Origin: Pseudomonas marvdashtae
GTDB taxonomy: Bacteria > Pseudomonadota > Gammaproteobacteria > Pseudomonadales > Pseudomonadaceae
Length of the DNA stretch: 64,000 bases
Direction of reading: 5' to 3'
Assembly (NCBI RefSeq): GCF_014268655.2
Contig: NZ_JABWQX020000006.1
Coordinates: 28,511 to 92,510, forward strand
Within the stretch, counting starts at the first letter, position 1, and each line of letters opens with the position of its first letter. Positions 1-64,000 of this stretch are shown here, in pieces. The translations under genes and the position numbers were made by a program. The notes below the pieces were generated by a model. It worked only from the letters and a program-made list of their open reading frames with translations, was not told the origin of the DNA and ran no database searches.

Positions 1-2
1 AC

Positions 3-482
3 TTCAAGAACACCTTGATCCTGCTGACCACCAACGCCGGCACCGAGTTGATTGCCCAGGTCTGCAAGGACCCGCGGAACGTGCCCGAGCCGGAAGAAAT
101 CGCCAAGGCCCTGCGCCAGCCGCTGCTGGAGATTTTCCCGCCGGCATTGCTCGGACGCCTGGTGACGATTCCGTACTACCCGCTCAGCGACGAGATGCTC
201 AAGGCGATCACCCGCCTGCAACTCAACCGCATCAAGAAGCGTGTGGAGAGCACTCACAAAGTGGCCTTCGACTACGACGACGCGGTAATCGACCTGATCG
301 TCTCGCGCTGCACCGAAACCGAAAGCGGCGGGCGCATGATCGACACCATCCTGACCAACAGCCTGTTGCCGGACATGAGCCGCGAGTTCCTGACCCGCAT
401 GCTTGAAGGGAAAGCCTTGGCCGGCGTACGTATCAGCGCTCGGGACAATGAATTGCAATACGATTTCAGCGACGCGGCCTGA
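3..482 (+). CDS. tssH: Type VI secretion ATPase TssH/ClpV, C-terminal part (5' end outside window)
   Basis: Only the last ~159 codons are present. The frame is open from base 3, and the first Met-like codon at 15 is not the true start. The segment covers the end of the second AAA+ module (LLTTNAG sensor-type motif, then PALLGRLVTIPYYPL with the arginine-finger region) and the C-terminal D2-small domain (SGGRMIDTILTNSLLP), as in ClpB-like ClpV. ClpV disassembles contracted TssB/TssC sheaths in the cytoplasm. It is followed by a strong hairpin and then vgrG, as in the P. aeruginosa H1-type locus. Assignment to ClpV rather than ClpB rests on the neighbours and on the short divergent tail. Confidence 0.9.
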   Translation, partial: FKNTLILLTTNAGTELIAQVCKDPRNVPEPEEIAKALRQPLLEIFPPALLGRLVTIPYYPLSDEMLKAITRLQLNRIKKRVESTHKVAFDYDDAVIDLIVSRCTETESGGRMIDTILTNSLLPDMSREFLTRMLEGKALAGVRISARDNELQYDFSDAA

Positions 483-500
483 CCTGCAGGAACGCGATAA

Positions 501-530
501 CCATGTGGGCGCGCGCTTGCGCCCACATGG
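501..530. terminator. Hairpin after tssH
   Basis: A perfect 12-bp inverted repeat (CCATGTGGGCGC / GCGCCCACATGG, loop of 6) begins 18 bases after the tssH stop and lies 42 bases before vgrG. No T-run follows, so it may be a weak terminator or an mRNA-stabilising hairpin. Confidence 0.5.
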
Positions 531-572
531 AACTCGGCGCCGTCAGCTAATACAACTTGCACGGGACACTCG

Positions 573-2510
573 ATGTTATTCAACCAAGCCTCACGCCTGG
601 CAAAAATCACCAGCCCCCTGGGACCCGAGGTGCTGTTGCTCAAGGACATGGGTGGCGGCGAAGAGCTGGGGCGGCTGTTCAACTATGAGTTGCAGCTGCA
701 CTCGCTGGACAACGCCATCGATCTCAACCAGGTGCTCGGCAAGCCCATGTGCGTGAGCGTTCAACTGGACGGCGGTGGTGAGCGGCATTTCCACGGCATC
801 GTTGCGCGCTTCAGCCAAAACATCGACCAAGGCCAGTTCGCCAGCTACCAGGCCACGCTGCGACCATGGCTGTGGCTGCTGACGCGCACCTCCGACTGCC
901 GGATTTTCCAGAACCTGACCATCCCGCAGATCATCAAGCAGGTGTTCCGCGACCTCGGTTTCTCGGACTTTGAAGACGCCCTCAGCCGCCCGTATCGCGA
1001 GTGGGAATACTGCGTCCAGTACCGCGAGACCAGCTTCGATTTCGTCAGTCGCCTGATGGAACAGGAAGGCATCTACTACTTCTTCCGCCACGAGCAGGGT
1101 CGCCATGTGCTGGTGCTGGCCGACGCCTATGGCGCGCACACCACCGTGCCCGGCTACGGTTCGGTGCCTTATTATCCGAAGAACGAGCAGCAGCGCGAAC
1201 GCGATCATATTCACGACTGGCACCTGGCCCAGGAAGTCCAGCCCGGCTCGCTGGAGCTTAACGACTACGACTTCCAGCGCCCCAGCGCCCGCATCGATGT
1301 GCGCTCGGCCATGCCGCGCCCGCATGCCGCCGGTGACTATCCGCTGTATGACTACCCCGGCACCTACGTGCAAAGCGAAGATGGCGAACATTATGCGCGC
1401 ACCCGCATCGAAGCCTTGCAGACCCTGCATGAGCAGGTCGAGCTGGCGGGCAACGCCCGCGGCCTGGGTTCGGGGCACCTGTTCAGCCTCACCGGCTTCA
1501 CTCGCCAGGACCAGAATCGCGAATACCTGATCGTCGGCGCGCGTTACTACGTCTCCCAGGAGAGCGGTGAATCCGGTGTCGGCGCGCCTTCGGCGCAATT
1601 CGAAAGCAGCCTGACCTGCATCGACGCCCAGCAAAGCTTTCGCCCGATGGCGATTACCCACCGCCCCATCGTCAAGGGACCGCAAACCGCCTTGGTGGTC
1701 GGCCCCAAGGGCGAGGAAATCTGGACCGATCAGTTCGGCAGGGTGAAGGTGCATTTCTATTGGGACCGTCACGACCAGTCCAACGAAAACAGCTCCTGCT
1801 GGATCCGCGTGTCGCAATCCTGGGCGGGTAAAAACTGGGGTTCGATGCAGATTCCGCGCATCGGCCAGGAAGTCATCGTCAGCTTCCTCGAAGGCGACCC
1901 GGACCGGCCGATCATCACCGGCCGCGTCTACAACGCCGAGCAGACCGTGCCCTACGACCTGCCGGAAAACGCCACCCAGAGCGGTATGAAAAGTCGTTCC
2001 AGCAAGGGCGGTACGCCGGCGAACTTCAACGAAATCCGCATGGAAGACAAAAAAGGCGCAGAGCAGTTGTACATCCATGCCGAGCGCAACCAGGACATCG
2101 TGGTCGAGGTGGATGAAAGCCATTCGGTGGGCCACGACCGCAACAAAAGCATCGGCCACAACGAGACGGTGACCATCGGCAACAACCGGCTGCGTATCGT
2201 CAAGCAGGAGGACATCCTGTCCGTGGGCCAGCGCAAGACCGACAGCATCAGCCAGAGCTACGTCATCGAAGTGGGCGAGAACCTGCGCCTGGTCTGCGGA
2301 GAAAGCATCTTGGAGCTCAACGCCAGCGGCCAGATCAACCTGACCGGCGTGCAAATCAGCTTCTATGCCAGCGGCGATGCCGAGTTCAACACCGGCGGCG
2401 TGCTGCACCTGAACAACGGCGGCGGTCCCGGCGCCACCCCGGACGGCCAGGGCGTCAAGGCAAGCATCGACGCCAACGTCGCCGCCGCGTTCCCGCCGCC
2501 CAAGGGCTAA
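573..2510 (+). CDS. vgrG: Type VI secretion spike protein VgrG (TssI)
   Basis: This 645-residue protein has the full VgrG order. The gp27-like N-terminal part begins SRLAKITSPLGPEVLLL. It is followed by the OB/gp5 part (TDQFGRVKVHFYWDRHD, then SWAGKNWGSMQIPRIGQEV and FLEGDPDRPIITGRVYN) and the repetitive beta-helix from about residue 490 (VEVDESHSVGHDRNKSIGHN). It ends shortly after the needle with a Gly/Ala-rich tail, so no extra effector domain is fused. VgrG trimers cap the Hcp tube and carry PAAR proteins. The Eag chaperone and PAAR-Rhs gene follow directly, indicating that this spike delivers that effector. No clear Shine-Dalgarno sequence precedes the ATG. Confidence 0.95.
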   Translation: MLFNQASRLAKITSPLGPEVLLLKDMGGGEELGRLFNYELQLHSLDNAIDLNQVLGKPMCVSVQLDGGGERHFHGIVARFSQNIDQGQFASYQATLRPWLWLLTRTSDCRIFQNLTIPQIIKQVFRDLGFSDFEDALSRPYREWEYCVQYRETSFDFVSRLMEQEGIYYFFRHEQGRHVLVLADAYGAHTTVPGYGSVPYYPKNEQQRERDHIHDWHLAQEVQPGSLELNDYDFQRPSARIDVRSAMPRPHAAGDYPLYDYPGTYVQSEDGEHYARTRIEALQTLHEQVELAGNARGLGSGHLFSLTGFTRQDQNREYLIVGARYYVSQESGESGVGAPSAQFESSLTCIDAQQSFRPMAITHRPIVKGPQTALVVGPKGEEIWTDQFGRVKVHFYWDRHDQSNENSSCWIRVSQSWAGKNWGSMQIPRIGQEVIVSFLEGDPDRPIITGRVYNAEQTVPYDLPENATQSGMKSRSSKGGTPANFNEIRMEDKKGAEQLYIHAERNQDIVVEVDESHSVGHDRNKSIGHNETVTIGNNRLRIVKQEDILSVGQRKTDSISQSYVIEVGENLRLVCGESILELNASGQINLTGVQISFYASGDAEFNTGGVLHLNNGGGPGATPDGQGVKASIDANVAAAFPPPKG

Positions 2511-2528
2511 CCACGAGATATATGCCCC

Positions 2529-2966
2529 ATGACTTACCGTCTCAACGAATTCCAGCTCCAGCTACCGCCCAGCGAACTGCTGGACGCCTCGATCAACATC
2601 CTCAAGTTCCCCGAATTGGGTACGTCCTTGATCGTCAGCCGCAGCCTGTTGGCCGAGGGTGAAACCTTGCAAAGCAACCTGGATGACCAGCTCAAGCGCC
2701 TGGAAAAACAAGTCCAGGACCTGCGCTGCCAACCAGGCGCCACGTTGCGTGTGGGGGCCAATCAGGAAGTCGAAGCCATCGAACTGCGCAGCCAGTTCAA
2801 CAAGGGCAACGAAAAGGTCTTCCAGTTTCAATTGGCGCTGGTACTGCCAGGTACTCGCAAGATGCTTGCCTTGAGTTACGTGAAGGCCGAGAAGCTGGGG
2901 GATGCTGAGGCGGCACATTGGGCGACGATCAAGGGTTCGCTGATTTTCGACGCTCCGGCCGGATGA
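2529..2966 (+). CDS. Eag-type T6SS effector chaperone (DUF1795/DcrB-like)
   Basis: The 145-residue cytoplasmic protein has no signal peptide or membrane segment. Its sequence (YRLNEFQLQLPPSELLDAS near the start, LALVLPGTRKMLALSYV late) matches the DUF1795 family, which includes EagT6 and EagR. These chaperones bind the hydrophobic N-terminal segments of PAAR effectors and hold them soluble until loading on VgrG. It lies 18 bases after vgrG and 9 bases before the Rhs gene, whose N-terminus has the expected membrane helices. Family call is strong; pairing with the Rhs gene is inferred from position. Confidence 0.88.
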   Translation: MTYRLNEFQLQLPPSELLDASINILKFPELGTSLIVSRSLLAEGETLQSNLDDQLKRLEKQVQDLRCQPGATLRVGANQEVEAIELRSQFNKGNEKVFQFQLALVLPGTRKMLALSYVKAEKLGDAEAAHWATIKGSLIFDAPAG

Positions 2967-2975
2967 GCAACGTGC

Positions 2976-5900
2976 ATGTCTGACGCACTCTGGGCCGCCC
3001 GACTGGGCGATGCGTTGAACCACACCTCGATGATGGCCGACATCCTCGGCGGCGTGCTGGAAGTGGCGGCGAACATTGCAATCACGGCCGTGGCGACGGC
3101 TGCCGTAGTGGCGGCCACGGGTATTACCGTGGTCACCGGCGGGCTGGGTTGCTTCGTCCTCGGCTTGGTGGTGGGCACGATTGTCGGCCTGGCCATGAGC
3201 AAGACCGGGGCCGACAAGGGCCTGAGTAATATATGCGAGGGCATCGGCAACGCCCTCTTTCCGCCCACGGTGCAGGCCAACATTCTTACCGGCTCCACCG
3301 ACACCCTCACCAACAACATCCCCGCCGCTCGCGCCGCCGGAGCGATTGAGTCCCACGTTGCCCCCGCCGGTACGGAGCTGGAGGCCCCCGAGCCTGAAGA
3401 AGAACCCAGCTACCTGGACATGGCCGGGAATTTTTTCTCGCAGATGTGGCGCCCCACCGTTGCCTCGCCCGCCCCTGGCGCCGTGCCCAAGCCGGAAGAC
3501 TTGGTCATCTGCATGAAGCACCCGCCGATGCCACCGCAGTTCATGGCCGAAGGCTCGGACAAAGTCACCATCAACAGCCAGCCCGCCGTGCGCAGCGGTG
3601 ACCGCAGCACCTGCGATGCGACGGTGGTGTCGTCCGGGCTGATTTCCCCTGACGTGACCATTGGCGGTGGTTCGGTGGTGGTGCGCGAGATTCGCAGCGG
3701 CAAGACGCCGGGCGTCGGCCTGGCGGTCACCGCGCTGCTGATGCTCAAGGGCGGCAAAGGCAAGTTCTTCAGCAAGCTGCCGTGCATGTTGGTGGGCGGC
3801 GCGGTGTCCATGGCCGCCAGCAGCGCGGCGAACGCGGCCGCCAATGCGGCCATGGGTTCGTCGAACCCGGTGCACGCCGCCACCGGCGCCAAAGTGCTGG
3901 GCGGTGACGAGGAGCTGGATTTCGTCTTGCCCGGCATCCTGCCCATCGATTGGCAGCGCGTGTACAACAGCCGCGACGAACGCCGCGACAGTTTGTTCGG
4001 CGCCGGCTGGAGCGTCGCCTACGAAGTCCAAGTGGAAATCCTGCCCCACCCCGAGGGCGGCGAAACCCTGATCTATACCGACGAACAGGGCAGGCCCATC
4101 GACATGGGCTCCATCCCCTTGGGCGGCGCGGTGTTTAGCGCCGGCGAAGGCCTGGCCGTGCGCCGTCATGTGAACGGGCAACTGTTGATCGAGAGCGAAG
4201 ACGGCCTTTACCGTTTGTTCGAACCTTCGCCAGCCAACCCATCACATTTGCGGCTGAGCCAACTGGGCGACCGCAACGACAACCGCATCCACCTCGACTA
4301 CGACGACGCCGGACGCCTGGTGCGACTGCGCGACACCTTCGACCTGGTGCAGGTCGAGCTGATCCGCGAAGGCGAACGCGTCGCCCACATCGAGCGCCTC
4401 TACCCCGACCAATCCCGCGAAGTGCTGGTCAGCTACGCCTACGACGCGGCGAACACCCTCGCCGAAGTGAGCGACGCCACCGGCCAGGTGCAACGGCGCT
4501 TCAGCTACGACGCCGGGCAACGAATGGTCGAGCACCAGTTGCCCACCGGCCTGCATTGCTTTTACGAATGGGCCTTGATCGACGACCAGGAATGGCGCGT
4601 GGTCCGGCACTGGACCGACGAAGGCGACGCCTACCAGTTCGACTATGACCTCAAGGCTGGCATCACCCGCATCAGCGACAGCCTGCAACGGGTCAGCATT
4701 CGGTACTGGAACAGCCAGCACCAGATCACCCAGTACAGCGACAACCTCGGCCAGACCTGGTTGTTCGAATGGAACGATGAGCGCCAGTTGCTCAGCGCCA
4801 CCGATCCACAGGGCGGCCAGTATCAATTCAGCTACGACGACGCCGGCAACCTGATCAGCGAAACCGACCCGTTGGGCCGCAGCGAATCCACCCTCTGGCT
4901 CGAACACTGGGCCCTGCCGCTGGTGGACACCGACGCCGCCGGCCAAAGCTGGAAGTACCGCTACGATCAACGCGGCAACTGCACGGCGCAAACCAACCCG
5001 CTGGGCCACATCACCCGCTACCGCTACGACGCCCACGGCCAGGTCGTGGAAATCATCGACGCCACCGGCAAAAGCAAGAAGCTACGCTGGAACCCGTTCG
5101 GCCAATTGGTGGAACACGTGGACTGCTCGGGTTATCCGACGCGTTTCAGTTATGACCAGCGGGGTTATTTACAGGTCATTACCGATCCGCTTGGCGAACG
5201 GATAACCTTCACCTACGACACCATGGGCAGAATCCTCAGCCGCCAGTTGCCCGATGGTCGTATCGAGCATTTTCAGCGCAATCTCTGCGGGCAACTGACG
5301 GCGCATACCAATCCGTCTGGCCATACCACCCATTATCAGTACAGCCCTCGCGGCCGAATTCACCAGCGAACGGATGCCCACGGTCGCAACGTGCAGTTCA
5401 GCTATGACCACTACGCACGACTGCAATCGCTGACCAACGAGAACGGCGAGCGTTATCGGTTTGCCTGGGATGCTAATGATCGTCTGGTCGAGCAGACGGA
5501 TCTTGATGGGAGCGCCCATCGTTATGACTACGATGTACTCAACAGCATTACCCGCGTCACCTCGCTGCCTGCGCAATATGGTGACGGGCTCGGTGTCGTC
5601 CCGCAAACACCGCAAGCACCCATTATTCATTGTCTGGAGCGTGACGCCGTGGGGCGTCTGGTTGCCAAGATTACAGATGATGGCCGCACCGAATACACCT
5701 ACGATCCGCTGGACCGACTCATCGCAATTACGTTCAGGGATACCCAGGGCCACGAACAGAAGCTGGCTTACCTCTATGACGCCGTGGGCCAGCCACTCGA
5801 AGAGCAAAGCTCAGCCGGCAGCTTGAAACATCGCTACGACGAACTCGGCAATCTCATCCAGACCCAACTGGCTGATGGCCGCTGGATCAACCGCCTGTAT

Positions 5901-7454
5901 TACGGCAGCGGCCACCTGCACCAGATCAACCTCGACGGCCAGGTCGTCTGCGACTTCGAGCGTGATCGGTTGCATCGTGAGGTCCTTCGCACCCAGGGTC
6001 AGATCAATACCAGGACTGAATATGATCGTGGAGGGCGCTTGCGTTCACGCGTTCGACGTTCAAACAGCCAGCCACGGTCATTGCCTGGAACGGGGCAAAC
6101 ACATTTCGAATTCGACCCTGGCGACAACCTGATAAGCCGCCTCGAACAAAAAAAAGGTGCTACGTCTCGACAACTGTTTCACTACGACGCCACCGATCGA
6201 ATCATTGCCAGCCAAAACATCGCTCAAGGGCAGCATGAAGCTTTTGCCTATGATGCGGCAGCCAACCTGTTGGACGGCCCGCAACCCAGTGCCGGCCTGG
6301 TCGTGCATAACAAATTATTGACCTACCGAGACAAACGTTATCGGTATGACGGCTTCGGTCGACTGATCGAAAAACGCAGTGCTAGCCGAGGGGTTCAACG
6401 ATTCAAGTACGACGCTGAAAGCAGAGTGATCGAAGTACGAAACCAGCATGCCGCCCGCGAAACCATCGTCACGATGAGCTATGACCCGTTAGGTCGTCGC
6501 ATTGAAAAAACCGAGCGAGACAGCCATGGCTATCCATTAGGCACCACTCGCTTTGTCTGGGACGGTTTGCAACTGGTCCAGGAACACCGCAATAGCCAGA
6601 CCAGCCTGTACCTCTACGAAGATGAAAGCTATGAGCCGCTGGCACGCGTAGATGGCATTGGGGCCCTGCAAAAGGTCAGGTACTACCACAACGACCCCAA
6701 CGGGTTGCCGCAAGAATTGACCGAACAGGACGGGCGCCGCGTCTGGCAGGCCAGCTATTACGTTTGGGGTAATACCGCCGAAGAAATTCGCGAGCCTTAC
6801 TACATCGAAGAACAGAACCTGAGGTTCCTGGGACAATACCTGGACCGGGAAACCGGGTTGCACTACAACACGTTCAGATTTTACGACCCTGACATCGGTC
6901 GGTTTATTACGCCGGACCCCATAGGACTCGCTGGGGGCCTGAATCTCTATCAGTATGGCCCTAACCCAATGGGCTGGAGTGACGCATGGGGGCTGGCGGG
7001 CAGTCCGACCACAGCGACCCACATCACCTACTTGGGCGTCGATAAGGCGACAGGAAAACCCTACGTAGGCTATGCCAGCATGCAAGGCAAGCAGGTAGGT
7101 TCAGACGTGCTGAACTATCGCTATGGATCAAACTTTGACCGCTTTGGTGGCCAGGCACCTCAAGTCCTGCATACCGCCTACGGACAGGACGGCAAGGACA
7201 CTACCCGAGGACTCGAGCAACGCGTTTATGAAGGCTTGGGTGGAAAAGACGGCACCGCCAACGCGCAGAACCCAGTCGGCAAAGGCAATGCCCGAAGGGA
7301 CAAATACCTGGCGGCGGCGGATAAACATCTGTCCAAGACACCGGCAGGCAAGGCGCTGGATAAACGTATCAAAGCGGCAAATAAAGCCATAGCCAAAGCC
7401 GCCGCCAAAGGGGCCAGCAAAGGTCGAGGAGCACGGGCAGGCCGGTGCTCGTGA
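2976..7454 (+). CDS. PAAR-domain Rhs effector with polymorphic C-terminal toxin, possibly GIY-YIG-like
   Basis: 1492 residues. The N-terminus has a soluble start, then hydrophobic Gly/Ala/Val helices at about 30-75 (the Eag target). PAAR segments follow: TGSTDTLTNNIPAARAAG near 105, then PEDLVICMKHPPMPPQF to about 245. A second hydrophobic Ala-rich stretch precedes the cage of YD/RHS repeats (YDDAGNLISETDPLGRSES and many others). The core ends at the PDPIGLAGGLNLY motif near residue 1313, the usual self-cleavage site. The last ~155 residues form the variable toxin: TYLGVDKATGKPYVGY, then RGLEQRVYEGLGG and NAQNPVGKGN. The order of Y-x-G hairpin, Glu helix and Asn recalls GIY-YIG nucleases, but this is a weak match. 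A Lys/Ala-rich tail follows. The gene directly downstream is the likely immunity gene. Confidence 0.92.
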   Translation: MSDALWAARLGDALNHTSMMADILGGVLEVAANIAITAVATAAVVAATGITVVTGGLGCFVLGLVVGTIVGLAMSKTGADKGLSNICEGIGNALFPPTVQANILTGSTDTLTNNIPAARAAGAIESHVAPAGTELEAPEPEEEPSYLDMAGNFFSQMWRPTVASPAPGAVPKPEDLVICMKHPPMPPQFMAEGSDKVTINSQPAVRSGDRSTCDATVVSSGLISPDVTIGGGSVVVREIRSGKTPGVGLAVTALLMLKGGKGKFFSKLPCMLVGGAVSMAASSAANAAANAAMGSSNPVHAATGAKVLGGDEELDFVLPGILPIDWQRVYNSRDERRDSLFGAGWSVAYEVQVEILPHPEGGETLIYTDEQGRPIDMGSIPLGGAVFSAGEGLAVRRHVNGQLLIESEDGLYRLFEPSPANPSHLRLSQLGDRNDNRIHLDYDDAGRLVRLRDTFDLVQVELIREGERVAHIERLYPDQSREVLVSYAYDAANTLAEVSDATGQVQRRFSYDAGQRMVEHQLPTGLHCFYEWALIDDQEWRVVRHWTDEGDAYQFDYDLKAGITRISDSLQRVSIRYWNSQHQITQYSDNLGQTWLFEWNDERQLLSATDPQGGQYQFSYDDAGNLISETDPLGRSESTLWLEHWALPLVDTDAAGQSWKYRYDQRGNCTAQTNPLGHITRYRYDAHGQVVEIIDATGKSKKLRWNPFGQLVEHVDCSGYPTRFSYDQRGYLQVITDPLGERITFTYDTMGRILSRQLPDGRIEHFQRNLCGQLTAHTNPSGHTTHYQYSPRGRIHQRTDAHGRNVQFSYDHYARLQSLTNENGERYRFAWDANDRLVEQTDLDGSAHRYDYDVLNSITRVTSLPAQYGDGLGVVPQTPQAPIIHCLERDAVGRLVAKITDDGRTEYTYDPLDRLIAITFRDTQGHEQKLAYLYDAVGQPLEEQSSAGSLKHRYDELGNLIQTQLADGRWINRLYYGSGHLHQINLDGQVVCDFERDRLHREVLRTQGQINTRTEYDRGGRLRSRVRRSNSQPRSLPGTGQTHFEFDPGDNLISRLEQKKGATSRQLFHYDATDRIIASQNIAQGQHEAFAYDAAANLLDGPQPSAGLVVHNKLLTYRDKRYRYDGFGRLIEKRSASRGVQRFKYDAESRVIEVRNQHAARETIVTMSYDPLGRRIEKTERDSHGYPLGTTRFVWDGLQLVQEHRNSQTSLYLYEDESYEPLARVDGIGALQKVRYYHNDPNGLPQELTEQDGRRVWQASYYVWGNTAEEIREPYYIEEQNLRFLGQYLDRETGLHYNTFRFYDPDIGRFITPDPIGLAGGLNLYQYGPNPMGWSDAWGLAGSPTTATHITYLGVDKATGKPYVGYASMQGKQVGSDVLNYRYGSNFDRFGGQAPQVLHTAYGQDGKDTTRGLEQRVYEGLGGKDGTANAQNPVGKGNARRDKYLAAADKHLSKTPAGKALDKRIKAANKAIAKAAAKGASKGRGARAGRCS

Positions 7455-7487
7455 GCATCATCAATATATTCGGAATGGAGTGAACCC

Positions 7488-8075
7488 ATGGCCAAGCGCA
7501 TCACCTTGAAGGAAGGCGATCTAGTCAGCCTCAAACTGCGAGACGATTTATACACCTTGGGTCAAATGACCAAGCATTCAGTCATGCGTTTTTACGACGT
7601 GAAAAGCGAGGATGGCACCTGGCCCGACCTCGTACTGGATAACAGCATGATTTTATTCAGCGGCTTCGTAGGGAAAGTGATTACCCAACGGCTGGCGGTG
7701 GAAAAACTAACCTGCACAACCTCCTTGATCCTGTCAGACCATGAACGTTATTGGCTCAGGCCACACGTCAACTTCGAAGGTGGTTTCCCGTTTCGGGGCG
7801 CCGACCTGATCGATATCGGCACAGATTGCGCTGCCGATTACAGCTTGGTGCCCGCACTGAAAGAAGATCTGACGCTTTCGAAAAACCGCGACGTCATTGA
7901 GAAATACGAGCTCACCAATATGTGGGGGGATGAAGACTTGAGCGACAGGTTGTGCCGCTATTTCGATACTGGCGTTAACCGCGACGATCTGAAGTTCGAA
8001 GTCTTCCCAGGGCTTTGGACGGACCGTGAGAGCCTAAGGCCGTTAACCCGCCGCTTACCTGTGCCGCTTCGATAG
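7488..8075 (+). CDS. Probable immunity protein, Imm26-like
   Basis: The 195-residue cytoplasmic protein starts 33 bases after the Rhs effector, behind a GGAGTG ribosome-binding site. Its N-terminus (KEGDLVSLKLRDDLYTLGQMT, then MRFYDV) resembles the Imm26 pattern of a GD-x-x-x-I-x-L-x-D-x-Y-x-x-G strand followed by an aromatic-rich strand. No signal peptide is present, consistent with protection against a toxin acting in the cytoplasm. Position after a polymorphic toxin tail is the main evidence for the immunity role. The C-terminal piece NRDDLKFEVFPGLW is echoed by NRGDLLRFEVFPDF in the small gene at 30227. Confidence 0.55.
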   Translation: MAKRITLKEGDLVSLKLRDDLYTLGQMTKHSVMRFYDVKSEDGTWPDLVLDNSMILFSGFVGKVITQRLAVEKLTCTTSLILSDHERYWLRPHVNFEGGFPFRGADLIDIGTDCAADYSLVPALKEDLTLSKNRDVIEKYELTNMWGDEDLSDRLCRYFDTGVNRDDLKFEVFPGLWTDRESLRPLTRRLPVPLR

Positions 8076-8112
8076 ACCGGCGGCGTGAGCGGGCTTTAAG
8101 GCATTCAAGACC

Positions 8113-8778
8113 ATGATCTTAAAAGAAATCTACCTGTACCCCGACTTGGGCGAATTCAGCGACGAAATTATTCATCCGTTTCGCGACCAAAGCCGCTCGA
8201 TCTGCAATTTTCTTGAGCGCCACCTGAGTGCAGAAAAATTCGAAACGCCGAACTTCAAGAAAATCTGCTTTGTCGGCACGCGCCAAGCCGTCGACGAGCC
8301 CTATGTAAACTCCAGCGGCGCGCTCATCGTCAATGTCAGCCTGGATACCGAACAGTATAAAAAATGCACATCGGTCAACGAGCTCAATGAGCTCTTTATA
8401 CAACTGTTGCTGGAAGGCCTGGAAAAATGCCGCCCACACATTGCCTTGCCCCTTGATTTGCTGAAAAACGCAATGGATGAGTTCCGCCGCAACCACTATA
8501 AAAACGAGTGGACTTTCAAGCAGAAAAAAATAAAAGGGTCTGACTATGTCTGCGCCCTGGAGTGCCAGTTAACCATCGACTGCTTCCTCATGAACCTTAA
8601 GGTCTTGAGGAAAGACACAGCAGTACTCGATAAAGAAATTCTGCGAACCGCACCCGACGAAATAGCGTTCGGTCCGTACCTCAAAGACCTCAAGGAAGAA
8701 GGCGGCAGAATCAAGGTCATCGACAAATCGGGCGTGGCCTTCTACACCACCACGGTTTCTAGCTTGGACAAGCTTTGA
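8113..8778 (+). CDS. Hypothetical protein downstream of Rhs toxin/immunity pair
   Basis: I do not recognise this 221-residue protein. It has no signal peptide or membrane segment. It is rich in Lys, Glu and Phe and contains alternating predicted helices (CTSVNELNELFIQLLLEGLE) and strands. It lies 37 bases after the putative immunity gene, with an ATG at 8113 and no obvious strong Shine-Dalgarno sequence. Codon use is less GC-biased than in vgrG. Genes in this place are often second immunity genes or relics of an earlier toxin/immunity exchange, but nothing in the sequence proves that. Confidence 0.6.
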   Translation: MILKEIYLYPDLGEFSDEIIHPFRDQSRSICNFLERHLSAEKFETPNFKKICFVGTRQAVDEPYVNSSGALIVNVSLDTEQYKKCTSVNELNELFIQLLLEGLEKCRPHIALPLDLLKNAMDEFRRNHYKNEWTFKQKKIKGSDYVCALECQLTIDCFLMNLKVLRKDTAVLDKEILRTAPDEIAFGPYLKDLKEEGGRIKVIDKSGVAFYTTTVSSLDKL

Positions 8779-8845
8779 CAGCTGTCCAAAGGGCGAAATG
8801 CCGATCGAGCCAACACCACAGGGCCTGATCCGAAACACAGATCTC

Positions 8846-8872
8846 GTGGCGAGGGAGCTTGCTCCCGCTGGG
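8846..8872. repeat. REP element (single arm)
   Basis: GTGGCGAGGGAGCTTGCTCC is the REP head seen in many intergenic spaces of this window (29535, 29900, 32835, 47021, 59339). Here it is single and sits between the unknown gene and the DUF6124 leader. Confidence 0.8.
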
Positions 8873-9004
8873 TGGCGAAGCCGCCCCAAAAAGGCCGGCG
8901 CATTCCTACAGAAAAACCGCTGCGCCATTGAGCGAGAGCACGCTTCCTCGCCCCAAATCCTAGGCATTACGAAGGCTTGTTTATTCTCCCTCCGCAACGC
9001 CTCC

Positions 9005-9317
9005 ACCAAGCTACGCATCCTTGCGCCATTGCCTACAACTACGCCAGAATCCGCTGGCTTGTGCGCCTTGCCCCCGGGGCCTATCGTCTTCCTGCCACTG
9101 CCCACCAGTGGTCGGGTTTAGTAGCCCGAGGTTTTCCGCAAGATGCACGAGCTATCCACTCAGGCAGGTGTTCCAATTCCTGTCCTTGATGGTGGCTGTG
9201 CGCAGGGCGCTTCGGCGCGCCGGCAATGCTGGAATCCCCGGTCTACTAACCTGCGTACAGCCGCCACCCTTCTTTTAGTAGGGAAAGGGTCGCGGCCCAA
9301 CTCAAGGATTCCAGCTT
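9005..9317 (+). promoter_or_regulatory. Conserved structured leader of DUF6124 gene, copy 1
   Basis: This non-coding block is strongly similar to 41261-41566, also directly before a DUF6124 gene. In order it holds a CACTG/CAGTG hairpin (9096-9110), a TCGGG/CCCGA hairpin with loop TTTAGTAG (9112-9129), and a long stem of GGTGGCTGTGCGCAGG (9191-9206) with 9250-9268. CTACTAA at 9243-9249 lies just inside that stem. A last hairpin, ACCCTT/AAGGGT, again has TTTAGTAG in its loop (9266-9290). GCTGGAATCC at 9228-9237 is exactly complementary to 9306-9315, the ribosome-binding region. The second copy keeps all pairings with different bases. I read it as a cis-acting RNA; its function and ligand are unknown. 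Confidence 0.7.
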
Positions 9318-9674
9318 ATGTTCAAAATAACTCCAAACCCTCCGGAAACGGACAACTCCGCGCAAACCAAATCCAAAGCCAAAAAGCACGACGAAACCAC
9401 CAAACGCGTCTTGGATCACTACCTGCTACCCAAACCGGAAAAGTCCGAAGATGCATCCAAACCGGACCCGCTCTTCACCGTGTCAAAAAAAGCCGACAAC
9501 GAATGCCTGCTCGCCAACCTCAGCGAAAACCTGGCATCCGCCGACGCGATGATCAGCAACCTGGCCTTCGACCTGGAAGGCCCCCGCCGCCACATTGCCC
9601 TCGGCATTCAGCAACTGATCGAACTGAGTTCAATGCTGGCCAGCCGTGTGCTGGATAACGTCGACCCACGCTAA
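9318..9674 (+). CDS. DUF6124 family protein (formerly DUF3077)
   Basis: The 118-residue soluble protein starts MFKITPNPPETD and contains the family core TKRVLDHYLL, then ECLLANLSENLASADAMISN and IQQLIELSSMLA. These are small, probably helical proteins common and multi-copy in Pseudomonas, with no established function. The start is fixed by the shared MxKITPNPPE start in the paralogue at 41567 and by the conserved leader ending at the same distance. The gene ends 11 bases before the convergent HAD phosphatase gene. Translation may be controlled by the leader, because its ribosome-binding region is in a perfect 10-bp pairing. Confidence 0.85.
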   Translation: MFKITPNPPETDNSAQTKSKAKKHDETTKRVLDHYLLPKPEKSEDASKPDPLFTVSKKADNECLLANLSENLASADAMISNLAFDLEGPRRHIALGIQQLIELSSMLASRVLDNVDPR

Positions 9675-9685
9675 TCGCCACACCG

Positions 9686-10336
9686 TCACCCCCGCAAAAA
9701 CGCCCGGTGCAACTCATCCAGCGTCTGGAAATGATGCACCGGGTTTTCAGCGCTCAGCTCTTCGAAACTGCCAAACCCATACCCCACCGCCGCCGCGTCC
9801 AGGCCGTTGCTGCGGGCGCCGATCAGGTCGTGTTTGCGGTCGCCGATCATCAGGGTGTTGCTCGGGTCGAGGTTTTCTTCGGCCATCAGGTGAGCGATAA
9901 GCTCGACTTTATTGGTTCGGGTGCCGTCCAGTTCGCTGCCGTAGATCACCTTGAAGTGTCGGGCGAAGTCGAAATGGCGGGCGATTTCCCGGGCGAAGAC
10001 CCAGGGTTTGGAGGTGGCGATGTACAGCTGCCGACCCTGGCCGCCGAGGGTTTCCAGCAGGGGCAGCACTCCATCGAAGACGCGGTTCTCGTAAAGGCCG
10101 GTGACCTTGAAGCGTTCACGATAGAAGTTCACCGCTTCCCAGGCCTTCGCTTCGTCGAAGTCATAAAACTGCATGAACGCCTGCAACAGCGGCGGACCGA
10201 TGAAGTGTTCGAGGCGGGTCAGGTCGGGCTCATCGATGCCCAGTTTGCTCAAGGCGAACTGGATCGAACGAGTGATGCCTTCCCGTGGGTCGGTGAGGGT
10301 GCCGTCGAGGTCGAACAGTACGGTTTGGTAGTGCAT
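9686..10336 (-). CDS. HAD superfamily phosphatase, phosphoglycolate phosphatase-like
   Basis: The 216-residue protein shows the HAD motifs in order: I FDLDGTLTD at residues 8-16 with the nucleophile Asp, II IATSKP near 105, III Lys in the TNKVELI stretch, and IV MIGDRKHDLIGA near 165. The helical cap between motifs I and II is the C1 type of the Gph/PgmB subfamily. It probably hydrolyses a small phosphate ester or nucleotide in the cytoplasm; the substrate cannot be told from sequence. It sits 28 bases after the gamma carbonic anhydrase gene on the same strand, the same order as PA0066-PA0065 in P. aeruginosa. Confidence 0.85.
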   Translation of the reverse strand: MHYQTVLFDLDGTLTDPREGITRSIQFALSKLGIDEPDLTRLEHFIGPPLLQAFMQFYDFDEAKAWEAVNFYRERFKVTGLYENRVFDGVLPLLETLGGQGRQLYIATSKPWVFAREIARHFDFARHFKVIYGSELDGTRTNKVELIAHLMAEENLDPSNTLMIGDRKHDLIGARSNGLDAAAVGYGFGSFEELSAENPVHHFQTLDELHRAFLRG

Positions 10337-10364
10337 GAAAAATCCTGGGCAATGGCGGGACGGT

Positions 10365-10910
10365 TCAGGGCTGGTCGTAGCCTTCGGCCAGATGCAGATC
10401 CTTGAGTTTTACGTAGTTCGCCGCGCTGTAGGTGAAAAAGGCCCGCTCCTTATCGGTCAGCGGCCGGACCTGCTTCACCGGGCTGCCGACATAAAGGAAG
10501 CCGCTTTCCAGGCGTTTGCCCGGCGGCACGAGGCTGCCGGCGCCAATGATCACGTCATCCTCGACCACGGCGCCGTCCATGACGATGCTGCCCATGCCGA
10601 TGAGGATCCGGCTGCCGACGGAGCAGCCATGGAGCATGACCTTGTGGGCGATGGTCACGTCGTCGCCAATCAGCAACGGGAATCCATCGGGGTTGAACGG
10701 ACCGGCGTGGGTGATGTGCAGCACGCAGCCGTCCTGGACACTGGTGCGGGCGCCGATGCGGATGCGGTGCATGTCGCCGCGAATGACCGTCAGCGGCCAG
10801 ACGGAGCTGTCTTCGCCGATTTCGACGTCGCCGATCACCACCGCGGTGCTGTCGACAAAAGCCCCACGGGCAAGCCGCGGGCTGTGGTTCTGGTACGTGC
10901 GAAGGGTCAC
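10365..10910 (-). CDS. Gamma carbonic anhydrase family protein (YrdA-like)
   Basis: The 181-residue protein forms a left-handed beta-helix, visible as hexapeptide turns (VIGDVEIGEDSSVWPLTVI, DVTIAHKVMLHG, RILIGMGSIVMDG). The three metal-binding histidines expected of the family fit the His of the DMHRIRIG turn, the IAHK turn and LHGCS. Members are trimeric zinc proteins, and many bacterial ones have weak or no measured CO2 hydration activity. It is divergent from prlC and probably co-transcribed with the HAD phosphatase gene. Confidence 0.88.
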   Translation of the reverse strand: MTLRTYQNHSPRLARGAFVDSTAVVIGDVEIGEDSSVWPLTVIRGDMHRIRIGARTSVQDGCVLHITHAGPFNPDGFPLLIGDDVTIAHKVMLHGCSVGSRILIGMGSIVMDGAVVEDDVIIGAGSLVPPGKRLESGFLYVGSPVKQVRPLTDKERAFFTYSAANYVKLKDLHLAEGYDQP

Positions 10911-11009
10911 GATAGGCTCTCTCTTATCCGGTGATAGGCGCTGCTAGCTGCGGTGAACGTCGATTGTAATTAAGATGGGCGCATGTTTCTTCCAGCCAAG
11001 GTGTCAACC

Positions 11010-13061
11010 GTGAGCGTGAACAACCCTCTTTTGCAGCCCTACGACCTGCCACCATTCTCGGCGATCCGTGCCGAACACGTGCAACCGGCCATCGAGCAGA
11101 TTCTGGCTGACAACCGTGCCGCCATCGCCGAAATCCTCAAGACCCAAGTCCAGCAGCCTACCTGGGCCAGCCTGGTATTGGCGATGGACGAGCTCAATGA
11201 TCGCCTGGGCGCTGCCTGGAGCCCGGTCAGTCACCTGAACGCCGTGCGCAACAGCCCGGAATTGCGTGAAGCCTACGAGGCTTGCCTGCCGGCGCTAAGT
11301 GCCTACTCCACCGAGCTGGGCCAGAACCGCGAGCTGTTCCAGGCGTTCGAAGCCCTGGCGAACAGCCCCGAGGCGGCCGGTTTTGATGTGGCGCAGAAAA
11401 CCATCCTGGAACACTCCCTGCGCGACTTCCGCCTGTCGGGTATCGACCTGCCGCCCGAGCAGCAGAAGCGCTACGCCGAAGTGCAGAGCAAACTGTCCGA
11501 GCTGGGCAGCCGCTTCTCCAACCAACTGCTGGACGCGACCCAGGCTTGGACCAAGCACGTCACAGACGAAGCCGCCCTCGCCGGCCTGACCGACTCGGCC
11601 AAGGCGCAAATGGCCGCCGCGGCCCAGGCCAAAGGGCTGGACGGCTGGCTGATCAACTTGGAATTCCCCAGCTATTACGCGGTGATGACCTACGCCGAAG
11701 ACCGCGCCCTGCGCGAAGAAGTCTATGCGGCCTACTGCACCCGTGCCTCAGACCAAGGCCCGAATGCTGGCCAGAACGACAACGGCCCGGTGATGGAGCA
11801 GATCCTCGACCTGCGCCAGGAACTGGCCAAGCTGCTGGGTTTTGCCAACTTCGCAGAACTGAGCCTGGCAACCAAAATGGCCGAATCCAGCGATCAGGTG
11901 CTCAGCTTCCTGCGCGACCTGGCCAAGCGCAGCAAGCCGTTCGCCGCCCTGGACCTGGAACAGCTCAAAGCCTATGCCGCCGAGCAGGGCTGCCCCGACC
12001 TGCAAAGCTGGGACAGCGGTTTCTACGGTGAAAAACTCCGCCAGCAGCGTTACAGCGTGGCCCAGGAAGCCCTGCGCGCCTACTTCCCGATCGACAAGGT
12101 GTTGAGCGGCCTGTTCGCCATCGTCCAGCGCCTCTATGGCATCGAGATCGCCGAGTTGAAAGGCTTCGACAGCTGGCACCCGGACGTGCGCCTGTTTGAA
12201 ATCAAGGAGAACGGCCAGCACGTTGGTCGCTTCTTCTTCGACCTCTACGCCCGCGCCAACAAGCGTGGCGGTGCCTGGATGGACGGTGCCCGCGACCGTC
12301 GTCGTACCTTCGAGGGCGTCCTGCAAAGCCCCGTTGCCAACCTGGTGTGCAACTTCACCCCGGCTGACAGCGGCAAGCCGGCGCTGTTGACCCATGACGA
12401 AGTCACCACCCTGTTCCACGAGTTCGGCCATGGCCTGCACCATCTGCTGACCCGCGTCGAACATGCCGGCGTGTCCGGCATCAACGGCGTCGCCTGGGAC
12501 GCCGTCGAGCTGCCAAGTCAGTTCATGGAAAACTGGTGCTGGGAGCCCGAAGGCCTGGCGCTGATTTCCGGCCATTATGAAACCGGCGAACCGCTGCCCC
12601 AGGACCTGCTGGAGAAAATGCTCGCGGCGAAAAACTTCCAATCGGGCCTGATGATGGTCCGCCAGTTGGAGTTCTCGTTGTTCGACTTCGAGCTGCATGC
12701 CACCCACGGCGACGGCCGCAGCGTGCTGCAAGTGCTCGAAGGCGTGCGCGACGAGGTGTCGGTGATGCGCCCACCGGCCTACAACCGCTTTCCGAACAGC
12801 TTTGCGCATATCTTCGCCGGCGGCTACGCGGCGGGTTACTACAGCTACAAGTGGGCAGAAGTGCTGTCGGCCGATGCCTTCTCCAAATTCGAGGAAGACG
12901 GCGTGCTCAACGCCGACACCGGTCGCGCCTTCCGCGAGGCAATCCTGGCCCGTGGCGGCTCCCAGGAGCCGATGGTGCTGTTCGTCGACTTCCGTGGCCG
13001 TGAGCCGTCGATTGACGCACTCTTGCGCCATAGCGGCCTGAGCGAGGACGCGGCAGCATGA
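11010..13061 (+). CDS. prlC: Oligopeptidase A (M3 zinc metallopeptidase)
   Basis: PrlC degrades short peptides, including cleaved signal peptides, in the cytoplasm. Reading from a GTG at 11010 gives 683 residues; an upstream ATG at 10983 in the same frame would add 9. I prefer the GTG because CAAGG precedes it at proper spacing and the protein then begins VSVNNPLLQPYDLPPFS, as in homologues. The zinc site is complete: HEFGH near residue 470 and the third ligand Glu in AVELPSQF about 25 residues later. The substrate-binding loop AHIFAGGYAAGYYSY is intact. yheV overlaps its stop by 4 bases, the usual arrangement in pseudomonads. Confidence 0.95.
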   Translation: MSVNNPLLQPYDLPPFSAIRAEHVQPAIEQILADNRAAIAEILKTQVQQPTWASLVLAMDELNDRLGAAWSPVSHLNAVRNSPELREAYEACLPALSAYSTELGQNRELFQAFEALANSPEAAGFDVAQKTILEHSLRDFRLSGIDLPPEQQKRYAEVQSKLSELGSRFSNQLLDATQAWTKHVTDEAALAGLTDSAKAQMAAAAQAKGLDGWLINLEFPSYYAVMTYAEDRALREEVYAAYCTRASDQGPNAGQNDNGPVMEQILDLRQELAKLLGFANFAELSLATKMAESSDQVLSFLRDLAKRSKPFAALDLEQLKAYAAEQGCPDLQSWDSGFYGEKLRQQRYSVAQEALRAYFPIDKVLSGLFAIVQRLYGIEIAELKGFDSWHPDVRLFEIKENGQHVGRFFFDLYARANKRGGAWMDGARDRRRTFEGVLQSPVANLVCNFTPADSGKPALLTHDEVTTLFHEFGHGLHHLLTRVEHAGVSGINGVAWDAVELPSQFMENWCWEPEGLALISGHYETGEPLPQDLLEKMLAAKNFQSGLMMVRQLEFSLFDFELHATHGDGRSVLQVLEGVRDEVSVMRPPAYNRFPNSFAHIFAGGYAAGYYSYKWAEVLSADAFSKFEEDGVLNADTGRAFREAILARGGSQEPMVLFVDFRGREPSIDALLRHSGLSEDAAA

Positions 13062-13336
13062 GCGAGGGGCCTGTGATTACCAAACGACGCTTTATCGCCG
13101 GGGCGGTCTGCCCGGCATGCAGCGAGCCGGACAAGCTGATGATGTGGAACGAAGATGGCGTGCCGCACCGTGAATGTGTCGCCTGCGGTTATTCCGACAC
13201 ACTCAACGAGCAAGGCCTGTCGGTGCCCAAGGAATTGGGCACCCGGGTCAACACCTCGGCGCTGAAGACACCTGACGTGAAGGTCCAGGCGGTACAGTTT
13301 TTCCCAAACCCCAAGTTGAAGAAAAAAACCGACTGA
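13058..13336 (+). CDS. yheV: YheV family putative zinc-ribbon protein
   Basis: The 92-residue protein overlaps prlC by ATGA. It has two Cys-x2-Cys knuckles (CPACSEPDK and CVACGYSD) separated by about 20 residues, forming a zinc ribbon. The start RRFIAGAVCPAC is characteristic of YheV. The C-terminal half is basic and probably unstructured. Its function is unknown. It follows prlC in many gamma-proteobacteria, which supports the call. Confidence 0.9.
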   Translation: MSEGPVITKRRFIAGAVCPACSEPDKLMMWNEDGVPHRECVACGYSDTLNEQGLSVPKELGTRVNTSALKTPDVKVQAVQFFPNPKLKKKTD

Positions 13337-13352
13337 AATCTTCGGCATCACC

Positions 13353-13374
13353 TTCCGGGCCGCCTGGCCCGGAA
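13353..13374. terminator. Hairpin after yheV
   Basis: The perfect inverted repeat TTCCGGGCC-GCCT-GGCCCGGAA starts 17 bases after the yheV stop. There is no T-run, so termination strength is uncertain. Confidence 0.55.
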
Positions 13375-13452
13375 GCGATACTTATATACCGCCGCATCAA
13401 CCCCCTTCCTCTTCAGACTGGTCCGACACGTTCAGACTGACAGGAAGTCTCC

Positions 13453-15468
13453 ATGCACCCCACCGAAAACCCGCTGTTACAGCGCCATGACCTGCCGCCT
13501 TTTTCTAAGATTCAAGCCGAACACTTTTCCCCGGCCCTCGATCAGATAATCACCGAGAGCCGCGCCAAAGTCGCCGAGATCATCAAGACCCAAGCACCCT
13601 TCCCCACGTGGGACGATTTGGTGCTGGCCATGGATGAAATTCATGCGCGACTCAAGGGATTTGGTTATGTGCTGGAGCGCTTGGCTACCACCAGGACCGA
13701 AGAAGCCTGGGAACAGGTTTCGCTCGACTGCACCCCACGCTTGCAGCAGTTCAAGCGGTCGTTGAGGCAGAACGCCGAGCTGTTTCAGCTCTATCAACGC
13801 TTGGCGGACAGCGAGATCGCCAAGCATTTCTCCTCGGTGAGAACGAGAACCCTGGAAAAGATCCTCAGGCAGTTTCGCCGCGACGGACTGGGGTCCGATT
13901 CGCAGCCGGCCCTGAAGGACTTGCAACTGCGCATCCAAGGCGCCCGTAGCCTGTTCCTGGAACATTTGCATGAGGCCAACAAAGCCTGGAACCGAACATT
14001 CGATGATCAAGCCCGATTGAGTGGCCTGCCGCTTTCCTTCAGGCAGCGAATGGCCGAGCAGGCTCGTGAACAGGGGCGCACGGGATGGTTGCTGACCCTC
14101 AATGAGGAATCGTTTCGCATCGTCATGCGTTACGCGGACGATGCCGTGCTGCGCAAGCAGGTATATGTCGCCTACAGCACGCGCGCGTCCGATCAAGGGC
14201 CACATGCCGGCGTGTACGACAACGGCGATGTGCTGTGGCAGTTGCTCAGGGATCGTCATGAGTTGGCCACCCTGCTGGGCTATTCGAATTACGCTCAGTT
14301 GGCGCTAGAACCGGAACAGGCTCGGTCGCCGGAAGAGGTCCAAGCATTCCTGCAAGGCATGCTGCAACAGCAGGAAAGCGTGTTTATCGAAGACGCCGCG
14401 CAGTTGCAGGCATTTGCTGAAACCCAAGGTTTCAGCGGGCTGCAGCCCTGGAATTATCGATATCTGGCGCAAAAACTCCGCCATCGAATGACGGGCGTCT
14501 CGGAACAGACCGTCAGCGCCTGGTTTGAGTTGGAGTCGACATTTTCACAGCTATTGCTGATGGCAAAGGACCTGTTCGGCGTGGACATCATCGAACGTCG
14601 GGACGTGGCTACTTGGCATCCGCAGGTGCGCCTTCTTGAGGTTCGCGAACGGGGCGAGATCCTCGGCTACCTATATTTCGATCCGTTCGAGGACGCCAAC
14701 CAGGATAGCTTCCCCAACACCAGCACCCTGCGAAACCGCCGCATCACCGCCGAGGGACGGCCCCGCTATCCGATTGCCACGCTGCACGGCTGGTTGCCGC
14801 GTGTTCCTGGTGACAGCCCCGTGCTGCTGGACCATCGTCAACTGCGAGTGCTTTTTCACGAACTGGGCCATTGCTTGCACCATGTGTTGAGCCTGGTCGA
14901 GTACCGTGCGGTGTCGGGCATTTCCGAACTGTCCCGGGATGCCGCCGAATTTGCTGGCGTATTGTTCGAACAATGGTGTTTCTCCAAGGAATGCCTGGTT
15001 CGGTTGTCCAGGCATTACCAAACTGGCGCGCCCCTGCCAGAGACGATCGCCGATCAGTTGCTGGCATATCTCGGCATGCAGACCAGTTGGGACACGGCTG
15101 CGTTCTTGCGCGATGCCTTATTCGACATGGAGCTGCACCGCAGCCATGGCGACGGGCGAACGGCCCAGCAGGTATTTGATCAAGTCAACGCGCAAGTCGG
15201 GCATCTACCGGTGTTTGCAAACGAACGCTGGCCCAACGGCCTGGATTACATCGTCACGGGGTATGCGGCCGGCATCTATGCCTATGCCTGGTCGAAACGG
15301 CTGGCCGACATTGTGTTCAAGCGATTCAAACGCAACGGGCTATACGATAGGCAGACGGCCAAAGCCTTGCGCGAGGCGATCTTCGAACGGGGCGATTCAC
15401 GGCCGCTGTCCGAGTCCATCGCCGCGTTCCTGCAAGCGACCGATCATCGTGCCGGCGCGGGCTCCTGA
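13453..15468 (+). CDS. Second M3 family metallopeptidase, diverged PrlC paralogue
   Basis: The 671-residue protein is similar to PrlC along its whole length (NPLLQRHDLPPFSKIQAEHF against the PrlC start; YAAYCTRASDQGP against YVAYSTRASDQGP). It starts behind AGGAAG 6 bases upstream. The zinc ligands are kept: HELGH near residue 469 and Glu in AAEFAGVLFEQW. Other parts of the active site are altered. PSQF after the third ligand is replaced by AGVL. The loop AHIFAGGYAAGYYSY of PrlC becomes DYIVTGYAAGIYAY, so the conserved His is a Tyr and one residue is lost. It may be a peptidase with different specificity or reduced activity. Its 3' end overlaps the convergent phosphatase gene by 25 bases. Confidence 0.88.
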   Translation: MHPTENPLLQRHDLPPFSKIQAEHFSPALDQIITESRAKVAEIIKTQAPFPTWDDLVLAMDEIHARLKGFGYVLERLATTRTEEAWEQVSLDCTPRLQQFKRSLRQNAELFQLYQRLADSEIAKHFSSVRTRTLEKILRQFRRDGLGSDSQPALKDLQLRIQGARSLFLEHLHEANKAWNRTFDDQARLSGLPLSFRQRMAEQAREQGRTGWLLTLNEESFRIVMRYADDAVLRKQVYVAYSTRASDQGPHAGVYDNGDVLWQLLRDRHELATLLGYSNYAQLALEPEQARSPEEVQAFLQGMLQQQESVFIEDAAQLQAFAETQGFSGLQPWNYRYLAQKLRHRMTGVSEQTVSAWFELESTFSQLLLMAKDLFGVDIIERRDVATWHPQVRLLEVRERGEILGYLYFDPFEDANQDSFPNTSTLRNRRITAEGRPRYPIATLHGWLPRVPGDSPVLLDHRQLRVLFHELGHCLHHVLSLVEYRAVSGISELSRDAAEFAGVLFEQWCFSKECLVRLSRHYQTGAPLPETIADQLLAYLGMQTSWDTAAFLRDALFDMELHRSHGDGRTAQQVFDQVNAQVGHLPVFANERWPNGLDYIVTGYAAGIYAYAWSKRLADIVFKRFKRNGLYDRQTAKALREAIFERGDSRPLSESIAAFLQATDHRAGAGS

Positions 15469-16118
15469 GGGTCGAGGTGGTGTGCGGTGGTCGTTGAGTT
15501 CACCCAGCTTTTCAACGAGCAGAGCGCGAAGACGCTGGTGCTGCAATCGCCGTTCTTCAAGGCGAGACGAAGCTTATCCACATCAGCCTGCATCACATAC
15601 CGAACGCCATCCTTGAAGTGGTGGCTGTCGCCGAATCCGCCTTCGGTCATTTCGTCCAGGGCGTCTTCCTTGCTCCAGCCCTGGACGACCACCCTGTACA
15701 TGGCGGCCACCAACCCGGTGCGGTCCGAGCCGTGCTTGCAATGCATCAGCACCGGGCCGTTGGCCTCGGCGGCCTGGACGGCGCGCAAGGCGTTGAGGAT
15801 GTCGCTGTCGTCGACGTGATTGGTGCGATAAGGCAACTGCACTTGCCGGATGCCAGAGGTCGACAACCAGTTGGCATCCGAGTCGGGCAGGAATGTAATG
15901 ACGGTGCCGATGTTGAATTTGGCCAGCAAGGGCAATGCAGCGCCGTCCGGCAAGGCGCTGCGATAAAGCGTGGGCGACATCTGGAACAGGTGGTAGCGCT
16001 CGGCCACTGGCTGGGCCCATTCATCGGGCCTCTGCGCACCATCGGCGGCTTGCGCCCCGGAGTCGGCCACCGCGAGCAAGGCCAGGCAGAGCATCAACAC
16101 GGAGAAGCGCTTGGACAT
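15444..16118 (-). CDS. Secreted dual-specificity/tyrosine phosphatase family protein
   Basis: From the ATG at 16118 the protein has 224 residues. A start 5 codons upstream is possible. Residues 1-24 (MSKRFSVLMLCLALLAVADS..AQA) form a signal peptide with AQA cleavage, so the enzyme is periplasmic. The cysteine phosphatase P-loop HCKHGSDRTG lies near residue 126, with the general acid candidate Asp in NHVDDSD about 20 residues before it. The pattern VITFLPDSDANWL fits the DSP/PTP-like family. The substrate is unknown. The last ~25 codons overlap the M3 paralogue on the other strand, so the C-terminal tail is probably non-conserved. Confidence 0.8.
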   Translation of the reverse strand: MSKRFSVLMLCLALLAVADSGAQAADGAQRPDEWAQPVAERYHLFQMSPTLYRSALPDGAALPLLAKFNIGTVITFLPDSDANWLSTSGIRQVQLPYRTNHVDDSDILNALRAVQAAEANGPVLMHCKHGSDRTGLVAAMYRVVVQGWSKEDALDEMTEGGFGDSHHFKDGVRYVMQADVDKLRLALKNGDCSTSVFALCSLKSWVNSTTTAHHLDPQEPAPAR

Positions 16119-16265
16119 GACGTTAACCAGCAATTTGGAAAGGCTGCAGTCTCGGCTCGCTCCGGTTAAAGACCTGTGAGAAAGATGTCAACGCGCTGTG
16201 AATCAGCCAGGGGCCGAGGGCGCGGCCTGCCGAATGGCACTGGCCTAAACCGGATTCTCGCAATA

Positions 16266-16281
16266 CTGTATGCACATACAG
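16266..16281. promoter_or_regulatory. LexA (SOS) box upstream of radical SAM gene
   Basis: CTGT-ATGCACAT-ACAG is a full match to CTGT-N8-ACAG. The palindrome extends outward (TACTGTAT..ATACAGTT). It ends 16 bases before the ATG at 16298, where LexA would block transcription. The P. aeruginosa homologue PA0069 is known as a LexA regulon member. Confidence 0.85.
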
Positions 16282-16297
16282 TTTTCGGAGTATCCCC

Positions 16298-17356
16298 ATG
16301 TCCGTCTCCCTACCGCCCCGCGGTCGCGGCACCGCCACCAACCCGCATAACCGCTTCGCCCCGAGTCGTTCGGTGGTTGAGGATGACGGTTGGTACCAGG
16401 AAGTCCCGCCCACCCAAGGCACCGAGGTGCGCATCGAAACGGCGAAGACCATCATCACCCGCAATACCTCGCCGGACATTTCGTTCGACCGCTCGATCAA
16501 TCCTTACCGTGGCTGCGAACATGGCTGTATTTATTGCTACGCGCGGCCCAGCCATGCCTATTGGGACATGTCGCCCGGACTCGATTTCGAAACGAAGCTG
16601 ATCGCCAAGACCAACGCCGCCGATGTGCTGGAAGAACAATTATCCAAGCGCGGCTATCAATGCGCACCGATCGCCCTGGGCTCCAACACCGACCCCTACC
16701 AGCCGATCGAGCGCGAGCAACGGATTACCCGCCGGATCCTTGAGGTGCTGCTGCGCTATCGGCATCCAGTGACCATCGTCACTAAAGGTTCGCTGGTCCT
16801 GCGGGACTTGGACCTACTGACCGAGCTGGCGCAACAGCGCCTGGTCAAGGTGATGATCAGCCTCACCACCCTGGACGATGAACTCAAACGTATCCTCGAA
16901 CCGCGCGCGGCAGCACCCAAGGCGCGCTTGCGGGCGATCAAAGTGATGCGCGAAGCGGGCATTGCGGTCGGCGTGCTGTGCGCGCCGATCATCCCGATGA
17001 TCAATGACAGCGAAATCGAAAGCCTGCTGACCGAAGCCCGGGCCGCCGGCGCGCAGACCGCCTCCTACGTCATGTTGCGCCTGCCGCTGGAAGTGGCGCC
17101 GCTGTTTGAAGAGTGGCTGCAGGCGCACTATCCGCAACGCGCCGCTCACGTGCTCAGCCTCGTGCGCCAGAGCCGCGGCGGTGAGCTGTACGACAGCCGG
17201 TTTGGTGCGCGAATGCGCGGCGAGGGACCTTTTGCCGACCTGTTGGCCCAGCGCTTCAGCAAAATGCTGAAGCGTTTGAGCTTTGATCGACGCGATAGCT
17301 ACAATCTTGACTGCGATGCGTTCTGTCCGCCGGGCCGACAGATGTCATTGATTTAA
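16298..17356 (+). CDS. PA0069 family radical SAM protein (SplB-like)
   Basis: The 352-residue protein has the 4Fe-4S motif CEHGCIYCYARP near residue 73 (Cys-x3-Cys-x2-Cys), placing it with radical SAM enzymes of the spore photoproduct lyase-like (SplB/COG1533) group. Downstream blocks GSNTDPYQPIER, ITIVTKGSLVLRDLDLL-like and RLPLEVAPLFEEWL are typical of this family. A CGGAG ribosome-binding site lies 7 bases before the ATG, right after the LexA box, so the gene should be induced by DNA damage. The reaction is unknown; a role in repair or nucleic-acid modification fits SOS control but is inference. Confidence 0.9.
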   Translation: MSVSLPPRGRGTATNPHNRFAPSRSVVEDDGWYQEVPPTQGTEVRIETAKTIITRNTSPDISFDRSINPYRGCEHGCIYCYARPSHAYWDMSPGLDFETKLIAKTNAADVLEEQLSKRGYQCAPIALGSNTDPYQPIEREQRITRRILEVLLRYRHPVTIVTKGSLVLRDLDLLTELAQQRLVKVMISLTTLDDELKRILEPRAAAPKARLRAIKVMREAGIAVGVLCAPIIPMINDSEIESLLTEARAAGAQTASYVMLRLPLEVAPLFEEWLQAHYPQRAAHVLSLVRQSRGGELYDSRFGARMRGEGPFADLLAQRFSKMLKRLSFDRRDSYNLDCDAFCPPGRQMSLI

Positions 17357-17568
17357 CTGCAATTGGCGTTAAATTGAATCTTTGGCCATGGCTGGACAAA
17401 CGCGCCGGAACGGCCTGTTTATGCCTTGTAAGACACGGTTTAGAGCCTTCGATTCAGTTTGAGTTAAGTTTCGGCGGCTACCTTGTTCAGCGAGTGACTG
17501 ACGGGTCGGGCATCTCGACCTGGATGTTTTTTAACCAGCCACTGGCGTAACCGTCAAGAGGATGAATT

Positions 17569-18300
17569 ATGAGTGACAAGGATAAACAGCCGTTGGCTGC
17601 GTCGGCTTCAGCCCAACCCGAGGCGGAAACCGCCGATGCAGCGCTGCAGCATATAGTTGACGGCTTTTTGCATTTCCATCACGAGATCTTTCCCCAGCAG
17701 GAAGAACTCTTCAAGAAACTCGCCACCGCCCAGACACCACGGGCGATGTTCATCACGTGCGCCGATTCGCGCATCGTGCCCGAGCTGATTACCCATAGCT
17801 CCCCCGGCGACCTGTTCGTGACCCGTAACGTCGGCAACGTCGTTCCACCTTATGGGCAAATGAACGGCGGCGTTTCCACCGCCATCGAATACGCCGTGCT
17901 GGCCCTCGGTGTGCAACACATCATCGTCTGCGGCCATTCCGATTGCGGCGCCATGCGCGCGGTGCTCAACCCCGACACCCTGGAAAAAATGCCCACGGTA
18001 AAAGCCTGGCTGCGCCACGCCGAAGTGGCCAAGACCATGGTTCACGACAACTGCCCGTGCGGTGATGAGAAGCAGACCATGCCCATCCTCACCGAAGAGA
18101 ACGTGATCGCGCAGTTGCAGCATTTGCGAACGCACCCCTCGGTGGCTTCTCGCATGGCCAGCGGCCAGTTGTTCATCCATGGCTGGGTGTACAACATCGA
18201 GACCAGCGAGATCAAAGCCTTCGACGCGGATCGCGGCTGTTTCCTGCCGCTCGATGGCAGCCACCCGATACCGGTGGCGACGCCCAAAGCGCGCTTCTAA
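17569..18300 (+). CDS. Beta-class carbonic anhydrase
   Basis: The 243-residue enzyme has the zinc ligands of beta carbonic anhydrases: Cys in ITCADSRIVPE near residue 63, then His and Cys in VCGHSDCGAM near 123-127, with the catalytic Asp-Arg dyad in CADSR. It interconverts CO2 and bicarbonate in the cytoplasm. The N-terminal ~20 residues are a variable Ala/Gln-rich extension. The SulP-type transporter gene follows by 91 bases, the same pair as P. aeruginosa PA0102-PA0103. This suggests coupled bicarbonate uptake and hydration, though co-transcription is not proven here. The start follows AGAGGATG. Confidence 0.93.
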   Translation: MSDKDKQPLAASASAQPEAETADAALQHIVDGFLHFHHEIFPQQEELFKKLATAQTPRAMFITCADSRIVPELITHSSPGDLFVTRNVGNVVPPYGQMNGGVSTAIEYAVLALGVQHIIVCGHSDCGAMRAVLNPDTLEKMPTVKAWLRHAEVAKTMVHDNCPCGDEKQTMPILTEENVIAQLQHLRTHPSVASRMASGQLFIHGWVYNIETSEIKAFDADRGCFLPLDGSHPIPVATPKARF

Positions 18301-18391
18301 GCGCTCCTAAAAATCCTTGCATGGTTCGAGCCTTCCCGCTTTTTCGCGGGCGGGCCTCGCCATGCCTGAAGAAATCTTCGGGAGAGTCGCC

Positions 18392-19921
18392 ATGCGTGCT
18401 GCTCAATTAAAAGCTGTTCTGCCACGGGAGCTCTTGGCTTCCGTGGTTGTGTTTCTGGTGGCGCTGCCCTTGTGCATGGGCATCGCTATCGCGTCCGGGC
18501 TGCCGCCCGCCAAAGGTCTGATCACCGGCATCATCGGTGGACTGGTGGTCGGTTTCCTGGCCGGGTCGAAGCTGCAAGTCAGCGGTCCAGCCGCCGGCCT
18601 GGCGGTGTTGGTCTTCGAGCTGGTGCGCCAGCATGGCGTGGCAATGCTCGGGCCGATCCTGCTGCTGGCCGGTCTTCTGCAGCTATTGGCCGGACGCTTT
18701 CGCCTCGGTTGCTGGTTCCGGGTCACCGCGCCTGCGGTGGTGTACGGCATGCTGGCCGGTATCGGCGTGCTGATCATTTTGTCCCAGGTCCATGTGATGC
18801 TCGACGCAGCGCCCAAGCCCTCGGGACTGGATAACCTGGCGGCGTTCCCCGCGGCAGTGGCCCAGGCTTTGCCGTCGTTCGGCTGGCAGGCGGGTCTGCT
18901 CGGTCTTTCGACAATTGCCGTGATGTGGCTGTGGGAAAAATTTCGTCCGCACAGTTTGCGCTTCGTTCCCGGCGCCCTGCTCGGCGTCGGCCTGGCAACG
19001 GTTGCGAGCCTGTTGCTGGCGTTGCAGGTCAAGCGCGTGGAAGTCCCAGAAAATATGGCCGAAGCCATCGACTGGCTGCGCCCGGCCGATCTGCTGAACC
19101 TGGCCGACCCGTCGGTACTGATCGCGGCGTTCGCCGTCGCTTTCATCGCCAGCGCCGAAACCTTGCTCTCGGCCGCCGCCGTGGACCGAATGCACAGCGG
19201 CGAGCGCGCCGATTTCGACCGCGAACTGTCCGCCCAAGGTATCGGCAACATGCTCTGTGGCTTGCTCGGCGCCCTGCCGATGACGGGTGTGATTGTGCGC
19301 AGTTCCGCCAACGTGCAGGCCGGCGCAACCACGCGGATGTCGACGATCTTCCACGGCCTGTGGCTGCTGCTCTTCGTGCTCCTGTTGTCCAGCGTGCTGC
19401 AAAGCATTCCGGTGGCGAGCCTGGCGGGCGTGTTGGTGTACACCGGTTTCAAACTGGTGGACCTCAAGGCGTTTCGCAGTCTGGGCCGTTATGGGCGAAT
19501 GCCGATGTTTACCTACGCCGCGACGGCGCTGGCAATCATCTTCACCGACCTGCTGACCGGCGTGCTGATCGGTTTCGGCCTGACCTTGGCGAAACTGGCG
19601 TGGAAAGCCTCGCGCCTGAAGATCAGCCTGATCGATCTGCCCCAGGACGGTGAGATGGAATTGCGCCTGGTGGGCGCGGCAACCTTCCTGAAGGTACCCG
19701 CGCTGACCCAAGTGCTGAATGCCGTACCGGAAGGCGCGACCGTGCATGTGCCGCTCAACAACCTGAGCTACATCGACCACTCGTGCCTGGAATTGCTGGA
19801 GGAATGGGGCCGGGCGAATGCCAGCAAGGGTTCGAAGCTGTTGATTGAATCGCGCGGACTCAAGCGCCGGCTGGAAGGACGATTGCGTACAACCGTTGGG
19901 GTGGGCGCAACGGCTTCCTGA
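18392..19921 (+). CDS. SulP family anion transporter (probable bicarbonate or sulfate)
   Basis: The 509-residue membrane protein starts at the ATG with GGAGAG 6 bases upstream; a longer frame from 18317 lacks a good start. It has about 10-12 hydrophobic segments, the SulP pattern GITGIIGGLVVGFLAGSKLQVSGPAAG near the N-terminus, and the conserved core from ASAETLLSAAAVDRMH to LGALPMTGVIVRSSANV. A shortened STAS-like end follows (VPLNNLSYIDHSCLELLEEW). Its place behind the beta carbonic anhydrase gene points to bicarbonate, but SulP substrates cannot be read from sequence. A perfect palindrome 13 bases after the stop ends the unit. Confidence 0.9.
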   Translation: MRAAQLKAVLPRELLASVVVFLVALPLCMGIAIASGLPPAKGLITGIIGGLVVGFLAGSKLQVSGPAAGLAVLVFELVRQHGVAMLGPILLLAGLLQLLAGRFRLGCWFRVTAPAVVYGMLAGIGVLIILSQVHVMLDAAPKPSGLDNLAAFPAAVAQALPSFGWQAGLLGLSTIAVMWLWEKFRPHSLRFVPGALLGVGLATVASLLLALQVKRVEVPENMAEAIDWLRPADLLNLADPSVLIAAFAVAFIASAETLLSAAAVDRMHSGERADFDRELSAQGIGNMLCGLLGALPMTGVIVRSSANVQAGATTRMSTIFHGLWLLLFVLLLSSVLQSIPVASLAGVLVYTGFKLVDLKAFRSLGRYGRMPMFTYAATALAIIFTDLLTGVLIGFGLTLAKLAWKASRLKISLIDLPQDGEMELRLVGAATFLKVPALTQVLNAVPEGATVHVPLNNLSYIDHSCLELLEEWGRANASKGSKLLIESRGLKRRLEGRLRTTVGVGATAS

Positions 19922-19934
19922 CATCTCCATCAAG

Positions 19935-19968
19935 AACCCTGGAAGCGAGCTGGCTCGCTTCCAGGGTT
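19935..19968. terminator. Perfect 16-bp palindrome between convergent genes
   Basis: AACCCTGGAAGCGAGC / GCTCGCTTCCAGGGTT with a 2-base centre lies between the SulP gene (+) and the unknown gene at 19986 (-). It is a likely bidirectional terminator or a REP-type hairpin. No strong T-run is present on either side. Confidence 0.6.
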
Positions 19969-19985
19969 CTCGCTGTCGCTACGGA

Positions 19986-20636
19986 TCAAGCCGCCGGCTG
20001 ATCCAACTCCAGACCCACGCCCAAGCGGCGTGACATGCACGGCCAGCGCTTCCAGGCCGCGCCGGTTTCCGGGCTGCTGAGTTTCTCGCGGTAGGTTTCT
20101 ACCGACTCCAATGCAAACGTCTCGTCGTTGAGCATCTCATCGAACGTGTGATGCACCACCTCATCGAGTTGGTTGGCAAATGCCTCACCAATCAACTGGT
20201 GCGCAATCAGATTGGCCACCGTCATGTCCAAGGGAATCAGCGGCTGGCCGAAATGCTTGATGTACAGGTCGTTGACCTCTTCGACAAACCGGTGCGCCAG
20301 GTAAGCTTCGTCCAACAGGCTGTCGAGCCCGACATGCCCGGCCATGATTGTCGGCGGCTGGAGGAAGTACTGTTCGGCAATTTTCAGTACGGGTTTGATT
20401 TGCGACTCGATACCTGCCTCCTTGGCGACGTCATTGGCGGCGTCCAGCAGGTCGGGCACTTCTTCGATGTAGGCAGCGACAAACCGCGCCAAGACGTCAT
20501 TGGCGTCGGCGTCCGGCAATTGGATGGCACGGTGCAGGCTCGGCAGCTGGGCCGTCAGTTGGCGGCTCAACAGGCCGGTCTCGGCCTCGTGTTGTTGGGC
20601 TTTTTGGATCTGCTCGCGCAATGCGGCGGTGTTCAT
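19986..20636 (-). CDS. Conserved hypothetical protein (PA0104-like position)
   Basis: The 216-residue protein is mostly helical with no signal peptide or membrane segment. The start at 20636 has GGAG 6 bases upstream; the longer frame to 20693 has none. Helical stretches such as MNTAALREQIQKAQQHEAE and FVEEVNDLYIKHFGQ are visible, but I do not recognise a domain. It sits between the SulP and coxB genes, as PA0104 does in P. aeruginosa. Its function is unknown. Confidence 0.75.
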   Translation of the reverse strand: MNTAALREQIQKAQQHEAETGLLSRQLTAQLPSLHRAIQLPDADANDVLARFVAAYIEEVPDLLDAANDVAKEAGIESQIKPVLKIAEQYFLQPPTIMAGHVGLDSLLDEAYLAHRFVEEVNDLYIKHFGQPLIPLDMTVANLIAHQLIGEAFANQLDEVVHHTFDEMLNDETFALESVETYREKLSSPETGAAWKRWPCMSRRLGVGLELDQPAA

Positions 20637-20840
20637 GACAACTCCAGGAAACAACGGCAATGAAATAGGAATGACATAACTTAGCTGGCGCAAATCGACT
20701 CCTAAGACCTATTTTTCATAACTGCCCCTTCCTTGATGCGTCGCTGTTATATCGGTTTGCCATCACTCAGGTTCGCATCCTTCTCCATTCGTGGGCTCTA
20801 GCGCAAGCCCCGGCTGTTTCAAACGATTTACGCCATCGCG

Positions 20841-20868
20841 TTGCGAGGTTGCAGGTGCTGTCTATACT
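20841..20868 (+). promoter_or_regulatory. Candidate sigma-70 promoter for the cox operon
   Basis: TTGCGA (20841) and TATACT (20863) are separated by 16 bases, about 140 bases before coxB. The 317-base space 20694-21010 holds no other gene. The match is moderate and the -35 box is weak. Confidence 0.35.
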
Positions 20869-21010
20869 CGGGTTGGAATGGAGTTAGCTGATGACACCCG
20901 ATTGCAAGTGCAGCAAGGCGCGGCGAGTCAAGTAAGCAGTCTGCAATAGCCGATCCCTTGCCGCAGGCGTTAAGCCTACGGGATAACAAGAACGATAAGG
21001 GGAACCCGCA

Positions 21011-22138
21011 ATGACGCGACATCCACACGTATGGATGGGCCTCCTGTTGTGGTCGATTTTCAGTCAGGCACAAGCGGCCTGGACTGTGAATATGGCGCCT
21101 GGAGCGACACAGATCAGCAACGCAGTATTCGACCTGCACATGACCATCTTCTGGATTTGTGTGGTCATCGGGGTCATCGTCTTCGGCGCCATGTTCTGGT
21201 CGATGATGATGCACCGCCGCTCAACCGGCCAGAATGCCGCGCACTTCCACGAAAACACCCGCGTCGAAATCCTCTGGACCATCGTGCCCCTGCTGATCCT
21301 GGTGGCCATGGCGGTTCCGGCGACCGCCACCCTGATCAAGATGTACGACTCCAGCGAGTCGGAAATCGATATCCAGGTCACTGGCTATCAATGGAAGTGG
21401 CATTACAAATACCTGGGCCAGGACGTCGAGTTCTTCAGCAACCTGGCGACCCCCGCCGAACAAATCCATAACCAGAGCGCCAAGGGCGAGCATTACCTGC
21501 TGGAAGTCGACAAGCCGCTGGTGCTGCCGGTCGATGCCAAGGTGCGCTTTCTGGTGACCTCCGCCGACGTGATCCACTCCTGGTGGGTGCCGGCCTTCGC
21601 GGTCAAGCGCGACGCCATTCCCGGGTTCGTCAACGAAGCCTGGACCCGTGTCGACAAGCCCGGCCTGTATCGCGGCCAATGCGCCGAACTGTGCGGCAAG
21701 GACCACGGGTTCATGCCGATCGTGGTGGAGGTCAAGAGCAAGCCCGACTACGAGAAATGGCTGGGCGAACGCAAGGCCGAAGCCGCGCAGCTCAAGGAGC
21801 TGACCAGCAAGGAATGGACGCGCGAAGAACTCGTCGAGCGTGGCGACAAGGTCTATCACACCACCTGCGTGGCCTGTCACCAGGCCGAAGGCCAGGGCCT
21901 GCCGCCGATGTTCCCAGCGCTCAAGGGCTCGAAAATCGCCACAGGGCCGATCAAGGATCACCTGGACATCGTCTTCCACGGCAAGCCCGGCACCTCCATG
22001 GCGGCGTTCGGCAAGCAGTTGTCGGAAGTCGATATTGCCGCCGTCGTGACCTATGAACGCAACGCCTGGGGCAACAACAAGGGCGACATGGTGACGCCTA
22101 AAGAAGTGCTGGAACTCAAACAGGCGGACAGCCAATGA
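21011..22138 (+). CDS. coxB: Cytochrome c oxidase subunit II with fused cytochrome c domain (caa3 type)
   Basis: The 375-residue protein has a signal peptide (to AQA near residue 23), two transmembrane helices (about 45-65 and 95-115), and the periplasmic CuA domain. The CuA ligands lie in GQCAELCGKDHGFM near residue 215 (two Cys, His, Met). A C-terminal cytochrome c domain follows with the haem motif CVACH near 292. SD-like AAGGGGAACC lies just before the ATG. It accepts electrons from cytochrome c and passes them to subunit I. It is the first gene of the aa3/caa3 oxidase locus. Confidence 0.96.
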   Translation: MTRHPHVWMGLLLWSIFSQAQAAWTVNMAPGATQISNAVFDLHMTIFWICVVIGVIVFGAMFWSMMMHRRSTGQNAAHFHENTRVEILWTIVPLLILVAMAVPATATLIKMYDSSESEIDIQVTGYQWKWHYKYLGQDVEFFSNLATPAEQIHNQSAKGEHYLLEVDKPLVLPVDAKVRFLVTSADVIHSWWVPAFAVKRDAIPGFVNEAWTRVDKPGLYRGQCAELCGKDHGFMPIVVEVKSKPDYEKWLGERKAEAAQLKELTSKEWTREELVERGDKVYHTTCVACHQAEGQGLPPMFPALKGSKIATGPIKDHLDIVFHGKPGTSMAAFGKQLSEVDIAAVVTYERNAWGNNKGDMVTPKEVLELKQADSQ

Positions 22139-22220
22139 GCCGGCCTGACGTTTGTTCCCGTAACCGGTCGGGGCTCATCGTCCCGCACCGTCCAGCCCAC
22201 TCGTTCGAAGGAGACAGGAC

Positions 22221-23813
22221 ATGAGTGCTGTGATCGATGACCACGGTCATGCCGGTGCCGACCACGCCCACGGCCCCGCCAAGGGCCTGATGCGCTGGGT
22301 ACTGACCACCAACCACAAGGATATCGGCACGCTGTACCTGTGGTTCGCGTTCTCGATGTTCCTGTTGGGCGGCTCGTTCGCCATGGTGATCCGCGCCGAG
22401 CTGTTCCAGCCTGGCCTGCAGATCGTCCAGCCGGAGTTCTTCAACCAGATGACCACCATGCACGGCTTGGTGATGGTCTTCGGCGCGGTCATGCCGGCGT
22501 TCGTTGGTCTGGCCAACTGGATGATCCCGCTGATGATCGGCGCGCCGGACATGGCCCTGCCGCGCATGAACAACTTCAGTTTCTGGTTGCTGCCGGCGGC
22601 GTTCCTGATGCTGGTGTCGACGTTGTTCACCCCCGGCGGCGGGCCTAACTTCGGCTGGACCTTCTATGCCCCGCTGTCCACCACCTACGCGCCGGAAAGC
22701 GTGACGTTCTTCATCTTTGCCATCCACCTGATGGGCATCAGCTCGATCATGGGCGCGATCAACGTGGTCGCCACCATTCTCAACCTGCGTGCCCCAGGCA
22801 TGACCTTGATGAAGATGCCACTGTTCGTCTGGACCTGGCTGATCACCGCATTCCTGCTGATCGCGGTAATGCCAGTGCTGGCCGGTTGCGTGACGATGAT
22901 GCTGATGGACATCCACTTCGGCACCAGTTTCTTCAGTGCCGCCGGTGGTGGTGACCCGGTCTTGTTCCAGCACGTGTTCTGGTTCTTCGGCCACCCCGAG
23001 GTGTACATCATGATCCTGCCGGCTTTCGGTGCCGTCAGCTCGATCATCCCGGCCTTTTCCCGCAAGCCGCTGTTCGGCTACACCTCGATGGTCTACGCGA
23101 CGGCCGCGATTGCGTTCCTGTCGTTTATCGTCTGGGCGCACCACATGTTCGTGGTCGGCATCCCCCTGGTGGGCGAGCTGTTCTTCATGTACGCCACCCT
23201 GCTGATCGCCGTGCCTACCGGGGTGAAGGTGTTCAACTGGGCGAGCACCATGTGGCAAGGCTCGCTGACGTTCGAGACGCCGATGCTGTTTGCCGTGGCG
23301 TTTGTGATCCTGTTTTCCATCGGCGGGTTCTCCGGGCTGATGCTGGCCATCGCCCCGGCGGACTTCCAGTACCAGGACACCTACTTCGTGGTTGCGCACT
23401 TCCACTACGTGCTGGTGCCTGGCGCGATCTTCGGGATCTTCGCCTCGGCCTACTACTGGCTGCCGAAATGGACCGGCCACATGTACGACGAAACCCTCGG
23501 CAAGCTGCATTTCTGGCTGTCGTTCGTCGGCATGAACCTGGCGTTCTTCCCGATGCACTTCGTCGGCCTGGCGGGCATGCCCCGGCGGATCCCCGACTAC
23601 AACCTGCAGTTCGCCGACTTCAACATGGTCTCGTCCATCGGCGCGTTCATGTTCGGCACCACGCAGATCTTCTTCCTGTTCATCGTGATCAAGACCATCC
23701 GTGGCGGCGAGCCGGCACCGGCCAAGCCGTGGGATGGCGCCGAAGGGTTGGAGTGGAGCGTGCCGTCGCCGGCGCCGTATCACACCTTCACCACGCCGCC
23801 GGAAGTGAAATGA
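22221..23813 (+). CDS. coxA: Cytochrome c oxidase subunit I
   Basis: The 530-residue protein has 12 hydrophobic helices. All haem-copper signature sites are present: HGLVMVFG (low-spin haem ligand), HPEVYIM (CuB His with the cross-linked Tyr), IVWAHHMFVVG (two CuB His), and VVAHFHYVL (haem a3 and haem a ligands). The K- and D-channel regions look normal for an A1-type proton-pumping oxidase. It starts behind GAAGGAGACA, 82 bases after coxB. A 16-codon frame begins on its stop codon (ATGA at 23810). Confidence 0.97.
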   Translation: MSAVIDDHGHAGADHAHGPAKGLMRWVLTTNHKDIGTLYLWFAFSMFLLGGSFAMVIRAELFQPGLQIVQPEFFNQMTTMHGLVMVFGAVMPAFVGLANWMIPLMIGAPDMALPRMNNFSFWLLPAAFLMLVSTLFTPGGGPNFGWTFYAPLSTTYAPESVTFFIFAIHLMGISSIMGAINVVATILNLRAPGMTLMKMPLFVWTWLITAFLLIAVMPVLAGCVTMMLMDIHFGTSFFSAAGGGDPVLFQHVFWFFGHPEVYIMILPAFGAVSSIIPAFSRKPLFGYTSMVYATAAIAFLSFIVWAHHMFVVGIPLVGELFFMYATLLIAVPTGVKVFNWASTMWQGSLTFETPMLFAVAFVILFSIGGFSGLMLAIAPADFQYQDTYFVVAHFHYVLVPGAIFGIFASAYYWLPKWTGHMYDETLGKLHFWLSFVGMNLAFFPMHFVGLAGMPRRIPDYNLQFADFNMVSSIGAFMFGTTQIFFLFIVIKTIRGGEPAPAKPWDGAEGLEWSVPSPAPYHTFTTPPEVK

Positions 23814-23860
23814 ACACCGCTACCCTAGGGTTTTCGATGAGGGCCGGACGCCATGGCTGA
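23810..23860 (+). other. Mini-ORF linking coxA and ctaG
   Basis: An ATG overlapping the coxA stop (ATGA) opens 16 codons (MNTATLGFSMRAGRHG) and ends 8 bases inside ctaG. It may only couple translation of coxA to ctaG rather than make a useful peptide. No independent ribosome-binding evidence was seen. Confidence 0.3.
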
Positions 23861-24404
23861 TTCGATTTCACTGAAAAAACTGGTCACCCGCCTGCTGCTG
23901 GTGGTGGTGGCCATGTTCATCTTCGGGTTTGCCCTGGTGCCGATCTACGACGTGATGTGCAAGGCGTTCGGCATCAACGGCAAGACCGGCGGGCAGTACG
24001 AGGGCGAGCAGACCGTCGACGAATCGCGGCAGGTGCGGGTGCAGTTCCTGTCGACCAATTCCGTGGACATGGTCTGGGACTTCTACCCCAAGGGCGATCA
24101 ATTGGTGGTCCAGCCGGGGGCGGTCAACGAGATGGTGTTCGTCGCCCACAACCCCACCAACCGGCCAATGAGTGCCCAGGCGGTACCGAGCATCGCACCG
24201 AGCAACGCCGCGGCGTATTTCCACAAGACCGAATGTTTTTGTTTTACCCAGCAAGTGCTGCAACCCGGCGAACGCATCGAAATGCCCATGCGCTTCATCG
24301 TCGACCGGGACATGCCCAAGGAAGTGAAGCACCTGACGCTGTCCTACACGCTGTTCGACATCACTGCCCGTCATCCACCGGTGGCCGTAAACACTGAGCG
24401 ATAG
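23853..24404 (+). CDS. ctaG: Cytochrome c oxidase assembly protein CtaG/Cox11
   Basis: The 183-residue protein has one N-terminal transmembrane helix (LLLVVVAMFIFGFALVPIYD) and a periplasmic immunoglobulin-like domain. The copper-binding pair is in the CFCF motif (TECFCFTQQVL near residue 125), which donates copper to the CuB site of subunit I. It lies between coxA and coxC, as usual. Its start is 39 bases after the coxA stop, with only a weak ribosome-binding site. Confidence 0.95.
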   Translation: MADSISLKKLVTRLLLVVVAMFIFGFALVPIYDVMCKAFGINGKTGGQYEGEQTVDESRQVRVQFLSTNSVDMVWDFYPKGDQLVVQPGAVNEMVFVAHNPTNRPMSAQAVPSIAPSNAAAYFHKTECFCFTQQVLQPGERIEMPMRFIVDRDMPKEVKHLTLSYTLFDITARHPPVAVNTER

Positions 24405-24428
24405 CGTGCCCGATAAGGAGAACAATAA

Positions 24429-25316
24429 ATGGCAACTCACGAACACTATTACGTTCCGGCCCAGAGCAAATGGCCGATCATCGCCACGGTCGGGATGTTC
24501 GTCACGGTGTATGGCCTGGCAACCTGGTTCAACGACCTGAAAGCCGACCGCCCGGACTCCAACGGCCCGCTGATCTTTTTCGTCGGCGGCCTGCTGGTGG
24601 CCTACATGCTGTTTGGCTGGTTCGGCGCGGTCATCAAGGAAAGCCGCGCCGGGTTGTACAGCGCACAGCTCGATCGCTCGTTCCGCTGGGGCATGAGCTG
24701 GTTCATCTTTTCCGAAGTGATGTTCTTCATCGCCTTCTTCGGTGCGCTGTTCTATGTGCGCACGATCTCGGCGCCGGGATTGGCCGGAGAAGGCAGCAAG
24801 GGCTTGTCGGAGATGCTCTGGCCGAACTTCGAGTACGTCTGGCCGCTGCTGAACAACCCCGATCCGAAACTCTTCCCACCGCCCAAGGACGTGATCAGTC
24901 CCTGGGGCCTGCCGCTGCTCAACACTATCCTGCTGGTCACCTCCAGCGTCACCGTGACCATCGCCCACCATGCCCTGAAAAAAGGTCATCGCGGTGCGCT
25001 GAAAATCTGGCTGGCGATCACCGTGCTGCTGGGTTGCGCCTTCCTGGGCTTCCAGGCCGAGGAATACATCCACGCCTATAAAGAGCTGGGCCTGACCTTG
25101 GGCTCGGGGATCTACGGCGCGACGTTCTTCATGCTCACCGGGTTCCACGGCGCCCACGTCACCATCGGCACGATCATTTTGTTCGTGATGCTGATGCGCG
25201 TCATGCGCGGGCATTTCGACAACGAGCATCAGTTCGGCTTCGAGGCCGCGAGCTGGTACTGGCACTTCGTCGATGTGGTGTGGATCGGCTTGTTCTTCTT
25301 CGTCTACATACTTTGA
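24429..25316 (+). CDS. coxC: Cytochrome c oxidase subunit III
   Basis: The 295-residue protein has seven hydrophobic helices and family motifs: FRWGMSWFIFSEVMFF, ALKKGHRGAL, FQAEEYIHAY and FHGAHVTIGTIIL, ending WYWHFVDVVWIGLFF. It supports subunit I proton uptake and stability. AAGGAG lies 9 bases before the start. It completes the catalytic core encoded by coxB-coxA-coxC. Confidence 0.96.
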   Translation: MATHEHYYVPAQSKWPIIATVGMFVTVYGLATWFNDLKADRPDSNGPLIFFVGGLLVAYMLFGWFGAVIKESRAGLYSAQLDRSFRWGMSWFIFSEVMFFIAFFGALFYVRTISAPGLAGEGSKGLSEMLWPNFEYVWPLLNNPDPKLFPPPKDVISPWGLPLLNTILLVTSSVTVTIAHHALKKGHRGALKIWLAITVLLGCAFLGFQAEEYIHAYKELGLTLGSGIYGATFFMLTGFHGAHVTIGTIILFVMLMRVMRGHFDNEHQFGFEAASWYWHFVDVVWIGLFFFVYIL

Positions 25317-25340
25317 AGCAACCGTTATCAGGGCGGCTCT

Positions 25341-25553
25341 TTACCAAGGAGCATGCGACACCAGTTGGCCGCTGAAAAAGCCCCAGGCAATCAAGCCGAC
25401 GGTGACGACGGCCAAGCTGACTCGAATCGCCAGGGCGATGACCAGGCGATTGGAATTGCTTTCGTCCTTGACCAGAAAAAACAGGCCGCTGAACAGGCTG
25501 GCAACCGTGGCGATCAGCATCAGGGCGATGGCTGCTTTGAGCATTAGGGACAC
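25341..25553 (-). CDS. Small two-helix membrane protein (DUF2909-like)
   Basis: The 70-residue protein has two transmembrane helices (about 5-27 and 40-62) with a short charged loop VKDESNSNR. It is encoded against the cox operon, between coxC and the SURF1 gene. Small twin-helix proteins of the DUF2909 type occupy this place in other pseudomonads. The role is unknown, perhaps in oxidase assembly. Confidence 0.75.
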   Translation of the reverse strand: MSLMLKAAIALMLIATVASLFSGLFFLVKDESNSNRLVIALAIRVSLAVVTVGLIAWGFFSGQLVSHAPW

Positions 25554-25614
25554 TCCGGGGGGACGCGATGCACGTGAGTATAGCTATCTCGTTCAACAGC
25601 TTTTGGACGGCGCC

Positions 25615-26352
25615 ATGAAAGGCTTCCGGCCGGGCATCGTGCCGTCATTGGTGGTCGCCGTGCTGGTGCCGGTGATGGTGTGCCTGGGGTTCTGGCAATT
25701 GAGCCGGGGCGAACAGAAGCGCGTGCTCATGGACACCTACGCCGAGCGTCGCGTGGCGGCGCCGATGGACAGTGCCGAACTGCAACGCACGGCGGACCCG
25801 GCCTTTCGCCCCGTCAGCCTGCACGGCCAGTTCGACGCCGAGCACAGCCTGCTGCTGGATAACCGCCAGCACGACGGCAAGGTCGGGGTCGAGTTGCTGC
25901 AACCGTTCCTCGACCATGCCACCGGACTGTGGCTGCTGGTCAATCGTGGCTGGCTGCCGTGGCCTGATCGCCGCACCCCGCCGGTCTTCAGCACCCCCGG
26001 ACAAACGGTCGACTTGCAGGCGTGGGTCTATGTCGCGCCTGGCGCCACGTTCCAATTGCATGCCGACCCGGCCAGCGCACCGTGGCCGCGACTGGTCACC
26101 ACCGTCGAGCCGGACAAGCTCTGGGCCGAACTGGGCCGCGGCGGTTTCGCCTATGAGTTACGCCAACAAAGCGGCCCCGGCGCCTACCGGACCGATTGGC
26201 CGGTCGTGGCCATGGGGCCGGAAAAACACCTCGGTTATGCCGTGCAGTGGTTTGCCATGGCGGCGGCACTGTTCGGTCTTTTCCTTTATCTCGGATGGCA
26301 CAACGCAGGGAGACACCATGGGCACCACCATGAATCCAACCAACATGTCTGA
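25615..26352 (+). CDS. SURF1 family cytochrome oxidase assembly protein
   Basis: The 245-residue protein starts MKGFRPGIVPSLVVAVLVP. The open frame extends far upstream, but that part runs through the antisense small gene. It has a helix at each end (about 10-28 and 210-230) and the SURF1 motifs LGFWQLSRGEQKR, NRGWLPWPDRR and HLGYAVQWFAMA. SURF1 helps insert haem a into subunit I. Its 3' end overlaps the next gene by 35 bases, suggesting translational coupling. Confidence 0.92.
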   Translation: MKGFRPGIVPSLVVAVLVPVMVCLGFWQLSRGEQKRVLMDTYAERRVAAPMDSAELQRTADPAFRPVSLHGQFDAEHSLLLDNRQHDGKVGVELLQPFLDHATGLWLLVNRGWLPWPDRRTPPVFSTPGQTVDLQAWVYVAPGATFQLHADPASAPWPRLVTTVEPDKLWAELGRGGFAYELRQQSGPGAYRTDWPVVAMGPEKHLGYAVQWFAMAAALFGLFLYLGWHNAGRHHGHHHESNQHV

Positions 26353-26911
26353 GGCACCCACGGCGCGCAGCCGGCGCAAGGGGCGCGTGCAATTGCTGTT
26401 GATTGTGCTGGGCGTGATCGGCCCGATGATCCTGGCCACCGGCATGTACAAATTCCAGTTCTGGGTGCCCGACAGCCGCAGCTACCACGGCGAGCTGATT
26501 GGCAATGGCCAGACCCGCGCGGAGATTGGCGTACAGGCCGACGAGCAACGCTGGCAGATCCTCGTCACGGCGCCGCAGGAATGTTCGGTGGATTGCCGGC
26601 AATTGGTCTATCTGGCCCGGCAGGTACAGATCGGCCTGGGCCGCGAGGCCGGACGCGCCAGCCATGCGCTGGCGATTGCGCAACCGCTGGACGCCGAATA
26701 CGACGCCCAACTGCTGCGCGAATATCCGCAATTGCAGCGCTACCCGCTGGACCTGCCGGCGTATCAGAAAGGCGCCCAGGGCTCCGGCGGCGCGCAACTG
26801 TGGATCATCGACCCCCACAGCAACCTGGTGCTGCGCTACGACGCCCGGGTCAAGGGCAAGGACCTGCTCAACGATCTGAGGCACCTGCTGAAATTGTCCA
26901 ACATCGGATAA
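26318..26911 (+). CDS. Cytochrome oxidase locus membrane-anchored protein (PA0111-like)
   Basis: The 197-residue protein has a basic N-terminus (SRRKGR) followed by one transmembrane helix (about 28-48) and a periplasmic domain. GGGAGA precedes the ATG at 26318; ATGs at 26333 and 26345 are possible but lack a ribosome-binding site. A Cys pair (ECSVDCRQLVYLARQVQ) about 95 residues in, and the end LVLRYDARVKGKDLLNDLRHLLK, recall thioredoxin-fold Sco-like proteins. This may be a disulfide or copper chaperone for the oxidase. That is inference; the family is annotated as hypothetical in relatives. Confidence 0.75.
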   Translation: MGTTMNPTNMSEAPTARSRRKGRVQLLLIVLGVIGPMILATGMYKFQFWVPDSRSYHGELIGNGQTRAEIGVQADEQRWQILVTAPQECSVDCRQLVYLARQVQIGLGREAGRASHALAIAQPLDAEYDAQLLREYPQLQRYPLDLPAYQKGAQGSGGAQLWIIDPHSNLVLRYDARVKGKDLLNDLRHLLKLSNIG

Positions 26912-26921
26912 GGGCATCGAC

Positions 26922-28001
26922 ATGGCCAAGCCAGGATTTCGCCTCGCGCTGTTTGCCACGCTGCTGGCATTGATTGTCGTACTGTTGGGCGCCTACACCC
27001 GCCTGACTCACGCCGGCCTCGGTTGCCCCGATTGGCCCGGTTGCTACGGTTTCATCAGCGTGCCAAAGGGCGAAGCCCAACTGGCCCATGCCGAACTGCA
27101 TTTTCCCGATGCTCCGGTGGAAGCCCATAAAGGCTGGAACGAGATGGTCCATCGCTATTTCGCTGGAGCCTTGGGGCTGATGATTACCGCACTGGCCGCC
27201 CGGGCCTGGATGAACCGTCGCCGGCCCGGCCAGCCTTTGAAATTGCCGCTGTTCCTGCTGGCGGTGGTATTCGCCCAAGCGGCGTTCGGCATGTGGACCG
27301 TGACGCTCAAGCTTTGGCCGCAAGTGGTCACTGGGCATTTGCTGGGCGGATTCGCGACCTTGAGCCTGCTGTTCCTGTTGACGCTGAGATTGTCTGGCGT
27401 ATTACCCGCGCTGACCGTGCCCAAGCGCTTGCAACATTGGGCCACCGCCGGACTGCTGTTGGTGATTGGCCAGATTGCCCTGGGCGGCTGGGTCAGTTCC
27501 AATTACGCCGCCGTGGCGTGCATCGACTTTCCGACCTGCCACGGCCAATGGATGCCGCCCGCCGATTTCGCCAATGGCTTTCACCTGACCCAGCACATCG
27601 GCCCGAATTACCTGGGCGGGCAACTGGACAGCGACGCCCGCACCGCCATCCACGTGACTCATCGCATCGGCGCAGTGCTGGTGACGCTCGTGCTGCTGGG
27701 ACTGGCCTGGCAACTGAAAACGGTGGGCATGACCCGGCTGGCGGGGCTGGTGCTCACCGCGCTCGCCGCGCAAATCACCTTGGGTATCAGCAACGTCGTG
27801 TTTCACTTGCCGCTGCCGGTGGCCGTGGCCCACAACGCCGGGGGCGCAGCGCTGTTGCTGACCTTGGTGCTGGTCAACTATCACGCCCGGACCAGCCTGG
27901 TCCGGGTCAAGCATCAGGTCCCGCTGCGCTGGCGCTTCAACCCGCACAAACACAGCGTCGGGCCCATCACGATTAAAGGAGCGATGCCATGGCAACCTTG
28001 A
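26922..28001 (+). CDS. ctaA: Haem A synthase (COX15/CtaA)
   Basis: The 359-residue membrane protein has eight helices and the haem-binding histidines in [27 protein letters not shown] and VAHNAGGA. The start [18 protein letters not shown] carries the conserved Cys pair. A matching loop later ([11 protein letters not shown]) holds the second pair. It oxidises haem O to haem A for the oxidase encoded upstream. The gene overlaps cyoE by 13 bases. Confidence 0.95.
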
Positions 28002-28888
28002 CCGGCGAACGCCACAGCCAGGCGATCTGGCGCGATTACCTGGAGCTGACCAAGCCGAAAGTGGTGGTGCTGATGCTGATCACCTCGCTGGTCGGTATGT
28101 TCCTCGCCACCCGTGCCGGCGTGCCGTGGACGGTGCTGGTGTTCGGCAACCTGGGGATTGCGCTGTGCGCCGGTGGCGCGGCGGCGGTCAATCATGTGGT
28201 GGACCGTCGCATCGACGCAGTGATGGCCCGCACCCACAAGCGGCCACTGGCCGAGGGCCGGGTCTCACCGGCCGCCGCACTGACCTTCGCCCTGGCCCTG
28301 GCGGTGGCCGGCCAGGCGATGCTGCTGGCATTCACCAACCCGCTGACGGCCTGGCTGACCCTCGCCTCGTTGCTAGGGTATGCGGTGGTCTATACCGGTT
28401 TCCTGAAACGGGCGACGCCACAGAACATCGTCATCGGCGGCCTCGCTGGCGCCGCGCCGCCACTGCTGGGCTGGGTCGCGGCCACCGGTCATGTCAGCGC
28501 CGAACCGCTGCTGCTGGTGCTGATCATCTTCGCCTGGACCCCGCCGCATTTCTGGGCGCTGGCGATTCATCGCAAAGAGGAATACGCCAAGGCAGATATC
28601 CCGATGCTGCCGGTGACCCACGGCGAGCACTACACCAAGATCCACATCCTGCTGTACACCCTGGTGCTGCTGGCGGTGAGCCTGATGCCATTCGTGATCC
28701 AGATGAGCGGGATGCTCTACCTGATTTGTGCCTTGGTGCTGGGTGCCAGGTTCCTGCAATGGGCCGTGGTGCTGTACCGTGGCAGTCGGCCGCACGCGGC
28801 GATCAACACGTTCAAGTACTCTATCTGGTACTTGTTCCTGCTGTTCATCGCCCTGCTTGTTGATCACTACCTACTGTTGAGCCTATGA
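27989..28888 (+). CDS. cyoE: Protohaem IX farnesyltransferase (haem O synthase)
   Basis: The 299-residue protein has about nine hydrophobic helices and the UbiA-type Asp-rich motifs [20 protein letters not shown] (near 70-90) and the loop [15 protein letters not shown] (near 190-205). It farnesylates haem B to haem O, the substrate of CtaA encoded just before. GGAG precedes its ATG inside the ctaA end. The stop overlaps the next start (ATGA). Confidence 0.95.
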
Positions 28889-29520
28889 CTCGAACCCAGA
28901 AAACCGTCTTCATCCTTGCGGCCGTGATCGCAGTGATCCTCGGCCTGACCATCAATAAAGTGCTTTCCAGCAAAGGCCAAGGCGACCCGACCGCGCTGAT
29001 CGACGCCGGCATCATCCTGTTGCCGCAAAGCCGCAACCTGCCGGACGTGAAAATGACCGACCAGGACGGCCAGCCGGTGGCGATGGATGGCTTGAAAGAC
29101 AAATGGAGCCTGCTGTTCTTCGGCTACACTTTCTGCCCCGACATCTGCCCGACCACCCTCGCCCAACTGCGCCAGATCAAGAGCGAACTGCCGCCAGAGG
29201 CTGTGGATAAGTTGCAGATCGTGCTGGTGAGCGTCGACCCGAACCGCGACACCCCCAAGCAGCTCAAACAGTACCTGGGCTACTTCGACCCGCAATTCAA
29301 AGGCCTGACCGCCGCCTCCGTCGAAGACCTGCAGAAACTGGCGAATGCGGTGAGCATCCCGTTCATTCCGGCGGACACCAGCAAGCCCAACTACACGGTT
29401 GATCACAGCGGCAACCTCGCCGTGATTGGCCCGGACGGCACCCAGCGTGGGTTTATTCGCGCGCCGTTGAATAATCAGAAGTTGGTGGCGCAGTTGCCGG
29501 AGATGCTGAAACACAAATAA
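28885..29520 (+). CDS. SCO1/SenC family copper chaperone
   Basis: The 211-residue protein has an N-terminal membrane anchor ([16 protein letters not shown]) and a thioredoxin-fold domain. The copper-binding motif CPDIC lies in [18 protein letters not shown] near residue 85, with the conserved His in [11 protein letters not shown] near 172. It delivers copper to the CuA site of CoxB in the periplasm. It is the last gene of the oxidase block and is translationally coupled to cyoE. Confidence 0.93.
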
Positions 29521-29534
29521 ACGATGCAAGACCC

Positions 29535-29654
29535 GTGGCGAGGGAGCTTGCTCCCGCTCGGCTGCGCAGCAGTCGCAAAACCGGACCATGCGGTTTGCCT
29601 GAAGAAATGCAGGGGCCTGCTGCGCAGGCCAGCGGGAGCAAGCTCCCTCGCCAC
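29535..29654. repeat. REPIN (two inverted REP arms), copy 1
   Basis: 120 bases. GTGGCGAGGGAGCTTGCTCC at the left and its inverse at the right flank a spacer with GCTGCGCAGCAG and CCTGCTGCGCAGG. It is nearly identical to 29900-30019. The whole 29521-30226 interval after the oxidase locus is repeat-derived and has no convincing gene. Confidence 0.85.
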
Positions 29655-29699
29655 AAAAGCTGCTCTGCGCCAGGTCGCTCTACAGACCCTGACCCTGCC

Positions 29700-29813
29700 G
29701 ATCGTTCCCACGCTCCTGCGTGGGAATGGCGCCGGGGACGCTCCGCGTTCCGCTTCTGGAAGGTGACGCAGAGCGTCACGGGATGCATTCCCACGCAGAG
29801 CGCGGGAACGATC
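29700..29813. repeat. GATCGTTCCCACGC nested inverted-repeat element, full form
   Basis: Outer arms GATCGTTCCCACGC..GCGCGGGAACGATC enclose inner hairpins built on GACGCTCCGCGTT and GACGCAGAGCGTC. A second full copy lies at 47411-47521, and a minimal copy with only the hairpin at 30061-30096. Confidence 0.75.
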
Positions 29814-29899
29814 AAAGGCCAAGTCGCACACATCCAGCCTGGGTATTCAGATACTGCATTCCCCTGTGGAAATACAGTATCCGCAACACCCCGATCCCC

Positions 29900-30019
29900 G
29901 TGGCGAGGGAGCTTGCTCCCGCTCGGCTGCGCAGCAGTCGCAAACCCGGACCATGCGGTTTGCCTGAAGAAATGCAGGAGCCTGCTGCGCAGGCCAGCGG
30001 GAGCAAGCTCCCTCGCCAC
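29900..30019. repeat. REPIN, copy 2
   Basis: This has the same 120-base structure as copy 1 with a few substitutions. The linker CTGCGCCAGGTCGCTCTACAG after each copy is also shared, so the block was duplicated with its surroundings. Confidence 0.85.
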
Positions 30020-30060
30020 AAAAGCTGCCCTGCGCCAGGTCGCTCTACAGGCCTCTGTTA

Positions 30061-30096
30061 TCGATCGTTCCCACGCTCCTGCGTGGGAACGATCGA
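30061..30096. repeat. Minimal GATCGTTCCCACGC hairpin
   Basis: A perfect 16-bp inverted repeat (TCGATCGTTCCCACGC / GCGTGGGAACGATCGA, loop TCCT). It follows the second REPIN where the full element follows the first, so it looks like an internally deleted form. Confidence 0.7.
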
Positions 30097-30226
30097 CATC
30101 CGAAGAACGTTACCGGTAGTGTCGTCGCTTCCTTTTACCATTTGTCGCAACTGTCATTTCTTACAGTAGCGAGGAAGTTTCGATGAGCATTGAATGGTCT
30201 TCCGAACAAGTAAAAGGAATTATCTA

Positions 30227-30442
30227 ATGGCTCATCCATATCGGATCAAACTACCCGAACACAAACTTTCCAAGGGAGTCTCCGTCAAGGAGATAGTCCT
30301 GGACGACTCCATAAATCGAGGCGACCTGCTCAGATTCGAAGTCTTTCCCGATTTCACGTACATCGTCACCCAGAAGACCTATGAGGTAAAACTGGACGAT
30401 ACTTATCGAACAGAGATTGAAACTGATCTCTACAAGCCCTGA
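30227..30442 (+). CDS. Small hypothetical protein
   Basis: 71 residues, starting behind AAGGAAT 6 bases upstream. It is rich in charged residues and beta-prone (DYTYIV-like strands), with no signal peptide. I do not recognise it. The stretch INRGDLLRFEVFPDF resembles VNRDDLKFEVFPGLW at the end of the Imm26-like protein at 7488, so it may be a remnant or relative of an immunity gene. Base composition is lower in GC than the flanking genes. Confidence 0.5.
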   Translation: MAHPYRIKLPEHKLSKGVSVKEIVLDDSINRGDLLRFEVFPDFTYIVTQKTYEVKLDDTYRTEIETDLYKP

Positions 30443-30453
30443 AAAGCTGGAAC

Positions 30454-30493
30454 AAGGGGAGAGATTTATTTCCAGCAAATAATCTGTCCCCTT
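30454..30493. repeat. GGGGASAGATT hairpin element
   Basis: AAGGGGAGAGATTTATTT and AAATAATCTGTCCCCTT form a hairpin with one mismatch and one bulge. It lies between the small gene and the convergent TonB receptor gene. Related hairpins are at 44286-44328, and half of one at about 46665-46680. It may terminate transcription on both strands. Confidence 0.55.
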
Positions 30494-30509
30494 TTCACAA
30501 AATAAATAC

Positions 30510-32702
30510 TCAGAAATCAACAGTCCCCGAAAATTTCACCAAGCGCGGATCACCCTGCGAAAGGTAACCGCCGTTTGCCGAAGCCCAGTAGTTCTTATCG
30601 GTAATGTTTTCCACATTGACGCGCAACGTCAGATCTTTCTCCACGAATTTCATTTTGTAGCGTGCGCCAGCGTCGAAACGGTTCCAGGTCGGTAAGCTCA
30701 GGTTGTTGGCCTGATCCGCGTACTGCCCGCCAGTGCGCAACATCCTTGCGCTGAGAGCGGCCCCTTCGATACCCGGTACATCCCAATCCGCGCTGGCATT
30801 GAGCTGGAACGTTGGTACGCCAATGGCGTGATTGCCGTCGTTGAGGCCGCCAGCAGTATTTTTGAGTTCAGACGTCATGCGGGTGCCGCCGGCCATCAAG
30901 CGGAGGCCTTCGATTGGCTCGCCGAAAACGCTGAGTTCCAGCCCCTTGTTGACCTGCTCACCATCACGCACATAGAGGTTCTGCGCGTTGTCGACGTAAC
31001 CATCGGCAGGTTTCTCGATGCGGAAAACACCCAAGTTGGCACCGAAGGTTTGCATGTCCAGCTTGATGCCCGCTTCCAACTGTTTTGTGCGGCCAGGGGG
31101 AAAGGCTTCGCCCAGGTTCGTGATGCCGCTACCGGACGCTACCGGTCCATTTGCAAGGCCCTCGATCCGGTTGGCGTAGAGCGATACGCTCTCCACAGGC
31201 TTGTAGACGATGCCGTAGACGGGCGTGGTGATGGCTTTATCGTTGATAGTGCTACGGCTGCCATCGTTTGCTGGATTGGGTACACCGTTTGAAGTGGTGC
31301 CATCGTACTTGTAGTTTTCGACACGCAACTGCTGACGACGGACACCATAAGTGACCAGCAACTTGTCATCGAACAAGCCCAACGTGTCGGAGATCGCCAG
31401 GCTACGGTTGCGGATTTTGCCGGTCACCCCGGGATCACCCATTTCACCGCCAGTACGGGACACCGCAGTCGGCTTAGGCAGCGCCGGGGTGTTGTAGATA
31501 TTGCTGTTCCCAGTGACGGAACGATAGAAGGTGTAGGCGTTTTCCTGCTGGGTCCAGATCGTTGATCCGCCGATCGCAACCTGGTGGGAAACAGGTCCCG
31601 TGTTGAAGCGCCCGTTCAACCCGCCACTGAACGATGTGTTGTCTTCATTGTGAGGAATTTCCGAGCCACCGATCGTCGCGGCACCGTTATTGCCGACCAG
31701 TGTCGGTGTGGCATACACCCCGGTTTCTCGGGTGTGCTTCACACCGCCCGCCAGGTAGGCGGTCCAGTTTTCGTTCAGATCCCAATCGCCACGAACCATG
31801 CCGAATGTGTCTTCGGTTTCGGAGTACGTCCAGTCCTGGCCAAAATTGTGGCTCGCGTGCGGAGCCGTGGGAATTCGGGTGGCGCTGCCGATATTCACCG
31901 AATTACGCAGTCCATTGACGCGTTGTTTCTGATACCCGAAATCGGTGGAGACGCGGAAGTCATCACCTCGATAGTCCAAGCCGGCCACGAACAACTTGGT
32001 GCGCTGGTCCTGGTTGTCGATCGCTGTTTCACCTTCCCGCTGGCTCAGATTCAACCGGGCGCCAAAGCGGTTATCCTCGCCGAATCGCTGTCCGATATCC
32101 AAATGCTCGCCAATGCGGCCATCGGTGCTGATGTCCTGGGTATAGCGACGAGTCGGAACATCGTCCGCGCGTTTGGGCTGCAAGTTGACGCCGCCCCCAA
32201 GCCCCGAGCCCGTCGGACTGACACCGTTGATAAACGCGTTGGGGCCTTTGAACACCTCGACACGCTCGATCGCATCCGTCGACAGAATTTGTCGCGGTAA
32301 AACGCCATACAGCCCGTTATAGGAAATGTCGTCGCTGTTAAGCGGCAAGCCTCGAATCACGAACACTTGGGATTGGTTACCAAACCCATAGGATTGACGC
32401 ACCGACGGATCGTTGAGCAGCACATCTCCCACGTCTTCCGCTTGCTGATCTTCAATCAGTTGCGAGGTGTAACTGGTCATCACGAACGGCACATCCATGT
32501 TGTCCTGATTACCCAGCACCCCCATCTGGCCTCCCCTCGCCACCTGACCACCCGCATAGGGCGTTGGTAGCGTGTTGGAATTGGGTTTGGTCGCATTGGC
32601 AGTGACGTCGGTCACTCCCAATTCAATAGGCTCTGCCGCCTGGGCAAGAAAACTGACCGAGCAGCAGGCAGCAAGCAATGTAAGACGAGAGGGGAATAAC
32701 AT
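30510..32702 (-). CDS. TonB-dependent siderophore receptor
   Basis: 730 residues from the ATG at 32702; the longer frame begins with TTG. A signal peptide ends at AQA near residue 23. A TonB-box-like segment (IELGVTDVTA) comes next, so there is no N-terminal signalling (STN) domain. The plug domain follows (SQLIEDQQAEDVGDVLLNDPSVRQS, then QVFVIRGLPLNSDDISYNGLYG). The rest is a 22-strand barrel with the long-barrel receptor motifs GTTR-like loops and YGIVYKPVESVSLYANRIEGL. It ends in Phe, as outer membrane proteins do. It resembles ferrichrome/ferrioxamine-type receptors, but the ligand is unknown. A Fur box lies upstream. Confidence 0.9.
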   Translation of the reverse strand: MLFPSRLTLLAACCSVSFLAQAAEPIELGVTDVTANATKPNSNTLPTPYAGGQVARGGQMGVLGNQDNMDVPFVMTSYTSQLIEDQQAEDVGDVLLNDPSVRQSYGFGNQSQVFVIRGLPLNSDDISYNGLYGVLPRQILSTDAIERVEVFKGPNAFINGVSPTGSGLGGGVNLQPKRADDVPTRRYTQDISTDGRIGEHLDIGQRFGEDNRFGARLNLSQREGETAIDNQDQRTKLFVAGLDYRGDDFRVSTDFGYQKQRVNGLRNSVNIGSATRIPTAPHASHNFGQDWTYSETEDTFGMVRGDWDLNENWTAYLAGGVKHTRETGVYATPTLVGNNGAATIGGSEIPHNEDNTSFSGGLNGRFNTGPVSHQVAIGGSTIWTQQENAYTFYRSVTGNSNIYNTPALPKPTAVSRTGGEMGDPGVTGKIRNRSLAISDTLGLFDDKLLVTYGVRRQQLRVENYKYDGTTSNGVPNPANDGSRSTINDKAITTPVYGIVYKPVESVSLYANRIEGLANGPVASGSGITNLGEAFPPGRTKQLEAGIKLDMQTFGANLGVFRIEKPADGYVDNAQNLYVRDGEQVNKGLELSVFGEPIEGLRLMAGGTRMTSELKNTAGGLNDGNHAIGVPTFQLNASADWDVPGIEGAALSARMLRTGGQYADQANNLSLPTWNRFDAGARYKMKFVEKDLTLRVNVENITDKNYWASANGGYLSQGDPRLVKFSGTVDF

Positions 32703-32739
32703 GGAGTGAGTACCTGCGGGGAAACGGGGAGTCAATGCA

Positions 32740-32758
32740 GGTAATGCTAATGATTCGC
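32740..32758. promoter_or_regulatory. Candidate Fur box of TonB receptor
   Basis: GGTAATGCTAATGATTCGC matches 14 of 19 positions of the consensus GATAATGATAATCATTATC. It lies 38-56 bases before the receptor ATG, which fits iron-repressed control. Confidence 0.6.
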
Positions 32759-32834
32759 AGATGGATTATCTATAACCAATGAGCGCGTTGCCATATAGAT
32801 TTGGAAAGCGGTCCAGTCAGCCCAGACAGTCCCC

Positions 32835-32901
32835 GTGGCGAGGGAGCTTGCTCCCGCTCGGCTGCGCAGCAGTCGCAAAACCGGGCGATGCGGTTTGCCT
32901 G
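32835..32901. repeat. REP element, left half of a REPIN
   Basis: This has the same left arm and spacer as the REPINs at 29535 and 29900 (GTGGCGAGGGAGCTTGCTCC, then GCTGCGCAGCAGTCGCAAAA, TGCGGTTTGCCTG). The right arm is missing and a terminator follows. Confidence 0.75.
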
Positions 32902-32916
32902 GAGATTTCCCCAACG

Positions 32917-32947
32917 AAAAAAACCCGACGTCTTGCGCCGGGTTTTT
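32917..32947 (-). terminator. Intrinsic terminator of hydrolase operon
   Basis: On the minus strand the hairpin AACCCGGCG-CAAGA-CGTCGGGTT is followed by TTTTTT. It starts about 30 bases after the stop of the hydrolase gene at 32977. Confidence 0.85.
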
Positions 32948-32976
32948 GGTTCTTCTCGAAGGCCCGCTTTAAGTAA

Positions 32977-33783
32977 TCACCCCTTGGAACTGGCCTGAGC
33001 CGCTTCAATGATCAGCTCTGCAACTTTCTCCGGATTGGACGTCATCACTACATGGGAGGCGCCCTGGACGGTGACGGTCTTTTTCGAGCCCGCGCGTTCG
33101 GCCATGAACTTCAAGGCGGCCTCAGGGATGTTCTTGTCCGCCGAGCCGTAGATGAACCAGGACGGCAGTTTTTTCCAGGCCGGGTCGCCAGACGCCTCCT
33201 TCAATGCCGCCTCGCTGATGGGGCGTTGTGTAGCAGCCATCAGGGCGGAGTCCGCCGCTGGGACGTCGGCGGCAAATTGTTGGCCGAACTTGTCCTGCTG
33301 GATGTAGAGATCTTTATTGCCGTCGTCCAACTGCACCGGAGCGGCCAAGGTCGGGCCGAGGGTGCCGCCAGGGTAGCGACCGGACAGTTCGATGGCGGTT
33401 TCACCTTTGTCCGGCGCGAAGGCTGCGACGTAGACCAGTCCCTTGACCTTGGGGTTGTTGTGCACAGCGTTAGTGATCACGGCTCCGCCATAGGAGTGAC
33501 CCACCAGGATCACCGGGCCGGCGGTGTGCTCGACGATGTCGGCGACATAATCGGCGTCCTGCTTCACGCCGCGCAGCGGGTTGGCCGCGGCAACGACCGG
33601 ATACCCCTGATTCAACAACTGAGCGGCAACGCCATTCCAACTGGACGATTCGGCGAATGCGCCATGCACCAGCACGATGGTGGGCTTGGTGGCGTCAGGT
33701 TGCGCGGCGGTTGCGTTTTGAACTGATGTCAGCGCCAGCGCAGCGGTGATGGTGACGGCCAACAGCGATTTGATATTGAGCAT
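32977..33783 (-). CDS. Secreted alpha/beta hydrolase
   Basis: 268 residues from ATG 33783, with AGGA at proper spacing; two in-frame ATGs upstream lack a ribosome-binding site. A signal peptide (SLLAVTITAALALTSVQNATA) sends it to the periplasm. The fold motifs are HGAFAESSSW (oxyanion region), GHSYGGAVI with the nucleophile Ser near 107, and a catalytic His in GASHVVMTSNPEKV near the end. It resembles the esterase/salicylate-esterase-like group of small hydrolases. The substrate is unknown. It is 49 bases downstream of a second hydrolase gene, probably in one operon. Confidence 0.85.
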   Translation of the reverse strand: MLNIKSLLAVTITAALALTSVQNATAAQPDATKPTIVLVHGAFAESSSWNGVAAQLLNQGYPVVAAANPLRGVKQDADYVADIVEHTAGPVILVGHSYGGAVITNAVHNNPKVKGLVYVAAFAPDKGETAIELSGRYPGGTLGPTLAAPVQLDDGNKDLYIQQDKFGQQFAADVPAADSALMAATQRPISEAALKEASGDPAWKKLPSWFIYGSADKNIPEAALKFMAERAGSKKTVTVQGASHVVMTSNPEKVAELIIEAAQASSKG

Positions 33784-33832
33784 GATCATTCCTATTTTCA
33801 TTGATTGGAGGGGTGACGCTGCAGCGATGGGT

Positions 33833-34723
33833 TCACTTGGCCAGGAAATCCAACAGATCCTGATTGAGGCGGTCCTTGTGAGTGTCGGTCAGGCCGTGCG
33901 GCGCACCCGGATAGACGATCAACTCGGCGTTCTGCACCAGCTCGGCGGCGGCATGGGCGGAGGCGTCGATCGGGACGATCTGGTCGTCGTCGCCATGCAC
34001 GATCAGTGTCGGCACATCGAACTTGGCCAAGTCGGCACGGAAGTCCGTTGCCGAGAACGCCGCGATGCTGTCATAGGTGTTTTTGTGGCCCGCTTGCATG
34101 CCCTGCACCCAGAACGAATCGATCAGCCCCTGGGAGACGTTCGCCCCGGCGCGGTTGAAGCCAAAGAACGGGCCGGACGCGATGTCGCGATACAACTGCG
34201 AGCGGTTGTCCAGGGAGGCCTTGCGCAGGCCGTCGAACACTTCGATCGGCAGGCCGCCTGGGTAGTCTTCAGTCTTGAGCATCATTGGCGGAACGGCGCT
34301 GATCAGTGCGGCCTTCTTCACCCGATCGGTCCCGTGGCGGCCGATGTAGCGGGTGATTTCGCCACCGCCAGTCGAGAAACCCACCAGGGTGACGTCGTTA
34401 AGATCCAGGGCGTTGATCACCGCGGCCAGGTCATCGGCGTAGTGATCCATGTCGTTACCTTCCCACGGCTGGCTGGAACGACCATGGCCGCGGCGGTCGT
34501 GGGCGATCACCCGATAGCCTTGGTCCGCCAGGAACAGCATCTGCGATTCCCAGCTATCGGAATTCAGCGGCCAGCCATGGCTGAAGGTGACAACTGGCCC
34601 ATCTTTGGGACCCCAGTCCTTGTAATAGAGCTGTACGCCGTCCTGGGTGGTGATATAGCTGCCGGCCTGGGCTTGGGTTTGGGCTTGGTTGCCTGCTTGA
34701 GCGAGGGAGGACTGGGTATTCAT
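33833..34723 (-). CDS. Alpha/beta hydrolase, non-haem chloroperoxidase-like
   Basis: 296 residues. After a ~22-residue Gln/Ala-rich start come [27 protein letters not shown] (the Trp-Pro oxyanion region typical of cofactor-free haloperoxidases), DRRGHGRSS, and GFSTGGGEI with the nucleophile Ser. The catalytic Asp (HGDDDQIVP) and His (PGAPHGL) are also present. Family members are esterases that can form peracids. The start is preceded by TAAGGAGAT on the minus strand. No signal peptide is evident. Confidence 0.88.
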
Positions 34724-34934
34724 GGCAAGATCTCCTTAGGTCAGGGCTCGCCATTCGGGGGATCCGATGGCGAGTTGATGGGGAGCATTCTTGCAGCGGC
34801 ATGTATACCGAAAATGTTCGACACCCGGCCGTTATGCGTTCTTTTGAGTCTGTAGATGCGCTGGATACAGTGGCTTACAAATGCATTCGAATGAGTCCTA
34901 AAAAAGGCTGCACCTGACGTGCAGCCAGCGTGGC

Positions 34935-36248
34935 CTACCGATCGACGCCGAAGTCGAGGGTCACGCAAAGACCGCCGCCGTCGCGGTTGCGCAGGCTCAG
35001 TGAACCACCAATCGCGACGGTCAACTGCTGGGCGATGGCCAGGCCCAGGCCGGTGCCGCCAGAGCTGCGGTTGCGTGAGCTTTCCACCCGATAGAACGGC
35101 TTGACCACCTCGGCGAGGATTTCCTCAGGAATGCCCGGGCCTCGATCAAGCACGCTGATCGAAACGCCAGTGTTCGCATCGCCGCTGATTTCCACCTCGG
35201 CGGTGCCGGCGTACTTCAGCGCGTTATCCACCAGATTCACCAGAACACGCCGCAGCGCATGGGGCCTTGTCTCGATGATCGCGCCGTTCTGGCCGCGCAG
35301 GCTGACCTCCCGACCGGTGTCCTGGTAGTCGCACACCAGGCTTTCAAGAAACGAATCCAGACTGATGCGGCAACTGGTCTCCGTCGCACCATGGACGCTG
35401 CGCGCATAAGCGACGCCCTCACGCACCAAGTGCTCGATCTCGTTCAGGTCGTTGCCCAGTTTGTCTTTCTCGACCGAGTCGTCCATGAACTCGGCGCGCA
35501 GCTTCATGCGCGTGATGGGCGTCTGCAAGTCATGGGAAATGGCCGCCAACAACTGCATGCGCTCTTTCAGGTAAGCGGCGATGCGCGCCTGCATGCTGTT
35601 GAAGGCGCGGGCGGCGTAGGCCACTTCCCGTGGACCGGTTTCATCCAACTGCACCGGATGAGCGTTCGGGTCGAGGTTCTCGACCGCCTCGGCCAGGCGG
35701 CTGAGCGGGCGTATCGCGATCCGCACGGCAAGCCAGGTGCAGCCGATCATCAACAGCAACTGACCGAACAGGGCAAAGGGCAACCAGGGCGACAACGGCC
35801 TGACCGAAGGACGCACATCGATGGTCACCGGGCTGCCGTCAGCCAGTCGCACCTGGGCTTGGAAATGCTGGCGTGGGCCCGGGATTTCGACAATGGTCAG
35901 GTCATAGTTGCGGCCCAGCGAGACTTGAAGGGATTGCGCCGCCGTCGCCGCGAGGTCGTTCGAAGTGAGTGGAATGCCGGGATCGTGTTCGCGCAGCAAA
36001 TAGTCATAGTTGCGACGTTGCAGGCGTTTGGTCCATTCCAGGCGCTCGGCCGCAGGCAGACGGTCGAGGATGGCGATGGAGGTCGCCGTGTCGTGCTCGA
36101 AATTGCCCAACATCGCCGTCTTGGTGCTTTCGTAGCGTTCGTAGTACTGGGCTGCGAACGTCAGGGCCTGGGCCAGTATCAGACCGACCAGGAACACCAG
36201 CCACAGCCGCGAGGCCAGCGTGCGAGGCCATTGCAACGCGAGTTTCAT
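34935..36248 (-). CDS. Sensor histidine kinase
   Basis: 437 residues. Transmembrane helix 1 (about 14-34), a periplasmic sensor of ~120 residues, helix 2 (about 160-182, LFGQLLLMIGCTWLAVRIAI), HAMP, then the phospho-acceptor box AAISHDLQTPITRMK near 245. ATPase boxes follow: N (LVNLVDNALKYA), G1 (DRGPGIPEE) and G2 (SSGGTGLGLAIAQQL). It overlaps its response regulator gene by ATGA and is surely its partner. The signal is unknown. No neighbour other than the divergent DUF2790 gene hints at it. Confidence 0.92.
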   Translation of the reverse strand: MKLALQWPRTLASRLWLVFLVGLILAQALTFAAQYYERYESTKTAMLGNFEHDTATSIAILDRLPAAERLEWTKRLQRRNYDYLLREHDPGIPLTSNDLAATAAQSLQVSLGRNYDLTIVEIPGPRQHFQAQVRLADGSPVTIDVRPSVRPLSPWLPFALFGQLLLMIGCTWLAVRIAIRPLSRLAEAVENLDPNAHPVQLDETGPREVAYAARAFNSMQARIAAYLKERMQLLAAISHDLQTPITRMKLRAEFMDDSVEKDKLGNDLNEIEHLVREGVAYARSVHGATETSCRISLDSFLESLVCDYQDTGREVSLRGQNGAIIETRPHALRRVLVNLVDNALKYAGTAEVEISGDANTGVSISVLDRGPGIPEEILAEVVKPFYRVESSRNRSSGGTGLGLAIAQQLTVAIGGSLSLRNRDGGGLCVTLDFGVDR

Positions 36249-36985
36249 GCCTGCTCCTCAAGCATTTCGACGGCAAAGGTAAAGACGTAGCCTTCATTGC
36301 GCACCGTCTTCAAGTAGAGCGGTTCGCGGGCGTCATCCAGCAAGCGCTGGCGCACGCGGCTGACCAGCAGATCAATGGAACGGTCGAAGATGTCCGCGTC
36401 ACGGCCCTGCGTCAGGTTGAGCAACTGATCGCGGCTCAGCACCCGCTGGGGATGATCAAGAAATACCCGCAGCAGCCGGTACTCGGCGCCGCTCAGCGAG
36501 ACCAGCGTGTCGTCTTCATCGAGCAGATGACGGGCAGTGGTGTCGAGGCGCCACCGGCCGAACTTGAGCATGCGGCCGCTTTCGCTGACAACAAAGTTGG
36601 GCGGCAGCATGCGGGTCCGTCGAAGCACCGCGTTGATGCGCGCCAGCAGCTCCCGGGCCGCGAAGGGTTTGGCCAGATAGTCGTCGGCGCCCATTTCCAG
36701 GCCAATGATGCGATCGGTCTCGTCGCTGCGAGCCGTCAGCATCAGCACCGGTGTCGCCTTATGCTTTCCGGCGCGCAGTTCGCGGCACAGCAGCAGCCCG
36801 TCATCCCCCGGCATCATGATGTCGAGCACGATCAGGTCCACCTGATTGGCTTCGAGAAACGCCCGCATCTGACGGCCATCGGCGACCACAGTGGTGCGCA
36901 GGCCATTCTTCACCAGGTAGTTGCCGACCAGCTCCCTGATCTCCCGATCATCATCCACGATCAATACGTGATCGACATGTTCCAT
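36245..36985 (-). CDS. OmpR-family response regulator
   Basis: 246 residues. The receiver domain has acidic pocket DDD near 11-13, phospho-acceptor Asp in VLDIMMPGDDG near 56, and Lys in LAKPFAARELLARI near 107. The C-terminal winged helix has DIFDRSIDLLVSRVRQRL and ends YLKTVRNEGYVFT. It probably controls its own operon and the divergent DUF2790 gene. The space between them has direct TGTATCG repeats 10 bases apart, as expected for this family. Confidence 0.93.
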   Translation of the reverse strand: MEHVDHVLIVDDDREIRELVGNYLVKNGLRTTVVADGRQMRAFLEANQVDLIVLDIMMPGDDGLLLCRELRAGKHKATPVLMLTARSDETDRIIGLEMGADDYLAKPFAARELLARINAVLRRTRMLPPNFVVSESGRMLKFGRWRLDTTARHLLDEDDTLVSLSGAEYRLLRVFLDHPQRVLSRDQLLNLTQGRDADIFDRSIDLLVSRVRQRLLDDAREPLYLKTVRNEGYVFTFAVEMLEEQA

Positions 36986-37102
36986 GCCCAGCTCTCCGAA
37001 ATGCGCGCATCTGTTGCGCAGTGTGACGATGCCCGGTTGCCGGTTGGCGACGCACCGTCGTTCAGCTTGTCCAGCCCTAAATAAGCAAAAAACAGGGGCG
37101 AT

Positions 37103-37119
37103 TGTATCGATCTGTATCG
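37103..37119. promoter_or_regulatory. Direct repeat, candidate response-regulator site
   Basis: TGTATCG at 37103 and again at 37113 are one helical turn apart. Related GATACGT words lie at about 37132 and 37169. They sit in the 274-base divergent space between the response regulator gene and the DUF2790 gene. Confidence 0.4.
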
Positions 37120-37259
37120 CAATTCACCTCAGATACGTACGCATCCAACCACGGCGTTTTTCGACATAGCCGAGATACGTCACGGGCCTTTAATGAGCGC
37201 CATCGAGACAACAAACATCGCCTCGACGAAGCCATCGAACTCATTGAAGGGAAACGACC

Positions 37260-37526
37260 ATGAACCTGAAGACCATCGCTACTGCTTGCCTGATCACCGC
37301 CCTGAGCGCCGGCGCATTACCCGCCTTGGCCCAGGATAAAGCAGCCAGCGAAACCTACGGCTACAGCACCCACCTGGACATCGACAAAGTGATCTCGCTG
37401 ACGGAGGACAGCAGCCAGACCTGCGGGTTGGTGAATGCGCAAATCACCTACCTTGATTCGATGGGTGAGCGGAAAGCCCTGACGTATCTCAAGCACGCGG
37501 CCAGCTGCAACAATGAAGGGAGCTGA
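37260..37526 (+). CDS. DUF2790 family small exported protein
   Basis: 88 residues with a signal peptide (TIATACLITALSAGALPALAQ). The mature part has the DUF2790 pattern YGYSTHLDIDKVISL, then CGLVNAQITYLDSMGERKALTYLKHAASC with two Cys likely bridged in the periplasm. These small Pseudomonas proteins are often induced by metals or envelope stress through two-component systems; here one is divergent. AAGGGAAACG precedes the start. Function unknown. Confidence 0.85.
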   Translation: MNLKTIATACLITALSAGALPALAQDKAASETYGYSTHLDIDKVISLTEDSSQTCGLVNAQITYLDSMGERKALTYLKHAASCNNEGS

Positions 37527-37537
37527 GGGGCAGGGGT

Positions 37538-37564
37538 GTGGCGAGGAGATATTCCCCTCGCCAC
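37538..37564. terminator. REP-type hairpin between convergent genes
   Basis: GTGGCGAGG..CCTCGCCAC with a 9-base loop lies between the DUF2790 gene and the convergent ATPase gene. It is a REP remnant and probably serves as a terminator on both strands. Confidence 0.6.
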
Positions 37565-37577
37565 CCACTGCTGGCGT

Positions 37578-38741
37578 TCATTCCTGGCGACGCATATATT
37601 CCGCGAAAAGTGGAACCGTAAAATTGAGGTAACCGTGATCTGTGCTGTAGATCATTCCCTTGGAAATGATGTTGGCCCGAGTCGGTCCCAGTGATGATTG
37701 AGGACGTCCCATCGCCTTCGCAATATCAGCGATGGCATAGGGGCCGTCGCCGAGCTCGGACATGGTCTTCACAAACTGCACTTCAGAAGGTGTAAGCCGA
37801 TCGATGCGGACCCTGAAGAAACCTGCATCAAGAGAAGCTAATGTTTCGGAATAAGAATGTTCGACATCATCAACAGTGATTTCAGGCCCCTCGGCGATGT
37901 TCCATGCCGTGGATGCCCACTCTTGAAGAAAGAACGGATAGCCCTGCGTCCGATCGACAATGCTGTCCAGCGCTGCTGCGTCGATAGAAGCCTCCTCCTC
38001 CAAGATCGGCTTTTGAACGGCTTGAGTCGCCGACGGTTGATCAAGCGCCCCCACCTCCGGGTAAAGGAAAAGCCGCTCGGCATATGACTTCGCCTCGCCC
38101 GCCAGCCGAGCAACTTGCGGAAGACCTGCACCGACCAGCAGAACCGGAAGCCCTTCTTGCGACATGCGATGGATAGAGACAATCAGTGCCGATAGATCGG
38201 CTTCGGTGAGGTATTGGACTTCATCAATGAGAAGAATCCAGCCTTTGCCGGCGGCCTGTGCCGCTTCACCTATTACAGTAAAAAGATCTGGAAGATCGTA
38301 TTGAAGATTCCCGCTGTCCGCGAGTCCAGGCTCCGGCTCAACACCAATCTCAATACCGCCAACATCAATCTTGAAGATTGACGCAAAGCTGCGGAGTCCT
38401 TTCAGCCCACGGTTAGCAATTTGCTTGGCAGCCTCAAGGCTGGAAAGCGCACGCATGACTTTTCGCATTTCAGGATAAAGAAGACGTGCAAGGCTTTCAC
38501 GTTCTGGCGACTCTACCTTGGAGACATAAAGACCTTCCTCCTTCGCAATTCTTCCTATCTCGTTCAACAGGACCGTCTTACCCGTGCCTCTTAAGCCAAG
38601 AAGCATGATGGAGCGAGCACTTCGCCCATTGAGGGCTCGTCCACAGGCAACTCTTGCCGCCTCAAGAATTAAGTCGCGCCCCGCCAGTTCAGGGGGCCTG
38701 CTTCCAGCGCCGGGCGCAAACGGATTACGGTAGGGATCCAT
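37578..38741 (-). CDS. Solitary AAA ATPase with C-terminal winged-helix-like region
   Basis: 387 residues. Walker A GLRGTGKTVLLNEIGR near 49-64, Walker B GWILLIDEVQ near 168-177, sensor-type VLLVGAGLP near 203, and a lid with GYPFFLQEWASTAW near 270. The C-terminal ~90 residues (LTPSEVQFVKTMSELGDGPY, IADIAKAMGRPQSSLGPT) look like a winged helix. This is the architecture of Orc1/Cdc6- or STAND-like ATPases such as AAA_16 proteins. It stands alone with lower GC than neighbours. Its job is unknown; such genes occur near mobile DNA and defence genes. Confidence 0.75.
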   Translation of the reverse strand: MDPYRNPFAPGAGSRPPELAGRDLILEAARVACGRALNGRSARSIMLLGLRGTGKTVLLNEIGRIAKEEGLYVSKVESPERESLARLLYPEMRKVMRALSSLEAAKQIANRGLKGLRSFASIFKIDVGGIEIGVEPEPGLADSGNLQYDLPDLFTVIGEAAQAAGKGWILLIDEVQYLTEADLSALIVSIHRMSQEGLPVLLVGAGLPQVARLAGEAKSYAERLFLYPEVGALDQPSATQAVQKPILEEEASIDAAALDSIVDRTQGYPFFLQEWASTAWNIAEGPEITVDDVEHSYSETLASLDAGFFRVRIDRLTPSEVQFVKTMSELGDGPYAIADIAKAMGRPQSSLGPTRANIISKGMIYSTDHGYLNFTVPLFAEYMRRQE

Positions 38742-38784
38742 GTCGGCCTCATAAAAATATCAAAATCTACTGAAAGATAGTTAA

Positions 38785-38824
38785 CGCTAGCTTATTTAGC
38801 TAGCCTTGGCTATGTATCGCTAGC
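38785..38824. repeat. Three GCTAGC palindromes upstream of the ATPase gene
   Basis: CGCTAGC (38785), AGCTAGC (38798) and CGCTAGC (38818) lie 44-83 bases before the ATPase start. The first two form an inverted repeat around TTATTTA. They could be an operator. The rest of the 308-base space 38742-39049 has a 30-base hairpin near 39008-39040 (CCTTGG..CCAAGG) and no convincing gene. Confidence 0.4.
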
Positions 38825-39049
38825 ATCTAGTATGGGATCAAATTTTTTCCAATGTTAGATCCGCCCCTTTTCACTGGGAAGGGGGCGTGGCTCGTATGGC
38901 TAAGAGATTGGCGGGCCCCGTGTGAAACGAGCGTGGATGCGTTTGCAAACCAAGCGGCATTCGGTTTTTTTCGCAAATGGCAGCAGTCGAGCTGTTGCTT
39001 CATAGCGCCTTGGACCGCCCGGAAAGCGGCCCAAGGCAAGGAATAATCT

Positions 39050-41035
39050 TTACGCCAGGGAGTCAGCCACGCCGATCAATTTAAAGACGTCCTCTTCCGG
39101 GGGCTCGGCGAAAATGATGTTCAGGTTACGGTAACCAGAGTGGTCCCCTGCCAGGCTCAACTCGAATCGAGCCCCGGAGGCGTCGGCTTCGTAGCTCTTT
39201 AAGTAAGTCAGGTTCTTGGCTTCATTGAAAACCACGTCCAGCGTGCCGTTGTAACCATTGCCCAGACGGGTAAAGCCCAGGACAGACAAATCGATCGTGT
39301 CTTCCCCCACCGTATAGTCGAACAGGCGATCGGTGTGGTTTTCGGTGGCGGTACGGTAGCTGTCGCTCAGGGCATCGAAGCGGAACACATCGTTATTGCC
39401 GCCACCCGCCAATAGGTCCCGGCCCGCTCCGCCAACCAATACATCATTACCGAGCGCTCCATAAAGGCGATCGTCGCCCGCGAGCCCTTCGATGATTTCG
39501 CCTCGAGCGTTGCCTTGTAAACGATCGGTCTCTTCGGTGCCCATCAACCTGGCTTGCTGGAACAGGAGGTTGGTTTCATTCAGCGCTTGGCCCAAGTTAC
39601 CGTCGAAGACCACTTCGAAGCGCTCCCCATCGGCGTTGGCCTCAAAACTTTTGAGGTAAGTCCGCGTCCCGCTTTCATTGACGCGTATCGCCAGTGTTCC
39701 GTCATAGCCATTGCCCAGCCCGAGGAAGCCCAGGGAGGAAAGGTCCAGCGTATCGGTGCTGGGGTCGAAGTCGGTGATTCGGTCGCTATGGGCCGCGGTT
39801 GCGGTTCGGTAACTGTCTGCGACTGATTGGTAATGGAACGTATCGGCCCCGGCCCCGCCCGTCAGCAGGTCACGACCTTGCTGGCCATCGAGCAGATCGT
39901 TGCCGGCCCCGCCAGAGATCGCATCGTCGAACGAGGCGGTACCGAGCAAGAAGTCATCATCGCGGCCACCGTCGAGGTGGTAATAACCGTCGTCGGGATT
40001 GCCAAAGCTATGGTCCAGGCTACCGTCGGGGTTCAACTGAACCAAGGCAGCCAAATAGCCGTCCGCGCGGGTACCTTGGCTTCCACCAATCAATAGCCTG
40101 CCGTCGGCCAGCACGATCATGTCGGCGACTGCGAAAGGAGCGCTTTCCGAGCCCCAACGTACCTGGCCCTGATCACCGAAATCGGTGTCGAGCGAGCCGT
40201 CGGCGTTGAGTCGAATGATGGTCGCCACCCCGCCCAAGGCGCCCGCCAGCAGGATCTTGCCGTCGTCCTGGATGACGAGGGCGTCTGCATGAACATCCAG
40301 GGCCAGGCTGCCGCCGTTCGCAAAGCTGCTGTCCAGAGTGCCGTCCGGGTTGAGGCGGGTCAGGGTAGCTTGCCCCGTGACCAAAACCTTCCCGTCTGCC
40401 TGCAACGAAACATCGATCGTGCGGCCGGGGTGGATGCCCACGGACGCTGGCAGATGCAGGACGCCAGCCTCTGCAAAAGACGAAACCAAGATCCCCGTCG
40501 CGTCGAAGCGGGCGACATAGATCTCCCCAGAGGGATACGCGGCGCTGGCAAAAAAGCTGCCGTCGCGTTGCACGGAGAACGACGCTTGCTGGCCTAGATC
40601 TTCATTCCAGTAGAAAGGCACTGTCGCAGCGCCGCCGTTGCCGAAACTCGTATCGAGGCTGCCGTCAGCCAAGGTACGACTGACGCCCGACACCCAGGTG
40701 TCGCCCACTTTCACATAGCGCGCCACCAGGTAGCCCCCTCCCGGCTGCACGGCGCCATTCCCGCCGTCCTCGATATCGAGCGCCACAGGGAGCAGGGATT
40801 TACCGTCTCCACTGTAGTTGCGGTCCAGGCTACCGTCGGCATTGAACCGGACCAGACTGGCGGTGAAGCCTGAATCCTCTTCACCTCCCAGTCCCAGGCG
40901 ACTATAAGCGCCAAGCCAGATCGCACCGTCCGGATCGACCGTGATACCTGCGATCTTGTCCGAGCCCCATAAGGTCGTGGCGACCATGCCGGTGTTCCGC
41001 GCAGCTGAAGCGGCGGGCGAAATGCTCTGGCTCAT
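39050..41035 (-). CDS. RTX exoprotein with delta-60 repeats and duplicated Ca-binding C-domain
   Basis: 661 residues from the ATG at 41035, which has CGGAGG 7 bases upstream; the ATG at 41041 is too close to it. There is no N-terminal signal peptide. Residues ~20-350 are delta-60/NHL-like beta-propeller repeats (LNADGSLDTDFGDQGQV, LNPDGSLDHSFG). Two RTX modules follow (GGAGNDLLDGQQGRDLLTGG; GLAGDDRLYGALGNDVLVGG). Each is followed by a serralysin/lipase-type C-domain containing ADSYRTAT, then GFLGLGNGYDGTL or GFTRLGNGYNGTL. The two halves are tandem duplicates. Type I secretion is expected, but no transporter genes are nearby. No enzyme domain was found. Confidence 0.85.
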   Translation of the reverse strand: MSQSISPAASAARNTGMVATTLWGSDKIAGITVDPDGAIWLGAYSRLGLGGEEDSGFTASLVRFNADGSLDRNYSGDGKSLLPVALDIEDGGNGAVQPGGGYLVARYVKVGDTWVSGVSRTLADGSLDTSFGNGGAATVPFYWNEDLGQQASFSVQRDGSFFASAAYPSGEIYVARFDATGILVSSFAEAGVLHLPASVGIHPGRTIDVSLQADGKVLVTGQATLTRLNPDGTLDSSFANGGSLALDVHADALVIQDDGKILLAGALGGVATIIRLNADGSLDTDFGDQGQVRWGSESAPFAVADMIVLADGRLLIGGSQGTRADGYLAALVQLNPDGSLDHSFGNPDDGYYHLDGGRDDDFLLGTASFDDAISGGAGNDLLDGQQGRDLLTGGAGADTFHYQSVADSYRTATAAHSDRITDFDPSTDTLDLSSLGFLGLGNGYDGTLAIRVNESGTRTYLKSFEANADGERFEVVFDGNLGQALNETNLLFQQARLMGTEETDRLQGNARGEIIEGLAGDDRLYGALGNDVLVGGAGRDLLAGGGNNDVFRFDALSDSYRTATENHTDRLFDYTVGEDTIDLSVLGFTRLGNGYNGTLDVVFNEAKNLTYLKSYEADASGARFELSLAGDHSGYRNLNIIFAEPPEEDVFKLIGVADSLA

Positions 41036-41260
41036 GTCCATGCCTCCGATAGGTATCTGGGGGAAAAACTATAGACATGGCTTGGTCAGGTTGCCACTTA
41101 ACGGAACGAAGGGCGGTTCTTGAAGCGCCTTTATCAGTGGTGCCAGAGATTGACTGTTTGGGAGGTGGACCGCTATCTCGAGCAAGCCCCGGATCCAGGC
41201 AGAACAAGCCGCCCGCAGCGCCAAAAAGACTCTCTCCTACAGCCCCCGCCTACAACCTCC

Positions 41261-41566
41261 ATCAAGCTACGCATCCTTGCGCCTTTGCCTACAACTACGC
41301 CAGAATCCGCCCGCTTGTGCGCCTTGTTCCTGGGTTCTATTGTCGTCCTGCCACTGCTCATCAGTGGTCGGGTTTAGTAGCCCGAGGTAATCGAAGTTGT
41401 ACAAGCGCGTCTCAAACAGGGCCCTACCCTGTTTCTGATGGTGGCTGTACGCAGGGCGCTTAGGCGCGCCGGCTTCTTCGGTTCCCCGGTCTACTAACCT
41501 GCGTACAGCTGCCACCCCATTGTTTAGTAGCTTCGGGGTGTCGGCACCACATCGGAACCGAAGCTT
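41261..41566 (+). promoter_or_regulatory. Conserved structured leader of DUF6124 gene, copy 2
   Basis: Second copy of the element at 9005. Hairpin CACTG/CAGTG (41352-41366); TCGGG/CCCGA with loop TTTAGTAG (41368-41385); long stem GGTGGCTGTACGCAGG (41440-41455) with 41498-41516; CTACTAA at 41491-41497; final hairpin CACCCC/GGGGTG with TTTAGTAG (41513-41540). CTTCGGTTCC (41476-41485) pairs exactly with GGAACCGAAG (41554-41563), just before the ATG. The bases differ from copy 1 but the pairing is kept. The part 41036-41260 between the RTX gene and this element shows nothing recognisable. Confidence 0.7.
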
Positions 41567-41929
41567 ATGTACAAAATAACGCCGAATCCGCCAGAAGCAG
41601 ATTCCACTTCTACATCCGCAAAATCCAAAGCCAAGCAGCAAGACGAAACCACCAAACGCGTGCTCGATCACTACTTGCGGCCGAAACCGGATAAATCCAA
41701 AGACGACCCCAAACCGGGGCAGCTGTATGCCGTCGTGAAAGGCCTCGATAACGAATGCCTGCTCGCCAACCTCAGTGAGACGCTGGCTTCGGCTGATGCC
41801 ATGGTGAGTGACCTGGCGTTTGATCTGGAGGGATCGAGGCGCCATGTGGCGCAGGGGATTCAGCAGTTGATTGAGCTGAGTTCGTTGTTGGCGAATCGGG
41901 TGTTGGATAATGTGGAGCCGCGGCAGTAG
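41567..41929 (+). CDS. DUF6124 family protein, second copy
   Basis: The 120-residue paralogue of the protein at 9318 starts MYKITPNPPEAD, with TKRVLDHYLRPKPDKSKDD, NECLLANLSETLASADAMVS and IQQLIELSSLLANRVLDNVE. Divergence is greatest in the Ser/Lys-rich linker. The conserved leader sits directly upstream, so leader and gene move or evolve as a unit. A strong terminator-like hairpin follows 16 bases after the stop. Function unknown. Confidence 0.85.
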   Translation: MYKITPNPPEADSTSTSAKSKAKQQDETTKRVLDHYLRPKPDKSKDDPKPGQLYAVVKGLDNECLLANLSETLASADAMVSDLAFDLEGSRRHVAQGIQQLIELSSLLANRVLDNVEPRQ

Positions 41930-41945
41930 AAGTTTTCAACTATGA

Positions 41946-41970
41946 AAACCCGGCGACCTACGCCGGGTTT
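41946..41970 (+). terminator. Terminator after second DUF6124 gene
   Basis: A perfect 10-bp stem AAACCCGGCG / CGCCGGGTTT with a 5-base loop, ending in TTT then CCCC. It marks the edge between GC-rich DNA and the A+T-rich island; the space up to 42413 shows no gene. Confidence 0.75.
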
Positions 41971-42413
41971 CCCCTTCCGCAAAACGGCCGAGCAACTACT
42001 TTGCTTACTCAAGCTTCTTCCGGCTAATACTTCACTTGCCAATTTATATGTATTTTAGTCCCTGATACTTCTGGCGATAGGCAACAATATGACCAAAAGC
42101 GCAAGTTTAGCGTAGAAAACCTACTCCACCCCCCCTTTTGGAATTTCTTAAATTCTAATGTGAGCATCATTGCTAGATGCATCGATCGCCCAGAGCGGTG
42201 CCTCATAATAGAAAAGTACGCCTGTCTCTTTGGGAGAAGCGGAGCGGCGCTAACAGTGCTGCATCTGAAGAGAATTCTCAAGAAAGGGGAATCGAGAAAA
42301 AGATTGAAACGCCGAGATACTGCAACCTGCAGACAAAAATTTCAGCCGTAGTTTTTTTACGGCAGCTATAAAAGCTGGTAAACTCACGCTATCAATCAAA
42401 AGGGGTTACCCTG

Positions 42414-43529
42414 ATGCTACGTAAATTCTCCGTGAAAAACTACCGAAACTTCTCAGATTGGCTATGTTTCGATCTAACTAGCCAGCAATACGAATTTAAT
42501 GAAAACGCGGTCAGTGAAGGTGTAGTAAGACACGCTATGATTTATGGCCCTAACGGCGGCGGTAAATCTAACCTTGGTCTTGCAATGGTTGATCCGGCTT
42601 TACATTTAATTGACTCTCCTAGCTATTTCCCCTCGCTAGACAACAACTATCTTAACGGCAGTCCTGATGTACACATCGCAGAATTTATCTTTGAGTTTTG
42701 CATTGACGGCGTACAGATAGTATATAGTTACGGGAAGAAAACCTGGAGCCAACTAGTTTACGAGCGCCTCATAATAGATACAAATGATATCCTTCATATA
42801 GATCGCCGAAAATCAACCCTGGCCAATATCGAGCTGGAGGGCGCGGAACATCTAAAGAAAGATGTGGGCGACTCGGAGATATCGCTACTTAAATATGTTA
42901 AAAGCAATGCGATATTAGACGAAACAGCCGTAAATAATACCTTTTCAAAGCTATTAGACTTTATCGAAGGGATGGTTTTCTTTCGCTCGTTAAATGCAAC
43001 CAAAAAAGGCGAATATGTAGGAAAGGATATTGGTGTAAAGAGACTTTCGCAGAGCATAATTGAAAGCGGCTCTGTAGAAGACTTTGAAAAACTCCTAAAC
43101 GACGCTGGCGTAGAGTGCTCGCTTGTCGTCGCCGACAGTAACTATAGCAATGACAAAGCTATTTATTTCGATTTCGGCGGGGTAAAACTGGAGTTTGGCT
43201 CGGTAGCATCCACAGGAACATTATCTCTTGGAATTTTCTATTTTTGGTGGCTCCGACTGATGGAGGGAACGGTAACATTCGCATATATAGACGAGTTTGA
43301 CGCGTTTTATCACCACGCTTTAGCTTCAACCATTGTTGAAAAAATCACTACATCGCAAGCTCAAACCATTATGACCACACACAATACTGGCGTAATGAGC
43401 AATGACCTCCTGCGGCCCGACTGTTATTTTGTGTTAGATAAAACAATTTTGCCAATAACAGAACTAACGGACAAAGCTCTGCGAAAAGCTCATAATTTAG
43501 AGAAGATTTATAAAGGATTATCTAGTTAA
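42414..43529 (+). CDS. AAA ATPase of putative two-gene defence module (RloA/AbiLi-like)
   Basis: 371 residues. It begins LRKFSVKNYRNFSDW, the start of SMC/RecF-like AAA_15 and AAA_21 proteins. Walker A is GPNGGGKSNLG near 45-55. A signature-like stretch FGSVASTGTLSLGIF lies near 263, Walker B AYIDEFDAFYHH near 290, and the switch His in IMTTHNTGVMSND near 322. The ribosome-binding site is AAAGGGG. The next gene starts on its stop codon (TAATG) and encodes a TOPRIM/RloB-like protein, the pairing seen in AbiL and related phage-defence systems. Codon use is A+T-rich, unlike the flanking core genes, suggesting horizontal transfer. Confidence 0.8.
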   Translation: MLRKFSVKNYRNFSDWLCFDLTSQQYEFNENAVSEGVVRHAMIYGPNGGGKSNLGLAMVDPALHLIDSPSYFPSLDNNYLNGSPDVHIAEFIFEFCIDGVQIVYSYGKKTWSQLVYERLIIDTNDILHIDRRKSTLANIELEGAEHLKKDVGDSEISLLKYVKSNAILDETAVNNTFSKLLDFIEGMVFFRSLNATKKGEYVGKDIGVKRLSQSIIESGSVEDFEKLLNDAGVECSLVVADSNYSNDKAIYFDFGGVKLEFGSVASTGTLSLGIFYFWWLRLMEGTVTFAYIDEFDAFYHHALASTIVEKITTSQAQTIMTTHNTGVMSNDLLRPDCYFVLDKTILPITELTDKALRKAHNLEKIYKGLSS

Positions 43530-44269
43530 TGGAGCGAACCTTATTTATATTTGAAGGCGAAAAAACTGAACGACTTTACTTTAAAAGCCTAGAGCGTGCT
43601 TTTTTCCCCGGCGAAGAAAGCAGACTCTTGGCTAGTTTTCAAAACGATCTCTACGAGCTCTACGCGCAAGTTGCGGAAGACGAAGACTTAGATCTTTTTG
43701 AGCTTATCAAAGAACTAAATCCAAGCGCTAACAAAGATGAGCACTTAAAAAATCTAAGACGAGATCAAGTCGGCCAAATTTACCTATTCTTTGATTTCGA
43801 GCCGAAAGACGACCAATTCACCGGAAAAAACTTACTCAATATGATACGCCGCTTCGATAACGAGACGGAACTTGGAAAGCTATTCATAAGCTATCCGATG
43901 ATTGAGGCCATTAGAGATATTGATAACCTTGATGAGTTTCTATGCAGAACAGTAGCCATATCTGACTGCGCAGGCGCTATTTATAAAAAATTGTCTGCCG
44001 ACAGGGGAAGCCACTTATATCAAGACGCAAAAAAAATAGATAAAAAAGGATGGCAATTTTTGATTGAGGCGAATCTTCGAAAGGCCAATATGCTAACTAG
44101 CGGCGAAGATGCTTTAGCACTTATTAGCGACCAAGCACCACTTGCCTTGGCGCAATTAATTAACGACTCGCCTCGCGACCCGCTTCCAGTACTCAGTGCT
44201 TTCCCAATCTTTCTTGCCGATTATTTTGGATTGGACGTTTTAAGCAGCGCTCAGCGATTCGTAAAGTAA
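43529..44269 (+). CDS. RloB/TOPRIM-like partner of the AAA ATPase
   Basis: 246 residues, translationally coupled to the ATPase. The N-terminus TLFIFEGEKTERLYFKSLE matches the RloB/AbiLii pattern EGEKTE-x-x-YF, whose Glu is the first TOPRIM acidic residue. The second acidic cluster is IYLFFDFEPKDDQF near residue 90. NETELGKLFISYPMIEAI near 118 is a further block shared by such partners. TOPRIM proteins in OLD-like defence systems cut DNA or RNA when the ATPase senses infection. The family call is from motifs; the target is unknown. Confidence 0.65.
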   Translation: MERTLFIFEGEKTERLYFKSLERAFFPGEESRLLASFQNDLYELYAQVAEDEDLDLFELIKELNPSANKDEHLKNLRRDQVGQIYLFFDFEPKDDQFTGKNLLNMIRRFDNETELGKLFISYPMIEAIRDIDNLDEFLCRTVAISDCAGAIYKKLSADRGSHLYQDAKKIDKKGWQFLIEANLRKANMLTSGEDALALISDQAPLALAQLINDSPRDPLPVLSAFPIFLADYFGLDVLSSAQRFVK

Positions 44270-44285
44270 ACCATATAGAACAGAA

Positions 44286-44328
44286 AAAAGGGAGCAGATT
44301 ACTTCTAGCATATTAATCTGTCCCTTTT
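44286..44328. terminator. Hairpin between convergent defence genes
   Basis: AAAAGGGAGCAGATTA / TTAATCTGTCCCTTTT forms a long imperfect hairpin with A- and T-runs on both sides, fit for termination on both strands. It belongs to the same sequence family as 30454-30493. Confidence 0.65.
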
Positions 44329-44380
44329 AACACATTAAATTCCTGCGGCCCGCCCTAGGCAACATATTTCAACCGTTAAG

Positions 44381-46537
44381 CTATTTGCTCATTGCGTCGT
44401 AGTGTTCAGAATATCCGCACTCTTCAAAAATCAGTCTAAGACCGTCTTTGAAAACCTGATGATCGAACTCCTTTATATCAAAAATATTCTGACCCAAGGA
44501 ATGCGACTCTCGATTCATGTACCTGTAGAAAGTAGTAAATTTATCAGTCGACAGCGCTGGCTTCTGGAAAACATTATTGAAATCTTTCTTTTGAACAAAA
44601 TTGAAGAAATATTCGATAATGTTCCGCATACAGTTTGCGATAAGCGCAGGTGGTGAAGCCTGGTCTTTTATGATCGACCAGTACGACTGGTAGTCATTCT
44701 GAATCTCCTCGTACTTCATCGGAATTACAGAGCTTCCGTTTGTATTTTTAAAGACTCTGAACAAATTCTGGGTATCTCCGCGCGTTTTATGATTCGTGTG
44801 AGTCAACTCATAGAAAAAATACAAACTATGAGTCAGCACAAAGACCTGCTTATAGAGATCATCGTTTATTAAGTACTTCTTGATCAGCTGTCCAATATTG
44901 AATACATAGAGATGAGAAAGACTAGAAATAGGATCATCAATCACAACCACCTTGGCTTGAGGGACGGCAGAGGCGGTTTTCTGTCCCTTACAAAGTTCCA
45001 TGAAGTATAGAAAGCTGATAACGGTTTTCTCACCTTCGCTCAGCGAGTGAAAGGCATTTTCTTGTTCGGTAGCTCTGGACACTCGGTAGAAGTTCTCACC
45101 ATACGGAACCACAGAAAAGCCATCGATGCCAATCTCTACCAGTCCGGCATTAATATTCTCAATTGACTCTTCAATGTTCACTGTCTGTTTTCTAAGGTTA
45201 GCGATCTTACCCTTCGATGCTGCGACATCTGCGTCAACCTTAGTGGCTTCCTGGCTTATTTTGCTGATCTCGTCTTTTAGTTCAGATGCTGACTGCGAAT
45301 AGGCAGAAATCGTCTGGTCATAATCCCAGCGCATCAGCGTCCAGAAACGAGATTTTATTCCATCTTTTGTTTTTGTCTTATTCGCCAGCTTATCATTGTG
45401 CGCGCCAATCTTATCGTTCAGATTATTGAGCAAATTATTGATCAGATTAACGGTGAGACTTGTATCGGTAAGGGTAGTCGGCGTGCTCGGGCTTTTGATT
45501 TTGTTACCAATATGTAGAATGTTTTCGCGTATCGATGCTTTCAAAGCTTCGCAGGCAATTGTCCAGGCTTCTACGAGCTCCTTATTAGCAAGCGGAGAGT
45601 TTGCGATATCTTGAATATTCAGTCTGGAGGTCAGCGCCTCATACTGAGCTTTTATCAGCTCTAATTGCTCAATATCTTGTTCGTAGGCCTCGTCGAAGAC
45701 ACGGCGTATCGAATCGATGATAGTTTTCGTGACTGTTTCTTGCTGGCAAAATGGGCAGGTTTGAGGATCTTCCTCATCTGAAATGAACTGAAGCCCTTGT
45801 TTCACCCAGTCAGAATTTCCGGCCTTCGCAATGAACTCAGCAACCGACCCCTCTTGGCTGCCAACGATGACCTTCGACCATAGTGAATCTCCCTCAATAC
45901 TCAGCCAGCCAGCAGATATAATGGGGATGGTTGTGAACGGAGCTGCACCTTCTCCCTCGATTGATGAGGCCTCCGCTTTCAAATCATCAACCGTATAGCC
46001 AGGCGCACTATCTGGCAAGGGAAGCCCGATAATATGCTGAAAAAGGAGTTCTGTTCTTTTCAAGCTTTCTAGGCAGAACTCCAGAACGCGATCACCGCCC
46101 GAGAAATTTGTTTTTATCTCCCAAACTTTACCACTTGCTTTTATCTTTTCCTGTTCCAGCTTACTGACTGCTTCGGTAGCTAACTTTAAATTATCTTGTT
46201 GAGTGATTAGGTGCTTCTCCAGTTCTTTCGTGTCAGCTTCGATTTGCTGCAGCGCAACCTTGTTTTCTTTCGAAAGGGTAAAAATTCCTTTTAGATTGTC
46301 TTCTTCGTAAAAATAGTCATTAAGAAAGCTTTGATTGTAAACAAGGATTTCACATTCTTGGCTCGTTTTTATACTGCATTTAGCAAACTTTGGTGCGCCT
46401 TGATTGTACAAAAACTCGGAAATAGTGCTCTTCCCTGCCCCGTTCAGCCCATAGATTAACGACGTCTTATTGGTAGGTGAAAAAGTGGATTGGGATTTGT
46501 AACTGGTAACCCCATCTATATTCAGTTCCTTGATCAT
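44381..46537 (-). CDS. RloC/PrrC-like AAA_13 ATPase with zinc hook, putative anticodon nuclease
   Basis: 718 residues from ATG 46537, which has TTAGGAGT upstream; the longer frame to 46642 has no good start. Walker A GLNGAGKSTISEF near 34-46, coiled coils, then a CPFC zinc-hook-like motif (PQTCPFCQQETVTKT) near 260. A second coiled coil precedes the signature HSLSEGEKTVISF near 490, Walker B KVVVIDDPISSLSH near 525, and the switch His in VLTHSLYFF near 560. The C-terminal ~120 residues hold MRNIIEYFFNF and, about 35 residues on, YRYMNRESHS. This is the Arg-x3-Glu plus His order of PrrC/RloC anticodon nucleases and also a HEPN-type Arg-x6-His. The gene is A+T-rich like the facing pair. Confidence 0.75.
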   Translation of the reverse strand: MIKELNIDGVTSYKSQSTFSPTNKTSLIYGLNGAGKSTISEFLYNQGAPKFAKCSIKTSQECEILVYNQSFLNDYFYEEDNLKGIFTLSKENKVALQQIEADTKELEKHLITQQDNLKLATEAVSKLEQEKIKASGKVWEIKTNFSGGDRVLEFCLESLKRTELLFQHIIGLPLPDSAPGYTVDDLKAEASSIEGEGAAPFTTIPIISAGWLSIEGDSLWSKVIVGSQEGSVAEFIAKAGNSDWVKQGLQFISDEEDPQTCPFCQQETVTKTIIDSIRRVFDEAYEQDIEQLELIKAQYEALTSRLNIQDIANSPLANKELVEAWTIACEALKASIRENILHIGNKIKSPSTPTTLTDTSLTVNLINNLLNNLNDKIGAHNDKLANKTKTKDGIKSRFWTLMRWDYDQTISAYSQSASELKDEISKISQEATKVDADVAASKGKIANLRKQTVNIEESIENINAGLVEIGIDGFSVVPYGENFYRVSRATEQENAFHSLSEGEKTVISFLYFMELCKGQKTASAVPQAKVVVIDDPISSLSHLYVFNIGQLIKKYLINDDLYKQVFVLTHSLYFFYELTHTNHKTRGDTQNLFRVFKNTNGSSVIPMKYEEIQNDYQSYWSIIKDQASPPALIANCMRNIIEYFFNFVQKKDFNNVFQKPALSTDKFTTFYRYMNRESHSLGQNIFDIKEFDHQVFKDGLRLIFEECGYSEHYDAMSK

Positions 46538-46662
46538 GACGAGACTCCTAAGGGCTAAGTGGCTTTGCGCCATCTCTGTTGGCCAAAAGCAGCATAGGCG
46601 AGCCGGGAGATGCCTGCCACCCGGCCACGACAAATAGGCCAATTAGCGCATTAGGGACCGCA

Positions 46663-46854
46663 TTAGGGGACGGATTTATTTTTTCTGACATTAAATCGGC
46701 CCATTGGCTTGGGAAACCGATCGAGCAGAAAGGACAGCACCAGCGCAATGATCATTTGGGTAATTTCGAACACGCATGTTTCCAGTCGGGTCTTGATGAT
46801 CAATATCGAGAGGGTGCGTTGGGGACCAATGCTGAAGCGGTGAATGCCTGTCAG
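46663..46854 (-). pseudogene. Membrane-protein fragment without start codon
   Basis: An open frame of 63 codons reads HRFSIGPQRTLSILIIKTR and then FEITQMIIALVLSFLLDRFP, with a hydrophobic helix near the end. It begins after a stop with no usable start; the only ATG leaves 31 codons. It ends in the GGGGACGGATTTATTTTTT sequence related to the hairpin elements nearby. It is probably the relic of a gene cut by the arrival of the island or of a small mobile element. Confidence 0.3.
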
Positions 46855-46889
46855 TTAAGCAGCCAGACAGACCGCATTCGCTGTTTGGG

Positions 46890-46928
46890 GCTGCTGCGCA
46901 GCCCAGCGGGGATAAATCCCCTCGCCAC
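46890..46928. repeat. REP element
   Basis: GCTGCTGCGCAGCCCAGCGGGG then ATAAATCCCCTCGCCAC: the right half of a variant REPIN. With the next REP (47021) it fills most of the 46538-47057 space, which has no convincing intact gene. Confidence 0.6.
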
Positions 46929-47020
46929 AGCGTTTTGTGTGCTGGCTGTTTGGCGGGCGGGTGTTGAGAATGCGGTGGGCTTTTTTGTGGGTGCTTCGCA
47001 CTGGAGCGCCAGCCCGGTCA

Positions 47021-47044
47021 AGCGGGAGCAAGCTCCCTCGCCAC
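47021..47044. repeat. REP element, right arm
   Basis: AGCGGGAGCAAGCTCCCTCGCCAC, the inverse of the GTGGCGAGGGAGC arm, 14 bases before the end of the TPR gene. Confidence 0.75.
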
Positions 47045-47057
47045 GGGTGCGTGGCGT

Positions 47058-47369
47058 TCAGGAATGGCGATCCAGCTTCTTCAGAAACACCGTCATCTCT
47101 TTTTCTGCCTGCTTATCGCCATGCGCTCGGGCGGCTTCCAAACCTTGTTCCCAGGCTTGGCGAGCCGCCGCAGCATCGCCTCGGCCCTGATGAGCCTTGC
47201 CCAACAGCTTCCATGCCGCCGAATACTTGGGGTCGAATTCGACGCAGCGTTGGAGGTGTTCGGCGGCGCGGGGGAATTCGCCTAGGTCGAGGTAACCTTT
47301 GCCCAGGCCGAAGCGCAGCAGGGCGTTGTCCACGCCCTTGGCGAGCATTTTTTCCAGGGAGTCGAGCAT
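47058..47369 (-). CDS. Small tetratricopeptide-repeat protein
   Basis: 103 residues made of about two and a half TPR units: LLRFGLGKGYLDLGEFPRAAEHLQRCVEFDP, then AAWKLLGKAHQGRGDAAAARQAWEQGLEAA, with the usual Gly/Ala and Pro positions. No signal peptide. A soluble adaptor is likely; partners are unknown. It is separated from trkA by a 111-base repeat element, so it is probably transcribed alone. Confidence 0.85.
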   Translation of the reverse strand: MLDSLEKMLAKGVDNALLRFGLGKGYLDLGEFPRAAEHLQRCVEFDPKYSAAWKLLGKAHQGRGDAAAARQAWEQGLEAARAHGDKQAEKEMTVFLKKLDRHS

Positions 47370-47410
47370 GGCGGCGTCCTTATCGGTTGTGTCAGTGATT
47401 GACCGGTTGA

Positions 47411-47521
47411 GATCGTTCCCACGCTCTGCGTGGGAATGCCTCTACGGACGCTCTGCGTTCGGCTCTTGAGGGAACGCGGAGCGTCCCTGGCTGCATTCCC
47501 ACGCGGAGCGTGGGAACGATC
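47411..47521. repeat. GATCGTTCCCACGC nested inverted-repeat element, full form
   Basis: Outer arms GATCGTTCCCACGC and GCGTGGGAACGATC, with inner GGACGCTCTGCGTTC and GGAACGCGGAGCGTCC. It has the same architecture as 29700-29813, and lies between trkA and the TPR gene. Confidence 0.8.
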
Positions 47522-47534
47522 AGTACGGTGGGGG

Positions 47535-48908
47535 TTAGAAAAAGCTCAACCCCACATGGAACAGCTTCTCGACATCGCGAATGTGCTTTTTATCCACCAG
47601 GAACAGGATCACGTGGTCGCCGGTCTGGATCACGGTGCCGTCATGGGCGATCAGCACTTGTTCGTCGCGGATGATCGCGCCGATGGTGGTGCCGGGCGGC
47701 AGGCCGATGTCGCGGATGGCTTTGCCGATCACTTTGCTGGATTTGGCGTCGCCGTGGGCAATGGCCTCGATGGCTTCGGCCGCGCCGCGGCGCAGGGAGT
47801 GGACGCTGACGATGTCGCCGCGGCGCACGTGGGCCAGCAGGGTGCCGATGGTTGCCAGTTGCGGGCTGATGGCGATGTCGATGTCGCCGCCCTGGATCAG
47901 GTCGACGTAGGCCGGGTTGTTGATGATGGTCATGACTTTCTTGGCGCCCAGGCGCTTGGCCAGTAGCGATGACATGATGTTGGCTTCGTCGTCGTTGGTC
48001 AGGGCCAGGAAGATGTCGGCGTCGGCGATGTTTTCTTCCAGCAGCAGGTCGCGGTCGGAGGCGCTGCCTTGCAGGACCACGGTGCTGTCGAGGGTGTCGG
48101 AGAGGTAGCGGCAGCGCGCCGGGTTCATCTCGATGATCTTGACTTGGTAGCGGCTTTCGATGGCTTCGGCCAGGCGTTCGCCGATCTGGCCGCCGCCGGC
48201 GATGACGATGCGCTTGTAGTTCTCGTCGAGGCGGCGCATTTCGCTCATGACTGCGCGAATATTCGCCTTGGCGGCGATGAAGAATACTTCGTCGTCGGCT
48301 TCGATCACCGTGTCGCCCTGGGGCAGGATCGGCCGGTCACGGCGGAAAATCGCTGCAACGCGGGTTTCTACATTGGGCATGTGCTCGCGCAGTTGGCGCA
48401 GTTGCTGGCCCACCAGCGGGCCGCCGTAGTAGGCCTTGACCGCCACCAGTTGCGCCTTGCCTTCGGCGAAGTCGATCACCTGCAAGGCGCCGGGGTGTTC
48501 GATCAGGCGCTTGATGTAGTTGGTCACCACCTGCTCGGGGCTGATCAGCACGTCCACCGGGATCGCTTCGTTGTCGAACAGGTCGGCGCGAGTCAGGTAG
48601 GCGGCTTCGCGCACCCGGGCGATTTTGGTTGGGGTGTGGAACAGCGTGTGGGCGACCTGGCAGGCGACCATGTTGGTTTCGTCGCTGTTGGTCACGGCCA
48701 CGAGCATGTCGGCGTCGTCGGCGCCGGCCTGGCGCAATACGGTAGGCAACGAGCCGCGGCCTTGCACGGTGCGGATGTCGAGGCGGTCGCCGAGGTCGCG
48801 CAGGCGTTCGCCGTCGGTGTCGACCACGGTGATGTCGTTGGCCTCGCTGGCCAGATGTTCCGCCAGCGAACCGCCGACCTGCCCTGCACCGAGGATGATG
48901 ATTTTCAT
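47535..48908 (-). CDS. trkA: Trk potassium transport regulatory NAD-binding protein
   Basis: 457 residues with two tandem RCK units. Each has a Rossmann NAD site ([18 protein letters not shown] at 3-20; [18 protein letters not shown] near 232) with an acidic end of beta-2 (VVDTD; IIEMN), followed by a TrkA-C domain. It gates the Trk potassium channel subunits from the cytoplasm. It is the last gene of def-fmt-rsmB-trkA, the same order as in P. aeruginosa. Confidence 0.96.
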
Positions 48909-48930
48909 CCAGTCACTCCTATCGAATCGG

Positions 48931-50241
48931 TTAACCGCGTGCGGCGGCGATCTTGATCAGCTTGGCGTAGTAGAACCCGTCGTGCCCGCCTTCCTGGGCC
49001 AGCAACTGGCGGCCGTGTGGCTGCTTGAGGCCGGCCTGGGTGGCGATGTCCAGTTCCCGGGCGCCCGGGGTGCGGGCGAGGAAGGCTTCGATCACTTCGG
49101 TGTTCTCGGTCGGCAAGGTCGAGCAGGTGGCGTACAGCAACATGCCGCCCACGTCGAGGGTCAGCCATAAAGCGTCGAGCAATTCACCTTGCAACTGCGC
49201 CAACGCGGCGATGTCGTCCGGTTGGCGGGTGAGCTTGATGTCCGGATGACGACGGATCACGCCGGTGGCCGAGCAGGGCGCGTCGAGCAGGATGCGCTGG
49301 AATGGCTTGCCGTCCCACCAAGCCGCCGTATCGCGACCGTCGGCGGCGAACAGCTCGGCGTCCAGGCCCAGGCGTGCAAGGTTTTCCTTCACCCGCACCA
49401 GGCGCTTGGCCTCCAGGTCCACCGCCACCACGCCGGCCAGCTTCGGTTCGGCTTCGAGGATGTGACAGGTCTTGCCCCCCGGCGCGCAGCAGGCGTCGAG
49501 CACCCGTTGGCCGGGCGCCAGCTCCAGCAGGTCGGCGGCCAGTTGGGCGGCTTCGTCCTGGACGCTGATCCAGCCCTCGGCAAAACCCGGCAATGCACGT
49601 ACGTCACCCGGAGTTTCCAGGACGATGCCGTCGCGGCTGTACTGGCATGGGATGGCCGGGATGCCGGCCTCGCCCAGTAACGCCAGGTAGGCATCGCGGC
49701 TGTGATGACGGCGATTGACCCGCAGGATCATCGGCGGATGGGCGTTGTTGGCGGCGCAGATGGCTTCCCATTGCTCGGGCCAGAACGCCTTGAGGGATTT
49801 CTGCAACCAGCGCGGGTGGGCGGTGCGCACCACCGGGTCGTGCTCCAGCTCGGCCAGCAGGGTTTCGCTTTCGCGCTGGGCGCGGCGCAACACAGCGTTG
49901 ATCAGGGCCTTGGCCCAGGGCTTTTTCAGCTTGTCGGCGCAGCCCACGGTTTCGCCGATGGCGGCGTGGGCAGGGACGCGGGTGTAGAGCAGTTGATAGA
50001 GCCCCACCAGCAGCAGCGCTTCGACGTCGGCATCGGCGGCCTTGAACGGTTTCTGCAACAGCTTGGCCGCGAGGGCCGAGAGGCGCGGTTGCCAGCGGGC
50101 GGTGCCGAACGCCAGGTCCTGAGTGAAACCGCGATCACGGTCTTCGACCTTGTCCAGTTGGGTCGGCAAGGAACTGTTCAGCGAGGCTTTGCCGCTGAGG
50201 ACGGCGGCAAGTGCCTTGGCGGCGGCCAGACGCGGGTTCAT
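48931..50241 (-). CDS. rsmB: 16S rRNA m5C967 methyltransferase
   Basis: 436 residues. An N-terminal NusB-like RNA-binding domain (to ~140, with [16 protein letters not shown]) is followed by the SAM-dependent domain: motif [18 protein letters not shown] near 253, motif IV Cys in [19 protein letters not shown] near 322, and the catalytic Cys in [16 protein letters not shown] near 375. It overlaps fmt by 4 bases (ATGA). Confidence 0.96.
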
Positions 50242-51197
50242 GAAGCGTCCGCCGCTTGGCCGAGATGGGTGCCGACGGCAAATTTCTCACGACGGCTGTT
50301 GAACAGGTCGCTGAAGTTCAGCGCCTTGCCGCCGGGCAGTTGCAGGCGCGTCAGGCACAACGCCTGTTCGCCGCAGGCAACGACGAGGCCGTCCTTGCTG
50401 GCGCTGAGGATTTCACCGGGTGCGCCCTTCCCTTCGGCGCAGCTGGCCGCCAGCACTTTCAAGGCTTCGCCGTTCAAGGTGCTGTGACAGATCGGCCACG
50501 GGTTGAAGGCCCGTACCAGGCGCTCCAGCTCGACGGCCGGGCGGCTCCAGTCGATGCGGGCTTCGTCTTTGTTGAGTTTGTGCGCGTAGGTGGCGAGGCT
50601 GTCGTCCTGCACTTCGCCCTCCAACGTGCCAGCGGCCAGGCCGGCAATGGCTTCGACCACCGCGAGCGGGCCGATCAGCGCGAGGCGGTCATGCAGGCTG
50701 CCGCCGGTGTCTTCAGCGCTGATGGGAGTGCTGGCCTTGAGCAGCATCGGCCCGGTGTCCAGGCCGGCTTCCATGCGCATCACGGTCACGCCACTCTCGG
50801 CATCGCCCGCTTCCACGGCGCGCTGGATCGGCGCGGCTCCGCGCCAACGCGGCAGCAGCGAGGCGTGGCTGTTGATGCAACCCAGGCGCGGGATGTCCAG
50901 CACCACTTGCGGCAGGATCAGGCCGTAGGCGACCACCACCATCAAGTCCGGCTTCAGCACCGCCAGTTCGGCTTGGGCTTGCGCGTCGCGCAGGGTCGGC
51001 GGTTGCAGGACTGGCAGGCCGTTTTCCAAGGCCAGTTGCTTGACCGGGCTGGGCATCAGTTTTTGCCCGCGACCGGCCGGCCGGTCCGGCTGGGTGTAGA
51101 CCGCGACGATCTCATGGGGGCTGGCCAGCAGGGCCTTGAGGTGTTCGGCGGCAAATTCGGGAGTGCCGGCAAAGACGATGCGCAGTGGCTCAGTCAT
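50238..51197 (-). CDS. fmt: Methionyl-tRNA formyltransferase
   Basis: 319 residues. N-terminal [17 protein letters not shown], the formyl-folate active site [18 protein letters not shown] near 105-122 with Asn and His, and [13 protein letters not shown] near 140-152 with the catalytic Asp. A C-terminal OB-fold tRNA-binding domain follows. It formylates initiator Met-tRNA. The def gene lies 71 bases upstream, with an intrinsic terminator-like hairpin between them. Confidence 0.97.
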
Positions 51198-51233
51198 GGG
51201 AAGCTCTCAATTACAAAGCAGTCGCAAAAAGAA

Positions 51234-51257
51234 AAAGGCTTGCCGCGGCAAGCCTTT
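51234..51257 (-). terminator. Intrinsic terminator between def and fmt
   Basis: On the minus strand AAAGGCTTGCC-GC-GGCAAGCCTTT is followed by TTCTTTTTG. It lies 11 bases after the def stop and 36 before the fmt start, so only part of the transcripts may reach fmt-rsmB-trkA. Confidence 0.75.
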
Positions 51258-51268
51258 GAAGAAGAGCA

Positions 51269-51775
51269 TCAAGCGTTCTGGCGATGGATCTTTTCCAGTT
51301 TTTTCTTGATCCGGTCACGCTTGAGATTAGACAGGTAATCGACGAACAACTTGCCGTTGAGGTGGTCGCATTCGTGCTGGATGCACACCGCCAGCAGGCC
51401 TTCGGCGATCAGTTCGTAAGGCTGGCCGTCACGGTCCAGGGCCTTGATCTTGACCTTCTGCGGACGGTCGACGTTTTCGTAGAAACCGGGCACCGACAGG
51501 CAGCCTTCCTGGTACTGCTCCATCTCGTCGGTGAGGGTTTCGAACTCGGGGTTGATGAACACCCGGGGCTCGCTGCGGTCTTCGGAGAGGTCCATGACGA
51601 CGATACGCTTGTGCACGTTGACCTGGGTCGCGGCGAGACCGATGCCTGGCGCCTCATACATTGTTTCAAACATGTCATCGACCAGCTGACGCACTTCGTC
51701 GTCCACTACGGCCACTGGTTTGGCGATAGTGCGTAGGCGCGGGTCCGGAAATTCGAGAATGTTCAAAATGGCCAT
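51269..51775 (-). CDS. def: Peptide deformylase
   Basis: 168 residues from [16 protein letters not shown]; the longer frame to 51958 runs into the divergent promoter region. All three metal motifs are present: GIGLAATQV (45-53), EGCLSVPG with the Cys ligand, and QHECDHLNG with both His. It removes formyl from new proteins with a ferrous ion. It is divergent from the LysM gene across a 170-base space. Confidence 0.97.
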
Positions 51776-51945
51776 AAGCTTGATAAATGCACGTGTGAGG
51801 TAAAGTCGGGTGGCTGGCCTGGCGTGTGTCGGGATGCAGGCTACCGTTGTAAAACGTTGCTCTTGTGGAACATAGCTCCGCAGGGTAGCGAGCCACGGGG
51901 GCTCTGGCGTTTTACGCGAACGCACATAATAAAGGGATTCACCGC

Positions 51946-52971
51946 ATGAGGAAATCACTACTCGCCCTGCTGCTCCTGGCTTCGGCCGGTATCGCGCACG
52001 GGCAAGTGCAACTTCGGGAAGGTTTTCCGCAGCAATACACAGTGGTCCAGGGGGATACGCTGTGGGACATTTCCGGCAAATACCTGCGCGAACCCTGGAA
52101 ATGGCCCGAGCTTTGGCAGGCCAACCCGCAGATCGAAAACCCCAACCTGATTTATCCGGGCGACACCCTGTCGCTGGTCTACGTCAACGGCCAGCCACGG
52201 CTGACGCTCAATCGCGGCGTCTCGCGCGGCACCATCAAATTATCGCCGCGCGTGCGCAGTTCGCCGGTAGCCGACGCCATCCCCAGCATTCCCCTGCAAG
52301 CCATCAACAGTTTTTTGCTGAGCAACCGCATCGTCGACACAGCGGAAGCCTTCAACACGGCGCCGTATATCGTCGCAGGCGATGCCGAGCGCGTGCTCAG
52401 CGGCACCGGTGATCGTATCTTCGCCCGCGGCGATTTCGATCCGAGCCAGCCGGCGTACGGCATCTTCCGCCAGGGCAAGGTCTACACCGACCCCGAGACC
52501 AAGGAATTTTTGGGCATCAACGCCGATGACATCGGCAGCGGTGAAATCGTCGCCACCGAAGGCGACGTCACCACCCTGGCCCTGCAACGCACCACGCAAG
52601 AGGTGCGCCTCGGTGATCGCCTGTTCAGCGGCGAAGAACGCTCGATCAATTCGACGTTCATGCCCAGCGCGCCGAAATCCGATATCAATGGCTTGATTCT
52701 CGACGTGCCACGGGGCGTAACGCAGATCGGCGCGCTGGACGTGGTCACCCTGAACAAGGGGCGGCGCGACGGGCTGGCCGAAGGCAACGTCCTGGCCGTG
52801 ATGAAGACCGGCGAAACGGTGCGTGACCGGATCACGGGCGCGCCGGTGAAGATCCCCGACGAGCGCGCCGGCCTGCTGATGGTGTTCCGCACCTACGACA
52901 AGCTCAGTTATGGCCTGGTCCTGTATGCCTCGCGGTCGCTGGCGGTGCTCGACAAGGTGCGCAATCCATAA
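51946..52971 (+). CDS. LysM-domain exported protein
   Basis: 341 residues. A signal peptide ([16 protein letters not shown]) is followed at once by one LysM domain ([18 protein letters not shown] to [16 protein letters not shown], about 25-80), which binds peptidoglycan. The remaining ~250 residues are beta-rich, with [18 protein letters not shown] and [31 protein letters not shown], as in the PA0020 family. A cell-wall role is likely. It is upstream of dprA in the conserved order. Confidence 0.92.
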
Positions 52972-53051
52972 CGGGTCTCACAAGTTACCAACAGAGTTAT
53001 CCACAGCTTGTCCTCGTTTGAACGGGGTCACTAACGATCAAGGATTGATCT

Positions 53052-54152
53052 ATGCCATTGCCTGAATCCGCTTCGGTTCCGCCTGCGGAACTGGAGGCCC
53101 GTCTGCGCTTGCATCGCTTGCCGGACCTGGGACCTAGACGCTTCATGACCCTGATGGAAGCTTTCGGCTCAGCCTCCAAAGCCATCAGCGCTCCCGCCAG
53201 CGCATGGCGGGCACTGGGATTGCCCGCCCAGTGCGCCGAGGCCCGGCGCCTTGCGGAAATCCGTGACGGCGCCGCTCATGCGATGGCCTGGCTAGAGGGC
53301 CAGGCCCAGCATTTGTTGATGTGGGACCAGCCAGACTACCCGGCACTGCTGGCGCAGATCAGCGGCGCGCCACCGCTGCTGTTTGTGGCTGGCGACCCGA
53401 CGATTCTGGAAAAACCGCAGCTGGCGATGGTTGGCAGTCGCCGGGCATCGCGTCCGGGCATGGACACGGCGGCGGCATTTTCCCGAAGCCTGGCCGGGGC
53501 CGGATTTGTCATCACCAGCGGCTTGGCCTTGGGCATCGACGCGGCCGCTCATCAAGCCGCGTTGGATGTCGGCGGGCAAACCATCGGTGTGCTGGGCACG
53601 GGCCTTGAAAATTTTTATCCACAGCGCAATCGCCGGCTGGCGGAAGCGATGATCGCCCAGGGTAGCGCGGTGCTTTCGGAGTTCCCGCTGGACGCGCCGC
53701 CTCACGCCAGCAACTTCCCGCGCCGCAATCGAATCATCAGCGGCTTGTCCCTTGGCGTGCTCGTGGTCGAGGCCAGTGTCGCCAGTGGTTCGCTGATCAC
53801 TGCGCGCCTGGCGGCGGAACAGGGCCGCGAGGTGTATGCGATTCCGGGGTCGATCCATCACCCCGGCGCCCGGGGCTGCCATCAACTGATCCGTGACGGC
53901 GCGGCGCTGGTGGAAACCGTCGAGCACATCCTCGAAGCCTTGCGGGGTTGGCAGCGGCTACCCGTCGGTGCGGAGCCGACACCGGTGACGCACCCGCTGT
54001 TGCGCCTGCTCCATGCGGCGCCGTTGACCAGTGAGGCATTGGCCGATGCCAGCGGCTGGGGCTTGTCCAAGGTCCTGGCGGCGTTGACCGATCTGGAAAT
54101 GGAGGGACGAGCAACATGTGAGCACGGGCGCTGGTTCGCGCGAACAAGCTAG
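53052..54152 (+). CDS. dprA: DNA processing protein DprA
   Basis: 366 residues. An N-terminal SAM/HhH-like region, then the Rossmann core: MVGSRRASRPG near 135, SGLALGIDAAAHQAAL near 160, GVLGTGLENFYPQRN near 180, FPRRNRIISGLSLGVLVVEA near 225, SGSLITARLAAEQGREVYA. A C-terminal winged-helix domain of ~60 residues follows. DprA loads RecA on incoming single-stranded DNA. A TTATCCACA word lies upstream at 52997. It is followed by tsaC as in P. aeruginosa. Confidence 0.95.
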   Translation: MPLPESASVPPAELEARLRLHRLPDLGPRRFMTLMEAFGSASKAISAPASAWRALGLPAQCAEARRLAEIRDGAAHAMAWLEGQAQHLLMWDQPDYPALLAQISGAPPLLFVAGDPTILEKPQLAMVGSRRASRPGMDTAAAFSRSLAGAGFVITSGLALGIDAAAHQAALDVGGQTIGVLGTGLENFYPQRNRRLAEAMIAQGSAVLSEFPLDAPPHASNFPRRNRIISGLSLGVLVVEASVASGSLITARLAAEQGREVYAIPGSIHHPGARGCHQLIRDGAALVETVEHILEALRGWQRLPVGAEPTPVTHPLLRLLHAAPLTSEALADASGWGLSKVLAALTDLEMEGRATCEHGRWFARTS

Positions 54153-54225
54153 GTTTGCTCGCTAGGTTTTATGGGGAAGATCGGTAAACTGCGCACAGCC
54201 TTATTTGTGTTGCGGAGAATCTTTC

Positions 54226-54783
54226 ATGGTCAACAGTTGGCGTGTGCAACAAGCCGCGCGAGAAATTCGCGCCGGGGCGGTGATTGCCTATCCAACCGAA
54301 GCGGTCTGGGGCCTGGGTTGCGACCCGTGGAATGAGGACGCGGTGGAACGCCTGTTGGCGATCAAGTCCCGTCGGCCCGACAAGGGGCTGATACTGGTGG
54401 CCGACAATATCCGCCAGTTCGACTTTCTGTTCGAGGACTTCCCCGAAACCTGGATGGACCGCATGGCCAGCACCTGGCCTGGGCCCAATACCTGGCTGGT
54501 GCCGCACCAGGACATGCTGCCGGAATGGATCACCGGCGTGCACGACACCGTCGCGCTGCGGGTCAGCGATCATCCCATTGTTCGTGATTTATGCTCGTTG
54601 GTCGGGCCGCTTGTCTCCACCTCGGCCAACCCCCAAGGCCGCCCGGCGGCCAGGACGCGGATCCGCGTCGAGCAATATTTCCGTGGGCAGATCGATCTGG
54701 TGCTGGGCGGCAATCTGGGCGGACGCAAGAACCCGAGCGTGATTCGCGACCTGGCGACCGGGCAGATTGTTCGGCCAGACTAG
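54226..54783 (+). CDS. tsaC: Threonylcarbamoyl-AMP synthase TsaC
   Basis: 185 residues from [10 protein letters not shown], with GGAG 9 bases upstream; a 7-codon longer frame starts with TTG and is less likely. YrdC-fold motifs: [16 protein letters not shown] near 20-35, [13 protein letters not shown] near 50, and [13 protein letters not shown] near 137. It makes threonylcarbamoyl-AMP for the t6A37 tRNA modification. Confidence 0.95.
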
Positions 54784-54790
54784 ATACCTT

Positions 54791-54818
54791 GTGGCGAGGG
54801 AGCCTGCTCGCTCGCCAC
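54791..54818. repeat. REP element hairpin
   Basis: GTGGCGAGGGAGCCTGCTCGCTCGCCAC lies between the convergent tsaC and quinone oxidoreductase genes and may act as a terminator. Confidence 0.75.
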
Positions 54819-54831
54819 AAGAGCATTTGGC

Positions 54832-55809
54832 TCAAGGTAAAAGTATGGTCGACCCCGTCGTGCGCCGTGCCGACAGTTCGGTATGGGCCTTGGCCGCGTC
54901 CGCCAGGGGAAAACGCTGGTTGATGTCCACCACGACCTTGCCGCTGGCGATCATGGCGAACAGTTCATCGGCCATGCGTTGCAGGTTTTCGGCGTTGTTG
55001 GCGTAGGTCGCCAGGGTCGGGCGCGTGACGTACAGCGAGCCCTTGGCCGAGAGAACTCCCAGGTTCACGCCGTCTACCGCACCGGATGCGTTGCCGAAGC
55101 TCACCACCAGGCCACGGGGGGCGGTGCAGTCGAGTGAAGTCAGCCAGGTGTCCTTGCCGACGCCGTCGTACACCACCGGGACCTTCTTGCCGTCAGTCAT
55201 TTCCAACACGCGCTGTACGACGTTTTCCTTGCTGTAATCGATGACTTCCCAGGCGCCGTGGGATTTGGCGATGGCGGCTTTTTCCGCCGAGCTGACGGTG
55301 CCGATCAGCTTCACGCCCAAGGCCTTGGCCCACTGGCAGGCCAGGGAACCCACGCCACCGGCGGCGGCATGGAACAACACGGTTTCGCCGCCCTTGAGCT
55401 CGTAGGTCTGACGCAGCAAGTACTGCACGGTCAGGCCCTTGAGCATCACGCCGGCGGCCTGTTCGAAACTGATCGCCTCAGGCAGATGAACCAGATTGGC
55501 TTCAGGCAATACGTGCACATCGCTGTAGGCGCCCAGCGGCCCGCTGCCATAAGCCACGCGGTCGCCGACCTTGAAGCGAGTCACGTCCGACCCGACGGCC
55601 TCGACCACACCCGCTCCTTCGGCGCCGAGCCCCGACGGCAGGGCCGGTGGCGGATAAAGACCGCTGCGATAATAGGTGTCGATGAAATTCAGGCCGACCG
55701 CCCGGTTGCTGACGCGCACCTGCTGCGGACCTGGCTCGGCGGGCGAGTACTCCACGTACTCAAGCACTTCCGGACCGCCGTGGGAACTGAACTGGATACG
55801 TTTGGCCAT
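54832..55809 (-). CDS. qor: NADPH:quinone oxidoreductase (zinc-independent MDR family)
   Basis: 325 residues from the ATG with AAGGAGAAGGTGAAG upstream. The GroES-like N-terminal half has VGLNFIDTYYRSGLY and the Gln/Gly-rich GLGAEGAGVVEAVG. The Rossmann part has HAAAGGVGSLACQWAKALG near 148. The zinc ligands of alcohol dehydrogenases are absent, as in Qor. It reduces quinones with NADPH. It is divergent from hemF. Confidence 0.93.
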   Translation of the reverse strand: MAKRIQFSSHGGPEVLEYVEYSPAEPGPQQVRVSNRAVGLNFIDTYYRSGLYPPPALPSGLGAEGAGVVEAVGSDVTRFKVGDRVAYGSGPLGAYSDVHVLPEANLVHLPEAISFEQAAGVMLKGLTVQYLLRQTYELKGGETVLFHAAAGGVGSLACQWAKALGVKLIGTVSSAEKAAIAKSHGAWEVIDYSKENVVQRVLEMTDGKKVPVVYDGVGKDTWLTSLDCTAPRGLVVSFGNASGAVDGVNLGVLSAKGSLYVTRPTLATYANNAENLQRMADELFAMIASGKVVVDINQRFPLADAAKAHTELSARRTTGSTILLP

Positions 55810-55950
55810 CTTCACCTTCTCCTTATCGTGGGACTTTTTACCAAGCCTGCTATCGGACTCCTAAGCTTGATCTTCGTCAACTGTGGTGTGAGTGGATGCG
55901 GTGTTATCCTGTGCGCCCATTTTGCCGGCGACCCTTTGTGCGTCGCGTAA

Positions 55951-56889
<939 letters not shown>

Positions 56890-56901
56890 ACAGGGGACAC
56901 C

Positions 56902-57732
56902 ATGGACCGCTACGTTGTAATGGGTAACCCGATCGGCCACAGCAAGTCGCCGTTGATCCATCGCCTGTTTGCCGAGCAGACCGGGCAGGCGCTGGGCTAC
57001 ACCACGTTGCTGGCGCCCCTGGGGGATTTCGCCGGTTGCGCACGGGCATTTTTCCTCGAGGGTCGCGGGGCGAATGTCACCGTGCCGTTCAAGGAAGACG
57101 CCTTTCGTTTGGCCGACAGCCTCACGGAACGGGCGCAGCGGGCCGGGGCGGTCAATACCTTGAGCAAGCTGGCCGACGGCAGCCTGTTGGGTGACAACAC
57201 CGACGGCGCCGGGCTGGTGCGGGACCTGACCGTCAACGCCGGTTTCAGCCTCAAGGGCAAGCGCATCCTGTTGCTGGGTGCCGGCGGCGCGGTACGGGGG
57301 GCCTTGGAGCCCCTGCTGGCAGAAGCGCCGGCCTCGGTGATCATTGCCAATCGGACGGTGGAAAAAGCCGAGAGGCTGGCCGAACTGTTCGCCGACCTCG
57401 GGCCGGTCTCGGCGAGCGATTTCGCCTGGTTGAGAGAACCGGTGGACTTGATTATCAACGCTACGTCCGCCAGCCTGTCAGGCGATGTACCGCCGATTGC
57501 CGGAAGTTTGATCGAACCCGGCAAGACCTTTTGCTACGACATGATGTATGGCAAGGAACCGACTTCGTTCTGTCGCTGGGCCAGGGAGCAAGGCGCGGCG
57601 GTGGCGATGGATGGCTTGGGCATGCTCGCCGAACAAGCGGGTGAAGCGTTCTTCCTGTGGCGTGGCGTGCGCCCGGACACCGCGCCGGTGCTGGCGGAGT
57701 TGCGTCATCAGCTCGCGGCGGTCAGTCCCTGA
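56902..57732 (+). CDS. aroE: Shikimate dehydrogenase
   Basis: 276 residues. Substrate site [15 protein letters not shown] at the start, catalytic Lys in [12 protein letters not shown] near 65, Asp in [13 protein letters not shown] near 102. The NADP site is [18 protein letters not shown] near 126, with [10 protein letters not shown] after it. It reduces 3-dehydroshikimate in aromatic amino acid synthesis. Its end overlaps the convergent SulP gene by 11 bases. Confidence 0.96.
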
Positions 57733-59290
57733 AAAGGATCGGGCATCGCTCCGGTCCTTCCAGCTTCAATAATTCCTCTACCACCTGTGGCCTTGCCCCG
57801 CGCAAGGTCAGGCTGCGCCCATGGCCGCGCAAGCGCCGGGCCTCCTGGTGGAGCATTTCCACGCCGGAATAATCGATGAAGTTGATCTGCTGGGCATCGA
57901 TCACCACCTGTTGCGCGGTCATGCGTTGCAAGCGCACTTGCAGATAATGGCTGGCGCCGAAAAAGATCGAGCCGCCCACTCGCAGGACATCCGCCTCGCC
58001 TTCGCGAAATTGCTGCACCCGCGGCTGTGAGGTGCGCTTGAGATAAAAGAACAGCGAGGCCAGTACGCCGGCATAAATGGCGGTTTGCAGTTCGAGCAGC
58101 AGCGTGGCCAGGCAGGTCAGGCCCATGACCAGGAATTCCGAGCGACTCACGCGGTACAACGCACGGATACCCCGGTGGTCCACCAGGCCCCAGGCGATCA
58201 GCAAGATACTGCCGGCCATGGCGGGAATGGGAATGTGCGCGATCAGTTTCGCCCCGGCGACTGCAAACAACGCCACCCACAAAGCCGAGAACACGCCGGC
58301 CAGGGGTGAGCGCGCGCCCGCTTCATAACTGAGGCCGGAACGGGTGAAGGAACCGGCTGACAGCGATCCGGCAAAAAAACCTCCAACGATATTGGAAAGC
58401 CCCTGCGCCCGGACTTCCTGGTTCGCATCGAGCAATTGCCCGGAGCGCACCGACAGCGAACGGGCAATGGACAGGCTGGTCACCAACCCGAGCATGCCCA
58501 CCGCCACGGCACCGGGCAGCAGGCGCAGGATCAACTCGAGGTCCAATGGCAGCGGGGTGAACGGTGGCAGGCGCCCGGCGAAGGCGCTGACCAGCGCCAC
58601 ATGCCCGAACATCCCAGGCCACAACCAGACCACCAGGCTGCTGATGACCAAAGTTATCAACAGGCTCGGCCAACGCGGCAGCAAGCGCTTGAGCACGACC
58701 CCCACCATCAGCGTCCCCAGACCCAGCAGCAACGAAGGTTTATCCACGGCCCCGATGTGGCTGAACAACATGAGCAGGCTCTTCAGGGCTGTGGCTTCAT
58801 TCGGCAAGTCCAGGCCGAGCAGGTTCGGCAACTGCCCCAGCGCAATGACAATCGCCGCACCCAGCGTAAAACCCAGCACCACCGAGTGCGAAACAAAATT
58901 GACCAGCGCCCCGAAACGCAACAGTCCAAGCAGCCATTGGAAAATTCCCGCCAACACCGTCAGTAACAGGATCAACATGATGTAGTCCTGGCTAGCGGGC
59001 ACGGCCAAAGGGCTGACAGTGGCGTACAGGACAATGGAGATCGCTGCCGTGGGACCACAGATCAAGTGCCACGACGAGCCCCACAGGCAGGCGATCAGCA
59101 CCGGCACGATCGCCGCGTACAAGCCGTACTCCGGCGGCAAACCGGCAATCAGGGCGTAGGCAATGGACTGCGGCAACGCGAGAATCGCGCCGCTGAGGCC
59201 GACGATCAGGTCACGGCCGACACTGGCCCGGGTCTGCCGAGGAAGCCAGCTCAGGAAAGGGAAAAGCGAATGGCGGGTGGGGATTGCCAT
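57722..59290 (-). CDS. SulP family anion transporter with STAS domain
   Basis: 522 residues. Twelve or so hydrophobic helices, with the sulfate transporter pattern [22 protein letters not shown] near 40-62. A core follows with [23 protein letters not shown] and [20 protein letters not shown]. The C-terminal cytoplasmic STAS domain begins near 435 ([23 protein letters not shown]). The substrate may be sulfate; its place next to choline-sulfate genes fits, but is inference. It is less than 27 percent alike by eye to the SulP at 18392 outside family motifs. Confidence 0.9.
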
Positions 59291-59338
59291 GGGGCCTCAA
59301 AAAACGGGGTTTGGCGCAAGAGTATCAGGTGAGCCAAT

Positions 59339-59366
59339 GTGGCGAGGGAGCTTGCTCCGTCGCCAC
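59339..59366. repeat. REP element hairpin
   Basis: GTGGCGAGGGAGCTTGCTCCGTCGCCAC: a complete stem-loop between choX and the SulP gene. Confidence 0.8.
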
Positions 59367-59388
59367 AAAAGCCGGCTCGCCATTATGC

Positions 59389-60309
59389 CTAGAGCTTGGC
59401 CTTCACCGCCGCCAGCGCATCCTTGCCATCAACGGTCTTCACGCCGTCCAGCCATTTATCCAGCACCGCCGGATTAGCTTTGATCCAGGCCTTGGCCGCT
59501 TCGGCGTTGCTGACCTTCTTGTTCACCACTTCGGCCATGATGCTGTTTTCCATTTCCTGGGTGAAGCTCAGGTTGGTCAGCAGCTTGCCGACATTCGGGC
59601 AGGCCTGTGCATAACCTTTGCGCGTCAGCGTGTAGACGCTGCCGGTATCGCCGAAGTATTTCTCGCCGCCCTTGAGGTAATGCATCTTCAGTTGCACGTT
59701 CATCGGGTGCGGGGTCCAGCCGAGGAAGGTCACGAATTTCTGTTTCTTCACGGCCCGGGAGACTTCCGCCAGCATCGCCTGCTCGCTGGATTCCACCAGT
59801 TTCCAGTCACCCATGCTGAAATCGTTGGTCTTGATGATCTCCTTGAGCGAAAGGTTGGCCGGGGCGCCGGAGCCGATGCCGTAGATCTTCTTATCGAATT
59901 TGTCGGCGAACTTGTTCAGGTCGGCAAAGTTATGCACACCCGCATTCCAGACATAGTCCGGCACCGCCAAAGTGAATTCGGTGCCATCCAGGTTTTTTGC
60001 CAGTTGCGTGACGTCACCGTTGGCGACGAATTTGTCATAGAAACCCTGCTGCGCAGGCATCCAGTTACCCAGGAATACATCAACCTGGCCGTCCTTGAGC
60101 CCGCCAAAGGTGATCGGCACCGCCAGGGTGTCGACCTTGGGCTTGTAGCCCATGCCTTCCAGCAGGAAACCGGTAATGGCATTGGTCGCGGCGATGTCGC
60201 TCCAGCCCGGATCGGCCATCTTCACCGTCTCGCAACTCTGCTCGGCCCACGCCGACACACTGCTCAACGCCAACAGCCCGGCGGTCAGTACTGTGGATAA
60301 CTTTTGCAT
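59389..60309 (-). CDS. choX: Choline ABC transporter substrate-binding protein
   Basis: 306 residues. A signal peptide (VLTAGLLALSSVSAWA) gives a periplasmic protein of the OpuAC/glycine-betaine type. Landmarks: VKMADPGWSDIAATNAITGF at the mature start, QVDVFLGNWMPAQQGF near 77, VPDYVWNAGVHNFADL near 118, and FLGWTPHPMNVQL near 205 with the aromatic residues of a choline cage. No ABC permease or ATPase gene is adjacent, so it likely works with a transporter encoded elsewhere. It is 15 bases after betC, in one operon. Confidence 0.9.
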   Translation of the reverse strand: MQKLSTVLTAGLLALSSVSAWAEQSCETVKMADPGWSDIAATNAITGFLLEGMGYKPKVDTLAVPITFGGLKDGQVDVFLGNWMPAQQGFYDKFVANGDVTQLAKNLDGTEFTLAVPDYVWNAGVHNFADLNKFADKFDKKIYGIGSGAPANLSLKEIIKTNDFSMGDWKLVESSEQAMLAEVSRAVKKQKFVTFLGWTPHPMNVQLKMHYLKGGEKYFGDTGSVYTLTRKGYAQACPNVGKLLTNLSFTQEMENSIMAEVVNKKVSNAEAAKAWIKANPAVLDKWLDGVKTVDGKDALAAVKAKL

Positions 60310-60324
60310 GTGCTTCCCCTTACG

Positions 60325-61842
60325 TTATTGGTTTATTGGGCAGGGTTGTGGATAACGGGCCTTGCGCTCCAGGTCGTCCAGGTCGATGTGGTTGCGCATG
60401 TATTGCTGACTGGCATCGACCAGCGGCTGGTGGTCCCAGCTCTTGAGTTTGCCCAGGGTCAACGCCTGGGCGACAAAACGTCGGCGCCGCTGGCTGGCGA
60501 GCACCTGTTGGTGAATGGCTGGAATATCCCATTTGGCCCGCGCTTGAGCGAGAAAATCAGCCAACAGGGATTGATGCTCAGGTGAATGGCTGAGGTCTTC
60601 CAGTTCCTTCGGATCATTGCGCACATCAAACAGCAGGCAAGGGTCATCCTCGCTGTAGATAAATTTCCACGGGCCGCGACGGATCATCATCAAAGGGCTG
60701 ATGGTGCCTTCGGCCATGTACTCACCAAAGACCTCGTCATGTCCGCCCTGCCCTTGCAGGTGCGGCACCAGCGAGCGACCGTCCAGCGGCAATCCCGGTT
60801 CCAGCGTACCGCCGGCCAGTTCAACCAAGGTCGGCAGCAAGTCGGCGGTGGACACTGCGGCGCCGACGCGGCCACTGGCGAACTGGCCCGGCGCGCTGAT
60901 CAATAGTGGTACGCGCGCGGCCATTTCGAACCAGTGCATTTTGTACCAGAGGCCCTTTTCCCCAAGCATGTCCCCGTGATCGCCGGAGAACACGATGATG
61001 GTGTCATCCAGCAGACCGGTTTCTTCCAGGGTTTGCAGTAACTTGCCCACATTACTGTCGATGTAGCTGCAGGCACCAAAGTAGGCGCGACGGGCGTCGC
61101 GAATCTTATCCACAGGCAACGGCTTGTCCCACAGGTCGTAGACTTTCAACAGACGCTGGGAGTGTGGATCAAGCTCAGCCTGGTCGGGGGTTTGCGGCAG
61201 CGGGATGTCTTTGTCGTCATACAAATCCCAGAATGCCTTGGGAATCGTGTACGGATCGTGTGGGTGCGTCATCGATACGGTCAGGCAAAACGGTTGGTCG
61301 CCGTCCTCGCGAATGTGATCGAACAGGTATTGCTGGGCCTTGAACACCACCTCTTCGTCGAAATCCAGCTGATTGGTGCGCACGCATGGCCCGGCCTGCA
61401 ACACCGAGGACATGTTGTGATACCAACTCGGCCGTACATCCGGCTCATCCCAATTCACGGACCAACCGTAATCGGCCGGGTAAATGTCACTGGTGAGGCG
61501 TTCCTCATAGCCGTGCAACTGGTCCGGCCCGCAAAAATGCATCTTGCCGGACAGCGCCGTGCGATAGCCGAGGCGGCGCAGGTAATGGGCATAAGTCGGA
61601 ACGTCCGCAGGGAAGTCCGCCGCGTTGTCGTAGGCGCCGATCTTGCTCGGCAACTGGCCGCTCACCAATGTAAAACGCGACGGCGCGCAGAGCGGACTGT
61701 TGCAATACGCAGCGTCGAACACGACGCCCTGCTCGGCCAGGCGTGACAGATTCGGCAGCTTGATCGGCGACGGACCGTAGATCGGCAACATTGGCGCGGC
61801 CATTTGATCGGCCATGATGAAAAGAATGTTCTTGCGCTTCAT
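60325..61842 (-). CDS. betC: Choline-sulfatase
   Basis: 505 residues from MKRKNILFIMADQMAAP. The type I sulfatase site CAPSRFTLVSG near residue 54 contains the Cys that becomes formylglycine. Metal ligands fit FIMADQ at the start and VFSGDHGDMLGEKGLW near 290. It hydrolyses choline-O-sulfate to choline and sulfate. Clustered with choX and a divergent LysR regulator, it forms a choline-sulfate use module that feeds betaine synthesis. Confidence 0.94.
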   Translation of the reverse strand: MKRKNILFIMADQMAAPMLPIYGPSPIKLPNLSRLAEQGVVFDAAYCNSPLCAPSRFTLVSGQLPSKIGAYDNAADFPADVPTYAHYLRRLGYRTALSGKMHFCGPDQLHGYEERLTSDIYPADYGWSVNWDEPDVRPSWYHNMSSVLQAGPCVRTNQLDFDEEVVFKAQQYLFDHIREDGDQPFCLTVSMTHPHDPYTIPKAFWDLYDDKDIPLPQTPDQAELDPHSQRLLKVYDLWDKPLPVDKIRDARRAYFGACSYIDSNVGKLLQTLEETGLLDDTIIVFSGDHGDMLGEKGLWYKMHWFEMAARVPLLISAPGQFASGRVGAAVSTADLLPTLVELAGGTLEPGLPLDGRSLVPHLQGQGGHDEVFGEYMAEGTISPLMMIRRGPWKFIYSEDDPCLLFDVRNDPKELEDLSHSPEHQSLLADFLAQARAKWDIPAIHQQVLASQRRRRFVAQALTLGKLKSWDHQPLVDASQQYMRNHIDLDDLERKARYPQPCPINQ

Positions 61843-61890
61843 GTATTCGCGGCATTCCATAGTGAGCGGTTATGCGATATTGCTGCGATT

Positions 61891-61928
61891 GAGCATGTAG
61901 CCCATGCTCTTTGGGGTAAAGCCCATGC
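61891..61928. promoter_or_regulatory. Candidate LysR operator between betC and its regulator
   Basis: The inverted repeat GAGCATG-TAGCC-CATGCTC (61891-61909) overlaps GCCCATGC at 61900. GCCCATGC occurs again at 61921, two helical turns on. This is the layout expected of LysR recognition and activation sites in a divergent promoter. Confidence 0.5.
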
Positions 61929-61956
61929 AAGATAATGACTAGGATAAGCACAGCTT

Positions 61957-62907
61957 ATGTATGACGCCTTGGGTGACCTGTCCCTGGACCTGTTCCGCAC
62001 CTTCGAATCAGCGGCTCGCCAGCAAAGTTTCACGGCAGCCGCGATTGAGCTGGGTACCACACAACCGGCCATCAGCCAGCAGATCAAACGATTGGAGGAA
62101 CAACTCGGCGCACGGTTGTTCGATCGCATCTACCGAGGCATCGAATTGACCGAGGCCGGCTCCATTCTGTTCGAACAGGTCCAGGCCGGCTTGCAGAGCA
62201 TCGACGCCGGGCTCAACGCGATCACTGCCCAGCACCAGCACGAGGTGCTGCAAGTCGCGACGGACTTTGCCTTCGCCGCTTACTGGTTGATGCCACGCCT
62301 GCATCGATTTCATGCAGCCAACCCACAGGTGGACGTTAGCCTGGTGACCAGCGAGCGCAACCACAACATGCTGCGCACGGATATTGACGTTGCGGTCCTG
62401 TTTGGCGACGGTCGCTTCAAACAGGGCGAAAGTCGTTGGCTTTTCAGCGAAGAAGTCTATCCCGTATGCAGCCCGCTGCTGCTCAAGGAACGCCCCCTGC
62501 CCTTGCCGGCCCAGGCCCTGTCGGAATTCCCCTTGCTGCATTTGCGCGGCGGCAACAGCAGCAGCTGGTTCGAGTGGAGTGGCGTATTCCGTGAGCTGGG
62601 CATCACGTCGCCGCCAGCTCCCGGTCAATTGCGCTTCGACAACTACACGCTACTTATCCAGGCGGCAATCGGCGGCCAAGGCGTCGCCATCGGCTGGCGA
62701 CACCTTGTGGATAACTTGCTGGCGCAGGGGCTGCTGTGCCGACCGATCGCCGAGACGGTGCTTTCCCGGCTGGGGTACTACGTGGTCCTGCCCCAGCGTA
62801 AGCGCCGTGGCGTGCTGATCAAGTTGTTCGTGGATTGGCTGATGGAAGAACAGGCCAATAGTGCGGAGTCGTTGACGGGGTTGCCGCTGCCGTCTATTGC
62901 GGTTTGA
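61957..62907 (+). CDS. LysR-type regulator, choline sulfate utilisation
   Basis: 316 residues. An N-terminal winged helix (LFRTFESAARQQSFTAAAIE, TQPAISQQIKRLEEQLGARLFDR) and a GcvA-like co-inducer domain (LMPRLHRFHAANPQVDVSLV, GQGVAIGWRHLVDNLLAQG). It is divergent from betC, as the regulator of choline sulfate utilisation is in P. aeruginosa (PA0032). It most likely activates betC-choX when choline sulfate or choline is present. It ends 5 bases before the convergent NAD-binding gene. Confidence 0.9.
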   Translation: MYDALGDLSLDLFRTFESAARQQSFTAAAIELGTTQPAISQQIKRLEEQLGARLFDRIYRGIELTEAGSILFEQVQAGLQSIDAGLNAITAQHQHEVLQVATDFAFAAYWLMPRLHRFHAANPQVDVSLVTSERNHNMLRTDIDVAVLFGDGRFKQGESRWLFSEEVYPVCSPLLLKERPLPLPAQALSEFPLLHLRGGNSSSWFEWSGVFRELGITSPPAPGQLRFDNYTLLIQAAIGGQGVAIGWRHLVDNLLAQGLLCRPIAETVLSRLGYYVVLPQRKRRGVLIKLFVDWLMEEQANSAESLTGLPLPSIAV

Positions 62908-62912
62908 GCACC

Positions 62913-63572
62913 TCAAGTAGCCGAGACAAAGCTGACATGCTCACCGATGTGCAGATTGAGGCGCAGTTCGTCGGCAATGCCGACCGCTACACGGCTCAGG
63001 CGCTCCAGGGATTCGGCCATGCCGGGCTCCAGGCTGGTGCTGACGTGGCTGAAATGTTCGATGCTCAACCCCTGCACGGCATAAGGCGCATTGACGAGTG
63101 TCCATTGCAGGGCACTGTTTTTCAGGGCATCAAGGATTTCTTCGGCGGCGTGGCGCTGCAAGTCATCGTCTGTCTGCTCTTCTTCCAGCACGGCAAAATT
63201 GCCCACCAGAAACAGCCGGGGAATCTTTACCGCCTGCATGCCGGCAATTAGCGCATCCACAGCCAGGACCTGCTCCACAGGACCGGGGATGAGCGTGCGC
63301 TCCACTTGTTCGCTGTTCATTGGCAGTCCCGGCGCGTTCAACAGGCACACCACAGCGTTGGCGCCGGCGACGCTCTGCTTGACTCGTTCGGGGTCGAAGA
63401 GATCCCCGGTCTTGGCGCGCAGGCCCGGGCGCGGCGCCAGGGCGGTAAGATCATCCAGAATGGCGATGACTTCATGCTGACGTCGCAGCATTTCAGCCAT
63501 CAACGCACTGCCGAGGCTGCTCATGGCACCGTAAAGCACCACTTTAATGACCGGGGTTTCGGCGTTTTTCAT
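62913..63572 (-). CDS. NAD(P)-binding protein, atypical SDR (NmrA-like)
   Basis: 219 residues from MKNAETPVIKVVLYGAMSSLG, with AAGGAAAG upstream; the 33-codon longer frame lacks support. The Gly-rich site VLYGAMSSLGSALMAEML is a variant of the atypical SDR motif. DLFDPERVKQSVAGANAVVCLL and LFLVGNFAVLEEE follow. A Tyr-x3-Lys catalytic motif is not seen, as in NmrA/HSCARG-type proteins that sense NAD(P)H or act as reductases. The substrate is unknown. Confidence 0.8.
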   Translation of the reverse strand: MKNAETPVIKVVLYGAMSSLGSALMAEMLRRQHEVIAILDDLTALAPRPGLRAKTGDLFDPERVKQSVAGANAVVCLLNAPGLPMNSEQVERTLIPGPVEQVLAVDALIAGMQAVKIPRLFLVGNFAVLEEEQTDDDLQRHAAEEILDALKNSALQWTLVNAPYAVQGLSIEHFSHVSTSLEPGMAESLERLSRVAVGIADELRLNLHIGEHVSFVSAT

Positions 63573-63657
63573 GGCTGACTTTCCTTTTCTACAGCGTGTA
63601 ATGGCTCTGACCCGTGGTTTACCGCGAGGGTTCGGCTGGTCTTTCGAGGAGTGACAG

Positions 63658-63996
63658 ATGCAACGGATCAAGGGCTATCACGCCCACGTTTATTTCGACG
63701 CAGAAACTCTCGAGCAGGCGCGAGCCCTGTGCGAGGAAGCGGCGCAGCTGTTTACGCTGAAAATGGGCCGCGTCCATCAGCGTCCGGTCGGCCCGCATCC
63801 GGACTGGAGTTGTCAGTTGGCGTTCGATCCGCAGTACATCGGCGTCGTCTTGCCGTGGCTGGCCCTCAACCGCAAGGGGCTGGTGATTTTCATGCACCCG
63901 GAGACTGGCGATGACCTGGCCGATCACACTGATCATGCGATCTGGATGGGCGCGGTGCGGCCGTTGAATCTTTCAGCCTTCAAAGCAAAAACCTGA
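63658..63996 (+). CDS. DOPA 4,5-dioxygenase family protein
   Basis: 112 residues, complete at the window end. The family pattern is clear: IKGYHAHVYFDAETLEQAR at the start with the His-x-His pair, GRVHQRPVGPHPDWSCQLAF in the middle, and VIFMHPETGDDLADHTDHAIWMG near the end, supplying metal-binding His. Members open catechol rings extradiol-type. GAGGAGTG lies upstream of the start. It is divergent from the NAD-binding gene. Confidence 0.9.
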   Translation: MQRIKGYHAHVYFDAETLEQARALCEEAAQLFTLKMGRVHQRPVGPHPDWSCQLAFDPQYIGVVLPWLALNRKGLVIFMHPETGDDLADHTDHAIWMGAVRPLNLSAFKAKT

Positions 63997-64000
63997 CTGC

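Follow-up and report, generated by a model that had tools for sequence, protein, structure and literature searches.

The window analyzed here, a 64,000-nucleotide stretch of the Pseudomonas marvdashtae contig NZ_JABWQX020000006.1, carries two genes for small proteins of the DUF6124 family, each preceded by a set of RNA elements. A scan of the window against Rfam at the gathering cut-offs (45 bits for C4, RF01695; 46.7 bits for c4-a1b1, RF03163), a search that the first-pass annotation of this DNA had suggested, returned four matches, two to C4 and two to c4-a1b1, all on the forward strand, and no other family. The C4 model was covered whole (P1, P2, and P3; positions 1 to 87 of 87), and an RF03163 a1b1 element lies upstream at both copies. 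Following the naming used for phage P1, we call the site directly after C4 a2 and the site at the ribosome-binding site b2; both are complementary to segments within C4, a' and b', respectively. The two units are laid out as follows.

Copy 1:
9059..9087, + strand: predicted sigma-70-type promoter (TTGTGC at 9059-9064, 17-nt spacer, TATCGT at 9082-9087)
9081..9132, + strand: c4-a1b1 element (RF03163), 48.8 bits, cut-off 46.7
9118-9124, + strand: a1, TTAGTAG, in the loop of a CGGG/CCCG hairpin at 9113-9128
9185..9271, + strand: C4 antisense RNA (RF01695), 68.7 bits, cut-off 45
9191-9268, + strand: predicted mature C4, GGTGGC...GCCACC, by analogy with phage P1
9224..9237, + strand: P3 loop (b'), stem GCCGG 9219-9223 / CCGGT 9238-9242; the last 10 nt are the 5' arm of the first-pass annotation
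9243..9249, + strand: a', CTACTAA, single-stranded junction 3' of P3, complementary to 9118-9124 and 9275-9281
9275..9281, + strand: a2 target, TTAGTAG, immediately 3' of C4, complementary to a'
9306..9315, + strand: b2 target, GGATTCCAGC, overlapping the Shine-Dalgarno sequence, complementary to 9228-9237; the 3' arm of the first-pass annotation
9318..9674, + strand: DUF6124 gene, 118 aa (PF19619, 98.2 bits, cut-off 27)

Copy 2:
41315..41343, + strand: predicted promoter, TTGTGC-17-TATTGT, from sequence
41337..41388, + strand: c4-a1b1 element, 52.0 bits, cut-off 46.7
41374-41380, + strand: a1, TTAGTAG, in a hairpin at 41369-41384
41434..41519, + strand: C4 antisense RNA, 69.9 bits, cut-off 45
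41440-41516, + strand: predicted mature C4
41473-41485, + strand: P3 loop (b')
41491-41497, + strand: a', CTACTAA
41524..41530, + strand: a2 target, TTAGTAG
41554..41563, + strand: b2 target, GGAACCGAAG, at the ribosome-binding site, exact complement of 41476-41485
41567..41929, + strand: DUF6124 gene, 120 aa (PF19619, 97.0 bits, cut-off 27)

The first-pass annotation had described a 10-bp pairing at the ribosome-binding sites of both genes, which it correctly named as DUF6124, and the pairing is exact: 9228-9237 (GCTGGAATCC) is the reverse complement of 9306-9315 in copy 1, and 41476-41485 (CTTCGGTTCC) that of 41554-41563 in copy 2. Between the two copies, five of the 10 positions are changed on each side, with every change compensated. 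The 3' arm of copy 1 overlaps the GGA of the Shine-Dalgarno sequence AAGGA (9304-9308) and stops 2 bases 5' of the ATG, and that of copy 2 stops 3 bases 5' of its start codon. By a rough expectation, chance alone would match a 14-nt loop to a 40-nt leader over an exact 10-mer in ∼1.5e-4 of units. Computed duplex energies (RNAduplex) for the copy 1 loop were -18.3 kcal/mol with its own site versus -10.8 kcal/mol with the site of copy 2; for the copy 2 loop, they were -16.6 kcal/mol versus -5.4 kcal/mol with the site of copy 1. Since a' is common to both window units, separation of their codes would rest on b' alone.

Both C4 sequences are predicted to fold stably, with a minimum free energy of -48.7 kcal/mol for copy 1 (z -5.70; 0 of 200 shuffles as low) and -44.4 kcal/mol for copy 2 (z -4.91 against shuffled sequence); in the minimum-energy fold of copy 1, two pairs fall within the P3 loop. 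The start of the C4 of phage P1 is matched only by a GGT at 9191 and 41440. Two features had been overlooked in the first-pass annotation of copy 1, namely, the second contact, between 9243-9249 and 9275-9281, and the upstream a1b1 element at 9081-9132. A b1 complement to the P3 loop is unconvincing in copy 1, where the longest run is 4, or 6 when G-U pairs are counted.

We then examined both contacts in a large set of units. A nucleotide profile built from 20 C4s of the window's own genome gave 355 matches in that genome, the genus, and GTDB loci. Once 13 incomplete matches had been dropped, the others represented 283 distinct places; in 274 of these, taken as units, C4 is followed by an open reading frame (ORF) of ≥50 aa (the nine places lacking such an ORF were dropped). 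Units were keyed by place, and no two places in one genome carry an identical 90-nt C4. The P3 loop was compared, as a contiguous Watson-Crick run, with the 40-nt stretch leading up to the unit's own start codon, and crossed controls were combinations of units whose loops share <5 nt. Runs of ≥6, ≥7, ≥8, and ≥9 between loop and own ribosome-binding site were present in 221, 187, 144, and 93 of the 274 units, versus 2,865, 562, 96, and 18 of 53,388 crossed combinations. The first-pass annotation was right that this pairing is under selection. In the 53 units with runs of <6, some loops pair through G-U pairs or with mismatches. The junction matched the site after C4 with a run of ≥6 in 271/274 units, compared to 2,205/46,386 crossed combinations. 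In an earlier set of 177 distinct units, used for allele counts and position only, 143 had a loop run of ≥6, and 142 of these 143 overlapped positions -14 to -5. The loop contact also recurs in other genera of the order, where a run of ≥7 was found in 20 of 27 units versus 11/702 crossed (for five of the 27, in which our rule located no start codon, the leader window was widened).

The a':a2 contact was further assessed for covariation in 37 aligned sequences, including phage P1. All 259 of 259 cells were paired, double-change cells numbered 65 compared to 19.4 in shuffles (0/500 as high), and the covariation score was 0.660 against 0.246 in shuffles (0/500 as high) and 0.196 for the best slid register. 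Two of five measures did not exceed the shuffles: double-change pairs (5 versus 4.0; 83/500 as high) and further pair types (8 versus 9.9; 500/500 as high). Upstream of C4, the 5-nt core of a' had an exact complement in 270/272 units, and in the earlier set such a complement lay within 160 nt in 97% of own compared to 11% of crossed cases. The upstream b1 complement of the P3 loop is weaker, with runs of ≥6 in 155/270 units versus 2,137/51,680 crossed. The promoter motif is not uniform: TTGTGC-17-TATCGT was the top-scoring site in 58/272 units and TTGTGC-17-TATTGT in 30/272, while a different site scored highest in 184/272.

These units are numerous. The window's genome contains 31 matches to C4, 34 to DUF6124, and 31 to c4-a1b1 (14 above the cut-off). 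C4 was detected in 110 of 119 genus genomes, the window's own included, and DUF6124 in 95 of 119; with up to 33 candidates scored per genome, C4 counts of 33 mean at least 33, and four genus genomes rescored with a higher limit had 36, 42, 47, and 41. At the order level, C4 occurred in 20 of 145 genomes including the window's own, the other 19 having one to six matches. C4 lies upstream of 28/36 DUF6124 ORF entries in the window's genome (one gene is counted twice), 20/30 in the genus set, 83/85 in the GTDB loci, and 79/86 in viral contigs. DUF6124 was absent from the plasmid collection searched and occurred in one phage record only, at the record's edge. Seven loci of the window's genome (L032, L041, L044, L046, L053, L055, and L059) have DUF6124 genes with no C4 upstream, and these look like units that lost C4; L046 and L053 retain a c4-a1b1 element above the cut-off. 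None of the other C4s in the genome clearly matches both contacts at these genes.

Other Pseudomonas genes also lie behind C4, among them Bro-N (PF02498), DUF3077 (PF11275), and small families with no Pfam match; three proteins behind C4s of the window's genome likewise had no Pfam match. The C4s before Bro-N genes (L073, L074, L075, L077, L071, L078, and L081) have a single common P3 loop. A family of 52 to 68 aa with an AALHANSSL...RYN motif follows C4 in Pseudomonas and other genera (L064, L066, L076, L083, L284, L288, L291, and L301), and the two members scanned had no Pfam match. Several neighborhoods were recorded in passing. Beside copy 2, window positions 42414-46642 hold candidate anti-phage genes by PADLOC profiles, a PDC-M12A/PDC-M12B pair (42414-44269) and PDC-S06 (44381-46642). 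Just upstream of copy 1, an RHS-like ORF of 1,492 aa followed by two small ORFs (2976-7454) resembles, on visual inspection, a polymorphic-toxin locus. In the single viral contig inspected out of 80 (L203:4953-5360), a C4-DUF6124 unit sits in a cargo position within a contractile-tail cluster, flanked by tail-fibre-like and tail-sheath-like genes (named by eye). Seven matches to TwoAYGGAY RNA (RF01731) above the cut-off lie near the C4 or DUF6124 loci L037, L041, L032, L053, L016, and L014.

Within a genome, each unit tends to carry a recognition code of its own. The 177 distinct units have 107 distinct P3-loop alleles. Requiring a P3-loop run of ≥7 together with a junction run of ≥6, we found that 21/29 cognate combinations passed in the window's own genome versus 1/812 heterologous combinations. 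Corresponding values, with several of the genomes covered only in part, were 28/38 versus 3/1,406 in G019, 17/25 versus 2/600 in G010, 16/24 versus 1/552 in G062, 14/19 versus 1/342 in G039, 8/11 versus 0/110 in G035, and 7/10 versus 0/90 in G112. Both segments were equal in one of 2,138 same-genome unit pairs versus 352 of 35,263 between-genome pairs, pairs that are not independent of one another. Among pairs with DUF6124 ORFs ≥90% identical, both segments were equal in 1/23 within and 48/102 between genomes (Fisher P = 8.1e-5), and at ≥80% identity in 1/87 and 133/762, respectively (P = 3.7e-6). The clearest case is the tandem pair at L022 in the window's own genome, whose ORFs are 98.6% identical and whose P3 loops are wholly different. 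In each of three genomes, a pair of units (L349/L352, L191/L199, and L325/L329) has an equal P3 loop and unlike junctions (CGACT versus CTGCT), so that the second contact alone would separate its members.

The DUF6124 protein itself gave few leads. It matched no Pfam family of known function, no PHROG below an E value of 0.001 (best, 0.19), and, for either window protein, no PADLOC profile; a sequence search of the PDB with the family profile returned one hit (E value, 0.74). An AlphaFold model (mean pLDDT, 79.6; pTM, 0.52) predicts a helical hairpin at the C terminus (helices 61-85 and 89-113, pLDDT mostly >90) and a less certain N-terminal helix. Fold searches returned 280 matches from the PDB and 573 viral ones when E values up to 10 were allowed; none reached E ≤ 0.001, and the best were short helical hairpins.

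Given that the order of parts and the pairing match the immI region of phage P1, C4-type antisense repression of DUF6124 is the likely mechanism, and we put the probability that each window site is a C4-type antisense unit silencing its own gene at about 0.88. A single transcript would start at the predicted promoter 5' of a1b1, cross C4, and continue into DUF6124. By analogy with P1, where RNase P is responsible, C4 would be excised from this transcript and act in trans; its P3 loop (b') would pair with b2, masking the ribosome-binding site, while the a' junction would pair with a2 immediately 3' of C4. DUF6124 translation would then be off as long as the unit's own C4 is present, and, the b'/a' codes being unit-specific, silencing by the C4 of a sister unit is not expected. 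The first-pass annotation had likewise proposed translational control of DUF6124 by its leader, naming a switch, an RNA thermometer, or a trans partner; control is still the best reading, with the trans partner the member of that list that fits. That the arm and the ribosome-binding site instead form a switch or thermometer by pairing within one uncut mRNA is permitted by their complementarity and by their distance of 68 nt on a single predicted transcript. We nevertheless consider this very improbable: the 5' arm belongs to a folded C4 RNA (RF01695, 9185-9271), lying inside its P3 loop, so that the pairing is one antisense RNA-target contact rather than a leader helix, and phage P1 has both contacts with a C4 that PMC5320573 describes as a trans-acting, RNase P-processed antisense RNA. 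A thermometer or ligand riboswitch was rejected on the same position of the arm and because no described family of either kind reached its cut-off in the window. A type I toxin-antitoxin system, with C4 as RNA antitoxin to a DUF6124 toxin, would account for a small protein with a private antisense RNA in many copies per genome, and the gene that follows C4 in P1, icd, carries the annotation of a cell division inhibitor. We find this reading unlikely, as DUF6124 is a charged protein of 118 to 120 aa (16 K+R, 18 D+E) lacking a membrane segment by hydropathy (19-aa maxima, 1.08 and 0.80), neither window protein matches PADLOC or a Pfam toxin family, and several DUF6124 genes that seem to have lost C4 stay open. 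DUF6124 is not the small hydrophobic membrane toxin that defines the type I class, and we kept the comparison as an analogy.

Selection against cross-silencing probably keeps same-genome codes apart, though the pattern is no proof. That the distinctness is neutral, as would follow if the paralogues predate the orthologues and gene conversion homogenizes the ORFs alone, has in our estimate a little under an even chance. Shuffling of genome labels gave 20.1 equal-code same-genome pairs (standard deviation, 4.6; minimum, 7) versus one observed (0/2,000 as low), but this is not a neutral model, because orthologues by definition lie in different genomes. The dependence among unit pairs also favors neutrality, as does the choice of GTDB loci, the 80 best among 555 matches to the family found in the window, a selection that enriches between-genome comparisons in close relatives; moreover, some same-genome pairs with ORFs ≥95% alike have C4 scaffolds down to 71 to 75% identity. 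Matching pairs on the C4 scaffold, with loop and junction left out, argues in the other direction: both segments were shared by 0/9 same-genome versus 246/499 between-genome pairs at ≥95% scaffold identity (P = 0.0038) and by 0/98 versus 312/2,381 at ≥90% (P = 2.6e-6). We advance only tentatively, at somewhat short of even odds, the broader proposal that in Pseudomonas a P1-type C4 immunity switch has become a chromosomal family of up to ∼47 units per cell with private two-part codes, that selection against cross-silencing diverges these codes faster than the genes, and that DUF6124 proteins are insulated, self-silenced effectors.

Should that proposal hold, production of DUF6124 would be confined to two situations: arrival of a unit in a cell lacking the cognate C4, and a shortfall of that C4. 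Because each C4 has its target sequence right beside it, the units amount to a natural library in which antisense RNAs come paired with their targets, making it testable how few bases suffice to separate antisense pairs in one cell and what role is played by DUF6124, a family maintained as tens of copies that are each silenced individually. They would also provide ready-made, mutually independent translation switches. C4 itself is already known; what is unusual is dozens of C4 switches per chromosome, each with its own recognition code. In the PubMed Central literature searched, we found neither a C4-DUF6124 linkage, nor large sets of mutually distinct C4 units in Pseudomonas, nor any paper naming "DUF6124."

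C4 has been known since 1990 as the immunity RNA of phages P1 and P7. The P1 record AF234172 is annotated in the order promoters, a1, b1, C4, a2, b2, icd, with a2 and b2 marked as the sites where C4 represses icd/ant translation; its Rfam scores (68.8 bits for C4, 51.0 bits for c4-a1b1) are comparable to those of the window, and its P3 loop and junction form 8- and 7-nt runs with the downstream sites. The window units thus resemble the immI region of P1 and P7 (a1 b1 - C4 - a2 b2 - icd - ant) in RNA family, order, two contacts per target, b2 at the ribosome-binding site, and an upstream a1 hairpin. Unlike the phage systems, they are chromosomal, with 31 in one genome and many codes per cell, and their target is DUF6124 rather than icd/ant or another antirepressor, so that we did not class them as P1-type antirepressor immunity; the Pseudomonas C4-Bro-N units come nearer to that arrangement. 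The c4 and c4-a1b1 motifs that Weinberg et al. (2010) listed for Proteobacteria and phages are the Rfam models matched here, and the passages of that paper on these motifs make no mention of DUF6124, copy number, or specificity (PMC2864571). In the portion of PMC5320573 that deals with these RNAs, the C4s of P1 and P7 differ in a few recognition bases and do not cross-react, and the Group 1 small RNAs of Acinetobacter baumannii are described as many C4-like RNAs per chromosome (21 similar sequences, 15 full length), with a variable target-recognition loop and processing at a GGW site; their targets are given there as not known, and no linked target gene is described. The Pseudomonas units share with Group 1 the multiplicity within a chromosome and the variable recognition loop. 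In contrast to Group 1, an ORF is linked in cis to every Pseudomonas unit kept in our set, and in most of these units the ribosome-binding site of that ORF bears matching sites.
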